Positions 1 to 64,000 of a stretch of DNA of 64,000 nucleotides are shown here, in pieces (positions within the stretch are counted from its first letter, which is position 1; the number at the start of each line of letters is the position of its first letter). The translations under genes were made by a program, and so were the position numbers. A model generated the notes under the pieces. The model made no database searches, was not told the DNA's origin, and saw only the letters and a list, made by a program, of their open reading frames with translations. This stretch comes from Polychytrium aggregatum (taxonomy: Eukaryota > Chytridiomycota > Chytridiomycetes > Polychytriales). The stretch spans positions 18,573 to 82,572 of the forward strand of contig NW_026516366.1 of NCBI RefSeq assembly GCF_025602895.1, in the 5' to 3' direction.

Positions 1-448
1 AGCTATGAGCAGAATACACCCGGACAAGAACACAGCCCCCTCCCTCTCGGCCAGCCATGGAGGTGGGGACTGAGGCAAAGAGGGAAAGACCGGGGCAGAG
101 TGGATATCACAGCATGAATGCACCCTTGGATGAAGACCCGAGGGACGGGGCCAACGCCCGGTGGAAGGAGAACGTGCTGGCCGGGGTGTTCGGCCGCGCT
201 GAATGACAGCCTCGACAACCCCATCCCACTCCGTTGCATCCCATTGCATCGGCAGGACTTACCGGGAGGCAGGGCCTTTTGGCCAGAGGGCTTGCTGTCC
301 ATCGGGCTGGCAACGGCAATCGAAAATATGGATGAGGCGGGCGGGCTTGGACAGAGAAGGGGCCGGAAGCCGCAAGATATACCACGGCAGTGAAGGGGGT
401 GGGGGCGAGAAAGCGAACTGCGATCAAGCGGCGGCTGGGCAGCAGGAA

Positions 449-477
449 GACAGACAGACAGACAGACAGACAGACAG
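449..477. repeat. (GACA)n microsatellite
   Basis: About seven tandem copies of the tetranucleotide GACA, read directly. It lies in intergenic DNA and has no visible link to a gene. Confidence 0.9.
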
Positions 478-1000
478 TCAGACAGTCGGCGAGCACAGGC
501 AGCACAACAGGACTGACCTGTGTGGCGACTGTGGCAACAGTTGATTAGCAGCGGCTGGTGGCAAATGCCGTTGATTCGACTTGTGTTGCTGGCAAGAGCT
601 GTCGACAAGAAATCGTTGATGGTCGGGCTGGAGCAGGGTCGAGGACGACCTTGGAAGAAAGCCTGAGGCGCAGATGGGATTGGGTGCACCGGCGCAAGAT
701 CAGACCGTCCCGCAAAAAGTAAGAGCGGCAAAAATGCGGCAGACCCAAGTACTTGAGGACAGGCGTGCGAACGCTGGGCCGGGAAGAACGGAGCAGCAGC
801 AAGGAGTTCCGAGCCCTTATAGTCGAGCGACCAGGCCAGGACGGTGGTGGGGCGCCAACAAGCGCGACAGGAACGGGATGGGGACGGAGGAATGGAGAGC
901 GGGAGTGGATGGATGGAGAGGAGCCAGGACGGGACGAGAATAGCACATGGATAAGGAACAGGCCAAGAACAGCCAAGAGCAGCCAAGAATGGGATAGGGA

Positions 1001-1066
1001 CACAATAGCAGCAGGACAGGAACACAATAGCAGCAGGACAGGGACACAATAGCAGCAGGACAGGAA
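1001..1066. repeat. 22-bp tandem repeat, 3 copies
   Basis: Three near-identical 22-bp units begin at 1001, 1023 and 1045. Each contains the core cacaatagcagcaggacagg. The repeat creates an artefactual hydrophobic minus-strand frame. Confidence 0.85.
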
Positions 1067-1422
1067 CAGCGGCAGGACAAGAATAGGCCAAACATCGCAC
1101 ATCCACAGCATCTCAACACACCCGAAAGTTGCAGAGACAGGATGGCACCGACGCGTACACAGCCTCGGCGTCCGTCACACAGCCTTGCGTTTGTGTCTCG
1201 CCCTGTGTGCAACCCTGCTGTGTTGCTGCTTTCGACACACAGCCCACTGTTCCGTGTGGCGATCCAGTTCCGTGTCGCTGCCCGGTTCTGTGCACTTTTT
1301 TTTTTGGCCGTGCATGATTTCGCTGCTCGATCGCATCGGCCAAGGCGGCTTGGTTTCCATCGCCGGCCCCATCCCCATTGTCGCCGTCGCCGTCGTCGTC
1401 GTTCGTCACCGCCTCAGCAGCC

Positions 1423-1986
1423 ATGGCAGCCACCGCAGAGCTCTCCGATTTCGACCACGAGGAGTTTGTCACTTGCGCCCGCTACGGCGAGCTCGACGAG
1501 CTGCAACAGCTCGTCAGCGCCTACCTCGACCAGCATCCCACCGACCCCGATCATCTGCCGGCCCTGAAGCGCTCGCTCTTTACTGTCAAGAACGCCTCGG
1601 GCCACACCGCCCTGCACATGGCCGCTGCCAACGGCCAGCACGATATCCTCGCCTTCCTCCTGCCGTCCCTCACCCGCGACGACGTCAACATCACCAACAA
1701 CGAGGGCTCCTCCGCCCTGCACTGGGCCTCGGTCAACGGCAAGCTGGACTGTGTCGAACTGCTGCTCAAGTTTGGCGCCGATGCCACCCTCAAGAACCAC
1801 GCCGGCAAAAGCTCCATCACCGTCGCCTCGCAGCAGGACCACCTCGATGTTGCCACCGCCCTCCTCAAGAGCTTCGACCCCGAAGATGACGATGAAGACA
1901 AGGAGGTCGATGCCGGCGACGAGGACTTCCCCGAGGACGAGACCGACTTTGTCATCCGGGCTGGCGAAACCGATGACGCCAACTGA
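1423..1986 (+). CDS. Ankyrin-repeat protein, Yar1-like
   Basis: Single-exon gene of 187 residues. The start is the ATG at 1423 in a strong context (gcagccATGG); the open frame extends upstream but only from a TTG. Residues about 8-60 form a helical N-terminus (DFDHEEFVTCARYGELDELQ). Two clear ankyrin repeats follow (GHTALHMAAANGQHDI and GSSALHWASVNGKLDCVELL), then a weaker third. The tail is very acidic (DPEDDDEDKEVDAGDEDFPEDE). The length (about 200 residues), repeat number and acidic tail resemble yeast Yar1, a chaperone that escorts ribosomal protein Rps3 to the nucleus. Assignment to Yar1 is inference from architecture; a generic ankyrin protein is the alternative. Confidence 0.75.
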   Translation: MAATAELSDFDHEEFVTCARYGELDELQQLVSAYLDQHPTDPDHLPALKRSLFTVKNASGHTALHMAAANGQHDILAFLLPSLTRDDVNITNNEGSSALHWASVNGKLDCVELLLKFGADATLKNHAGKSSITVASQQDHLDVATALLKSFDPEDDDEDKEVDAGDEDFPEDETDFVIRAGETDDAN

Positions 1987-2540
1987 TCGAGCCGCCTCTC
2001 CAGCGTCGTTGGCCGCAGCCCATCCCACACTTCTCTTGCCGCACCGTGTCGACCATGGGACGCCCGGTGTGTCGGACCCTCCTGGAGCAGCGATCGGCTA
2101 AAAACCGACCTCGAGCGGCCTGGGGGGGGGGAGCCTTTGACAGTGCTGATCCGTGCTGACATGGCCGCTGATCCCCAAGATCGAACCGACCGATCGAATC
2201 CGCGCCTCACAGGGCCTCATCCAGCAGCCCTGTTCTCCCGCATCCCTATTCACCTGCCCCACACATCCTGCCTACCCGGCTGTCCGCCTGCATCCCAGCT
2301 GGTTGTAAATCGCCAATACATTCGTCATTGCAATCGTGAACGCTCGGCATCCATCCGTTCGCTTTGTTGTGCGATGGACTGGCCGTGGCGCAGCACATGT
2401 GACCGCCACATGACTGCGATCCAACCCAGCCCCAAATCCAGCACCCAGATCGACTCGGCTCACATCGCATCGCGGCACATCCACAGATCCGATCGTCCCC
2501 AGACACGGCACAGAGATATCGCAACCCAGCCAAGGACGCC
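1987..2540. other. Intergenic region, nothing recognised
   Basis: Between the ankyrin gene and the tentative small gene. It has a G-run near 2122-2131 but no gene, RNA or repeat that I can support. Confidence 0.5.
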
Positions 2541-2938
2541 ATGTCCCGACCATCCGCAAAAGCGTTCCGGCCGTCGTTCTCCCGGTCGTCGGCCAAGCGC
2601 TCCGCCGCACCGACAGCTCGTCCGGGATTCTCGGCCTCGTCGACAGCCCGGCCACACGCCTCGTCTCCCAGATCGTTCGCTTCAATGCCGTCACAGGCTC
2701 CATCGCCCACAGCAAGCCTTGGTGCCAATTCACTGCCGAGCAGCCTGATGACAGTAGGTCACCGGGCACGCACGTGCATGCCATAAGGCTGCAGAGCAAG
2801 TGCTAACATCTTTGCCACGTTGTGAATCTTGACCCTCCCCCCTCCCAGAAACCCGAGTCGCTCTCAGTCTTGCTGGCTACCGGTCGGCTCGGTGCCGTGG
2901 AGCTGGCCTGGTCGCTCGTTGTCGACGACGATTGCTAA
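2541..2938 (+). CDS. Possible small two-exon gene of unknown function
   Basis: Tentative model: exon 1 2541-2755 (ATG in context gacgccATG) and exon 2 2849-2938. Splice signals are plausible: donor ACA|GTAGGT, branch-like gctaac near 2800, and a pyrimidine-rich acceptor ctcccccctcccag. Exon 2 reads KPESLSVLLATGRLGAVELA then WSLVVDDDC and stop, which looks like genuine protein. Exon 1 in this frame is low-complexity Ser/Pro/Ala. A second frame across the same DNA (GILGLVDSPATRLVSQIVRF) looks more protein-like but has no nearby ATG and does not splice in phase to exon 2. No family recognised. Confidence 0.3.
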
Positions 2939-3274
2939 TGCCGGCTGAGTCTACTGTCCGTATGCTCCGGCCATTCCGGCTACATCCGCGCATCTGCGCT
3001 GCGTCCTTGCCGCTATCGGTCGAGGCCAACTACCCTGATCCCTCAATCGATCCATCACCACAAGCCCTATGCCTCAGCGGCCGCTGACCTGGCCCTCCAA
3101 TACAGCTCCTCCTCGAAACATTGTGCAACTCTTTATCACTCTCCTGAGCGGCCATTTACAGGACCACAGTGATCATTCAACGAAGAACACAGCCGTCGGT
3201 CGCTCTGGTGGATGCAGGAGTCACTGACTAACAACAGATCCCACGCCCACATTCAAGAGTAGTGTCGCTTGGCT
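2939..3274. other. Intergenic region, nothing recognised
   Basis: Downstream of the tentative small gene and downstream of the minus-strand TMEM237-like gene, so a convergent 3' region. No supported feature. Confidence 0.5.
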
Positions 3275-6012
3275 TTAGGCTGCTTGTGGCGCACTGAAAA
3301 GCATCTGCGATTTTGCCACGTCTCCAGCGACTCCAACGAGATTGCGTGTGCGCAAGATCCGCACTTGATCCAGCGGATCGTCGGGCCGATCCTCAGGTGG
3401 TGTCGGATTGATTCGGTGCCCGTCGGGTCGATCGGGCTCCTCGCGAATCCGGGCCAGTGTCAGCTCCGGTGAATTGTCGAGGCGATAGGACCATTCGAGA
3501 TGGCGATGGATACCGTAGACGATCGCAGCAAGCAGCGCGCCGATTCCCTGGAGGAAGTGCAGCACTTTCCAGCGGCTCAGCTCCGAGGCGAGACTGAACG
3601 GCCCACTTGGCAGCGGCTGATCGGCAACCCTGAAGGCGGCAGCGCAGGGCATCGGCCGAGTCTCAGCGAAGGCAGCAAATTCCCGCATCGGACACAGCAT
3701 TGGGCGTTCATCCCACGAGCGAACGGGCGCAGTTACTTGCTCACCATGTCGATATGTCCCCAAAGAGTGCGTTGATTTGGCCTTCCGAGAATCGATCATC
3801 GCTTGATATCACGAGCAGCGATGCCAAAATCAACACAATCGAGACTACGGTGCATCGACAAGAATGGTAGCTCCAGTCAGCCATGTGAGCTGCATAAGAG
3901 CAACACCGTTGCACCAGGCAATGCAGAACTGACCAGCACCATCCATCCCCACCCAGCACTTCCCTCCCTCCCCCCGACTTGGCTCAATCCGGTTCAGTCC
4001 AATCCGGTCCATTACATCGGCACTAACCTGTTGCAAAGGCAATCTTAGTCCAGATCCATATGCGCTCGCTGCGCGACCACCAGTTCTTGCCGTTCCGCTT
4101 GCGGATCCAATGTCGCTCCGGTATGCCGGACGCAGCGTCTTTCTCCTGCTTCAGAACCAGCCGACCCAGGAGCTCGTCCAGTACCAGCATCCCCACCAGG
4201 ACGCAAAAAGTATGTGTGAGCTTCGACAGGGAGTCGGCCACCGGCGAGTACAGCTGCAGAAAGCTGACCGCCTGGGTTATTGACGAGCCCGAGCCTACAC
4301 TCGGGAACAGAACCAAGATGGCGAGGCCTAGACCGCCAAAGAGGCCAAGGATGACTTGCATGACTGAGTGGACGATGGCTTCGGTGCCCTGGAAGCAGAC
4401 CAAGTGGGATTCGGTCAGTGACCTGTCGACAGAGCCTCCGCCAGTATCCCACAGCACCGCCATCCCTCTGCCCCAATCGACCGAGTATCCGGCGGGGGCG
4501 TCCACCATGATCACCTACATTCGCAAACGCAATCAGGGCATTCTCCTCCAGTTCGTCCATCTTGGGCTTGTCTTGGTTGTCCAGGACAATGTCCCCAGGA
4601 TACAAGCGGCGAAACTTGCCGCTCTCTGACGAGGATGAAACGGTTTACAGTCATCAGCCAGCAATCAGCAAGAGCGATCAGCCGGAAACCGTGGGGACCA
4701 TGGGAGCCACAGCCATCTCCACGCACAGGTCGAGATGCAGACCCGAAATGCAGGCTCGGAATGGCGACCCACCTTCCACAAAGACGACCCCGACATCGCC
4801 TCGACCAATCGTCTCGGCTTTACCGCTGACGGCAAGATTCCCAATCGACGAGGGGGTCTGAGGTGAGCTGTTCTGTGCGTTCAAGACATCCCGGCTCGAG
4901 ATTGCCGATGCCTCCGAGCGCAGATTATCCGGGTGATAGAGGTCGGAGACTTGAACCACCACGACCTCCTCTGGGAATCGGTGAAGGGTCAGAGCTGGCC
5001 CGTATGCCGATTTATGATCCCGCCGATGTATGCAGCCAGTTCGCTACCATAAAGCGCTCTCATGGTGTATGTGGCAACGACCAAGCATCGGGAGCCAAGT
5101 ACCTGTGTTGGGACTCTTGATTTCGATGGGCTTCAAGTCACTCTTCTTCTTGCGGCCTGCGACGCGGAGAGAAACCGGGACCAGCACAGCGTCAACGATC
5201 TCTCGGGATTCGGTTGGCCAAAGCAGCGATAGCATCGGCGTTCCTTAACCTCATCTGGATACAGGGACCCCACCTCTGTTGGCCATGCGTGACGGGTGTT
5301 AGTGGGAATGGCGTCGGTGGCTTGAACCCTCGACAAACTGGCAGCACTCATTCCTGGTGTCCCACCTGACATCGCGGCTGGAGCCTCGTCGGACATCATC
5401 GTCGCTTTGAAGAGCTGTCCGGCTGCCTTTGAGCTGGACAAAGTATCGGCTGCCAAGACTTGTCTTGGGTGCTTCCTGCTCTGACTCGTTACGTGTGGCA
5501 CTCGACGAGCGCGAGTCCCGCTGTGAGCGGTCTACAAGGGCCGAAGAGCCCAGCAGTGCCTGCGATCCAAAGTCAGCATCCGACCATATTTCGCTCTGGA
5601 AAGCAGACGGGTGCCTTGGCTTCGACGGCAGTTCGTCTGACGATGCCTGCCCCGGTCGCTGCGTGGGAGCGCGAGCAGGAGGCTTGGACGGAGTTGCAGC
5701 CCTCGGAGTGGGCGGATTCGAGTGCGATGCCGCCGTGCCTGTCGCAGTGCCTGTCGCAGGCTTTGGCAACGGCGCTGCTACTGCGCCCGTTTGTCCAGCT
5801 TCATGCAGTTGGACTTGTCTCGGGGCTGTCGTCTGGGAGTCGCCAGGCTGTCGGTCGCGGCTGGCCTCTCGCGAAGATGACCGAGAAGCCGAGCGCGCCC
5901 GGCTGTTGGAGCGGCTGTTGGAGCGGCTGTTGGAGCGGCTGTTGGAGCGGCTGGCGTCTCTGTGTCGGGAATCATCTACGGACGGATCCGGAAGGGCCGC
6001 TGCCGAGCGCAT
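3275..6012 (-). CDS. TMEM237-like tetraspan ciliary transition-zone protein
   Basis: Multi-exon minus-strand gene. Well-supported 3' exons, in transcript order: about 5103-5205, 4773-4970, 4519-4625, 4028-4388, 3593-?3889 region (an exon starting at 3889 and ending near a GTGAGC donor about 3740), then 3275-3593; all joins keep phase. The order resembles animal TMEM237: a Ser/Arg-rich charged N-terminus with SNSR repeats, a basic KKKSDLKPIEIK block, the conserved GDVGVVFVEESGKFRRLYPG segment, then four hydrophobic spans (VHSVMQVILGLFGGLGLAIL; a second starting FCVLVGMLVL; TVVSIVLILASLLVI; LHFLQGIGALLAAIVYGI). TMEM237 acts at the ciliary transition zone with TMEM proteins and RPGRIP1L. The 5' end is unresolved: frames change between about 5200 and 5500, and the Ser/Arg exon may start at the ATG at 6012 or upstream. 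Confidence 0.7.
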
Positions 6013-6819
6013 GTTGATGGGCGTGGACGATCGCGAGTTGTCGGACGACGACGCTGGCCGAATGTCGCTCCTCGATCCCCGGCCAGACAAAGCCCCCGAG
6101 GCTGGGTCGCGGCGATTTCCCGTATGGCCCGTCACGCTTCTTGCCCCGCTCCGAGAGCGTGCTGCTCCAGTTACCGCCGGATTGCGGGCGAGCCAAGCCG
6201 AAAAGATCGATTTAAAGTTAGAGCTGCATTTCAATGCTCAGTGGTGCCTCGTATGGGCTCAGATGGGAACTTTGTCCTAGGCGGCTCTAGTGTGTCCGCG
6301 CTCATCATCGAGTGTCTTGCATCTCACGTTCGGAGCTCCATGGCATGCGATCCATCCAGACGCTGTGAAATGCATCGACCTGTCGCCAGCACCCCGAGCG
6401 CTCAATTGAACCCCTGTCCCATGCCTGCATTCCACTGCCTCGCACGCCAGAACCCTCCAATCCATCGGACCATCGCGTACCTGTTCGTTCGCTGTGGTCC
6501 GACATGGCTACGGAAATGAAGACCATGTCCGGAGCGTTGCTGATATCGATAGCGGTCACAAGCACGGCCAGACTGAGCTCGATCCCAGGCGAGAATCTGC
6601 GCGCCCACTCGAGGGTCGGAGGCACTCCCACGGACGAACCCGCCATGGCCCGCACCAAACCTGCAGACCACACACACACACACACACGCATCGGATTCAG
6701 ACTCCGACACGCGCAGCAGGACGTCACGCGGATATCACGGGTCTTGAATCTGTCGGCAGCAAACCGCCACCAACCCAACAGCCCCCCTCTTGCCTGCCTC
6801 GCGCCGCCAGCTGTCTCTG
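6013..6819. other. Divergent intergenic region with CA repeat
   Basis: Lies between the minus-strand TMEM237-like gene and the plus-strand Sel1 gene, so it should carry both promoters. It includes a (CA)n tract at about 6669-6687. The first part may hold an upstream exon of the TMEM237-like gene. No other feature seen. Confidence 0.5.
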
Positions 6820-8253
6820 ATGGGCAACTCTCTGATCTGCAGCCGACCACCGATGCAGACTCTCTCCAGCCCGCCGCAGGCCGAGCACACAGCTATCCAA
6901 AACCCGGTCCAGCTTCCAACTCCCCTCCCGTCAATGTCCTCGTCCAGCCACAAGCCAGACGCCGTTTCCTCGCAGAGCGCATTTGCCAGTCTGCACTCAG
7001 AGGCGCTCTCCGGCAACTGCACAGCCCAGTTCCGGCTTGGGCTCCTCTACGACTTGGGCACCCTAAGCGATCAGCCAGAGCTGACAGTCGGCAGCGATCC
7101 CGCACACGCCAACTATTGGTATCTGCTGGCCGCCAAACAAAATCACATTGGCGCCCAGTATAACCTCGCGCTCAACTACCAGAACGGAGCGGGCTGCAGC
7201 AAGAACCTGGTAAAGGCTTCAAAGTGGTTTCTGAAGGCCGCAAAACTGGGCTGCGTGGATGCCCAGGTCAACATTGCCAACTACTACCGGCGAGGATGGG
7301 GCAGGTGTTGCCAGGACAACGTCGCTTCCATGGCGTGGTTCCTCCTGGCTGCCCAGAACGGCGATGCTACGGCCCAGTTTATCCTGGCCCAAGCGTACCA
7401 GCACGGCAAAGGCGGCCTCGCCATCGATCTCATTGAGGCCCACAACTGGTGCCAGCGTGCTGCCGATCAAGGCCATCAGCCCGCAAGCCTGTATCTCGAG
7501 CGGCTTGACCAGGACCCAAACGGCGAGGCAACCGACGCTGCCCATGACCAACATGAGCCAGAGGACGACTGCGAGTCGTCAAGTGATTCTGAGATAGCTT
7601 CAGCCGCGAAAGCGTACGGTATGTTGCCCAATGAGTCACCGTCGCAAGATGGGTTGAAACCCGGCCATCCCGGGTCGACTCACCGTTGCGACAAATATCT
7701 GAACCAGAGTCTGTGTCTTGCAGGATACACAGGGCCGATGATCCCGCTCCAGGGTAATCGGAGCGATGAGGCGGCACTGGCGACTTCGGGTTCAAACCAG
7801 TCGTCCTCGCTGTCGGATAGCGCTACCGCTCTCCAGAAGACTGGATTTGTTACGCCATCGTCTAAGGCCCTGCGGGCCAAGGCCGCACGCCACACACAAT
7901 CGACACCAACCATCTCCAGCACCAGGCAGGAGGACGCCGCGCATGCAGACCCCTGCTCTCACAAGAATCATAGGTCGAAGCGCAAGTCGATCGAGCGCAG
8001 CCAAAGCACCGCGGATGCCGAAGATGAGGCCAAGGAAAACCTGTCACCAGCCAAGAAGTCGGCACCGACACCGACTCGCCGTCGCGAGAGCAAAAGTCCG
8101 GCTGTCTCGACCGTCGAGAGGGTCAAGCAAGGAGACTGGGACAACGTGTCGGTCGAGATCGTCATCAGAGATAGCACTCTTGGAGCACGACACAAATCGG
8201 TGAGCCGAGCGGGGGAGAGTGAGCCAGGATTGGCAGCGTTGCGCTGTTGTTGA
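6820..8253 (+). CDS. Sel1-repeat (SLR) protein
   Basis: ATG at 6820 (MGNSLICSR); upstream the frame opens only with a TTG. After a Ser/Pro-rich leader, four Sel1-like repeats occur at about residues 60-215 with the usual AQ..LA..Y..G pattern (AQFRLGLLYDLG, AQYNLALNYQNGAGCSKN, AQVNIANYYRRG, AQFILAQAYQHGKGG). A disordered Ser/Lys-rich tail follows (KENLSPAKKSAPTPTRRR). Sel1 repeats are scaffolds; fungal examples include activators of chitin synthase. A probable intron lies at 7619-7723: GTATGT to TTGCAG, 105 nt, a multiple of three, so retention keeps the frame. A second candidate intron (GTGAGC near 8198 to CGACAG near 8269) would replace the C-terminus and extend the frame to about 8629. Confidence 0.75.
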   Translation: MGNSLICSRPPMQTLSSPPQAEHTAIQNPVQLPTPLPSMSSSSHKPDAVSSQSAFASLHSEALSGNCTAQFRLGLLYDLGTLSDQPELTVGSDPAHANYWYLLAAKQNHIGAQYNLALNYQNGAGCSKNLVKASKWFLKAAKLGCVDAQVNIANYYRRGWGRCCQDNVASMAWFLLAAQNGDATAQFILAQAYQHGKGGLAIDLIEAHNWCQRAADQGHQPASLYLERLDQDPNGEATDAAHDQHEPEDDCESSSDSEIASAAKAYGMLPNESPSQDGLKPGHPGSTHRCDKYLNQSLCLAGYTGPMIPLQGNRSDEAALATSGSNQSSSLSDSATALQKTGFVTPSSKALRAKAARHTQSTPTISSTRQEDAAHADPCSHKNHRSKRKSIERSQSTADAEDEAKENLSPAKKSAPTPTRRRESKSPAVSTVERVKQGDWDNVSVEIVIRDSTLGARHKSVSRAGESEPGLAALRCC

Positions 8254-8732
8254 CGAGCCATCTCGACAGAGTGCGGGCTACTGCATAAGACACAGAGGGT
8301 CTGGAACCCTGAGCCAAGTGGGAGCAGCGTCCAGATCGGCGACGCATGTCGTAATGCACACAACTGACCCAGGCATTCCCCGACACAGCGTAAATCAGCA
8401 GCACGAACCGGCGATGATGACCCAGACCTCTGAGCATAATCTGGGCGATCTGTCGGAAGCCCGATGGCGCATCCATCAAGCCAGAGGGTTTGAATTGTTT
8501 CCTCTTTCTTCCCCCCCCCCAAGTGGTATCAGTTTTGCGCTTGCGAATATCCTTTCTTCCTTTTTCTCGAGCAAATACGGGCCAATCCCGCAATACCCAG
8601 TGCCTCCTTTGCCGTACGTCAGCGGCTGAATGGGAGAGGCTGGGTTGGCAGGGGGAGCAAACTTGATTGAGCATTGAACATCGACCGCACACACACACAG
8701 GTTGGCCAAATCACGCTTGGGACTGAGACCAG
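8254..8732. other. 3' region of the Sel1 gene or alternative last exon
   Basis: If the GTGAGC/CGACAG intron is used, the Sel1 protein continues here in phase to a stop near 8629. Otherwise this is intergenic. A run of ten C at about 8511-8520 and a short CA tract at 8689-8699 are present. Confidence 0.4.
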
Positions 8733-8740
8733 CAAAAAAG
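8733..8740 (-). terminator. RNA polymerase III T-run terminator
   Basis: Six A on the plus strand (8734-8739) read as TTTTTT one base after the 3' end of the minus-strand tRNA, the standard Pol III stop. Confidence 0.8.
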
Positions 8741-8823
8741 TGACGAGAGTGGGATTCGAACCCACGCCTCCGGAGAGATCACGGCCTTAACGTGACGCCT
8801 TAGACCAACTCGGCCATCTCGCC
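8741..8823 (-). tRNA. tRNA-Leu (anticodon AAG)
   Basis: Intron-less 83-nt type II tRNA read on the minus strand. The acceptor stem GGCGAGA pairs with TCTCGTC (one G-T wobble) with discriminator A. The D-arm carries the GGCCGAGTTGGT pattern. The anticodon stem TCACG/CGTGA encloses loop TTAAGGC, giving anticodon AAG. There is a long variable arm, and the T-arm has GTGGGTTCGAATCCCAC, which also serves as the B box. Long variable arm plus discriminator A fit leucine. It decodes CUU, and CUC after A34-to-inosine editing. Confidence 0.95.
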
Positions 8824-9834
8824 TCGATGCCAGATCTATCCGCTCGCTACGTGGACATTGCTGCCTGACGAGACAGAGCGGTGACCGGTCAGCTGACCGG
8901 TCAATCATGTGACTGAACCAAAGTCCGCCCTTCCGACCCAGGTTCCGATGTGACCGCAAGAGCGAATCAGAGCGCGGCGCGGGTCGGGAACGAGACCGGG
9001 ACCGAATCATCGACAGGCGGATGTGACGAACAACCGGGGATGCCTCGAGGAGTGCCGAGAAAGAACATGGCAACAAATGGCAACTCCATGACAACAAATG
9101 GTAACTACATGGTAACAAATCATGCCAAATGGCAACTACATGGCAGCAAATCATACCAAATGGCAACTACATGGCAGCAAATCATGCCGAATGGCAACTA
9201 CATGGTAACAAATCATACCAAATGGCAACTGCATGCGATCGACATTTTAACACCCAGCTCGCCCAGCAAACATCCCAGAGATCATAACCCCGTTCACCTG
9301 TGTGCTTTGTCGTCGATCTCGCCACGATGGATTGCATTCCAGTTCCCATCGTCCACCGGTCCCGATCATCGCCAATGCCCCTCGACAGCGCCTGGGCACT
9401 CCCACAACGAACCCAACCTGTCCTCCCGTCCTCCAGGGCGCACGATCTCCCCCACGGCCAATCCGCGCGCGGATCGGTGCCGAGCGGACGGAGCGTTTGC
9501 CCGGCCGGGGAAGGGCGAGCGGCTCCTGCGCGATCGGTCCTTCCCCGCGGCCGTCGCCCGAGCCCGCTCTTCTTCCAGCCGCCTTCCTATCCATCGCCAT
9601 CGTCCTTCTCCCCTCTCCGCCATTCTCTTCCTGATCTCCAGGTGCGTCATCGCCAGTTGCTCTCGCTTCCATGTCGGCCCGGCTCGGCTCGGCTCGGCGC
9701 ATCAGGCTCCGACTTGATCTTGGCTGTCCGCTCCCTCGCCATCGAATCTGCCCGCTTGCCATCACATCCAGCATCGCTGCTGCCGGCCTCGGATTCAGTC
9801 GCCATCATAGACTCACACTCCTGCCATCAGCTCA
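8824..9834. other. Divergent upstream region with minisatellite
   Basis: Between the tRNA and HIBADH. The first part is GC-rich with a palindromic gaccggtcagctgaccggtc near 8882-8901. A 31-bp tandem repeat occupies 9066-9238. The last 300 bases are pyrimidine-rich and probably include the HIBADH leader. Confidence 0.5.
9066..9238. repeat. 31-bp tandem repeat, about 5.5 copies
   Basis: Units like aaatggcaactacatggcag then caaatcatacc recur with an exact 31-bp period: the CC before AAATGGCAAC lies at 9125, 9156, 9187 and 9218. Copies towards 9066 are more degraded. Confidence 0.9.
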
Positions 9835-11123
9835 ATGTCCTTCCAGGCCGCTCTTCGGAACATCCGTGCTCGCTCCGTGCGATGCTACTCGACTGCTTCG
9901 CAGGTACTGCCTTTTGCGCCAGTGGGGCCATTCCTTGTGCCTCTCACGCCGCCCCATTGCTGTACCCGCTGATCCGCACCCTTTCGTTCGTCCTTGCCCA
10001 TGCGCTGTGCCTCCGCAGCTCGAACTGGCATGATTCCGCCATCGACCTGCGTGATCCTGCTCATCTGCTCACCTCACCTCTTGCCACCGCCCACGCCATC
10101 TTCGACCGCCGCTCCAGCCCACCATCGGCTTCATTGGCCTTGGCCAAATGGGATATCCCATGGCCGCCAACCTCCACCGCAAGAACCCCAACGCCAAATT
10201 CGTCATCAACGATGTCTTCCAAACAGCCACCTCGCGCTTCGTCTCCGAGAACCCCGATGTTACCGTCGCGAGCACCCCGAAGGAACTCGCCGAAAAGTGC
10301 AGCGTTATCGTCACCATGCTGCCTGCATCGGCCCACGTCCGCGAGGTCTACTTGGGCGAGAACGGAGTTCTCAAGGGCCTCAAGAACGCCATCGTCATCG
10401 ACTCCAGTACCATTGATCCCCGCACGGCCAAGGAAGTCGCTGGCGCCGTCAACAAGGCTGGCTCTGTCGGAGTCGATGCCCCTGTCTCTGGTGGTGCGTG
10501 TTCAGTTCTTCCACCTGCTGGTATTTCTCGCTCACCAATCTCTGCGACTAATCTTTACGATCCATATGCCCTCGTCTCCATCCCCAGGAACCCTCGGAGC
10601 CCAGGCCGGCACCCTGACCTTCATGGTCGGCTCCGAGTCCGAGGAAGACTTTGGTAAGGTCAAGCCCATCCTGTCGCATATGGGCAAGAACATTGTCTAC
10701 TGCGGCCCCAACGGCAACGGCCAGGTTGCCAAGATCTGCAACAACATGCTCCTCGGCATCTCCATGATTGCGGCCTCTGAGACAATGAATCTCGGTGTGC
10801 GTCTTGGCATGGATCCCAAGCTCCTGGCTGGCATCCTCAACACCTCCACGGGCCGATGCTGGTCCACCGACACCTACAACCCCTGCCCCGGTGTCCTGCC
10901 CAACGTCCCGTCGTCCCGCGACTATGAGGGCGGTTTTGGCAACAGCCTGATGGCCAAGGATTTGGGTCTGGCCATCACCGCCGCCAACGAGGCCAAGAGC
11001 ACCGTGATCCTCGGCGGCATGGCCCACCAGATCTACAACCAGGTCTCGAGCACCCCTGGCTTTGAGAAGAAGGACTTTTCCTCGGTCTTCAAGTGGCTGA
11101 ACGATAACATCAAGAAGTACTAA
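9835..11123 (+). CDS. 3-hydroxyisobutyrate dehydrogenase, mitochondrial
   Basis: Three exons: 9835-9903, 10118-10493, 10588-11123; the sum is 981 nt, 326 residues. Exon 1 encodes an Arg-rich mitochondrial presequence (ALRNIRARSVRCYSTASQ). Exon 2 opens with the NAD-binding Rossmann motif GFIGLGQMGYPMAANL. Further family landmarks are DAPVSGGTLGAQAGTLTFMV (substrate-binding signature), the KICNNMLLGISM helix with the catalytic Lys, and MAKDLGLAITAANE. It oxidises 3-hydroxyisobutyrate to methylmalonate semialdehyde in valine degradation. Donors GTACTG and GTGCGT with acceptors CTCCAG and CCCCAG are in phase. The length is normal for the family. A long overlapping plus-strand frame from 9300 is correct only over exon 3. 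Confidence 0.95.
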
Positions 11124-11460
11124 GCGACCCGACATCCTTGCTACCACGACCACTGCTATCACCACTTGCAAGGCACGATCGCCCCACCGCCGTCGAGTGC
11201 GGATACCGGGGCAAGCCTGTCCTGCGAGATAGCAATACATATCCTGTCCGCACCATGTCGCCAAATGCGCCAGAGGCGCTCAGGGAGGACGGGCGTCTGG
11301 AGTGATGTGGCCAACGAATGCAAGAGAAACTGGGTCGATCAAGTGCGTTTTGCTTGAGTCTAACAGACTCTCGAATTCCATGTCTACCACGATTTGCACA
11401 CAACCTACACCACATTCGCACCACCCATGACCTTCGCCCCACACACCACGCCTCCAGTTC

Positions 11461-13134
11461 TCAGACCGCGTTCGCGAGGGGCTTCTTGCCATCCAGAAAC
11501 TGCGAAATGTTGTCGAGTGTCGTCTCGGCGATGGCGCTCAGAGCCTCGGCTGTCAGGAATGCCTGGTGCCCCGTGATGATGACGTTCGGGAACGACATCA
11601 AGCGGGCCAGGATATCGTCCATCATGATCTCGCCGGAGCGATCCTGGAAAAAGTAGTCCTCTTCTTCCTCGTACACGTCCAGGCCGGCCCCGCCCACCTG
11701 GCCGGTCTTCAGGGCCTCGATCAGATGGGCCGTGTTGATGAGAGCTCCTCTGGTTTGAGTAACGATCACCCCCCCCCACGCCGCGAGCAGCGGCAGTGTT
11801 AATATCGGCAAGCATCCTTTGCTCCACCTCACACTCCGAACCCAATTTCTGCCTCGGCAGCCATGGGATCGCCTACCTGGAGGTGTTGATGATGACAACG
11901 CCTCGCTGCATCTTGCTGAGGCTGTCTTTGTTGATCAAATACTTTGTCGACGGAAACAGCGGTACATTGAGCGAAATGACCCTGCTGTTGGCAAAGAGCT
12001 CGTCGAGCTCGACATATCGGCAGCCTGGAAGCGATTCGAGCGCCGGGTTCTTGCGGACATCGTACAGCAGCACCTGGCACCCGAACCCGAGCATGATCCG
12101 GCTGAAGCACTCGCCGATCTTGCCCGTGCCGACGACGCCGACGGTCTTGCCGTGCAAATCAAAGCCCACAAGGTGGTCGAGCGAAAAGTTGGCCAGCTTG
12201 AAGCGGTTGTAGGCCTGCGGGAGCTTGCGATTGACCGCCATCAGCAGGGCGGCGGCGTGCTCGGCGACGGCATACGGGCTGTACTATGATCCGTGGTGCG
12301 ATGTGTGTGTTCGGAGCATCGTCGGCGATGCATGGTGAGTCAGCCGAGGCAAGCCCAGGATGAGCCCCAGCCGGGACAACGGAGGAACGGAATGTGAGTA
12401 TTCGCGTCCGCAGCTCCGGCCGATGCCGGGTTGACCGATCCGATCGTCATCCAGAGCCGTCATCGACGCAAGCCCCGCCCTCCCGCCCTTCGCCGTCCCA
12501 AAGTGAGAGAACCTACGGAGGGCACGCGTGCGACGGCAATTCCAAGCCCGGCAGCGGCCTTGACATCGACATTGTTGAATCCGGCGCAGCGAAGGGCGAT
12601 CATACGGCAGCCCTGGGCGTGCAACTGCTGAAGCACCTCTTCGTTGACCTTGTCGTTGACAAACACACAGACCACCTGGGCGAGAGGCCATCGCATATAC
12701 GGGAGCAGAGGCGATCAGGGACACGCCCGTAGATATATCGCATCGCATCGTATGGCGTCTCATTGCACGGCATCGAATCGCATGGCATCGTATGGCATCG
12801 GATCGTATCGCATGGCATCGTATCGCATAGCGTCTCATCGAATCGCAATAGCACCCACCTTGCAGTCGCGGGCCAATGCCACTGTCGAGGCTTCGAGGCG
12901 GACCGGGTAGAACTGGACCCGCACCTGGCGGGAGGCTTTGAGAGCCCTGACTGGGTCTTCGAAATACGGTCGCTCGTGGTTCTTGAAGTCAAAGAAGGCA
13001 ATTTTGGGACCAGAGCCGCCCAACGAGGCGATTCCTCGACGAAGCCAGGCGGCTTGGCGTCCGCTGGCGAGTGCCGAGGCTGTGCTCGGAGTGAACGTGC
13101 GGGCGAGTGCAGTTGCGGCACGCAGAGCCAGCAT
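11461..13134 (-). CDS. LdhA-type D-2-hydroxyacid (D-lactate) dehydrogenase with mitochondrial presequence
   Basis: Four exons on the minus strand: 12859-13134, 12517-12675, 11877-12283, 11461-11749; the sum is 1131 nt, 376 residues, phases consistent. The first about 45 residues (LALRAATALARTF... AAWLRRGIASL) look like a mitochondrial targeting peptide. The catalytic part follows the bacterial LdhA layout: FVNDKVNEEVLQQL, RCAGFNNVDV, YSPYAVAEHA, the Rossmann motif TVGVVGTGKIGE, INTSRGALINT, the extended YFFQDRS loop, and GHQAFLT with the catalytic His. It reduces pyruvate to D-lactate, or a related 2-oxoacid, with NADH. It diverges from RPA3 by about 415 bp. Intron 1 (12676-12858) holds a minisatellite with a period of about 10 bp. 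Confidence 0.9.
12737..12848. repeat. Degenerate 10-bp minisatellite in D-LDH intron 1
   Basis: Variants of tggcatcgta/tcgcatcgta recur about every 10 bases inside intron 1 of the dehydrogenase. Copies are imperfect. Confidence 0.75.
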
Positions 13135-13548
13135 CGATGGAATGAAAATCGAGGAGGGGGGTATGTCCGATGGAGAGCGATTAACAGAGAAAGAGAGAGA
13201 GAGAGAGAGAAAGCGATGGAGCAGACAGCGGCTGTGATGGGCAAGGGGCTTGCCGGGTCCCAGGTCCGTTCCATGTGCGGGTCCATGGCGCAGCCGGGGC
13301 GGATGGCCGTCAAGACACGTGACAGCCGTCCCGGCAAGCCACGCTGCCGGATCGAATGCGGATCGAATGCGGAGGCCTGCCTTTTCTGGCCAAATATCGT
13401 CGGACCTGCTTCGCCCAGGCAATCGCCCAGGCAGCATATCATCGCATTCAGTCCCAAGAGCCCAGGATTCGCCCTCGCGATCGGTCCCAGCAACGCATAC
13501 CACACCATCTCGACACACTCGCAGCACACCCGCAGTACACTCGCAGAC
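13135..13548. promoter_or_regulatory. Divergent D-LDH/RPA3 intergenic region
   Basis: About 414 bp separate the two start codons, so both promoters must lie here. A (GA)n tract occurs at 13191-13210 in the D-LDH 5' leader. The tandem tgcggatcga-type words at 13345-13370 are short duplications. No defined motif assigned. Confidence 0.5.
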
Positions 13549-14335
13549 ATGGACCCGGAAATCACACCGCGCATCAGCTCCTCGGCCGTGAGCTCCTATG
13601 CGGGGCGGGTCGTCTTGATCGCCGGCAACATCACATCCGTGAGTCAGAGGCCCACTCGGCTTGTCGCATGCTTCATCGAGGGCACAGCGAAGCCACCAAA
13701 GCGCTGCAAAATCATCCGATTCCGGCTCTTGCGCCTGAGGCGGCCACAAGTCCTAACATTCACATTTGTGGTTCGGCCCTTGATCTGCTCAGCTCAACGT
13801 TGAGAGCAATTTCATAGAGATCAAGTGCTCTGACGGCGGAAGCATCCAAGTCGACATCGGCATGACTGCGGTACGCAGGAGCAAAAGAGGGCGAAGGGAC
13901 GGATAGATGAAGGGAAGGGCGATCGCACGACTGGGTTTGTGGTGCTCTGCGTTTGCTCATGCCCGGCTGCTTGATTCTCTCGGTCACAGCTGCCTGCACT
14001 CGAGCAGAATGCCATCGTCGAGGCCGTGGTTAGTATCGGAAGCGACATGCATATGACACTACAGACGATCACTCTCTTCCCGGATGCCCCTGGTACGTCC
14101 GCATGCCTGTGGAGAGAATCGCCCGAGCACCAGGGTATCCCCCTGGTTTGTCCTGGTCCGTTTGTCCTGGCTCGCATCCGGGGCAACGATCCTCGCCGAT
14201 CGCTGACCCAAACCACCGACGCCATATCGACGCCCTTGCCCTCGGACTGACATCTGATTCCTCACACCAGTGGACTGGAACGTTTTTAATGAGGCCGTCG
14301 CTCTGACTCATCGCTTCCCGGATATCTTTGGCTGA
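13549..14335 (+). CDS. Replication protein A subunit 3 (RPA14/Rfa3)
   Basis: Four exons: 13549-13638, 13793-13870, 13990-14092, 14271-14335; total 336 nt, 111 residues, all phases consistent. The protein is a single OB fold: RISSSAVSSYAGRVVLIAGN, then NFIEIKCSDGGSIQVDIG, VEAVVSIGSDMHMTLQTI, and the C-terminal helix WNVFNEAVALTHRFPDIFG, matching the RPA3 pattern ending in a hydrophobic F-P-x-I/L-F/Y. RPA3 is the smallest subunit of the heterotrimeric single-strand DNA-binding complex used in replication and repair. A branch site (cctaac) lies upstream of exon 2. The length is typical. Confidence 0.92.
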
Positions 14336-14779
14336 GCACGCTGAGCACGCTCGATCGCTCTCGATCGCTCTCGATGTTGCCAGCCCCATGTCAGCCTCCC
14401 TTTGCTTCGAACTTCATTTGATTTGCAAGCCGCTACACACCCATGTCGTCAGCAGGACCTCTCCGCACCAACCATTCAACCATGGCCGGGCAGTCGGCTC
14501 TCAATGGCTGTGACGACAGCCAAGTGCTTGATGGCTGTGGGCGTCACCATGGAATCATTGTATTTTGGAGAACAACCGAGCCCACAATACAACATGCAGC
14601 GTTCTCTGTTGCCAGGATATCGGTACCATCAATAAGAGCGTGGCGATAGGAATGCGGCATGTCGATGACAGAAAGCGGTGCATGGATTGGACGCGAGCCA
14701 CAACCATCCACGAGAAAGAAACGTGGAGGAAGGGACATTTCTTGGCTGTTGCGGGTGATGGGACAGACCCTGTCCGGAC
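14336..14779. other. Convergent intergenic region RPA3/I78
   Basis: 3' ends of RPA3 (+) and the I78 gene (-) meet here. A small tandem gatcgctctc unit occurs near 14350-14375. No gene supported. Confidence 0.5.
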
Positions 14780-15328
14780 TCATCCCCAAACAATGGAGGT
14801 GATGTACCAGTTGTTATCGATGTGAATGTTGGCTCTGTCGGCCCAGTAGTCCATCGTAACGACCGAGTTGGGAAGCAGGATTCGGTATTTGGGAGGCAAG
14901 CTGTCGACCGAGACAAGCTGGGAGGGAGCAAAGTCATGACGATGAGCAGAGGACCGCACTCGACTGCATCAGAGCGCTGACTTCTCAACAGCCCGAGCCA
15001 ATCGATGCCAGCTCAAACCTGCATCAGCCATGCGCAGGAAACCGAGCAACGGCTGGCCCACCTGGTCCCTGGCAAAGCCCTGTGCGATCAGATCGTCGGG
15101 GCTCTGGGCAGGCTGGAGAAGCTTCTTGCCGACCAGAGACTGGATGTTGGGATATTCGTGGGGCTGGGCCCAGACGGTAGCGGTAGCGGAGCAGAGCCTA
15201 TATATCGGATGCAAGAAACGAAATGCCGTCCCCTTCGTGAATAATCGGCGGCGCCTTTCAGGGTTGGGCGAGATGGCGACACAGCGAGCAAACAGCAAGC
15301 GGAACCAAGGCCAGATCAACGAGAACAT
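14780..15328 (-). CDS. Peptidase inhibitor I78 family protein, possibly secreted
   Basis: Two exons on the minus strand: 15062-15328 and 14780-14917; donor CAG|GTGGGC, acceptor CTCCCAG, 405 nt, 134 residues. The second exon carries the I78 signature PPKYRILLPNSVVTMDYWAD followed by RANIHIDNNW (family pattern R-x-I-x-P-x-x-x-V-T-M-D-Y-x-x-D-R-x-N-I). Exon 1 contains QSLVGKKLLQPAQ, matching the family's L-V-G-K start. The first residues (MFSLIWPWFRLLFARCVA) could be a signal peptide. Residues 24-50 look less natural, so another short intron ending at ATATATAG near 15195 is possible. Family members inhibit serine peptidases such as subtilisin. The start is inferred. Confidence 0.7.
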
Positions 15329-16620
15329 ACACAGCGACGGCAACGAGCCAGCGGGAGATGGAAAGCGAGTGGAATTGCATATCGGATATGGCAGAGGCGA
15401 TGAGACGAGCGAGTGGAGAAGGGGAGCTGCGTGCCATCCAGGTTCAATCTTTGAGCAGGATGGGCCCCGAGATTGGCGGCGGACGATTGTTTGTGGCTGA
15501 TGACGATTGGTGTGTCAGCGACACCAGCACATTCCATGAACGATTTGTTGTGGGGAGAAGAGGAGGTGCATCACCTGCTTGTCGGGTTGCCGCCCCATGT
15601 CCCGCCGAGCCACATGGGTCCATCAGTCCATCCACCGAGGCGGGTGCGTTGCACTGACAGCACTTTGGGCCGTGGCACTGATAATGGGGCGGTGTCCATT
15701 TGCATTAGTTCGCACACCAGCCACTGTCTGATGTTCTTGTTTGAGCAGCATAGTTATGGGATACGATCTGCATTCGACCGTCTGGACAGCGCTGTACAAG
15801 GCGGGGGGGGGTTTTCGACGTCAGGATAGCCGGATCGAGCGGGTCGCTTGGATGGATGCTTGCTGTGCCCTAGGCCTTGGTTGTGTGCATTCTTGTCCAA
15901 AATAGCAGCAATCGGAAGCAAGCCCGGCGAGCCTCGCTTCGTTTTAGATAGAATGTACGCAGGCGGTGGGTGATTGATGCTACCTGTTCAATTGCCGCGA
16001 CCCTCCGGAGGGCAGTGTCGGCGGTTCACTCTTGTTCTGACTCATCTTGGATATATGCTATTGTGATGAGACCGAATGACATGCGGCTGCGACGGCTTGT
16101 CAGGTCTACCCGCTCTATCACCCTGACGACGCCAAGGACGAATGTCTTGTTGCTGTGGGTGCCTGGCATTGTCCATCGGACCAGTTTTTAACCCGCTTGA
16201 AAAGTGCAAGAACATAGAACTGGTTCAAGTTGCTGAGCACCCACTTGCGTGATAATCGGCCAATCATGATGAGCGACTGGTCGGTAGTGGTGGCATATCA
16301 CTGCCTCGGCTGGGTATGGAATATGCGCTCTGGATCTCACTTTGTGCAGATTCAAGCTGGACAGCCTTCTATCGGGCAAAGACCCTCAAACCACCGTGTT
16401 GCCTCCACTAGATCATGTTGCCTCCACTAGATCAAAGTCGCTGGTGTTTAGCCACGACAACCCAGCGGTCTTTGCGGAAATATCACTGTGAGAATCACGC
16501 AGAAGGACCGTGAGTCGATAGGATACAAGGCGCCATATGTTATAATATGATACGACGCAGTTTGATATGAAATAGTATGTGAGAGAGATGAACAAAGTGA
16601 TCAGCGACGACCGGATTGGC
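15329..16620. other. Gene-poor stretch
   Basis: Lower coding quality in all frames and locally richer in AT. An 18-bp direct duplication (gttgcctccactagatca, twice) lies at about 16399-16435. A G-run is at about 15801-15810. No gene, RNA or mobile element recognised. Confidence 0.5.
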
Positions 16621-17492
16621 AATTAGTCGAAAATATGGGCCTTCCATACAGTGCTGGCTGACTGGACTGACAAGTCAGCCAGGTTGGAAGGAGGAGGGCT
16701 CTTAGCCGCCTTGATACTTTATTTGTGTATGCGATGATTATCAGCAGCAAGCAATAGGGCTCTGAGCTCCAGATACAATGGAGAGTATTCAAATGCGCAA
16801 CCGTGTGCGCCAAACATGGACGCTCTCGATACCCATTGGCGGTGTGGGTGGTCGGTCGAGGAGGGGGGTCGATGGGCGGTAACCGCGGCTTGGGTCCGTA
16901 ACCGGCTAAATTGGTGCCGCCATGGGCCGTAACGCTGGCGATCGGCACCGAGGGCCCGACGGGGCCGCTGCAGATGATGGCGGAGCAGTTGAGCTCGGCC
17001 GATGGGCAGGGCAGTCGGTCTGGGCTCGCCAGGGACATTTGCGAGTCGGGGAGCAACGAGAGACGCGAGCGGCCGTTTGGGTTGGCTCCCACCCCTCCCC
17101 GAGACAACGGCCAGGCCAAACACATGTGGCCCAAGGGCGCGATGCCCATAGGTGTGACAAAAACTGTCCTTGTCCCGCCGCGACGCGTTTGCCATTTTGG
17201 GGGGGGGTGCTGTCGCCGATGAGGTTGAGTGTTGGCGGCGATCGGACAGGCGGCCGACGACGGGGAGAGTCGAACGTTGGTCGGGCAGGCAATCTTGGAC
17301 GCAGACAGGGCGGATTCGCTGACTGCGTCCTCATCGCTGGGGCGTTGGGCGGAAGAGTGGGTTGCCCAGGATCTGGGTCGCCAGGCCCGCTCCAAGGGTG
17401 ACTTGCAGATTCGGTGAGCAGAGTTCCGGCGTCCTGGAGACGACCAAGGCAGCCAGCCAAGGAGCATCCGGGGACAACTGCGGACGGATCGA

Positions 17493-18077
17493 CTACTGCC
17501 AACAGCATCGGTCTCGACGATGGGCATGTCGCACTCGGCGGAGCCAAGACAGGTTCCAGCAACGAACGAGCGGACCAACAAGCGAGGCCACGGCATGGAG
17601 GGTCTGGGAGAGGCGCGCAGTCGCTGAGCGTGCCTTGCTGGGCCGGTCCCACGCCACACTCACAGGGCGGCCACAGCCCGCACAGACCAGCGCCGGGCTG
17701 GCTGGCGATTGTGTTTGGACACTGGTGGTGCTGGTGGTGCTGGTGGTGCTGGTGGTGCTGGTGGTGCTGGTGGTGCTGGTGGTGCTGGTGGTGCTGGTGG
17801 TGCTGGTGGTGCTGGTGGTGCTGGTGGTGCTGGTGGTGCTGGTGGTGTCGTCGATTGTGATGAACACTGTGTCGTCGAGTGGGTTAGCGTTGCCGACAGC
17901 CATGTCAGTGTCGATCGAAGCTATGGTGTTTGCAGCACCGATGTTGCAATCTCGAATCTGATGCTCGGCCACCGGGGTATCGTCTATGAGTGAGCGACAG
18001 CAACCACGGACGACATGAACTGCCGTCGCGATCATCGCTGCCAGAGCCAGAGCAAATACCGTCGCAGCCACCATCAC
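17493..18077 (-). CDS. Doubtful membrane-anchored Thr/Ser-repeat protein (5' part)
   Basis: Minus-strand frame starting at an ATG at 18077 with a hydrophobic N-terminal segment (MVAATVFALALAAMIATAV), a Cys-containing stretch (CNIGAANTIASIDTDM), then 14 tandem Thr-Thr-Ser triplets encoded by the 9-bp repeat, and a 75-residue tail. This suits a secreted or type II membrane, O-glycosylated protein. Further minus-strand frames down to about 16620 also look coding with C-ending codons (for example CPSAELNCSAIICSGPVG), so a spliced longer gene is possible, but I could not build it. The plus strand here gives Leu-Val or Gly-Ala repeats that look artefactual. No family recognised. Confidence 0.3.
   Translation of the reverse strand: MMVAATVFALALAAMIATAVHVVRGCCRSLIDDTPVAEHQIRDCNIGAANTIASIDTDMAVGNANPLDDTVFITIDDTTSTTSTTSTTSTTSTTSTTSTTSTTSTTSTTSTTSTTSTTSVQTQSPASPALVCAGCGRPVSVAWDRPSKARSATARLSQTLHAVASLVGPLVRCWNLSWLRRVRHAHRRDRCCWQ
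17722..17848. repeat. 9-bp minisatellite (GGTGGTGCT)n, about 14 copies
   Basis: Near-perfect tandem array with a 9-bp period, read directly. On the minus strand it encodes Thr-Thr-Ser repeats. Confidence 0.95.
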
Positions 18078-18712
18078 CCAACCATCACCCGCAACCACCA
18101 CACCCCACCACGCCCACCCACGCCCACAACATCACCCGCGGCGCCCATCACGCCCCCCCCCCGCAAAGGGCCACCGCTGCAAAGATCACACCGGCGCTCC
18201 TCGCGAGAACGCCTCGCTCGGCCCTCGCTGCAGCTGTGCGACTGCGGCCCGTGTGCTCTCGCCGCCGCCCGCCGCGCTCGCTGTCTGTGGCACCAGTCTT
18301 GGATCGCTCCTCGTCGTTTCATTTCGCCCCCGTTGCATCCGCGGCCTTGGGTGTTTGGGCTTTGCCTTTCATCTCGCTCGACCCCTCCATCCCTCGGTCG
18401 TCTTCTTGCCCATCGGCCCCGTCTGCTTGTCTGCACCGGGCTTCTACGTCTTCCGGCCCCTGTTTGCGCCCTCCGCGCTCCCGTGAGTATCCACCCCTCC
18501 CTGCTCTCCTGGAACTCGCTCGTCACCACGCGACCCTGCCCCCTGTCCGCCTTCTCAGGCTCTCGCCAGGTCGCCCATCTGGCTTGGACCGTCCAGCCCC
18601 GCTTCTGCGCTGGTATCGATCGGCCTTGATCCTGGCTGGTCTTCACTCCTTCCTCGCCACTGTTCTCACACCTTGGCCGGCTCCGCTCTGGCTCCAGTGA
18701 CTTGGCCCAGCC
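18078..18712. other. Divergent upstream region, C/T-rich leader
   Basis: A strongly pyrimidine-rich stretch precedes the DDT gene and probably contains its promoter and leader. The AT-poor composition gives long meaningless frames on both strands. Confidence 0.5.
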
Positions 18713-21700
18713 ATGAGACGGCCCTACAGCGATCGCTCGTTCGAGCCTCAACCACATCAGCCCTCGGACCATCCCCATCAGCCGCCGCCGTCCTCGCTCT
18801 CTTCTGTGGCCCATCACGAACCTTCCCCGCCATCGTCTCGAAGCTATCAAGCCTACGATCGCCCGCCTCCGGTCCAGGTCCAGGTCCAGGTCCCAGCCCG
18901 CGATCATCATGCGTACCAGCACCACAGCCCTCCTTCAACGACCTCGGATCGCTTGCCGTCTCATACCGACTCGCCCCGTCACCCCCCGCCTGCGGAGCCC
19001 ACGTCCTTCCTCGGTCCGAGCGGCGATTCGAGCTCAGGCTCCAGTGCCTACCATTTCCATCGCTCGGCAGATCCATCGGCGCCATCTTCGGCTCCGCCCG
19101 ATCCCTATCGCCACGATACCTCGGCCGATCCTGCGCATCTGGACAACCATCGGTTCCGCTCTTCGATCGACAAGCGCTCTCCTCCCGCACCACCCGTGCC
19201 AGCGCTGGCTCCCTTTGCAAGCGTCTACTCGCAGCCATACGATCATCCCCATCAGTCTCACTACCGTCGTCATGAGCACCCCAAGTACTCGCTTCCCCCG
19301 CTGGCTCCGTCCCGATTCCATCATGACGATCCTCGGAGCTTACCCTATCCCCCCGATCCCTACGCGCCCGTTGGCCATCGTGCCCATCCCCATCCCTCCG
19401 ATATCTATCCGCCACATCCCGGCTTTGCTCCGCGGCACATCACCGCCGATAACGAGCACATGTACAACCAGGGTCGCAGCCAAGGTCGCAGCCACAGCCA
19501 TGCATACGACCAGGGCCATCGCTCGACGCATCCCTATCACCATCCCGACCAGCCGCACTCATCGCATGCGTCGTCGGCTCGCCAGAGGCCATCCTCACGT
19601 CGGAACTCAAAGGATAACAAGGACCCCTATCGCCAGTCCACTCTGAGCTTTGCGCCTGTTCATGGATCGATGAGCTACGCCGATCCGTCGTCCCATGTCC
19701 CCGCCGACCCACGGTCGTCCTCGCATATGCCTCGACACTATCGAGGCCACGGTAAGCCTTCTCTTCACGTGTCGAGCTCTGCCGATTGCTCGCCAGCTGC
19801 CAATCGCATGCACTTATGTCAGTCGCGGATGACCAATCCACCGACTGTTTCTCGAGACGACGGTCATATGCCTCTCAAACGAATGAGTCTGAGCCGCCCA
19901 GGCGTCTGTCCTTGCTCACACAATTCGAAATCCTCCACTGTCTTGCCCACACCCTCCATCTATCCATTCGCTTATCCGGCACACGATCACTTGTCCTCGC
20001 CGACCGGTCCGTCCTCTGCACACCATTGCGCTACTTTCTGTGACCCAGACGAACCCCCGCCGCGCCCAAACAACGGTGTCATCGTCGAGTATGATCTCAC
20101 GACTCCGGAATATGAGCAACCCCTCATGCAGCACCCGGCGTTGCCCCCTCCCGAGGCCCAGCCTGGGGCTCCGAGCCATCCGCTGCATCGTCCGCTGCAT
20201 CCCCACGAACGTCACACCACCTTCCCCACCACTCTGCTCTCCAAGCCTTACCCTTACGATCACGGCCATTGGTACAGTGTCTATGGGCACCACCCCATCG
20301 GACTGCCACCCCAGCCTCTGGGGCTGAAACGAAAGCAGCTCCCAGACCAAGTGCTTGCCGTTGGGGATGGTCGGCATGAGGGCGACTCAGTGCACTACAA
20401 AACCAAGCGTCGCAGCAACGCCGACTCCGGCTCCCTTCCAGAGTACATTCCAAGATCGGAGCTGTCTTCTGACCCGGCCTCGACTTTGAATCCCGAGTCG
20501 GCCCGCAAATCGGATTTGGCTTCCGAGCCAGAACCGGCCTCACAGCTCGAGCTTGCTCCAAAGTCCAGGCAAAAGCTTCCCAAGGGCTCTTCAAAGCAAC
20601 TCCCAACCAACGGCGACCTGCCGAGCACAGTCCCGCTTGACTCACAGCTGCTGGTGGAGCAGCCGCCCGCCAAGAAGCGATTGGGTAAAAAAAGGGAAAA
20701 GGCCGTCAAAGTAAGTTGCGCACTATGTTCAAAGTCATTGAGTGTCGCTATTTGTGCAAAGATGCGAGTCAGATCGGCTGCGGGGCTTTTGGACAGAACT
20801 GGGACGGGCTGCACATTGCTTGAGTTAGACATCCCCAAGCCCTAGAATGGCACTATGACCATTGGCATGCACAAGGAATGGCCACGAAATGTGCAGGCTA
20901 TCCACACTTGTGTGCTCGTCTCTTGTCATGAAACGATCGCCTCGATATCGCACCATCGGCACGTTTCAGCGCAATCCCCATTTGCCCATCCAGACCCCAT
21001 CGCCTGAGAGCCGTATCCGATCTGGCCGACTCCAAAAGGCGTGCATCTGCTTCTCCCTCACCAGTCGCTTACTGCGTCCTCTATGGCTTGCTTTCCAGGC
21101 TTCGACTTTAGCCCCACCGCTCGAGTTTCAGTCGGTTGATTCTGCGGAGCGGAGACTGGCTGGTTCCGAACTCCGGCAAACTACGTTGGACTTTGCCCTG
21201 ATATCCCACAAGAGTGTCGATGACGACGGTGTGCCCGACTCAGCGCTCGGGCTGGCGTCTGAACAGACTGGCCAGATCGCCCAGCAAATCAAGGGATATC
21301 CGACAGACGCGATGGAGCCATTGGATTATGTTGCCCAAACAAAGTCGAACCCGCCGCAGTCCACAGTTGGACTTGCTGCTCCAAGCACTTCGCCCATGCC
21401 GTCTGTCAAAGACCAAAAGAGCCCCTCGGACTGGGCCAATCGACAGGCCCCGACTGGGAACATCCGCTATGTCGCCACAAAGCCCACCAAGAAACCCAGG
21501 ATCATGGATGACCTCGAGACCAGCGTTCTTCTTGTCGGCGTTCCGCTTCCAGCCTTGAAGCCAGTGCTGAGTCCAAAGCGCGAGGCTGCCAATGCGCCCG
21601 CTGCCAAAGCCTGCGACGCTAGCGGCACCATTGTGGCCAACGAGTCCGTTACTATAAACGGAGCATCAAAGCTGATCATACTCGACGACGAAGCTGTTGA

Positions 21701-24700
21701 AGCCCCCTGCCCACCAGAGGATACTGCTAACGAGTTGGAGAGCAAGCCCGTCACGAAGGCGGGCGAGACCGGAGTGACGGCGTCCGGGCATATGGATGTC
21801 GACTTGAGTCAACACGAGAACGAGGGCAAGAACGACGGCGATGGCGACGATGATGAAAGTGACAGCGACGACGATTTCATGAAAGCATGGGAATCTGCGA
21901 AGCTCCAAGAGGCTCTCGATCTTCTGAGCCTGTCTGATTTCTTGACCTCGTTCGGACCCGTTGTGCTGGGCATCCCTGAGAGCCAGCGCTTTTCCTTGGG
22001 TAGGTCGGGGGCCGTCAGGCAATTCGACTGTGCCTCTAGTGCCGATAGCGCTTCGTATTGTAGACTCGACTCGGCACCCTGGCTCTCTGACCACCTGTAT
22101 GTGTGCTGGAGACATATCTAACCTGCGTGCCTTTCCAGAAACCCTCGAAGTCGCCATCTACAACCCCACCCTTCGGTTTCGATATCTTTTTGATCTGTAC
22201 AGCCGATTCCTCGAGTTTCTGGAGAAGGAGCTGGGCGACGATAGCGACAGCGACGACGATGCCGATTTCGAAGATGACGGCGAGCAGAGCAGCGACCAGG
22301 ATGCACCAAGCAACGACAACAGCGAGCGCAGTGTCGTGAATAGCGCCTCTGCTGGCAACACAACTGCGTCCGGCGACAAGGAAAGGGGCCATTATGGGCA
22401 AGTCCAGGCCCGAATAGCCCTTCTGATTGCCGATGTCGATCACGCCGTTGCTGAGTACCTCCAGTCCACCGAGTGGGTTGAGATCGAGCCCTCGATGCAC
22501 ATCCAGGCGCTGATGGTGCTCATGGGTCTCGTCATCGGCACCGAGCCCTTCAAGAACCACGTCGATGCTCTCGAAGAGCAGCTCCAAGAGATGCGGCGCG
22601 AAAAGTGGCGGCTCTTGATGCAGCGCAAGGATCACGAGAACGAGCTCTCGGACCTGACGCAAAAGCACACCCAGAATGTGGAGGAGCCCAGTAATGCCGG
22701 CACCTCAACCCTGACCGCAGCACAGCTCCGCAAAAAGTCACAGCAGTTCGAAAACGACAAGACCCGACTGTCCAAACAGATCCGCGATCTCCAGAAGGAG
22801 GAAGAAGACATCAAGCCGCGATACGAGCAAGTGTCCTGCCACCTGCGTGCGTCTCATTTCCGCGTGCTCGGCCACGATCGCCTGGGCCGGACCTACTACT
22901 TTGTCGCTGTGCGGCCCGGTGCCGACATCAACCTCACTGGCGATCTGGTTCGGCAGGAGGTGATCCAGGGCAAGGCTCATCCAAGCCAAGTCACCTTCCT
23001 CAGCGAGACCGACGAGTCTTGGAGCGGGGCAATCTATGGCCTGCTGATCGAAGATACCGTTGGCCTGGACCCTCCAGAGCAGATTGTACCTCTGTACGCC
23101 AACACCCGACGGAAGCCGCGGGCTCGTCTGCTCGAGGAGGAGCAGCGATCCAATGTCACCCCGGACCCAGAGGTCAGCATGGACAGGGGCGAGGACGGCG
23201 ACGGTGACGGTGACGGTGACGGTGACGGCGACTCGGTCATGTTGCTCAACAAGTCCATGGAGACCCTCGAGGACGAAGAGCCCTCGGTGGAGTCGACGGG
23301 CACCATTGAAGATCTCGGCAAAGTAAGCATTCCGTCGACGCCAAAATCGTGGCTGCGGCGACAAGTCCTCATCGACAATGCCTCGGACATGACTGCCGAC
23401 GTCTCGCGGGAGACACCGGAGCAGGTGCTGTCATCGCCGGCCATGTCGACCCAGGACATCAAGGACGGCATCCAGGACGTGGATGTGATCGGTTTGGGTA
23501 TCGGCACCGCCAGGGCCCTCGCCGAGCTGAGCCACGAGCTGAGCGACCACCACGTTCTTTCTGATCGCGATGACGACCTGCCAGCGAACAACGCCCATCA
23601 TTCGCTTGCCACCGGCGCTGCCGAGGGTGCCGGAGTGCAAGCAGGCTCGTACAAGACTCGATGGTATTATATCGACTCGTTCAGCAGCCTCCATCGACTC
23701 TTCCGCTGCCTCAACGACCGCGGCACCCGCGAGCGAGAGCTGCGGTTCCGGATAAGCGACCGCTTCGCAAGCGAGTGCGGTCTCTCGCTCATCAAGAATA
23801 CCAAGGGCGGCACCCAGCCGATCACGACCTTCAGCGAAGACCGCGAGAACGAGAAGCGCGTCGATGCATCGTTGGTCAAGTTTGGCAAATGGGTCGAGGC
23901 TCGCGGCACTCTCCTCAAGGACAACCCATTCCACGTTCCAATGGACATCATTCACCCCCCGGACGAAAAGGAGACCGCCCCAGCCACGGGTACTATCACC
24001 TTGAGCGGCCGCCGCTCGGTTAAAACCCAGCTCGGCGCCCGAGTCGATGCTGCGCCCAAGACCGAGCCCACCAAGGCCCCAGGATCGGTCTGGGAGCAGG
24101 CCGATTATTTTACGTACATGGAGCTCGTCATCCGCAAGAAGTTTAGCAAGGTCTCCAAGTTCTTCAAGGGATATCATTACAGCTGGTCGACCTTCGAAGT
24201 CGACGACCTGGATCATGCTCGGCGCTATCTGCTGCAGTGGCTCAAGCGATGGGCGCAATTGACCCTGAGGGATGCCGAGTCGGGCAGTGACAGCGACGAC
24301 AGCGACCACGGCAGCGATGACGACACCTCGAGACTTGCAGAGTCGCAGACCAGCGCTGCACGGAAGCTCTCCACCGAGGCCGACACAGATGAGGATGTCA
24401 TGGTCAAGCCTGGCGAAAAGAGCGTCCTTGATGGCGTTGGCGTGCGTCTCAACCTGGGTGACTATCTTGTAGAAGGTGGGATCGACGGCATACAGACACT
24501 CTCGGCCCTGGACTTGCTCTTGGATGAACTCGGAACCCTGATTGATGAGCGGGCACTCAAAGAAGCACGGGAGGAAGCGGCGGAACAGGCCGCCGAGGCC
24601 GCCCCAGCCGAGCCCTCCAAGGGTAAGAGGCCAGCCCCGCAAAACAGAGCGCCCTCCCCTCCAGCACAGCACGTTCCGTCAAATGACAAAGCGCACGAGT

Positions 24701-26226
24701 CCCTCACACGTGGCGAAAGAAGGCGAGACCCCTCGATACAAGATCAAGGGTCGAATGCGGCTCATCCTGCGGCTGGAAGCACAGGCAAGGGGCGTGGTCG
24801 CGGCCGCCAAAAGCCGCGGTCCGAAATCGCTGCGCTGTCGGAGGACGAGCACGAACCCGTGCCCGAGCCCGACGGTCGGCACCAGAATCAGAACGGAGCC
24901 GAGAGCGACAAAGACACAAACGCTCGGGGACCACGCGCCTTGCGGAGCAGCCGCAAGATCCAAGCGACCAAGGGTATGCCATCGACCGACGAGTCCAATC
25001 CCTCACGAGCCCGGCCAACGTCCGCTTCATTACTAGCTCCTAGCACTTCTGGCGCTGCGGGTCGCGGCAAGGACCGAGATGGCCGGCTGTCCAAGGCCGA
25101 AGAACGGACGCCGTCGCTGGAGTCCAACGGCCAGAAACAAAGCAGTCGACGCAGTCGACAGCGTGTTGTCGATGCAGTTGACGAAGATGAAACCAACATT
25201 GACACTCGAGCGACACGACGCAGTGCCAAGTCGGCGAGCGAACCCGCCTTGCCCAAAGGCAAGCCGCCTCCCAAGGACAATGACGACGCCGATATTGAGG
25301 ATAGCGAACAAGCTGAAAGCGACGGCGAACATGCGGTACCCGAGACAGGAACGGGACGCGGCCGACGAAGCAAGCCTGTCATAGCCGCTGCCGAGAGCAC
25401 AGCTGATGTTCTGAGTGACTCCCGCCGATACCCAGCGCGACATACATCGCCCGGCGGTGGCTCGCAAGGCACAGCGCTGCCGTCGGCCCGGAAAGCCTCT
25501 GCCCGAGAGCATCACTCGATACAAACAACCCCGGAGCCTCCCGAGCCTCCGACAAAGCGAGCACTGCGATCAGGACGCCCGTCGCACCCTCAACAAGGAC
25601 CAACCAAGGGCACGGCGGCGAAGGAAGTCGGAAGGAGCAGGCGCTCCAAAGCCCTGGTCATGATTTCATCTGATCACTCCTCTGACGACGAGGAGCCGCC
25701 CAAGCGAGTAACGCGAGCGAGCCTACGGTCGCCTCCGCCTGTGGCTCACAAGCCCAAGAATGGTGGCAGCGACGATGACGATGAGGATGAAAGCGATCAC
25801 CGTGCAGATCGAGGATCATCGGCCAAGTTGACCCGCCGGACAGCGACAACGTCCGGCCGACCCGCCAGCGCAGCCAAGAGCACGTCGCCCGAGCTCCAAG
25901 ACAGCAGCAGCGACAGCAACAGCGACGCAGACGACGAGCGGGATCACGACCAGTCGTCTCGGAAACGGAAACGATCAATCTCGGGCCCGTTGGCTCACCA
26001 ACAACCGCAACAGCCCGCCGCCGCGCTTGGTCGGCGCTATGCGCTGCGTGGACAGAAATCCGACGAGCCGGCAACCCAGACCAACGACACTCGATCGCGG
26101 CTGCGGTCGAACTCCAGAACCACGCCAGAGAGAAGCATGGGCTCACCGACGGATGAACCTGCGCTCCTCAGGCCGGAAGAGAAGAAATACTCGTTTCGGC
26201 GAGGCCGGGCCAGGACCGAGGGCTGA
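18713..26226 (+). CDS. DDT/WHIM-domain chromatin-remodelling factor subunit (ISWI-associated type)
   Basis: Three exons: 18713-20710, 21099-21999, 22139-26226; the sum is 6987 nt, 2328 residues, phases 0 and 1 consistent. The first 666 residues are His/Pro/Ser/Tyr-rich and disordered. The DDT domain spans the second intron (LSLSDFLTSFGPVVLGIPES joined to ETLEVAIYNP, about residues 945-990). WHIM-like regions follow: AVAEYLQSTEWVEIEPSMHI near 1065 and FRVLGHDRLGRTYYFVAVRP near 1205. A segment with TRWYYIDSFSSLHRLFRCLN is near 1470, and a Lys-rich helix is near 1640. The last about 450 residues alternate acidic and basic blocks. This layout matches DDT-WHIM subunits that contact ISWI ATPases (Itc1/Ioc, ACF1/BAZ, RSF1 group). 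No PHD or bromodomain and no WAC domain were seen. Another intron in exon 1 near 19752 (GTAAGC) is possible. Confidence 0.8.
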
Positions 26227-26887
26227 GCGTGTCCTGCGAGCACTGCATTCGCTCCAGCCCGGACTGTCGATCCTCGTGGATGCGCAAGACCGGACATGCA
26301 GATGACCCCGGGATGGCAGTGGCCTTGGATGTGCGCGACACCCGCCAGGCAGAGCTACAATAGACACATTGATCGTGGATGCACTGCCCAGTGCGAACAG
26401 CTTGTGCAGACCGGGTGAGCGGCCGTGGAGAGTGTTCGGCTTTGATGCCCACGCACCGCCACTCGCCGGTGGCGGTCGTCGGTTCTTCGCGCCAAGAACA
26501 GCGCTTGTTTCAGCAAACGGCCATGGCATGCCGACAGGGCAACTGCACCCGACCCAGCCATCCCATCGGCTCGCCCATTCTGCAACCCACAATCCAGTGC
26601 ATGACCTGAGCAGGGCCGATCCTGCGTTCTTTGCACCTATCGTGTCGGCTTCTTGGCATCACCGCCCCCGTCTGATCATCTGGGTCTGTGCTTTCGCCCA
26701 ACACCCGCCTTCCAGACCTGCCCCCTTCCCAGAGATCGAGCCATCTCGCTGCATCGGCCCCGTCTTTCTCCAGATCTTCCTGCCTCTCGTTCTTTCGTGC
26801 CTCTCTCGCCTCTCCAGAGCTTCGACCAACCCTCGCGATCCGCCAATCCACCGCTTTCCACGGATCCATCGTCCGAGTTCCATCGCC
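26227..26887. promoter_or_regulatory. Upstream region of the chitin synthase gene
   Basis: Tandem same-strand spacing of 661 bp between the DDT gene stop and the chitin synthase ATG. It becomes pyrimidine-rich from about 26700. No repeat or defined motif noted. Confidence 0.4.
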
Positions 26888-29800
26888 ATGCGTCGAGCAG
26901 AACAACCGTACCCGCCCCGTTCCGACCAGCAGCATGACTCGGAAACCTCCAAGCTTTTGGCTGATAGCTCGGCTTCAGACGACCACACCCTCTCTGCGAT
27001 CGACCCCAACCGTCCTGCGTCCTGGACCCTGTCCACGCCCTCGACGGCGCTCACGCCAAGCACATCCGGACCCGAACCCTTCAACAGCCACAGCAGCAAC
27101 AGCAACAGCAACAGCAATAGTGTTCATCCCCAAAGCGCTGCTTTCGCTGTCCCCGCCGCCGCCGCTGCAGATCTCGTCAGGCCCAGCAGCAGAGCCAACA
27201 CCGACTCGGTCTTTGTGACAATGGACTCGCTTGGGTTGGCCCCAGGCACCTTCGCCCAGACCCAAGAACGGCGAGAGCCGTCTTCCCTGACCATGGACTC
27301 ATTCGTTCATCCATATCCGCCGCCGACGGGACTGCAGCCGCCAAACCCGTCTCCTCGTCCGAGTGCCAGCTTCCAGTCCTTCGACATGTCCGTTGCTTCG
27401 GGTCCACCAGAAGAGTATCCTTCCGAACGAGCCCCAAGCCGAGCCCGTGCCTATGATGTGCCCTTGCGCAACTCGTATCAGCCAGGTAAGCCTGCCGCCA
27501 GCGACCGTCAGTGCGAGCGTGCATTTGGGTCTGCCGACATCACTTGCCGAAGCGACCTGAGGGTCGATCCATTCGATGCAGATACTTCTGCAAATATCCC
27601 TCCCCTGATACTCTCCCCGGGTTGGCCTGCTCCGGCAATCTGGCCATCCAAACTGCTCGTCCCGGGACCAACACAGGCACATATCCTGCTCCGGCTTCGA
27701 TCCAGCAGTCCCAGCCCGAGGCGAGATCCAACCGTCGCTCGCACGAAATCGAAGTTGATGATGGCCGACGAACGTCGCAAGGTTGGTCAGCCGAGAGAAG
27801 CAGAGACTTGCTTGCTTGACTCATGAGGCGCGCGAATGTGCAAGAGCAGCCACTGCGTGATGATGCTCATCGGGCTCGTGATGCTGCAGCTCCATATCCG
27901 GTACATATCCACTATGAGGATCAACATAGCCAGCGCCAGATGCCGCCTCTGCCGCTACCGCCCCAGCCCCACCATCTTTCGGCGGCGTCCGCTGTCTCGG
28001 GCCAAACTCACGCCAACTACGACGCCGATCGACGATTCAATACCACACCCGTTCCCACCCCGCAAACCGAGCACATGGTGAGCTTTGGCCCAGGACCGTC
28101 CTATCAAGGACCAAGCCACTCGAACGACTGGGCCTTCAACAGCTCTGCCCAGCAGCCCGGTCAGTCGCTACACGGCAGCGCCTACCTGATTGCCCCAAGC
28201 AGCGGCGAGAGGTCTCCGCATCCATATGCATATATGCAAGGTTACGGCGTACCGCCGGAAATGCTGGGTGCGCCAGGCCAGCTCGTATTCCACCCCGATG
28301 CATTCTACCCACAGTACGGGACCTATGGCCGATACATCCTGTATCCGGGCATCAACTACTCGAGCATGCAGATGCCCTATCCACAAGCACCCCAGAATGA
28401 GCAGGAGGAGCCGCTGCCCGACATCGGTGGTAGCCACCAGCGACCTCACGCACTTTCCGAGTACAACTACCCTCTCCCTCGGCCGCTCTTCCGACACCGA
28501 ACCCATAAGATGGTGCAGCTTACTGAAACCGGCAACTTCACGGTCGAGATTCCCGTTCCAGATGACCTGCTCAGCCGAGCGGCCTACACCGAGGACAAGG
28601 AGTTTACGCACATGAAATGTGAGCAACCGATCGCGATCGCTATGGGCCAAGGCGAAGGAGAAGGGCTGTTCCGACACTGTTTCTGGGATGCATCATCGGT
28701 GCAGCCCTGTTGATCCATCGACTGATATATCGTTTCCTTGCTTCCGGCCGCAGACACGGCCGTGACGGGTGATCCAGACGAGTTTGTCAAGAACGACTAC
28801 ACGCTTCGGCAAGTGGAGATGGAGCGAGAGACCGAAATCTTCATCGTCGTGACCATGTACAACGAGGACGAGACGCTCTTCCTTCGGACTTGGAAGAGCA
28901 TTGTCAAAAACATTGCCCATATCTGCTCGAAGCGCAAGTCGGACGTGTGGGGCCCCGATGGCTGGAAAAAGATCGTTGTCTGCGTGGTATCGGACGGCCG
29001 AGAGAAGGCAAGTTCAGTGGATTATCTCGATCGCGAGCCGTGTCGCCGTGCTGCGGAGATGTGCTAAAGTTGGACAAGCAGAGGTGAATAGAGGACTGAG
29101 CGAGTAGGGACGGAGTGGGCGAGTGAGGACTCGGTGGGCACCGAGGAAGAACTCAATAGCGGGCTCGAGTCATATACTCCTTCAGCAAACTGACCGTTTT
29201 TCAATCAGATCCATCCAAAAACCCTGAGCGCCATCGGCATCCTGGGCGCCTATCAAGAAGGTGTCATCAAGACCCATGTCGACACGACAGGTTAGACGCC
29301 AATGGCCATCCTCCCGTGCATCTGGACACGCTGGTTGCTTGTCATTCTTGCCTTGGCTCACTCATCACGAACGATCCGCCCTCTGTCGCCCACTTTTTCT
29401 CGGCCAGGAACCTCGGCACACGTGTTCGAGTATACGACGCAAAAATACATCGACACAGACTACAAAATCAAAGGTGCGAACATGTTCCGCAAGTGTTTGA
29501 TCGCTGGCTCCACGCCTGTCGGGATTCGCATCTCATCTGCTGCATCAATCGCTCGGCCTCAGACGATCTGGTGCCCATACAGCTCCTGTTTTGCCTCAAG
29601 GAGAAAAATGCCAAGAAGATCAACTCCCATCGCTGGTTCTTCAACGCCTTTGGCCGGGTTTTGAACCCCAACGTCTGCGTTCTGATCGATGTCGGCACCA
29701 AGCCCTCGGACAAGAGCATCTACAAGCTGTGGAAAGGTACCGTCCGCGCCGTGTTGCACGATCGCTGTAGTGCTGCTTCTGTAACTTGCCCTCGGCCATT

Positions 29801-32592
29801 TGACCAACGCCGAACGTCCCGATGCAGCATTCCACAATGACAGCATGGTCGGAGGCGCTTGTGGCGAGATCTATGTCGAGAAGGGCCCGTTCTGGTACAA
29901 GTTGCTGAATCCGCTCGTGGCGGCGCAGAATTTCGAGTACAAGATGAGCAATATCTTGGTAGGCAGAGATGCCCATTGTCTATTCTCGATGTAGCTTCGA
30001 TCCGCTGTGCATTGCTGTGAGACGCCATGTGGTGCTCGAGCCATGGATCTGGTCGCCATTCCGTGCCGTTCTGGCCTTGCTTGCGACGACATCCACCGCT
30101 CATGCCTCTGCTCCACTTCCTTTCTATCTTAGGACAAGCCCTTCGAATCGTGCTTTGGATTCATTTCGGTCCTCCCTGGTGCATTCTCGGCCTACCGTTA
30201 CAAGGCTCTCCGCAGTAGTAACGAGGAAGCCGGTCCGCTGGCCAAGTACTTCCTGGGCGAGAAAATGCACGACACGGCCAGTGTCGGCACTGCCAATATG
30301 TAGGTCGATGTGTTGATTTGAACACCGATGCCGACATTCTCAGTGATACTGTTCCGCCCCCCCCCCACCGTTGCATACGGCTATCCTGACGCTCCTCGCC
30401 TATTTAGGTATCTGGCTGAGGACCGAATTCTTTGCTTTGAGCTCGTGACGAAGCGGAAGGAAAGATGGATCCTCAAGTACATCAAGGTGAGCGGTGGAGC
30501 CGCATGCATGCTTCAGCAAAGGCAGCTCTTCATCGTCGGAGACCCAGGGCCTGACCGAACGCTTTGCATACTTTATTTATCAACGGTCGGTAAAACTTTT
30601 GATTCCAGGACGCCCATGCCGAAACAGACGTGCCAAATACCCTTGCCGAGTTCATATGTAAATGAAGACCTCATCCGTCGGTTGCATAAGATCCCGCAAC
30701 GATACCGGACTGCCCTGTCGTACACGACTCCTGCGACTGACACCTTCCCTCGATCCTTGACTCGCACAAACAGCCCAGCGCCGTCGGTGGCTCAACGGCT
30801 CGTTCTTTGCTGGCGTCCACTCCATCACCCGCTTCTATCAGATATTCCGGTCAGGACACAGCGGTGCCCGCAAGTTTGGGCTGCTGATCCAAACGCTATG
30901 TGAGTGAGCTTCTGTTCTTGAGCCGCACACCTTTCACATGTGCCTATAACTATCCAGAGACGGCCGCTTCCCGGACTAACGGCTTTCTACTCCGACAACC
31001 TGGCAGACAATGTCATCAACTTGATCTTCAACTGGTTTTCTATTGCCAACTTCTATTTGATATTTTGTAAGTACCGCGGCGTGTCCAACAGCCAAGCTGT
31101 GGCTCCTCCCCGGGCTTCACATGCGGCAAACTCGCAGCTGACGCAAGTGCTCTGTTGCTCTAGATTTCCTGGTCGGTGGCACCTTGACCAATCCCAACGA
31201 TCCACTCTACAAGGCGTGGCCCGGCATCGCATATCTGTTTGTGGGCTTTCAGCAGCTGTACCTGTTTGCTCTGCTGCTGTGCTTCCTCGCGGCCCTGGGA
31301 AACCGGCCACAGGGCACCAGAATTGTGTATTTTATGTGCTTTTTCCTGTTTGGTGTCATCATGCTGATATCCCTGATCGTGGTAAGCTGTCGCACACTCA
31401 CTCCAGGCAGGGCTTCTTTGCTGAATGCATGACACTCGCCGTCCAAGTTGACTGGCAGAAATCCCATCACCGTGTTCACCTGCTAACTGCCGTCGCTTTC
31501 TCTTCCCTGCCTCCCCAAACCCCGCTTGCAGTCGGGCTATGCAATGTATCGCTCGTTCCCACAAACGCCAGAAGAATGGGGCGGTTCTTCCGCTCTCATC
31601 GTCCTGTTCAGCCGACCGGTCTTCCGCGATCTACTGGTCTCAATCTCCGCAACCTACGGCGCATACTTCATATCCAGCTTCATATACCTCGATCCCTGGC
31701 ATATGGTAAGTTGTCTTGCTGCGTGTGATCTGGTCATCACCGCCTCGGTGGGACGCTCGAGCACATATATGGACGCAACCGTCCGCTGACCCAGAACGCC
31801 ACATCAGTTCACATCGTTCCTGCAGTACATGGTGCTGCTGCCTTCGTTCACAAACATCCTGATGGTCTATGCCTGTAAGCGATTGCTCTGATGGCTGCCA
31901 ACGACTGAATCGCTGCTGCTGCTGCTGCCGTTGCGGCTGTACGAATCGACTCGCACCCATCCTCATTGCCCTCTGGTTCAGTTTGCAACCTTCATGACAT
32001 CTCCTGGGGAACCAAAGGGGACACAATCACGCCGACATTTGTGGCGCCTGTCATCGTCAAGCGCGAGGAAGACGGCCGGGTGGTGGCGGATGTGGATCTG
32101 CCTGTCGAGAAGCAGGACATCAACTTGAAATACCAAGAGTTTATGGCCGCACTCGGCAAGGACAACAGCAAGAAGAACAAAAAGACCAAGAATAGCAAGA
32201 AGGCCAAGACTGAAAAGGAGCAGGAAGACTACTTTCGCTACTTCCGGACCCGCGTGGTGCTCTTCTGGATGGCGTCCAATCTGCTGCTTGTCTCGGCCCT
32301 GACGACTCCCAGTGTCGCGCAAGTTCTGAACATCAGCACAAGCGGCAGCAACACAAATAACCCCTACCTGACAGTCATCATGGTTCGTGGACATCCGTTC
32401 CTTCTCCGTGCCCATGATCTGCTGATCCGCCGTGCGATTCGAGCCTGGCGCTGCCGGCCACGCGGGTTAACCTGTGATCCTCCCTCCTCCGTTCCCTTCC
32501 CTTCCCTTCCCTTACCTCTGAAACAGTGGTCGGTGGCCATTTTGAGTGTTATGCGATTTATCGGTAGCATCGTGTTTCTCGTCAAGAAGTAG
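26888..32592 (+). CDS. Chitin synthase (family 2 glycosyltransferase, division I type)
   Basis: Eighteen exons, 3591 nt, 1196 residues. Exon ends: 26888-27485, 27677-27781, 27845-28618, 28754-29007, 29209-29290, 29408-29473, 29563-29736, 29828-29958, 30133-30299, 30408-30486, 30609-30657, 30774-30899, 31007-31066, 31164-31381, 31532-31705, 31808-31874, 31982-32382, 32527-32592; every join keeps phase. A disordered about 480-residue N-terminus precedes [16 protein letters not shown]. Catalytic landmarks: [70 protein letters not shown] and the [12 protein letters not shown] product-binding motif. The C-terminal half has several membrane spans and [14 protein letters not shown]. It polymerises UDP-GlcNAc into chitin at the plasma membrane. 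Intron 4 (29008-29208) starts with GC instead of GT. Confidence 0.95.
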
Positions 32593-33048
32593 TCCGGCGA
32601 CACCGGCTTCGCGAGCCCGATCCGGCAACGACCCTGTCTTCAGCCGTGCACCATGGCATATGGAACAAACCCATTCCCATCTGAGCGAGTGTGCCTCAAA
32701 GCCTCCCTTCACTCCCTCTCAAAGACCAAAAAACTACACCCGCCGCTGTGGTCGACATGTGCAATATATATGTTTGGGGGTCAGATGCGAACATTGCTAT
32801 TTACACAAGTACCATGAGGCCGACATTGTGGCTCATCCCTCGGCCGCAATCGAAGGAGGGGCTGTGACTTACAATGTGATTGATGAAGAAAAGTGATGAA
32901 ACGAACAAACTGGAAAGGGCATGGCTTCCATCGATACACGCAGCTCATCGACCTGCGCGCTTCCTCGGGTTGGATGCTCCGATGTTCTCGTTCAGGACAC
33001 GAGCACCCCTTCCTTCCCTCCGACACTTTATAAATCTTTGGGTGGCAG
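32593..33048. other. Convergent intergenic region
   Basis: 3' regions of chitin synthase (+) and the lipase gene (-). No feature recognised. Confidence 0.5.
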
Positions 33049-34446
33049 CTATTTCTTGGCGGTCGACACAAAATCCAGGTCCGTAAAGTACTTGTCGACG
33101 AGATAGGAGACCTGGTCGGTTGTCTTGTCACTGGCTCGCCGCACAACGATGCCAGCGTGCGCACGCCGCTGTTCGAGCCGCACATGGACCTTTTCCCATC
33201 CGAGGCGGTTCAGGTTGTCGACCATCCAGTGGCGGATGTTGGTCGACTCTTGCGTGAGCAGCGCCGAAATGTGCTGGTGGCTCTCGGCCTCGCCGGTGGT
33301 GGTCGAGTCCAGGACGTCCTTGCATGACTCGGTGAGGGCCTTTTGTTTGAACTCCTTGAACCACTCGTTCTCGACGTCGATGCCAGAGATGCGATTGGCC
33401 CGGTGGTAGAGCGCATAGGACGAGAGCGCCGTCAGGGCAATGGTGATGAAAACGGGAGCCAGGAGGATAAACATGCCGTACTTTGGGATGTCTGTGGGGT
33501 TGAAGGGCCGGGACACGAGCACGGCGTCCTCGCTCGGCACGATGCGCACGATCGAAGGGTACTGTGGGTCGATCACCTCGGCGGGCCGCTTGCGATACGG
33601 ATTCGAGTGCTCGATCGAGCCCGTCGTGAAGCGAACGGTGGGGTCGTTCTGGACGTTGACGAAGCATGCACGCCGCGCAAAGAGCTGCAGGCCCTGGATG
33701 AAGCACGAGTCGTGGTCGGCCATCATGATCAGGAGCGGCAATCCGTCGTGGTACTGGTCCCGCAGGGTGAGCTGGTGGCCCGTCCGCGAGGTGAAGGTGC
33801 GGGTGAGGGTGTTGAAGGCCCGGTTGAAGAAGGCAACATGAGGCTTCCACATCGAAACCTTGGGCAGCTCGCTGCCGAGGTGCGGCGTTGCCATGGTGAC
33901 GAACAGCCGGGGCTGCACCGACGAGAAGGTGCCGTGGGCAAAGAGCTTGCCGATGGCGTACCGGCAAATCAGACCGCCGAGTGAGTAGCCCAGGAACGAA
34001 ATCTCGGTGATGGACGGCTCGGACTGGAGCAGCTCCAGGATGTCGCGGACGATCCGATCGCCGCAGACGTCGATGCCGTCGAGGGTATTGATGCCTCGAT
34101 TGGAGTTGCAGCAGAGGAGCTTGAGGTCAGGCTGGCGCTGCGATATGGCGTTGGTGAGGAACTGGAGATGCTCGGCGTTGCCCCTGGACAAAGCGGGAGC
34201 GAGCGGGTGATCATGAAGGACAAAATCTTTGTCAGTAGGGTCAACGACAGCTCGAGGATATGAGCCGCAGCCACAAGCGAAAATCTCAAGGGCTGCTGGA
34301 GTCGGGTGCTGTCGGCTGGAGTTGGGTGCTGTCGGCAAGGAAACCATCATTCTCCCACATTGATTCTTGGGCACCGACAATAGCCGTCGCTGTCGCTGAA
34401 CTCCGGACGCTTACCATAGGCCGTGATGGCAGACGAGCAGATGCAT
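33049..34446 (-). CDS. DUF676 (ROG1-type) serine lipase
   Basis: Two exons: 34415-34446 (32 nt) and 33049-34183; 1167 nt, 388 residues. The short first exon encodes MHLLVCHHGLW and splices in phase (TATG|GTAAGC ... GTCCAG) to GNAEHLQFL, giving the family oxyanion-region signature HHGLWGN. The nucleophile elbow GYSLGG is at about residue 95, followed by TMATPHLGS; a catalytic Asp/His pair likely lies in MMADHDSCF and the region further on. A hydrophobic segment (MFILLAPVFITIALTALSSY) near residue 275 suggests membrane attachment. Fungal relatives (Rog1, Lpl1) hydrolyse acylglycerols or phospholipids; the exact substrate is unknown. Confidence 0.9.
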
Positions 34447-35577
34447 GGCTCAGGATCAGCGGAGCAGCTCGAGATTCGGTGTTGGCAAGGGCAGATAGCG
34501 GGAGGAAGAGCCAGATGAGGCCGTTGTGGTCAGAGTTGTGGTCAGAGATGTGGTCAGAGTTGTGGTCAGAGATGTGGTCAGAGTTGTGGTCAGAGATGCG
34601 GTCAGAGTTCAAGATCGAGAGGTCCGGATGGAGCCTGGGCGATCTTGGGCATTTGAAATGCCTTGCGGGGGACGACAGGCTCTTGGCCAGGTGTTGTGTT
34701 GTATTGTGTTGTGCTGTGGCCTTGTCGGCTTCGGCTTCGAGAGAACCTTCCTGACCCTAGCTCGATAGCGGGGTCGACCCCGGCATCTGCCGCCTGGAAG
34801 ACGAGCCTCTGGCTCGAGACAATGGGCAATCACAAGCAGCGACGATCGGCTGGCATTGACGCTGCGATACAGGGGACGTGGTGCATGCACTCGACGACCT
34901 GGACAGCTAGCTCCGTGGCTTCTCGATTATCAGGATTGTCGACCTGCTCGAGTCGCTTGGGCTTCAGTCTCCTTGCACACACTCTTTGGTCATGACGGGC
35001 GATGGTCGGGTGTGTATTCAGAGCCCAGAATAAAAACGACAGCCCCTGGCTCAAAACAGGGTCTTCTCGTCTCGTTTTTGGGCACGCTTTTATCATAGAG
35101 TCGAAAAGAAGTTGGTAGAAAAGCAGAAAGACGGGAACAGAGGCAGGGAGACAAAAGAGCAATCCGATTGGACGTCAGGGTAGGGAGAGTCATGGGTGGA
35201 GGGGGGGGGCGGGTCATCGGGAAGGAGAGAGGCAGGAAGTAGGAGCGGAAGGAGAGACCAGACGGAAACAACGGGCGTTAGATTCGTGGCTGTGGATGAC
35301 GGGGTGGGGTGATGGTGTTTAGGTGGTCGTATCGCGCAGAGATCGAGGTCCAGGATATGGAAAGCAGGGCTGCCATGGCCGATATCAAGTGACGGCATGC
35401 GATACCCGCTCGATATGAAGGGGAAAGCAGTCGCTCTAGCAGCTATAGAGACAAAATAATAGCACAGCGTGCATGCGACGGTCTCGAAGCTCAGAGGAGG
35501 GGAGGGGACAAGGGAAGTACTCCCCCCTCCCGCCCCTGCCAGGTTTTGCGAATTACCCTGGGAGACTGCCGACAGAA
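34447..35577. other. Intergenic region with 12-bp repeat array
   Basis: Contains the promoter of the lipase gene and the 3' region of the next minus-strand gene. A 12-bp tandem array lies at 34522-34609 and TTGTG-type microsatellite words at 34692-34720. No gene supported. Confidence 0.5.
34522..34609. repeat. 12-bp tandem repeat (alternating units)
   Basis: Units tggtcagagttg and tggtcagagatg alternate for about seven copies just upstream of the lipase start codon, so on the lipase promoter or leader side. Confidence 0.9.
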
Positions 35578-37974
35578 TCAGAGGGTCCGGTAGGACTTGT
35601 ATCCTCGCGAGCGAGTGGTGGGCAGAGGGCTCTGGGTTGACGGGATCGACGTCGTGATCTCCGCCGTTGGCATGGCTGTGGAGGTGGATGTGGATGTGGC
35701 CGAGAAGGAAATGTCCTCGAGGTTGGCCTCGTAGCGGGTGTCGTAGTCAAAGGCCTTGGAGAGCTTGGTGTTCCTTTTCCTTGTGCTATAGGACATGTCG
35801 GGCGAGCGCACGATGTCCGAGTAGGAGAAGTCCTCGTTGGATGAGTGGCCCTCATAGTAGTCGTCCGCCGTGTATTTTGGCGTCTTCTTCTTGGACATGG
35901 ACCCATAGATGTCGTAGGAGGTATAGTCCAAATCCGACTCCTTGCCGTAGGTGTAGTTGCCGTGGTGCAACGACGAGGACACCGTGGCCGGCGAGGCGGA
36001 TGTGGGGGACGAAATCGAGCTCTTGGAGGACGAGCTGGGGGTGGCCGAAGTAACAACGATCGGCGACTCGAGGGCCTCTGTCGCGGACGGGGCAAAGTCG
36101 CTGACCTGCGGCGAGGGCTTGAGCGAGTCGGCAAGCGACTGGACCGAGTCCATCCAGAGCGACGAGATGTCAGGCGAGGAGACAGCCAGCTCGGAGATGG
36201 CAAGCAGGGTGTTGTTGGGGGTGTTGGAGGGGGCGCTGATCAGGTTTACAGTGAGGCCAAAGCTCCAGCTGGTGGAGATGACCGGCAGGCTGTCGCCGAC
36301 CGACTCGGCCTTGAACAGCGCGACGGTGGTGAAGCGGATGGGCTTGGCCTCTTGCTGGAAGATGAGGTTGGTGCTGGGGCTCTCGGACGACATCGAGTAG
36401 CCCAGATCGGGGACATCCAGGCGGTCCAGCTTGCCATCGCCGTTCGAAAGCGAGCGGTCCGACTTGCTCTTGATCATGTCGAGGAGTCCCATGCTGTCGC
36501 CGGTCTCTTTGGGTCTCAAAGAGCTGCTCAGGCCCGAGAAGGAGGTAGTGGGGCTGTGCTCTCTCGCCGAGAGGACCAGGATGGTGTCTGGTTTGATGTC
36601 AACCTTTTGCATGTCGGGGACACTGGAGGCGTGGGACTGGTGGGCGAGCGACCCACCACTGCTGCTCAAGGCCCGTGAGGCGTAGTAGGAACCATCCGAT
36701 GGCCGAAACAGCTCGGCAACGTCGCTCAGGATGTTGACCGAAGCGGGCGAGACACCGGAGGACTCGCCCGGCTTGCCGCAGGGCCCGTCGGCGATCTTTT
36801 GGTCGCTGGTCTTTCCGGGAGGAGCGGGCGCTGTTTCGACTCCGTGGAACTTTTCGACGACGGCCTGGGCGACTTCCATGACCGCCTGCATCAGAGGCGA
36901 CTCGAGAGCAAAGTCAAAGTCATAGTAGCAGGTGTGGACGGTCTCGGCGATCTTGGGCTTGGAGCCCTTGGCGAGGCGGTGGGTCATGGAGGGCGATGAG
37001 GGACTCTCGGGCCCGAGGGCATCGGACGAGGAGCTGAGAGAGCGCTGTAGCGACGGTGCGTTTTGTACGCAAATAGACTCCAGGTGCTTCATCGGCAGTT
37101 TGACCGACGACCTCCAGTGGTTCAGTGAAAACGACACCTGAAAGTCCTTGTCCTTGTAGATCGGAGGGATTCTCACACTCGTGTGGATGACATTGGCCGA
37201 AGTGATGTAGACCTCATCCAGGACAATCCCAAAGTTGTCAGAGTCGGCCAGGGTACTGGAATTGGACCCGCGATTGCAGTGGGGGCCGGGCAAGTTGTGG
37301 AAGGCGAGCATGTAGTGGACATAGAGGCCGAGATCGTCGGGGGTAGTTGGGCTTTCTGCCGTGGTATTAAGTTTGGGGGCGGCCGCCGCCGGCGGAAAGT
37401 TGGCTCCCGAATTCGATCGACTCGGAACGAGCGGCGACTTGATGGTGGTGACCTCGTATTCGGGGGAGGCGAGGCAGACCGAAACCCGCGTGGTCATGAT
37501 AGGGCTGGGCGAGGAAGAGGCAGACCGAGAAGGGACAGATATCATCGGAACAGGGCTGCTGACGGGACTGGAGGTGGTGGCAGCTGCACCTCCGATGGAA
37601 TTGATGGCGATGGGATTGACGCTGATGGGATTGGAGATGGAATTGGTGGCCACAGCGTTGCTGGGAGCGTTGGCAGTGGTGGAAACCGTGCTGCCGGTGG
37701 TCGTCGAGGCAGTGGGCGTGACGGGGGTATGTTGGGGTGAGGAGCCGCTGCCAGAGCTTTCACGACCGTGTGGAGGCACCGAGACTTCCGAGTTGCGGGA
37801 TTTTGGCGAAGGGCGAATGAGAATGCGGGTGATGATGTCCTCGATGTTGAATTGGATTATTTTGGAGTGACCGAGGCCAAACGAAACGGATTTGCGCCCG
37901 GAGGCACTGAGACGCTGTTCGTCTTCATCGTGAGCCGTGGCCGAGTGTCGCCGGTGTGAATAGGGTCTCGACAT
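35578..37974 (-). CDS. Putative PP1 regulatory (glycogen-targeting, Gac1/PPP1R3-like) subunit
   Basis: Single exon of 798 residues; the ATG at 37974 gives MSRPYSHRR. Near residue 28 the motif RKSVSFGL fits the PP1-docking RVxF consensus ([RK]-x-[VI]-x-[FW]). A long Ser/Thr/Pro linker follows. Residues about 250-375 resemble a CBM21 carbohydrate-binding domain: IVLDEVYITSANVIHTSVRI, then FQVSFSLNHWRSSVKLP (family pattern V-x-V-x-[FY]-x-x-x-x-W), and later CYYDFDFAL after a Ser-rich insert. RVxF plus CBM21 is the architecture of subunits that bring protein phosphatase 1 to glycogen synthase. The match is by eye and the domain contains a Ser-rich insertion. The C-terminal third is low complexity, ending KSYRTL. 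Confidence 0.5.
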   Translation of the reverse strand: MSRPYSHRRHSATAHDEDEQRLSASGRKSVSFGLGHSKIIQFNIEDIITRILIRPSPKSRNSEVSVPPHGRESSGSGSSPQHTPVTPTASTTTGSTVSTTANAPSNAVATNSISNPISVNPIAINSIGGAAATTSSPVSSPVPMISVPSRSASSSPSPIMTTRVSVCLASPEYEVTTIKSPLVPSRSNSGANFPPAAAAPKLNTTAESPTTPDDLGLYVHYMLAFHNLPGPHCNRGSNSSTLADSDNFGIVLDEVYITSANVIHTSVRIPPIYKDKDFQVSFSLNHWRSSVKLPMKHLESICVQNAPSLQRSLSSSSDALGPESPSSPSMTHRLAKGSKPKIAETVHTCYYDFDFALESPLMQAVMEVAQAVVEKFHGVETAPAPPGKTSDQKIADGPCGKPGESSGVSPASVNILSDVAELFRPSDGSYYASRALSSSGGSLAHQSHASSVPDMQKVDIKPDTILVLSAREHSPTTSFSGLSSSLRPKETGDSMGLLDMIKSKSDRSLSNGDGKLDRLDVPDLGYSMSSESPSTNLIFQQEAKPIRFTTVALFKAESVGDSLPVISTSWSFGLTVNLISAPSNTPNNTLLAISELAVSSPDISSLWMDSVQSLADSLKPSPQVSDFAPSATEALESPIVVTSATPSSSSKSSISSPTSASPATVSSSLHHGNYTYGKESDLDYTSYDIYGSMSKKKTPKYTADDYYEGHSSNEDFSYSDIVRSPDMSYSTRKRNTKLSKAFDYDTRYEANLEDISFSATSTSTSTAMPTAEITTSIPSTQSPLPTTRSRGYKSYRTL

Positions 37975-39508
37975 GATCTGAGACGCTCACCATCCAAGAT
38001 TATCTGGATGGAGGTGGGGGATAGAGATGGTTCAACAGCCAGAGATGGAGAATCAGAGGCTGCAAGAAACAGATGAGAGAGGGAGAGAGGCAATTGAGTA
38101 AGCCCGCACACAGATTTGGTGACGGTCGATTGACAGTAGCAGCTCCGATGATGTCCAAACGATGTAGTTCGGCAAAAGAGCAAGGTACAATCGGAGAATG
38201 ACGTAAACGGCGACAAACGGATATACTGCGCGTACCGGCTGCGTGGTGAGCGATATCTACAGGGGAGAACGATATCGACAGGGCGAGAATGACATCAACG
38301 AGGTGGCCGATACAACCGAGATGAGCAAAGCGGGCCGATGAGGTACAAATCGATTGAGCGATGTGGAGCCAGATTCAGTATGGGAGGGGGTGTATGGAAG
38401 GCTGATGGAGTGGGCGACTGTTTGACGAGCACAGCGGATTACACACCGGATGTATACTTTGGTAGCGACGACGGCGATGGCTCTCGATCGGTTGCGCAAA
38501 CGGTATGGTGCGAACAGAGTGGGGAAGCAAGGCGACACAAGTAACTTGGCGGCGAGTGGAATTCGCACCTAGCAGGTATTTGCCTCGAAACAAAGTTCAA
38601 GCACAGCTGCAGGGTGAAAGGTAGCGGGTGCGGTTGGGGCCGGGGAACAGAAAGCAGAGTATCCCGACGTGGGATAAACCGGCGGTAGGCAGATGAGAGG
38701 GGCCGCTAGCACCGGCAAAAAGTGGCAAGCGGACGAAGAGCCCACCGATGGAGATTCTTATTGAGGCTGGAAAAGCAGCAGCAGCAGCAGCAGCAGCAAA
38801 AACCGATGCAGCCGCGGAGCGCCGTTTGTTTTTGTTTGTCCCGGCTGTTGCTTGGAGGTCCAAGGAGACAGAATAGCCCCTGGACTGGCAATGCTTGTGG
38901 TTGGGGCAGTGAGCGCTTCGCTGTCCCAGCCAGCAGCGGTGTGGAGGACAGTGGACGGGAGTGAATGTCTCGTGGACTACTCTGCAGGCTGGACCGTAGA
39001 AGATCCATCGAAAGGCGCGATTGGGATGATTGTTTAGGCGTGCGGGGGGCAGTGAGACAACTGAAGCAATTCGTTTGTTGACTGCAATCACACCAGGTCG
39101 AGCCGCAGGCTGCAGCGATCGGTGCTGGGCGACGAGCCGGGGCGAGTGCGACGGGGTGGTCGGCGAGACAGAAGCTTGCATTCTGGCGAGCTGATGGACG
39201 GGGCGTGGGAACGCCGTCCACGTGAGTTGGAGTCAGCGGCTCGAGTCGGCTGGAATCATGTGTGTGTGTGTGGCCAACAGCGAGGGCAAACGTTTCATGC
39301 CGACTCACAGCGCGCACGCGTTATCACAGCGAGCATGCGTTATCACAGCCAGGATGTCGTATCCTAACGACTATGGCATCCCCGTGGATCGCGGGGCTGG
39401 TCGTAGCGTCTGTCTGCTCGCCGCCTCGACGGCCGTCCATTCCTCTCCCCCTCGTTGCTGGGCTGGGGGCGCCGAGTGCACTGGCCCCATTCGCCTGGGT
39501 GCTCGATG

Positions 39509-39542
39509 CTCTGTTATACTCTGTTATACTCTGTTATACTCT
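39509..39542. repeat. 10-bp tandem repeat, 3 copies
   Basis: Three copies of ctgttatact in direct succession. Confidence 0.9.
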
Positions 39543-39736
39543 GCTGAAGCGACAGAACCATCGAGCAGACGTCTCTCGGGCTTGGAGGCCCCACGCGCAG
39601 ACAAGTCCGGTGGCCTGAGGGGTCGCTGCCAATTCCCAGCGGCAAGTCGCAAACACCCCTGCGGCACTGTTGTGTGGCAACGCCAGCGAAAGTGCGGCCG
39701 CCGCCACTGGCGTAAACTGCACAGCCAACAGCCGGC

Positions 39737-39781
39737 AATGTCGGCAATGTCGGCAATGTCGGCAATGGCAATGTCGGCAAT
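39737..39781. repeat. 9-bp (aatgtcggc) tandem repeat
   Basis: Four to five copies of aatgtcggc, one interrupted by an extra aatggc unit. Confidence 0.85.
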
Positions 39782-40263
39782 GCCAACAAACAGTCCCGCA
39801 CAATCGGCCACTTGCAATCGGAAGTGAAACCCCACTGGGCCGTGGAGTATTTGACGATCAAATCCACTCTCACCCCCACCCCCAACACCAACATCAACAA
39901 TCAACCTTCAACTATCAACCTTCAACCACCAACTATCAGCAACTCGCTCCAACCCACAGCCGCACAGCCGCGCATCCCCCCGGCCATCTGACCGCCGCCT
40001 CTCCTTGCGGCCTCGTTTTTCGATTCGCCGGCGCTGCCATCACCTTTGCCTTCCCTCCGTCCGGGTTGCGCCCTGTCCCCTTGTCGTGGCCCTTTGCCTC
40101 CGCGGATCTCGTTGCCCCGGCTCGTCTTTGCTCCAGGCTCTCCTTTGCTCCGGGCTCTTCCTGTCCACTCCCCATCAACCACTTGCTGCCCTCGTTTTTC
40201 TCCCCGGCCCACAGCCTGCCACTCTCTCGTGTCCTCTCTTAACCGTCGCCTTGGCCGCCCGCC

Positions 40264-41940
40264 ATGGCCTCTCCTCCGATGCAGCGATCCCACACCTCCA
40301 CCATGAGAGTCGCCTTCGCCAGTCTCCCGCCTTCCCGTGAATCCCTTCCTTCCCACACCCCGGCGCCCGCTGCCTCCTCGGCCGTGTCGCTGCCGGCTCC
40401 ACATTCGCACTCGCCACTCGTGCATCCTCCTCCACCAGACCGCCCTCCCTCCTCCAGCGAAAAGACACATCGCCGGCGGTGGTCCTTTGTCAGCTCCTCC
40501 AACGCCAGTGCTTCCAGCTGGCCTTTCAGCTTCTTCTCCTCGCACCGTCCGGCCTCGCCGCTCCCCGATACCCACCCCATCTCGCAGCCGGCTGTTGTTC
40601 CGGAGCCATCCTCAGTCGTCCAGGCGCCAATGCCTGTCCAGCCAAGCCCTGTCCGGGTCAATTCCACCGCCGTGGCTGCGATTGCCGCCGATCCATCTGC
40701 AGACGCACAGCTTTCTACCTCCCTTTCCTCGAGCTCGGCGACGCTGTACTCCTCGGCCAGCTCCATCGATGCCAAAAGCCCCTCGCTCGAACGATCGGCC
40801 ACCAATTCCACGGCCGTTGCCTCCCTGGTGCCTGTCGCTGCTGACTCTGCGCTGAGGCAGTCGGGCTCGCTACCGCTCTCGCTCTTGGCCGTGTACGCCG
40901 GCATCGAGGACCTGGTCCTCAGGCATCTTTCCCCTGTGCCTGCCGACCCGCCGGCCCCCACGGCTTCCATGCGTCGACGCACCTATGTTGCCTCCCGGAA
41001 GCCCAGCGAGCCTGAGGACAAATCCGCAGCCTCAAAGCCATGCACCCATGCTGCCTACATGAACCAGGAGGGCCGCTTCACGCTCTTCCTCAGCGTCGTC
41101 TCCAAGTCGGAGCTCAGCCTCCTGGTCCATACCAAAGAGCTGCTACCTTCGGACCCATCGTCTCCCGAGACCCAGTCGCTCATCGACGACGCCGTGACCC
41201 ACATTACCGACCTGCTAAAGAACACCGACCTTGCCAAGGTCATCAAGGTCGCCCTCGAGCTTGTCGCCTATCACACCCCTCTCGACTCGCCCAAGCGCCG
41301 CAAGTGTCTCAAGAAGGGAGTTGTCCGTGCCCCAGTCGCCCTGCTCACCCCGGTCGCCCTGGTCGCCCCGGTCGCTACTCCCCAGGTCCCAGTCCCAGTC
41401 CCAGCTTCAGCCCAGGCTCCTGCTCAGGTTCCTGCTCAGGTCGCTGTTCAGGCTCCGGCACAAGCCCCTGCACTGGTCCCTGCTCAGGTCGCTCCCGCTG
41501 CTCTGCCAGCGGTGTCCAATGACGACCGGGAGGCTCCCGCCGCCCATCCGGCCCAGGCCTCGGTCCTGTCTTCCACTCTGCGCCGGAGCTCCTGGCGCCC
41601 CAGTCGTTCATCACCGCCCAACCCCGCCGTCAATGCTGCGCTCCTGCGGGCTGCCCTCATGGAGACCTCGCCTGTCTATTCGCGTCGCCAGTCTTCCCTG
41701 TGGGCGAGCCAGCAGAACGGCGAGTCTGATTCGACGACATCGTCGCGCGGCGAGGACGACGACCACGGCACCAGCACTGACTACGAAACGGAGCTCTCCC
41801 GCGAGCCGTCGTTCAAGGTGCGGGGCTGCAAAGGCTCAAGCGACGCTGACGACCCGGCCCCATCCACCGTCTCCGAACCCGAGGTCTCCAGGTCCAAGGG
41901 CCCGAGGCGGTTCTTTGTGAATGTCCTGCTCAAGCGATAA
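40264..41940 (+). CDS. Orphan Ser/Pro-rich protein
   Basis: Single-exon gene of 558 residues; the ATG at 40264 has a good context (ccgccATGG). No family recognised. The N-terminal about 200 residues are Ser/Pro/Ala-rich. A conserved-looking ordered segment lies at about 255-350: HAAYMNQEGRFTLFLSVVSK, then LIDDAVTHITDLLKNTDLAK and VIKVALELVAYHTPLD. A low-complexity block of PAQVPAQVAVQAPAQ-type repeats spans about 375-420. The tail is Ser/Arg-rich and ends RRFFVNVLLKR, a basic amphipathic end. Codon use matches neighbours, which supports a real gene. Confidence 0.65.
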   Translation: MASPPMQRSHTSTMRVAFASLPPSRESLPSHTPAPAASSAVSLPAPHSHSPLVHPPPPDRPPSSSEKTHRRRWSFVSSSNASASSWPFSFFSSHRPASPLPDTHPISQPAVVPEPSSVVQAPMPVQPSPVRVNSTAVAAIAADPSADAQLSTSLSSSSATLYSSASSIDAKSPSLERSATNSTAVASLVPVAADSALRQSGSLPLSLLAVYAGIEDLVLRHLSPVPADPPAPTASMRRRTYVASRKPSEPEDKSAASKPCTHAAYMNQEGRFTLFLSVVSKSELSLLVHTKELLPSDPSSPETQSLIDDAVTHITDLLKNTDLAKVIKVALELVAYHTPLDSPKRRKCLKKGVVRAPVALLTPVALVAPVATPQVPVPVPASAQAPAQVPAQVAVQAPAQAPALVPAQVAPAALPAVSNDDREAPAAHPAQASVLSSTLRRSSWRPSRSSPPNPAVNAALLRAALMETSPVYSRRQSSLWASQQNGESDSTTSSRGEDDDHGTSTDYETELSREPSFKVRGCKGSSDADDPAPSTVSEPEVSRSKGPRRFFVNVLLKR

Positions 41941-43016
41941 TAGCCGTGCGGCGCTGCCTCGCCGATGATTCGCCCTGCTGGGTTTGTTGGCTCGCTCCTC
42001 TCGAGTCCAGCAGTCGGATTGTACCCGAGGAGATGGGGTCGTCCCCCACCCCCACCTCCTGCCCGAGCGAAGCTGGCCTGGTGTCCGCGGCTGGCTCAAG
42101 CACTTTTATTTTTCTTTCGCACTCTGTCCTGGCCATTCGTCCTATTGCATCGCCACCTTGTTCTCCTGCAAGGCTCGACGCAGCCTCATGTCAACGTTTC
42201 TCTCTCCTGCTCTTGCGGCGTGTGCTTCCCGGACCCATCCCACGCCTATCACACCCATGCTCTCCACCGTTTCGTTCCTTTTCTTCGTCTTCTTCTTCTT
42301 CTTCCGACTCGCCGTCATGCTCTCCATAATATCTCATCGTCTAGCTTTCGTGGGTTTTGCTTATTTATCGCACCGTCTGCACGCCTCCATCGCAACATCG
42401 CTGTCTTGTCTTGTCTTGTCTTTCTTTTCATTTTATATGATCCCAACTGGCCCCCCCAGTCGACCGTGCCCTGGTCTTGGCACGCACATGTCCTCTTGAC
42501 CTTGACAAGATTGAATCTGATCGCTTGATTGCAGCTCGTGTTTTGAGGATGTCTGGGGACTTGTTTTCGTTTCTTGCGGATCTTGAATACACAAATGTCC
42601 CATTCGCTCATCTCATTCCACTCAGTGATCGCCTGTGACTTGGCATGACAGCCATCTGGAAACACCGGCACGATACCATGACTGGGGTGCGGCAGTGATC
42701 GAGTATGACATGAGGAAGGGAAACAACCAAGGCCCCTGTTGTCTCTGGCCGCGCTCTGCAACCGCCGAGTGGTCCTTGGCGACGGCCATGGCGATCGCAA
42801 TGGTATTGTCTATCACATGCCCTTTACTACTACCGATGACGGCGAATAAGTCTCGCTCCAGAACAGCCACCCCCTTGATACCCTCGCTGCTCACTTCACA
42901 CGGCGGAGCATCGTTGGTTCCTGGACATGACCGAGTCCTATATTGGCGATGGCCGAGCCATGCTGGGCCCTCCGCCGCATGGCGACAATTAGAGGACCTG
43001 CTGCCCCCCCCCTCAA
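41941..43016. other. Convergent intergenic region
   Basis: 3' regions of the orphan gene (+) and kinase gene (-). T/C-rich with a CTT tract at about 42284-42303 and a cttgt pentamer array at about 42405-42424. No gene supported. Confidence 0.5.
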
Positions 43017-45758
43017 TCAGAAATCCTCAAAGGCAATCTCCATTGTGCTCTTCCGGGCGGCCACCGAGGACTCGCTGAGCCGGATTCCGAGACTCGGTGC
43101 CCCGGCCACCGAGTCGCCAATGCGTGACAGCCGGCGATCGCTGCTGATATCGGGCGGGGTGATCTTGCGCTCGTTGACGCTTCGCCAGTCCACCCCAGCA
43201 AACCAGCGGTGCCGCCGAACCTCATCGCCGTCGCCCTTGTATCCCACCCGGCGGCGCGGATCCAGCACCAGGAGCTTGATGATCAGATCCAAGAGATTGT
43301 CCGAGAAGCACTGGCCGCGGTCTGGCGGGGGCCACTGGATCTTGCCGGACAAGATGCGCTCGTACGTCTTTTGGCAGGTCCAGCTCTGGAAGGGGCTGCA
43401 TCCGCTCGCCATCTCAAACAGCAGCACTCCGTAGCCCCACCAGTCCACCATGAATCCGTATGGCTTGCGCTGCAGCATCTCCGGTGGGATGTAACTTGGC
43501 GTCCCGCAAAAGGTCGTTGTGGTGCCCTCGATGATCTTGGCAAAGCCAAAGTCCCCGAGCTTGGCGTTGCCCTCGGCCGTCAGGAGGATGTTCTCGGGCT
43601 TGAGGTCTCGGAAGACAATCTTGTGGCGATGGAGGTAGTGCAGGGCCAAGAGCACTTGGCAGCCATAGAACTGGGTCGTTTCTTCGTCAAACATCTGCCG
43701 AGACATTAGATTGCGTTTCACACGGCTGTCGTCAGTCAATCGGGCTTGATGTGGAGCCGCACCTTCACATCGATTGTCGGATCCTCCTCCCGCTCGCTGC
43801 ACTCGACTGCACCCGACTGCACCCGATTGCACTCAGCTGCACTCGACTGCCCAATTCCCTCCAAGTCGGCCAGCCCAGAGCACTCCCAGTCCTCTCACCT
43901 GTCGGTGCCTCAGCAGGTGGAACAGGTCGCCGCCCGCCAGGAACTCGACCAAGATGTACAGGTGCTCGTTGTCCTGGAAGCTCTCGATGAACGGCACCAA
44001 GAAGGGACACCGGAGTCGGGCCATGAGGTTCCTCTCGTTGATCACATTCTCGACCTGGTGGGTCTTGAGGACACGGTCCTTTCGCATGCACTTCATCGCA
44101 TACAGCGTCGCCGTTTCCTTGGATCGCACCAGGTGCACTCGTGCAAAGGCGCCCTTGCCAAGGGTCCGCTCGACCGTAAAGTCTTTCAGAGTGCGTTTCG
44201 AATGCGGCGGCGGTGGCGGCTCCTCCTCGACAGGATCGCTGGCTTCGTTCTGCTTAGAGCCATGCTGGCGGGACGATCCTGGATTCAGATCCTGGCTCGC
44301 AAGCACGTCCATATCGCCTGTGCTGGACGAGACCTGCAGCTGTATGTCGGGCACATTAGCAGTCGGTGGCCGATATTCGGGCGTCTCGAGCAGGCTTTGG
44401 TGACTTTTGTGTCCGGCAAGCGGATGGACATTGGTGGCTGCGAGGGTTTGCGCCAGCAGCATCGGGCCAGGGTCGTGAGAAGCAGGGGAATGGCCTGTGG
44501 TCTGGGAAGTGCTTGCTGGGCCGACCGCCTGGGCTTTGGGCAGCTCGGGCACCTGGTTCTCCAGCCCCTGGGAGCTGGATGCCAGCGAGGTCGCCGAGAC
44601 ATCCCTTTCCGAGTCCTCGCCCAGGCGCACCTCGATATGCAGGGGCGACCGTCTCGTCTCGTGCGGTCCGTGCGTGTGGGGCGGCGATTCCTTGTGAGTT
44701 TTCTTGATGTCAGAAGAGTCGAGAGGATAGTACGGGACGCTGTCGATGGAAGAAAACGACCCAAAGGACTGCGCCGACTTGTCCGAGAGAGTCTGGCTGC
44801 CGGCGCCCAGCGATGTGTTGCTGGTGAAGGTGCCGATGCCGCTGAGCTTGGCCTTCAGCTCCGGCCCGGATATAGCAGTGCTCGAGGGCAAGGTTTCGGC
44901 TCGAGTCAGGCCCTTGGATCGCCGCACGACGTTGGGTGACTTGGAGGCTGCTCCGGGAGGTTGCGGCGGGGACGCCAGCGAGTTGGGCGAGTACTTGGAC
45001 GCTGTGTCAAGATCACCGGTGCTCTGGGCAGTGTCTTCTTTCAGGTACTTGGACTTTGGCGTGCGGACGTCTCTGGCAGCGCTGGTGCTTCCAGAGAGAC
45101 TCGCGGCGGAGCCCGTTGGGACTCGCTGGTCTTTCTCACCCGATGGAGCTCGACCCAGCAGGCTCGGGCTGCTGTCCTTTGCCGGCACTGTCCGCAGAAG
45201 CGAAAGAACCTCAGGAGAGCTCTGCCCCGAGGTCGGCAGATGGACATCCGATGACGCCTTTCGAAATGGCCGCGCAGAGGGAGCGAGTAGACTGTTGCTC
45301 TCGCCAAACTGGGGCGATGGCTCGATGATCAGCAATTTGGCTCCGACCGGCCCTGCCAATGTCTTCAGGGGAAGCGGTTGCTGGGTCATCTGAAACGCAG
45401 ACGAGCCTGGGCTCTCTCTTGCATTCTCCCTATGAGTGTACTGCAGATGCCTGTTGTGGTCGAACGAGGCTGAAGTCGAAGCCGAAGCCGAGGCCGAGGC
45501 CGGGGGAGTGAATCCAATGGCTGGCTGGACAGGAGCCGCGATTTTGTTGGACTTGATGGCTGCCAGGCGGTTCTGGAGGAGCTGGTCCCGACGGGTGATT
45601 GCCTCGTCGATGGTCTGCACAGGTTTGGTGGTCCGAGGGGTTGTTGCCCGCGAGCTCTTTGGTGAGTTTGCGGCAACGATGCCTCGCACCGATGGGTTGG
45701 GCGACAGCGGCGGCAGCTGCACGCCGTGGGAACTCGACGGCGGTGTCGACTGGGACAT
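43017..45758 (-). CDS. AGC-family protein kinase, PKA catalytic-subunit type, with long N-terminal extension
   Basis: Two exons: 43899-45758 and 43017-43694; 2538 nt, 845 residues. About 510 residues of Ser/Pro-rich sequence precede the kinase domain. Kinase landmarks: Gly-loop LGKGAFARVHLV, VAIK-type lysine in LYAMKCMRKDRVL, LVEFLAGGDLFHLLRHRQ ending exon 1, HRD-equivalent VFRDLKPENILL (Phe where PKA usually has Tyr), DFGFAK, and activation loop TTTTFCGTPSYIPPEML, followed by DWWGYGVLLFEM. The protein ends in FEDF, matching the C-terminal FxxF hydrophobic motif typical of PKA catalytic subunits (no phosphorylatable residue after it). A cAMP-dependent role is inferred. The intron (43695-43898) carries a perfect-period 10-bp repeat. 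Confidence 0.88.
43801..43850. repeat. 10-bp minisatellite in the kinase intron
   Basis: Five consecutive 10-base units: actcgactgc, acccgactgc, acccgattgc, actcagctgc, actcgactgc. The period is exact. The array lies entirely inside the AGC kinase intron. Confidence 0.95.
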
Positions 45759-46922
45759 GCCGAGCAGCAACGTCCGAGACGGTAGTGAGAACCGAGTGGC
45801 TGTCGAAGATCAGGGATTTGGAGGCACCGCTGCGAGCGGGCTGTTGAGGTGCTAACTGGTGCTGAGACGGAGCCGCCGGTTGCTTGGATGCGGCCTGATG
45901 ATGGAGACAGCAAAGCTGCGTCAGAGCGAGCCGGTCGAGCCAGTCGAGTCGCTATCGGTCGTTGTGGTGGATGTGCGCACGGGGATGGCAGGGCTGAAAA
46001 GAAGATCGCTTGCTACTCCAACAAGACAGATGCAGCTCTGCACATTGGAACATCGAGACCACTGGCTTCAGTTTGCCGCGACCAACACAAAGGAAATCCT
46101 GCTTCTGTTTCACGCCATCAGCAGTGAACAGTGGAGCGGGCGTGCTTGGGACACGCTGATTGGGAAGAAACACTTGATCGGAGGCGGCGTGCGTGTGGAT
46201 GAGAGTGCGGATGGGAACTGTGTGGTTTGGACGGGGGTGGGAATGCGTGGCCGGGTTGGCCCAGGCGCCGGAGCACCTTCGAAGGGCCCCAAGACCGGGT
46301 TTGATTTGATTTGATTTGATGCACGGCAGTTGATGCACGGCAGTTAGTGCACGGCAGTTGCTTCGTCCGCCGAGCAAGTGTCCGTCCTGGCGACATGGGG
46401 TCGCCCAGACCGAGCCATGAACTGCCCCGCAACCCCCCCCTGGCACATGAACACAACATGGCCGCGGCCGTCACGGGACGCGTGCCGGAATGCGCCCCGA
46501 CGCCGTCCTTCGGAACGACGACGCGTGTCGGGATCGCCGGCGCTTTCCCCACAACGCAGCCGCCCCTGCCGCGGCCCCCGCTGCGTCGCTCCCTGGCTGC
46601 GATCGTCGTCTGCTCTTGGGCTCTCAGCGCAACCCTGTTGATCGATCGCTTCCCTCCTGCCGCTCCCGCCGCGATCACGGTCTGTGTTGATGTCCGATGC
46701 CCTTGCTCCGCATCGATGTGCTGCTGTACGGTGCTGCATTGAGCTGTGTATCATGTGCTCTGGGATCTGCGGCACCGAGGGGCCAGTCGTCCAGGCATGA
46801 AGCACATCGCTACTTCTGACTGTCTCAATCCAACACAACCGCCGTTTCATGTGATATCATTCTGCGACTCATAGCATATCCTCGTCTTGTCGTTCTCTAT
46901 CGATTCCTTCGTCTCACTTCAG
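45759..46922. promoter_or_regulatory. Divergent kinase/MCC-alpha intergenic region
   Basis: 1.16 kb with both promoters. It has a TTTGA tract at about 46299-46320 and three copies of gcacggcagtt at 46322-46353 at 13-14 bp spacing. No gene supported. Confidence 0.5.
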
Positions 46923-49900
46923 ATGTTCCGTCTTGTCCATGCCCGGAGCCGCCTGCTCCACTCGGCCTCGTATGCCGGTCTGTCGCAGAGATTCGCTCGG
47001 CAATATGCAACTGCCAATGCTGCCGGTAAGCCAGATATCGAGGCGCTTCCTGCGACTTGGGGTTTCGCACAGGCTCATCAAACGATCCGCGGGGACGGCC
47101 CTGCTCTCGGCGCAACTCGAGCAACCTTTGTCCAGCCGCACATATGTAGTGTCTGTGGTCTGTCGCTGCATTCACGACACCCATGGATCACATACGTACC
47201 AACCACCATCCGTCCGCCTGTCCGTCGCCATCCAGACGTCTCTTCGCGCAAACCTCTGTTCGACAAGATCCTGATCGCCAACAGAGGCGAAATCGCATGC
47301 CGTGTGATGAAGACGGCCAGAAAGCTCGGCATCAAGACCGTGGCCGTCTACAGCGAAGCCGACCGAAACTCGATGCATGTCCAGATGGTTAGAGTCTCGG
47401 ATGCAGAGCCCTGGTCGTGCACGAGTCGATGGACCTTGGATGGGATCGGCATATGGATTGCACTTGCTCTCAGTCGTCCCGTCCGGTTTTGGCATGTACC
47501 GCTCACACTTGCAAATGGATCGTGTCTGCTGTCCCATTTTCGATCTCATCCGTCGATACCATGGCATACGATCGGCTTGCCCTGTAGGCCGATGAAGCCT
47601 ATCTGATCGGCCCCGCGACCTCCTCAGAGAGTTACCTGCGAATGGACAAGATCATTGACGTGGCCAGGAAGAGCAACGCCCAGGTCAGTCGAAGTATCCA
47701 CTGGTGCAGTGCGTCCTTTGCCTGCCACGACGGGGGGGCTGCTGTGGATGGCTCTCTAACCCGAGACTCTGGCTCTCTACTGAACGGCTGTCGATCAGGC
47801 CATCCATCCAGGCTATGGCTTCCTTTCCGAGAACGCCGAGTTTGCTAAAAAGGTCGAGGAGGCCAGCCTCGTCTTCATCGGCCCACCTCCCCAGGCCATC
47901 ATCGACATGGGATCCAAGAGGTACAGCAGGCATATACTTGTCGGCCATCCTGTATGGATCGCTCGTCCCTGGCGGTTCGTCGACATCGCTTGCCTGTCTG
48001 ACACCAAAGCGCATCCATTTCCAGCGAGTCCAAGATCATCATGACCCGCGCCAACGTTCCCGTCGTGCCTGGCTATCACGGCGAGAACCAGTCTGCGGAG
48101 CACCTCAAGAAGGAAGCCGATCAAATCGGATACCCCGTCCTGATCAAGGCCATCAAGGGCGGCGGTGGAAAGGTGGGATCAGGCGTCGCTGGCGAGATGG
48201 GGCGTCGGTGAAGTCGCTCGCCATGGTACAGCTGTTGACGAATCGTTCGCTCTCTGCAGGGCATGCGCATTGTCGAGAAGGCCGAGGTAGGTCATGCGGT
48301 CCATGCCTGAGCCCGTCATCGCGGTTTGGTCACCAACATCCACTCACAAGGCAAACGGACATAGGACTTTGATACCATGCTCGAGTCGGCTCGTCGCGAG
48401 GCCATCAAATCCTTTGGCGACGACCAGGTCCTTGTCGAAAAGTACATCCTCCGTCCCCGGTGAGTCTTCTGGCGCCAGTCTATGCCACAAATGCGAGCTC
48501 TGGTGTCGATGCTGCAGCAGCGACTGTGGCCAGTCCCCAGATCCATTCATGCTGCTAATTCGACACTCCACCTTCGATTCCACCCTGTTCAGCCACATCG
48601 AAGTCCAGGTTTTTGCCGACAAGGGTGGAGAGGCCGTCTATCTGTTCGAGCGAGACTGCAGTGTCCAGCGCCGCCACCAAAAGGTTCTGGAGGAGGCCCC
48701 TGCTGTAAGTCACCGGTCTGGACAGCGACTCACTGCCGGCAAGAGCGCAATGCGACTTTGGCCAGCAGCACAATCTGACACAACACCATCGCGTTCCTTC
48801 TATCGGTCCAGCCCGGCCTGACTCCCGAGCTCCGCCATTCTCTTGGCACCAAGGCCGTTGCTGCTGCCAAGGCCGTCAACTATGTCGGCGCCGGCACCGT
48901 CGAGTTCATCTTTGACACCGACACCAATGAGTTCTACTTTATGGAGATGAACACCCGCCTCCAAGTCGAGCACCCCGTCACCGAGATGGTCACGGCCACC
49001 GACTTGGTGCACTGGCAGTTGGATGTATGTTTCAGGCACTGCATCTTGGCCCGCAGACCCTATCTGCTGTAGTTGTCGTGTTGTCAGCGCCTTTGGCTGC
49101 GACAGGCTTGCGTCTGGGTCAATGCTAGAGGCAGGTTCGTGACTATGTTTGCAGTAAGATGCTCATCTATGCTTCGACACAATGCCCCCAGGTCGCCGCC
49201 GGCAACCCCCTGCCCCTCAACCAGGAACAGCTTCGTCTCGATGGCCACGCCTTCGAGGCCCGTATTTATGCCGAGAATCCCGCCAAGTGAGTCCGAAAGA
49301 GGGAAGGGTGCCCGAGTTGGACCCTGCGGCGCCCGCGGATATCTTTGTTCTCGCACCGAGTTCTGACTCGCCTTTGCTTGCCTCCCCTCGCAGCAACTTC
49401 CTGCCCGACACTGGGCCACTCATCCACATGAAAACTCCAGTCCCGAGCGATAGTCTCCGTGTCGAAACGGGTGTTCGCCAAGGAGACCAAGTCAGCGTCT
49501 ACTATGATCCTATGATCTCCAAGCTGGTCGTCCGCGGACAGGATCGCACCGAAGCCCTGCGCGCTCTTCGAAAGGCGCTGGATGAGTTTGAGGTGGGTCG
49601 CACGGCTTGTATGTCTGACTGGACGATGGATCCTGATGTCGCACTGCCGAGCCGGAACACTCGCTCACTCTGCCGCCCTCTTGCTGGTAGGTTGTCGGCC
49701 TGAACACCAACATCGACTTCCTCAAGTCCCTGGCCTCGCATCCCGCATTCATCAGTGGCGATGTCGACACTGGATTCATCAAGGTACATCTTATCTTGTC
49801 GACCGGATATCGAGCGCGCAGCCCAACTCCGGTCCATTGGCGGATACTCACGCTGACCCCGCAGCGCTCCTGCACGTCCGACGCCCTTTACCAGTCCACA

Positions 49901-51181
49901 GGCACTAACATATGAACCTGCATTTTCCTTCGATGCCGACACTCAGAAACACGAGTCGGCACTCTTCAAGCCACAGGACCCCGCTTCCCCCGTTGTGCTG
50001 ACCCAGGCTGCGTTGTCCTTCGTCGCCAAGGCACTGCTCCGCGAGCAAGCTCAGCGCGCCATGACTTCTGGTGAGAAGCAAGGCTGTCGGTAGCGCTCAG
50101 ATATGGCTCGAACGTCTCGGACGAGCCGGCCCGAGTATGCGCCAGCATATTATATCGTAACGCCCTTTCTGTTTGCGACATAATACTCACAAATATCTCC
50201 CCCCCTCCTTCTGGCCTCTGCTTCAGATCCCTTCTCCCCTTGGGGCACCCTTGCGGGACAGCGTCTGAACCACACCCACACCAAGAAGCTCACTTTCCTC
50301 GAGGGCGAAAAGGAGGTCGTTGTCGAGTTTGAGTATCTCACCGGCAACGAATACAACGTCGAGGTATGGCAATGCATGCTGGTTTGCTGGACCTGTGCCA
50401 ATCCGACTGCTGGATAGCTCGATAGTTGCTAGAATGCATGCCAAGACGCATATCTGAACCATATCATATCTTCTGGATCCTCTAGGTGACAGATTCGACC
50501 GGCGCCAAGACCACGCTGACGAATGTCCGTCTCGAGCTGAACGACACACGCGAGACGCTGCTGGTTGCCCACATTGGCGACCGCAAGATCCAAAGCACCG
50601 TGGTGCAGAACGGCAGCGAGGTGGTTGTCTTCCTGGATGGCACCAAGCGAACCTTTGCCGTCCCAGAGGTCGAGTACGACGACGACCACCACAAGCACGA
50701 CACTGGTGGTGTGCGCACCCCGATGCCGTGCAAGATTTCTCAGGTGAGGAGCCGGCTGCGAGCACATTTACTGCAGTCGCTTGACGTGTATGGGTGATCA
50801 GCAAAAGTGCTGGGAGCGACGGAGCCACACGTCCTCACGCTTGACGATCTTTGCTCTCGGATCCAGATCAACGTCCAGCCTGGACAAAAGGTTGTCAAGG
50901 GCCAGCCGCTGGTTGTGCTGGAAGCCATGAAGATGGAGGTAAGACAGGGCAGATGCAGAGTGGTCCCGATTGCTCCTCTCCTCCCCTCGAGCTTGGTTCA
51001 TGCGAGTCGTTGGTCGCTGACGCCGCCCATCACCCTCGCACTTTGCGTCTTCGTGCTGCAGCATGTCATCAAGTCGCCCCAGGACGGTGTCATAAAGAAG
51101 ATCCACTTCAGCGTCGGTGATCTCGTAGGCGAAAAGAAGTCGCTTCTCAGCTTCGAGGACAGCGAGACCCGCGACTCGTAA
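46923..51181 (+). CDS. 3-methylcrotonyl-CoA carboxylase biotin-containing (alpha) subunit, mitochondrial
   Basis: Seventeen exons, 2166 nt, 721 residues, all phases consistent: 46923-47025, 47236-47387, 47588-47683, 47799-47920, 48025-48172, 48260-48286, 48365-48459, 48593-48704, 48812-49024, 49192-49286, 49394-49592, 49691-49783, 49947-50070, 50227-50363, 50486-50743, 50867-50938, 51062-51181. The presequence ([16 protein letters not shown]) is mitochondrial. Biotin carboxylase motifs: [52 protein letters not shown] and [17 protein letters not shown]. The biotinyl domain holds [15 protein letters not shown], the MCC pattern (PCC has a different residue after MKM). It carboxylates 3-methylcrotonyl-CoA in leucine breakdown with the beta subunit. 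The biotinyl entry motif is TPMPCKIS, where Gly usually follows the second Pro. Confidence 0.93.
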
Positions 51182-51482
51182 CCAGTTTGCAGGGAGCGAA
51201 GCAGTTGTCTGCGTCAGGACTCTCCGAAATACAGTGACTTTCTCAACAAGTAAAGGGGGAGGAGGCAGCGCCTGCTGTTCACGAGTTGCCACTGCACAGT
51301 CCATCCTCTGGATCGACTCGCTGTATGATAAGCTGTATTCAGAGCAAATGAGAGGGAAGAGGAGGAGAAAGCCATCTAAATCCTCAGACACGTCGATGGT
51401 ACTGCATCCCTTGCCATGGCCCGTCGTCCCGGGCCAAAACGCAATCACAGCCGACGGAACCACGGTTGTACCGTCGCCGTAT
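51182..51482. other. Convergent 3' region MCC-alpha/Noc1
   Basis: About 300 bp between two stop codons facing each other. No feature recognised. Confidence 0.5.
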
Positions 51483-54400
51483 TCAGTTCTTCTTCTTCTT
51501 CCCTTGTTTCTTGGACTTTGGCAAGCCCTGGGACTCGTTCTCGTCCTGGTCGAGTTTCCGCTTCTTTGAGCTGACTGGCGACTTGGACGGTTTGCCTGGT
51601 CGCTGCTGCTGTTGTTGTTGTTGCTGCTGCTGTTGCTGCTTGGGTTTGCGTTTGGTGGACCCGCCGACCGTCTGGGCATAGTCGCCGAGTTCACGACCAC
51701 CATCGTCCTCGCCCTCGTGCTCGAACTGGGTGATCAAGTCATCAAAGTCATCCAGAGAGGCAAAGTCGCCGCCGCCAAAATCGTCGCCGACCTGGCTGCG
51801 GGGCCGGGTAAAGTAGTCGCCGCGGTAACCCAGGCTCGCAGCCTTCTGGGCAAGCCGTCGGATGCGACTGGGAATCTTCTTGTCGTCGGCCTTCTTGGAT
51901 GCCTTTGAGGCTGGTGTCTCGTCGTCTTCGTCGGCAGCGGCAGTATCGTCGTCCTCGTCGGAGGCGCCGTAGTCAAAGTCAATATCATCGTCCTCTTCGT
52001 CTTCAGCGTTGGCGTCGCCCTCGCCCTCATCCTCGTCCTTGTCCTCGTCCTTGTCAATGTCGCTCCAGGCGTCCTCGTCCGCAGCTTCATCACCGTCGGC
52101 GGCGGCTTCGTCATCGTCGTCGTCATCTTCGTCATCGTCAGCGACAGCTTCGTCGTCAACCAGATCATCGCCAGCCCAGGCAGCCATTTCGTCGGCGCTG
52201 TCGATCTCGGCACCCTCGCCATCGTCATCGTCGTCATTATCTTCTTCGTCGTTGTCCGAGGCGTTCTCTTTCATGAGGCGGTCAAACTCGTCTTGGTCCA
52301 TCTCTTCGTCTTCATCCTCGCCATCTTCCAGCTTGGGGAATCCAGCGCTCTTGGCCATGGCATCCCAGACCTCGTCTTCGTCCATCTCATCCCCGTCGTC
52401 TTCGTCGTCGCCGCCACCGATATCCTCGTCCTCGGTCTTGGCCTTGCGGGTCTTTTTGTGCTTCTTGAGATCCTCTTGCTGTCGACGAGTCCTTTCGATA
52501 AAGTATTGCCGGAAGAAGGCCTGTGGTTGCGTTTGTGTATGAGCGGGCGTGAGTGATTGCACATGATGCGAAAGGAGCCAAGCTCAGTGCCCGATCATCC
52601 ATCAACGATCCCGCCACAGGCAGCTCGCGCGTCTTCTACAAACATGCCACACACAAAGCAAAAACAAAAACAGAACAAAACACATGGTCGCTGGCGGCGG
52701 TTCTGTCGATACACCACCTCATCAGCCGCAATCGACTTGCGGGTTCCCCAGTCAACCTCGGTCACGGGCTTGTCGTCCAGACGAATCTTGGAGCCACCGG
52801 TCTCGCCGACATCGATCAGTACATCCCGCTTCTTGCCGCCCTGGACCAAAAGGCCGTCTGACTTTTGTCCAGGCCGGGGCTGCATGAGCGAGGTGCCCTT
52901 GTAGGGTGTCGCCACCTTCTTTGGGTTCTTGTACACGAACCGATCCAGGAATCGAGTCAGGGTGTGGTTTTGCAGGGGGTCGTAGTTGATGGTTCCGGGT
53001 GCGAGTGTGATCGGGGTGCCGGCAAGGAGGGTGCTGGCGTACAGACTGACGGTCGGATGGAAGTGGTTGCTGAACAGGCACTGTGAGCGCATTCGTGTTA
53101 GTGTTGAGATGGCCCCACTCGTCCTCCAGTCCACAGCTGAATCACACATCCAAAATCAGCCGCGGACCTTCCACACTTGTGGGCCGTGCAAATGCCTCGG
53201 CAGTGCGCAAGATCGCTGCCGAACACAGACAGCGAGCAGCAAGCAATGTGGCTTCGACGGCAGCACTCACCAGCTCCCATAGACACGTGTCCTCGGCATG
53301 CGTATAAAGCGGATCGCGGTTTCGGCCGTTGTAATGTCCAGTGCGCTTGCCGTCGCCGTTCTCGTTTTCGGCGGACTGCGATCGACTGTTGCCATCGCCA
53401 TCGTCAGCGTCCTTGAATTCCTCAACCGAGTCGTTCTCCTCGGGCTGGGTGACCATCAGCCACAGAGACTTTCGGCTCTTGCAGATTTCGCTGATCAGGA
53501 ACAGGCTTGCACAGGTGAACGGCACATCGGCGTGTCCGCATGTTTGGATGATGCGCTTGACAAAGCTCTTGATACGCTTCTCCGAGGTGTCGCTGTTCAG
53601 CGCCCGGTACAGGAGGTTGAGATACATGGCTTGCTTGGACGCATGGTAGAGGCGAGCATCGGTGAGAGAGTCATAGAGCGCGCGGTAGAAGCGATCGCTG
53701 ATCGACTGTTACCACCAGAGGCCAGAGACAAAGACACCGACAGAAAGTGATGTTGTTAGGTTGGTCCGAGACACGGAAGCGGAGCGATAAATTGGTTTGA
53801 TTCTATGTAGCTTATCGATAGTGTACAGCCACGAGGGAATGGCTCTGACGAAAATGCAACAGCGGCACGAACCTCGCGATTTGTCAGGACTTGGAAGACC
53901 AAGGTCAGAGCCTGGATCGAGGTGTTGAAGCTTCCAATGTGAGAGATGGTGAAGAGTGTGTCCATGTGCTTCTCGAACCTGAGATCGCAATCCGCGACAG
54001 ATAAGAATGGGAGGGGACACAGTCAGCGAAAGGCGCACCATTCGTGATGATGGAAAGATCGGTACGCAGGCGAAGTTGTCTGACGGCAAATCCGATGCCT
54101 TTGGTCCGCCAAGCCACCAAGCCATCTGCGTCGGCACATCGATTCTGTTTCCATCAGCCACAAGACGACATGACGACAAGACGACGGACAGGTACATACA
54201 CTTCCTCTTCGATCTTGGCGTACGGGAATGCGCGGTTGACACCCGTCAGGAGCGCAGCCAACATCTTTGAGTCGATTCCATCGGACATCAGACGGGCTTG
54301 GTCGTGTGCGGTCTTCTTGCTCTGTTGCTGCTGCGTCTTGCCGCCTTTGCCCTTCTTGCCGCCCGAGTTCCTCCATCGCGCTTTGGTCTTGGTCTTCTCT

Positions 54401-56896
54401 GCGGACTGCTCCTTGTCGTCCTTGCCCTCGGCCTCGGCCTCGTTCTCGTCACGGAGCTTGCGGACAAGCTCCTCGAAGATCATAAAGTAGATGGCAATCA
54501 GCTTGTTGGCCGCAATGACATCGCCCTCCTTGTGGGTCAGCACGATCTGATTGAGAAAGGTGATGGAATAGTAGCGCGCACGGTCCTGGATGTTGGCTCG
54601 GAAAATCAGCTGCTCGATTTCGCCAATGACGACGCTCTTCATGGCGGGGTGAGCGACGAGCAGTTTGGAGAGCAGCTGTGTGGCTTTTGAGGCGAGCTTG
54701 CGGTCTTGGTCGCCCTGGGGTCGTAAAGAGAGGGAGAGCAGTGATGAGCCCATTGCAATTCAACGGCTCTGTCGACCACTCCACACACACAGCTTAGCAC
54801 TTCACCGGAACCCAAGTGCCAGCAACTCGGCGATAGCTTACCAGCTTGTTCACAAGCAGGGCGAGCAGATTCTGCTCCTGCTCTGGCTTGGCGGCCAGCA
54901 GGTCGTGAATATGTGTCAGGACCCTGTTCTTGACGTGCTGGAGGACATCCTTGGCGAGTTCCTGGGATCGCAAAGACATGCAAGTGAGTTGCTTTTGCTG
55001 GGCAGATCCTGCATCGCCATTGTTCGCCTGCTTTGTTTGGCCTAGATTCATATCCGGGTGCACGAAATGCCGACCTACCTCAAGCAGCTGGAGGAACTCA
55101 AAGTAGAGCTTCTTCAGAGAGTCCTCAAAGTACCACAGCGCGAGGTGCTTGTGAGTCACCTTGCTGCTGAAGAGCGGCTGGTCACGGAAGTACCGAAGCT
55201 TGCGGTCCGGCAGAAGCGTGCCGAGCAGCAGGTCCTTGACGGCATCAATCGCCATCAGGGCCTCTCTTCGAGCCTTCTTGCGGGCCATGCCGTGCACCAG
55301 CTGGTCTCGCAGCAGATGGAGCGTGTGGCAGGGCGACTCCTGGATGAGCAGAGTCAGGGCCGAGCATTTGTCGTTTGTGGTACCGGATCGCAGGACGGTG
55401 GAGATGAAATCTTTGTCGGCAGTCGACATGGATTTCTCTAGAGCACGCGAAACCTCGTCAGTAGGGAGCATTCGGCAGTACCACTTCCTGATTCCGGGTC
55501 TGCTGCCCAGGCGGCCTGCTATCCAGCCCCACCGAGAGATCGAGCGTACCAGTTTCGTATTTTTCAATGTCTTGGTCGAGCAGAGCCTTGCCCTTCTCGT
55601 AGAGCTGACTGATCTGGCTCTCCAGGCTTGCGTTTGGCTCAGCGGCTTTAGCATCGCCCACCGAGGCAAGGGGAATGGTGTGCCACAAACTGACAGGATC
55701 GATGAGCTGCCAGACCAAGAGAGCAGGGTATTCCGATCAGTCGAGGGAAGGTCGATGCACTAGCTCGGTATGTCCCAGAGTGCCTTTGGATCTCCTCGCG
55801 GCTGAACATCCGGATGCATGCGACATATCCTCACCGTTTTCTTGGAGGACTTGGCCTCGTTGTGATTGCCTTCCAGCAAGCTCTGCATGTGCTTCTTCAG
55901 CGACACTGAGTCCATGGTGCTCGCTTGGTTGACAGAGTCGCCTGCCTTTTGTTTTGCAGATTCCTTCTTGGAACTGTCGGGGTTCTGCTCCTTTTTGCCG
56001 GTATCGCCCTTGCCGTCCTTCTTAGTCTCCTCCTTCTTCTGGTCTTTGGAGCCCTTGGTGGCATCCTTGGCTGCCTTCTCGACATCTTTGGTGTTCTTTG
56101 CGCCGTCCTTGGCTCCCTTGGCTCCCTTGGCAGCATCCTTAGCGGCGCTCTTTGGAGCCGGCGCGTCCTGTTCTTCATCGGCATCCTCGTTCTCGTCACT
56201 TTCTTCATCGTCGCCAACGACCGCGATCATCGATTTTTTTGGATCCATCTTCAGATCCTTGCTGAAGAATGCCTGCAGTTCGGCCAAGATGCCCTGCCCG
56301 ACCACCAGAATCCGTATTTAAAACCCATTATCTGGAGACGACCACGAAGCAGACGTGAGGGAACCCTCTTCCTTCCCGCTCTCGGAAGGTCTGGCTGGTG
56401 GTGGATCAGGGGCTGTACCTGCTCGTCGATCTTGGCTTTGTTGAGCTTCCTTTCGTCCTTCTTTTTCTTGATGGCCGCCGCCTCTTCCTCGTCGACCTCG
56501 GAGCCGCTCAGGACTTCGTCCAGCAGATCCAAGTCTCGTTCGTTACCCCCAAGTGCCTTGATTTCTTCCAGCAGTACCGCAGTTCCTTTCTGCACCAAAG
56601 GACAGGTCCGATCAGCATGCCAGATAAGGGCATCCGACTGTTGGCGATTGCGCTGGAACAGGGCAGCTTGGAGACGCTCCCTCATCGACATCGATACCCA
56701 CCGGTTTGCTGGTCTGCTTGCCCGGTCCCTTGTTCTTGTCCTTGGGTTTTGGCGAATTACCGGATAGGCTTCCGGCGCTGGCATCGGCCTTCTGGACGGC
56801 CTTCTGAGCGGCCTTTCCGGACCGTTTGGGGGTGGGTGCAGCAGCCGCGACGGCGGCCGCCAGCTGTTTCAGCTCATCCGAGCCCGCGAGCGACAT
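51483..56896 (-). CDS. Noc1/Mak21 (CEBPZ) ribosome-biogenesis factor
   Basis: About eleven exons on the minus strand starting at ATG 56896 (MSLAGSDELKQLAAAV). Early exons: 56702-56896, 56419-56589, 55835-56293, 55533-55706, in phase. The N-terminus is Lys/Ala-rich with acidic patches. The helical core includes MSTADKDFISTVLRSGTTND and SALTLLIQESPCHTLHLLRD, then SKATQLLSKLLVAHPAMKSV, RARYYSITFLNQIVL, and the CBF/Mak21 domain with SDRFYRALYDSLTDARLYHA, KQAMYLNLLYRALNSD, HADVPFTCASLFLISEI and HPTVSLYASTLLAGTPI. The last exon is extremely acidic (runs of Asp/Glu) with a polyglutamine tract of 12 (about 51604-51640) and a Lys-rich end. Noc1 pairs with Noc2 in early 60S pre-ribosome assembly in the nucleolus. 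Some middle exon ends are approximate. Confidence 0.9.
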
Positions 56897-57418
56897 GAAG
56901 AAGCCTTTGAAGTGGATTAGAGAGTAGAGAGAGAGAGATAGAGGGCTGGGGCCGGTGCTAGTCAGACCAGATGCAGCTGCGAGACCAGATCGGGAGCGAG
57001 CGCTGTGGGTGATGGTGTCTGCCTCGGACGGGGCGCGATGATATCCGAGCAGGACGAGAAAGAGTGGGCAAAGCGATAAGCGATGTGCAGAGGGATGACC
57101 GCGGTCGGCGCGGGACGATGCGTACTGTGTGTCTCGGCGACTCGCAGCTGGCCGGTATCGTCAGGCCGGAAGTTGGTTGGGGTGCTCGAGCGACGGTGAT
57201 GGTGCTGGGGAAGCACTCTGGTCGCGCCGGTGTCGTTTTTGGACCGGCGACAACAAAAAAAAAGTGTGCTGGCTGCGCACGGCAGTTCATTCCTCACTCC
57301 ACAGCACGACGTGCCTGGCAATGCCATCGACGGAGCGCCATCTGCACTGAGTCGGCCCTGCTGGCGACGGAACCAAGTTGTGTTTATTCGGATGCGTCTG
57401 TGGAAGAGCCACAGTGTC
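56897..57418. promoter_or_regulatory. Noc1 upstream region
   Basis: Between the Noc1 start and the D2HGDH stop, both minus strand. It has a GA tract near 56919-56940 and an A-run at about 57252-57261. No gene supported. Confidence 0.4.
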
Positions 57419-59783
57419 TCACTGGCTGGGCAGGTACTTGTACGGATTGAGGATGCCCTTGGGATCAAACAGATCCTTGATCTTCTTCATGTACGCAATC
57501 ATCTCCGGCGACTTGGAGTAGCCGAGGTAGTCGGCCTTCATGAGGCCCAGGCCGTGCTCGGCAGAGATACTGCCGTGCTTTCCGCCGGTCCACTCGTACA
57601 CATACGGCTCGATGGCCTTCTCCACAGACTTGGAGTAGTGCGACGTGACAATATTCAGATGCAGGTTGCCGTCGCCAATGTGTCCAAAGCCGACGACGTG
57701 CTTGACCGGCGAGGCTTCGGAGGCGCCCGGGTTGGCCGGGTCGTAGAAGCCCTTCTCCTGCAGACGCACACGCATAGTCTCTACCAGTTCGTAGAAGGAC
57801 GGCACCGGCATCGAGAGATCGTACTTGAAGTTGGCGCCTTCCTTGACACAGGCCTCCGAGATGGACTCGCGGATGCTCCAGAAGGCATGCATCTGCGTGC
57901 TATCCTGGGCCAGGACACCGTCCTCGATGATGCCGTCCTCCATGAGGTTCTCGAGGAAAGAGGCCAGCTTTTCGTCGTCGTGCTCCTTGTTCGAGCCCGA
58001 GGTCTCAATCAGGACATAGCACGGCGCCGTTTGCGAGAAGGGGTCACGGATATGGAGGTGCTTCTGGACGAGGCTGAAGGAGGCCGAGTCAAAGAACTCA
58101 TAGGCCGAGAGGATCTCGGAGAGGTTGGACTTTGCGCGCTTGAAAGCCTCCTGGACGGCGTTAAAGTCCTTGAGAGCAAACATGGCTGATTCGCCGCGGC
58201 ACAGGCGACGGGCAGCGTGTCGCAGCAATGGGATCAGTGGCTCGATGTCAATATCGAAGATGGATACAGCGGCAAGCTGATCTGCACTACCACCAGCTGC
58301 AGGACAGAACACCAGGCGAGATCGGATGTCGGGGGAGGGGCCAGGAAGATGACGGTGCACCGGAAACTTGGATCGGGAGGAAGTTCAAAGAAACCACGGC
58401 CATCGATACTCACCGACATTGACGGCCGAGCTGCGCTTGGGAGTCAGAATTGAAACCTTGGTGATCATGCCGAGGACGCCCTCGGAGCCCACAAACAGAT
58501 GCTTGAGGTCCAGGCCCGTGTTGTCCTTTCTCAAGGGCTTGCCCAGTTCCATCAGGGATCCGTCGGCAGTGGCGACCTCCAGGGACAGAACGGTGCCATG
58601 GAGGGAGCCATATCGCAGGAGACGAATGCCGCCAGCGTTGGTGGCGACGTTACCGCCGATGTGGCAGCTGCCCTTGGCACCGAGGTCTATCGAGCGACAT
58701 TGGGTCGAGCAGGCGCAGTTAAAGGACGGGCGGGTGTGTTCACGGACGGGTATTAAATGCGTTTACAGCAAAGGCACATACCCAGGGGCATCATGTAACC
58801 CTTTTCGGCGAGCCAGTCGTCCAGCTTCTCGAGCACACAGCCAGCCTGGCAGGTCAGGATGCCCGAGACTTCGTCAAACGATTCAATCTCGTTCATGAGT
58901 TGGGTGCTGATGACGATTTCGTCAAACACGGGCACGCTTCCTCCGACAAGCCCTGGCAGTGGATGCACATTGGGGTGAGCGTTGGAGTGTGCAACGTGTG
59001 CCGCCCGTCAAAGAGGTAATTGGGTGGTATTTGCATGGTGGACCTCAACGAGATGTCGTATTTGCATGGTGGACCTCAACGAGATGTCGTATTCGCACGA
59101 TGGGCCTCAACGAGAGCACTCACGCAAGAGTGTTCATCGCACTGTGTGCCTCGCATGCACCGAGGTGACAGTACATGGCCACAGGGAACTCACCGGTATT
59201 GCCGCCCTGTGGGACTACGGCAAGAGACTGCGAGTTGCAGTACTTGAGAATGTCGGCCACCTGCTGGGAGGTCTTGGGACGCAGCACGACGGTGGTCTTT
59301 CCGCGGTACTTTCGGAGCCAGTCCTGAGGGAAATCGAGAGCCAGTCCGCAGCGCATTTGATTAGAGCCGTCAGCGTCGTGCTTTTCCTGGCACTCGCTCG
59401 CCTCTGTGCACGATCGAATTCGATCGAGATTTGCTTGCAAAGGCCGAACGTGTGGATACCTCGTTGAACGGCTCGATTTCGTCCTTGTCGGTCAGAACGC
59501 CTTGCGGACCGATGATGGATCGGAAGTGCTCCAGGTCCTGGCTATCCACAGCCTTGAACTTTGGATTGCGCTTCAGCTGAGGGAACTTGTCGACGGTGTA
59601 CAGCTTTCCATCGGCACCACCGAGGATGGCCGGGGAGGTCGAGAAGAGCCGGGTCGTCGGCACAGGAGCGAGCGAAGGATATGCAGCAGCAGCGGTTTGC
59701 GCCGCGAGCTGGAGGACCCTCAGAGGGGCCGGACGTCTGGCCAGGCGGATCGCCAACTGGGAAGAGAGTGACTTGCACAACAT
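57419..59783 (-). CDS. D-2-hydroxyglutarate dehydrogenase, FAD-linked, mitochondrial (D2HGDH/Dld2 type)
   Basis: Five exons: 59460-59783, 59194-59323, 58782-58952, 58414-58686, 57419-58185; 1665 nt, 554 residues. The presequence is Arg/Ala-rich ([18 protein letters not shown]). The FAD-binding PCMH domain contains [60 protein letters not shown] and [20 protein letters not shown]. The C-terminal domain has [35 protein letters not shown] and [15 protein letters not shown]; that last ending and the WTGGKHGS segment fit D2HGDH/Dld2 better than cytochrome D-lactate dehydrogenase. It oxidises D-2-hydroxyglutarate to 2-oxoglutarate, passing electrons to the respiratory chain. Intron 2 contains a 31-bp repeat. 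Confidence 0.92.
59029..59116. repeat. 31-bp tandem repeat in a D2HGDH intron
   Basis: Nearly three copies of a 31-bp unit containing catggtggacctcaacgaga then tgtcgta. The third copy has diverged. It is entirely intronic (between 58952 and 59194). Confidence 0.85.
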
Positions 59784-60424
59784 GACGGCTGGATCTTTGA
59801 TGGAGAGCGGCGATGGCAGAGCAGCAACCTGTGCCAGCAGCGATGAAGCACCCGCAAATCAAACGTCAGCGTGGTCGATACGCCCTGGTGGCCGCCGGTA
59901 CACTGCGGCCGGCCTGTGTATTGATGCTCTGGGCCGTGGACCGACGCACGATGGTCCCTGGACACATACCGAGCCGGGCAGGATCAGGTCGAAGGACGCT
60001 GCGGGTTGCCTGGCAAAAGCAAAAACGATGATAGCGGCGGATGTTCTGCGGCTGATTGGCAGGGCCAGGAACCTTATCGGTCACGTGCGTGATGCAGGCG
60101 GATGTGACTGGCTCTGACAATGCCGGCGACATGCAGCGACGCAGGTCGCCGATGAGCAGGCCGACAGACGCCGGGGACGCAATTGCGTTTAAAGATGGGA
60201 TGTATTGGGAAGGCGATGGGATATTACAGAGGCACAAAGAGGGCAGTGCGGATGGGCATGGCCACGGCTCCCGGTCTAAATTCTCCAGATCGCGCTGAGC
60301 ACCAGCCTGGCCAGGACAGCGTTTTGGGGATGTGGTGGCGGAGCACCGTCAGTTCCAGACAGTCGGCGAGCACGGCCATGGAGTCGAGAGGACCGATGGC
60401 GCGTAGTCGTAGGGGGAGAGATGC
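59784..60424. other. Intergenic region D2HGDH promoter / hsp10 3' end
   Basis: 641 bp upstream of the D2HGDH start and downstream of the hsp10 stop. No repeat, RNA or gene recognised. Confidence 0.5.
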
Positions 60425-61164
60425 TTATTTTTCAAGGAGCTTGGCCAAGATCTCGTTATCGCGGTACAGAAGGTACTCCTCGCTGCCGAGCTTGACGGTG
60501 TTGCCGCCAAAGGGAGGAAGCAGGATGCGATCGCCCTCCTTGACAGAGCAGGGGTGGGTGACTCCGTTCTATTGGTGCAGGGTTGGAGAGATGGGTTAGA
60601 CCAGCGGTGAGAGCGTGTATCCGTGGTTCAAGCGGATCTGGGGCATGTCGCCCATGATCTGGGCCGGCCTGAATGACCCAGGGCAACGGGAACGGAGAGA
60701 GCGTACCTTGTCAGGGGCACCGGGGCCGACAGCCATGACAATGCCCTCGTTGAGGGTCTCCTGGGCCTTCTCGGGGATGAAGATACCCGAGGCAGTGCGC
60801 TCCTGGGCCTTGATGCGCTGGACCAGGACACGGTCGAGGAGAGGAATGATGCGCTTGATGGTGGACTGGTGTCAGCCGATCGGATGCCGGAGCAGATCAG
60901 ATATCGCGGAGAGGGGAGACGAAGGCAGTTGCATCGACAGATCCGTGGCAGTTGGGCGATGATGGTGATGGATCGGTTGAGAGGTGAGTTGGCCGACGGA
61001 CAATTCCACCAGGACAAGCCCGGATCGGCAAGATCGGATGGACAAGATCAGCCAGCAGTCGCGGTCGACAGAATCCGTCAGCATATGCTCGGCAAGACCA
61101 GCCAGCACACGTGCTCGGGGAACAGCGACAGGTTCGATCGGGCAGCAGCGCAGGCACTCACCAT
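60425..61164 (-). CDS. HSP10: Mitochondrial co-chaperonin HSP10 (GroES family)
   Basis: Three coding exons on the minus strand: 61162-61164 (only the ATG), 60707-60865, 60425-60568; 306 nt, 101 residues, exactly the family length. Splicing ATG|GTGAGT to CACCAG|TCC gives MSTIKRIIPLLDRVLVQRIK. Further family motifs: SGIFIPEKAQETLNEGIVMA (IF-P-K mobile-loop region), VGPGAPDKNG, VKEGDRILLPPFGGNTVKL and EYLLYRDNEILAKL. It caps the HSP60 chamber in the mitochondrial matrix. The start is fixed by the family N-terminus and the strong context gccgccATG. No other in-frame Met lies upstream. It diverges from HSP60 with 575 bp between the start codons. Confidence 0.95.
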
Positions 61165-61293
61165 GGCGGCGGATGCTGTTGGGCAGGACGATCTGGGAGA
61201 CGGCGAGACGAGCCCGATCGAAAAGCAAACCAGGCCGAAATTTATGCCAGGCGCGCAGCCCAGGCCCGCGGACAAACCCGAGTGCGGCACTGG

Positions 61294-61316
61294 TTCTGTG
61301 GGGTTCTCTGGCATTC
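61294..61316 (+). promoter_or_regulatory. Candidate step-type heat-shock element
   Basis: TTC at 61294-61296, 61304-61306 and 61314-61316: three units with a 10-bp period, the spacing described for step-type heat-shock elements bound by HSF1. A fourth TTC at 61330 is out of register. Location in a chaperonin promoter supports it, but TTC is a short word. Confidence 0.45.
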
Positions 61317-61375
61317 CAAACGGAGGGCGTTCCGTCCGCAAAACCGCCGCCGTCCCGGGGCGTGGTCCGGGAGAG

Positions 61376-61438
61376 GCGAGACGCGGGCGAGACGCGGGCG
61401 AGATGCAGGGCGAGATGCAGGGCGAGACGGCACGTGCG
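61376..61438 (+). repeat. Left arm of 63-bp inverted repeat with five GCGAGAYG boxes
   Basis: Boxes GCGAGACG, GCGAGACG, GCGAGATG, GCGAGATG and GCGAGACG start at 61376, 61387, 61398, 61410 and 61422 (spacing 11, 11, 12, 12). The arm aligns without gaps to the reverse complement of 61515-61577 with 55 of 63 matches. Confidence 0.95.
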
Positions 61439-61514
61439 TCGCCAGCACGCACACACACATGCGCGCCCCACAGCGACAGTGCGCGGCCGAACAGCGCCGC
61501 GGCTGCGCATGCTG

Positions 61515-61577
61515 CGCACGAGCCGTCTCGCTCCCCATCTCGCCATCCATCTCGCCTGCGTCTCGCCCACGTCTCGC
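61515..61577 (-). repeat. Right arm of 63-bp inverted repeat
   Basis: Reverse complement of the left arm at 55 of 63 positions, no gaps. All five boxes are conserved and in mirror order, so the spacing read outwards from the centre is 12, 12, 11, 11 on both sides. The 76-nt spacer (61439-61514) is GC-rich. Confidence 0.95.
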
Positions 61578-61640
61578 GCAGCCAGCGAGACGTTTTTTCT
61601 TCCGCCCTTCCGCGGATCCATGCAAGTCGCCCAAACATAA

Positions 61641-64000
<2,360 letters not shown>

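Follow-up and report, generated by a model that had tools for sequence, protein, structure and literature searches.

A Cpn10 gene (hsp10) and a Cpn60 gene (hsp60) lie head to head within the window, by which we mean the whole 64,000-nucleotide stretch of Polychytrium aggregatum DNA analysed here (Table 1). The inferred starts are at 61164 on the minus strand and 61740 on the plus strand, and the midpoint of 61452 that the original prediction gave for the two start codons holds if the hsp10 ATG is indeed the one at 61164 that precedes the GTGAGT intron. Splice reading of hsp10 yields MSTIKRIIPLLDRVL, and its assignment to the Cpn10 family (PF00166) comes from a Pfam match on a second copy of the locus (L029). 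For the main exon of hsp60, the best solved structures were 9k47, recorded as 'glomalin', an Hsp60 that we assign to arbuscular mycorrhizal fungi, and then 8pe8, a mitochondrial Hsp60-like protein; the glomalin match makes a fungal source likely. The second copy of the region is carried by another contig, C372, which is 99.9% identical over 3772 aligned bases and may represent the other haplotype. Since the two genome copies are identical across the intergenic region, they provide no allele test. Between 60601 and 63836 the sole differences between the window and C372 are small indels near 63698 and 63791; these fall within hsp60, seem to break the reading frame and are possibly assembly errors. 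Short imperfect repeats resembling tgtgatgtcattg occupy positions 63860-63950, 3' of the hsp60 exon, and are probably intronic.

Table 1. Features of the hsp10-hsp60 locus, with positions in the window.
Feature	Position	Strand	Remarks
hsp10 start codon, inferred by splice reading	61162..61164	-	intron GTGAGT..CAG directly after the ATG; exon 2 begins STIKRIIPLLDRVL
CATAAA (TATA-like), hsp10 side	61241..61246	-	77-82 nt upstream of the hsp10 ATG
Candidate step-type heat-shock element, TTC-n7-TTC-n7-TTC	61294..61316	.	units at 61294, 61304 and 61314; the only one on either strand of the 64 kb window
Arm A of the inverted repeat	61376..61438	-	row of five phased GCGAGAYG boxes on the plus strand (CRTCTCGC on the hsp10 sense strand); inner edge GCACGTGCG
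Centre of the inverted repeat, between the arms	61439..61514	.	76 nt
Arm B of the inverted repeat	61515..61577	+	inverted copy; five boxes as CRTCTCGC on the hsp60 sense strand; inner edge CGCACGAGC
Extra GCGAGACG box outside arm B	61585..61592	+	7 nt between it and the arm; orientation opposite to the arm B boxes
CATAAA (TATA-like), hsp60 side	61636..61641	+	99-104 nt upstream of the hsp60 ATG
hsp60 exon 1	61740..61922	+	mitochondrial presequence-like start by eye; no Pfam match alone
hsp60 main exon	62513..63682 (stretch tested)	+	Cpn60_TCP1, PF00118

The intergenic region contains a long inverted repeat. Direct comparison of its two arms, each 63 nt, gave 55 of 63 identities without gaps (87% complementary), whereas the best 63-nt inverted match was 36 when the 575-bp intergenic region was shuffled 626 times with its dinucleotides preserved. 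In the 64 kb window, no further inverted pair of 40 nt or longer was found within a distance limit of 300. The genome was also queried with the whole repeat, in a search that scored only the best candidates and skipped very common words. Among these candidates, full-length matches were obtained only at the two copies of the locus (C73 and C372), where alone a near-identical mirrored pair was found, and two single-arm matches lay elsewhere. The original prediction had considered that the repeat could be a remnant of a mobile element scattered through the genome; with only two single-arm matches beyond the locus's two copies among the best candidates, this idea is unsupported.

Each arm carries five GCGAGAYG boxes, which start at 61376, 61387, 61398, 61410 and 61422 on the plus strand in arm A and at 61524, 61536, 61548, 61559 and 61570 on the minus strand in arm B. 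The spacing of 11, 11, 12 and 12 bp is mirrored between the arms, and both arms share the order C, C, T, T, C at the Y position. When the differences between the arms were sorted by class, they affected 0 of 40 box positions, 7 of 14 spacer positions and 1 of the inner 9 bp; the spacers CGG, CGG, CAGG and CAGG of one arm correspond to TGG, CAG, GATG and GGGA in the other, with identical boxes. The probability that all 8 mismatches fall outside the 40 box positions is 1.3e-4 (hypergeometric), a value on the optimistic side, since inspection of these same arms had served to define the boxes. The arms, the five boxes in each with their mirrored spacing, and the confinement of all differences to positions outside the boxes were thus as originally described. 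Exact symmetry is broken by two extra GCGAGACG boxes on the plus strand, one beside arm B (Table 1) and the other at 61203. Outside the arms, GCGAGAYG occurs 11 times in the window, while shuffled versions of the whole window contain 9.6 on average, which indicates that the motif is not generally over-frequent there.

From the axis outward, the layout towards either gene is the same: a box row, reading CRTCTCGC on the sense strand, is followed by a CATAAA sequence in the sense orientation. CATAAA occurs 10 times in the 64 kb window on both strands together, and one sense copy precedes each gene. The distances from arm to ATG are unequal, at 212 nt for hsp10 and 163 nt for hsp60.

Step-type heat-shock elements (HSEs) repeat TTC (or GAA) three times at 10-bp intervals, and HSF units need a spacing of 5 or 10 bp. 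The triplet at 61294-61316 fits this arrangement, whereas the boxes, at 11-12 bp, do not. It adjoins the mirrored arrays on the hsp10 side, lying outside them between arm A and the CATAAA sequence. A reading of the boxes as variant HSEs was rejected on the grounds that they contain GAG rather than GAA, are spaced by 11-12 bp and stand near a separate HSE-like site. Five other chaperone genes were compared, and the triplet was present upstream of three of them, L048 and L049 (mitochondrial Hsp70 and BiP by eye) and L050 (Hsp70), and absent upstream of L051 (GrpE) and L052 (Hsp110-like by eye). In a set of 268,322 bp made up of the window and the loci, with some second copies still inside, there were 6 matches to the triplet, or 4 sites once a GAAGG microsatellite was collapsed, the hsp10-hsp60 site included. 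The triplet is not raised in the background, as the reversed CTT/AAG pattern gave 9 matches and other TTC/GAA gaps (3 to 14) gave 0 to 9; its background frequency being unremarkable, the position at chaperone genes is the telling point. Judged from these sequence patterns, heat control would be explained better by the separate HSE-like element than by the box rows. Upstream of the BiP-like gene identified by eye (L049, C2:761750-762500), positions 36-64 of the reverse strand hold a 10-bp tandem of TTCTCGCCTG. In it, three TTCTCGC units 10 bp apart lie within an HSE-like triplet, so that step-type spacing is merged with the CTCGC box.

The arrangement was compared with known systems. In the available parts of two sources, mammalian HSPD1/HSPE1 (HSP60/HSP10) is described as a head-to-head pair with a short shared intergenic bidirectional promoter that contains a heat-shock element, and the conserved hsp10/hsp60 pair is placed in metazoa with no fungal example named (PMC7262932, PMC2871058). 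The P. aggregatum locus is similar in its head-to-head pair, short intergenic region and HSE, here a candidate. As far as those parts of the sources go, it differs in the element itself, which in the mammalian genes comprises at least four inverted nGAAn units and here is a one-sided step-type set of three TTC units, accompanied by mirrored box arrays. A second comparison is with the CGCG element TCTCGCGAGA of vertebrate promoters, which the part of the source available describes as bound by BANP, a protein whose BEN domain prefers TCTCG (PMC10206803). TCTCGC is common to both on that description, but the boxes here are one-orientation half-sites at helical spacing, with no full palindrome in the arms. 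The full TCTCGCGAGA palindrome occurred once in the 228,518 bp of the set examined, and a BEN domain search gave no match in the genome and was likewise silent in control genomes. Minisatellites in fungal promoters are short tandem units upstream of genes; the present array differs from them in being a mirrored inverted duplicate with fixed boxes and drifted spacers. No description of GCGAGAYG rows was found in searches of open-licence papers.

The original prediction proposed a genome search for phased arrays of the box. Across the genome, same-strand GCGAGAYG pairs at 9-38 bp numbered 333, compared with 74 for the reversed motif, and pairs at exactly 11 bp numbered 66 and 8, respectively. 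The two motifs also differ in frequency, with 36 boxes and 19 reversed motifs in 198,226 array-masked bases on both strands, from which about 32 and about 9 pairs would be expected. The excess is therefore about 10-fold for the box and about 8-fold for the control. After this frequency check the idea that clustering of the boxes is special was abandoned; clustering is mostly ordinary tandem repetition of a kind that other words of this genome show as well, and the activator-module readings set out below were judged less probable on this account. Generic 8-mers often repeat at 9-13 bp in this genome, and many GCGAGAYG rows resemble plain minisatellites of period 9-13, some of them within a repeat family. 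That dispersed family (L011, L014, L020 and L026), whose members are mostly about 88-99% alike, bears its own GCGAGATGGAT array, so some of the genome-wide box rows are copies within a repeat. At L009:4980-5060, the units of an 11-bp array shift from CTCGTCTCGCT to CTCGGCACGCT along the row.

Inverted arrangements of the box were also counted. Exact inverted box pairs with gaps of 0-30 bp were found at 6 convergent and 14 divergent places, neither above the 16.5 expected for each; 6 of the 14 divergent places belong to the two copies of the hsp10-hsp60 locus. The reversed-motif control gave 0 and 1 such places against 4.6 expected. A general tendency of exact boxes to be mirrored at short range was not found. 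Tandem pairs with an inverted box facing them across 71-101 bp were found at the hsp10-hsp60 locus, within a repeat family, and at a single further locus together with its second copy; across 1-31 bp, no such arrangement was found in the genome. A loose convergent layout may recur elsewhere in the genome: at L046:1200-1380 (C124:183200-183380), loosely mirrored GCGAG boxes are followed by CTCGC boxes. This cluster lies about 800 bp before the first recognised segment of a gene similar, by eye, to that of ribosomal protein L28.

The spacing of the boxes was assessed over distinct nearest-neighbour same-strand pairs among the matches listed (100 rows). Among these, the main list held 33 pairs at 9-13 bp, 3 at 14-20, 11 at 21-24, 0 at 25-29, 5 at 30-33 and 1 at 34-38. 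The same six bins held 1, 4, 7, 2, 0 and 1 pairs in an extension list, which comprises later contigs and lags of 13 bp and more, and 124, 126, 63, 42, 42 and 45 collapsed sites for generic 8-mer repeats in array-masked local sequence. In-phase pairs (9-13, 21-24 and 30-33 bp) outnumbered out-of-phase pairs (14-20 and 25-29 bp) by 49 to 3 among the matches listed, compared with 229 to 168 for generic repeats (Fisher 2.9e-8), the phase bins having been picked after inspection of the main list. When main and extension lists were taken together, 18 of the matches listed were at 21-24 bp and 9 at 14-20 or 25-29 bp, compared with 63 and 168 for generic repeats (9e-5). The extension list alone gave 7 and 6 pairs in these two classes and agrees only as a rate, 7 pairs being spread over 4 lags and 6 over 12. 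Two-turn pairs (21-24 bp) without a box-like middle (at most 5 of 8) made up 13 of the 18 among the matches listed, one being a 7-bp tandem. What is special about the boxes is spacing that follows the helix, not clustering. Outside arrays, phasing of the CTCGC pentamer was no stronger than that of control pentamers, and the candidate that CTCGC is a generic phased pentamer is unsupported.

The survey of arrays covered 20 loci and gave 14 non-redundant arrays outside the repeat family, with ten further regions outside this count. None of the 14 lay inside predicted coding sequence, a weak result given that only 421 of 2520 grid points are coding. Only five had a recognised coding segment no more than 600 bp downstream, belonging to genes for a secreted protein (L010, by eye), a threonyl-tRNA synthetase (L012, named by eye, with a class II synthetase core in Pfam), a dynein light chain (L013), a PKA regulatory subunit (L027) and a DFRP1/Tma46-like protein (L028, by eye, no Pfam match). 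Only the array at L027 is oriented relative to its gene as in the hsp10 and hsp60 arms; the arrays of the remaining four genes face the other way, so no fixed orientation applies. Around arrays reading GCGAGA, CTCGC was found 26 times on the 3' side (0 to +400 bp) and 8 times on the 5' side; counted by hand per locus, the bias was 9 to 1 with 4 ties, and two loci (L018 and L022) supply 13 of the 26.

Rows were also sought at other chaperone genes. None was found in the five other chaperone upstream regions, where one single box was present in L051, and two GCGAGAYG boxes within one locus were found in none of ten CCT-type loci (L030-L032, L034, L035, L037-L039, L042 and L043), some of which stop short of the promoter. 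Looser GCGAGA repeats occur at 2716, 2726 and 2746 of L039 and in its copies. A box code specific to chaperonins was rejected, given rows at many other sites and none at these five regions, and the rows beside the synthetase-type, dynein light chain and PKA regulatory subunit genes likewise leave a chaperonin-specific role unsupported. The genome search thus bore out a helix-like spacing of the same box elsewhere; some of the rows stand beside genes unrelated to heat shock.

These observations are most readily accommodated by two divergent promoters, each with a helically spaced activator module that was duplicated in inverted orientation, and with heat control exerted through a separate HSE. 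We give this reading, which is drawn from the sequence, a probability of a little over 0.4. The intergenic element would then be the shared upstream region of the two promoters, in which a separate TATA-like CATAAA would serve each gene, preceded by that gene's own row of five boxes at intervals of roughly one helical turn. It is proposed that a sequence-specific protein occupies neighbouring boxes along a single helical face and activates the adjacent promoter. The second row is probably an inverted duplicate of the first, because the two have the same spacing, the same Y pattern and the same inner edge; selection would then have kept the boxes as the spacers drifted. Heat inducibility would be supplied separately by the step-type element at 61294-61316.

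A close rival, possible although not preferred, is that an 11-12 bp minisatellite of no function was duplicated and inverted through a template switch, in which case the mirror would be an accident of replication. Short tandem repeats are common in this genome, the generic 8-mers and the reversed motif behave as described above, and many box rows look like plain minisatellites. A neutral copy, on the other hand, would not show changes at half of the spacer positions with none in the boxes, although this fixed-box evidence stands once only, at the locus that defined the box. Two-turn pairs that lack a middle box also argue against a mere minisatellite, as do the rare HSE-like and CATAAA sites that flank the arms.

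The original prediction took the repeat for a special palindromic array that provides hsp10 and hsp60 with equal factor sites for balanced co-expression. What stood of this proposal is a real mirrored array with one arm per gene, equal in box number and spacing; a chaperonin-specific or heat-shock role did not. In favour of this reading, the hsp10 and hsp60 products work together. A head-to-head hsp10/hsp60 pair with a shared promoter is moreover known in mammals, according to the part of the source available (PMC7262932). Against an array of equal sites, the boxes are not specific to chaperonin genes, the five other chaperone upstream regions lack rows, and the arms stand at unequal distances from the respective ATG. 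We consider this explanation quite unlikely. That the repeat acts as a structure, whether a cruciform or transcript hairpin controlling expression or a replication hotspot, is highly improbable: its single-stranded DNA fold of -92.9 kcal/mol is well below the shuffle mean of -54.4 (z -10.2), but any inverted repeat this long would score well, and the mispairing of 7 of 14 spacer positions between the arms indicates that pairing was not what was kept.

A broader form of the activator-module reading is that GCGAGAYG boxes one or two helical turns apart constitute a widespread, previously undescribed promoter code, read by a factor lying along one face of the DNA, and that, at the chaperonin pair, inverted duplication of one such module made a symmetric promoter serving both directions out of an enhancer that had served one. 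On the sequence patterns at hand, we regard this extension as unlikely. If true, it would provide a promoter grammar of box, helical spacing and orientation for a fungal lineage for which searches of the literature gave no promoter motifs recognised as relevant, and the hsp10-hsp60 locus would be a clear example of an inverted duplication building a symmetric divergent promoter.
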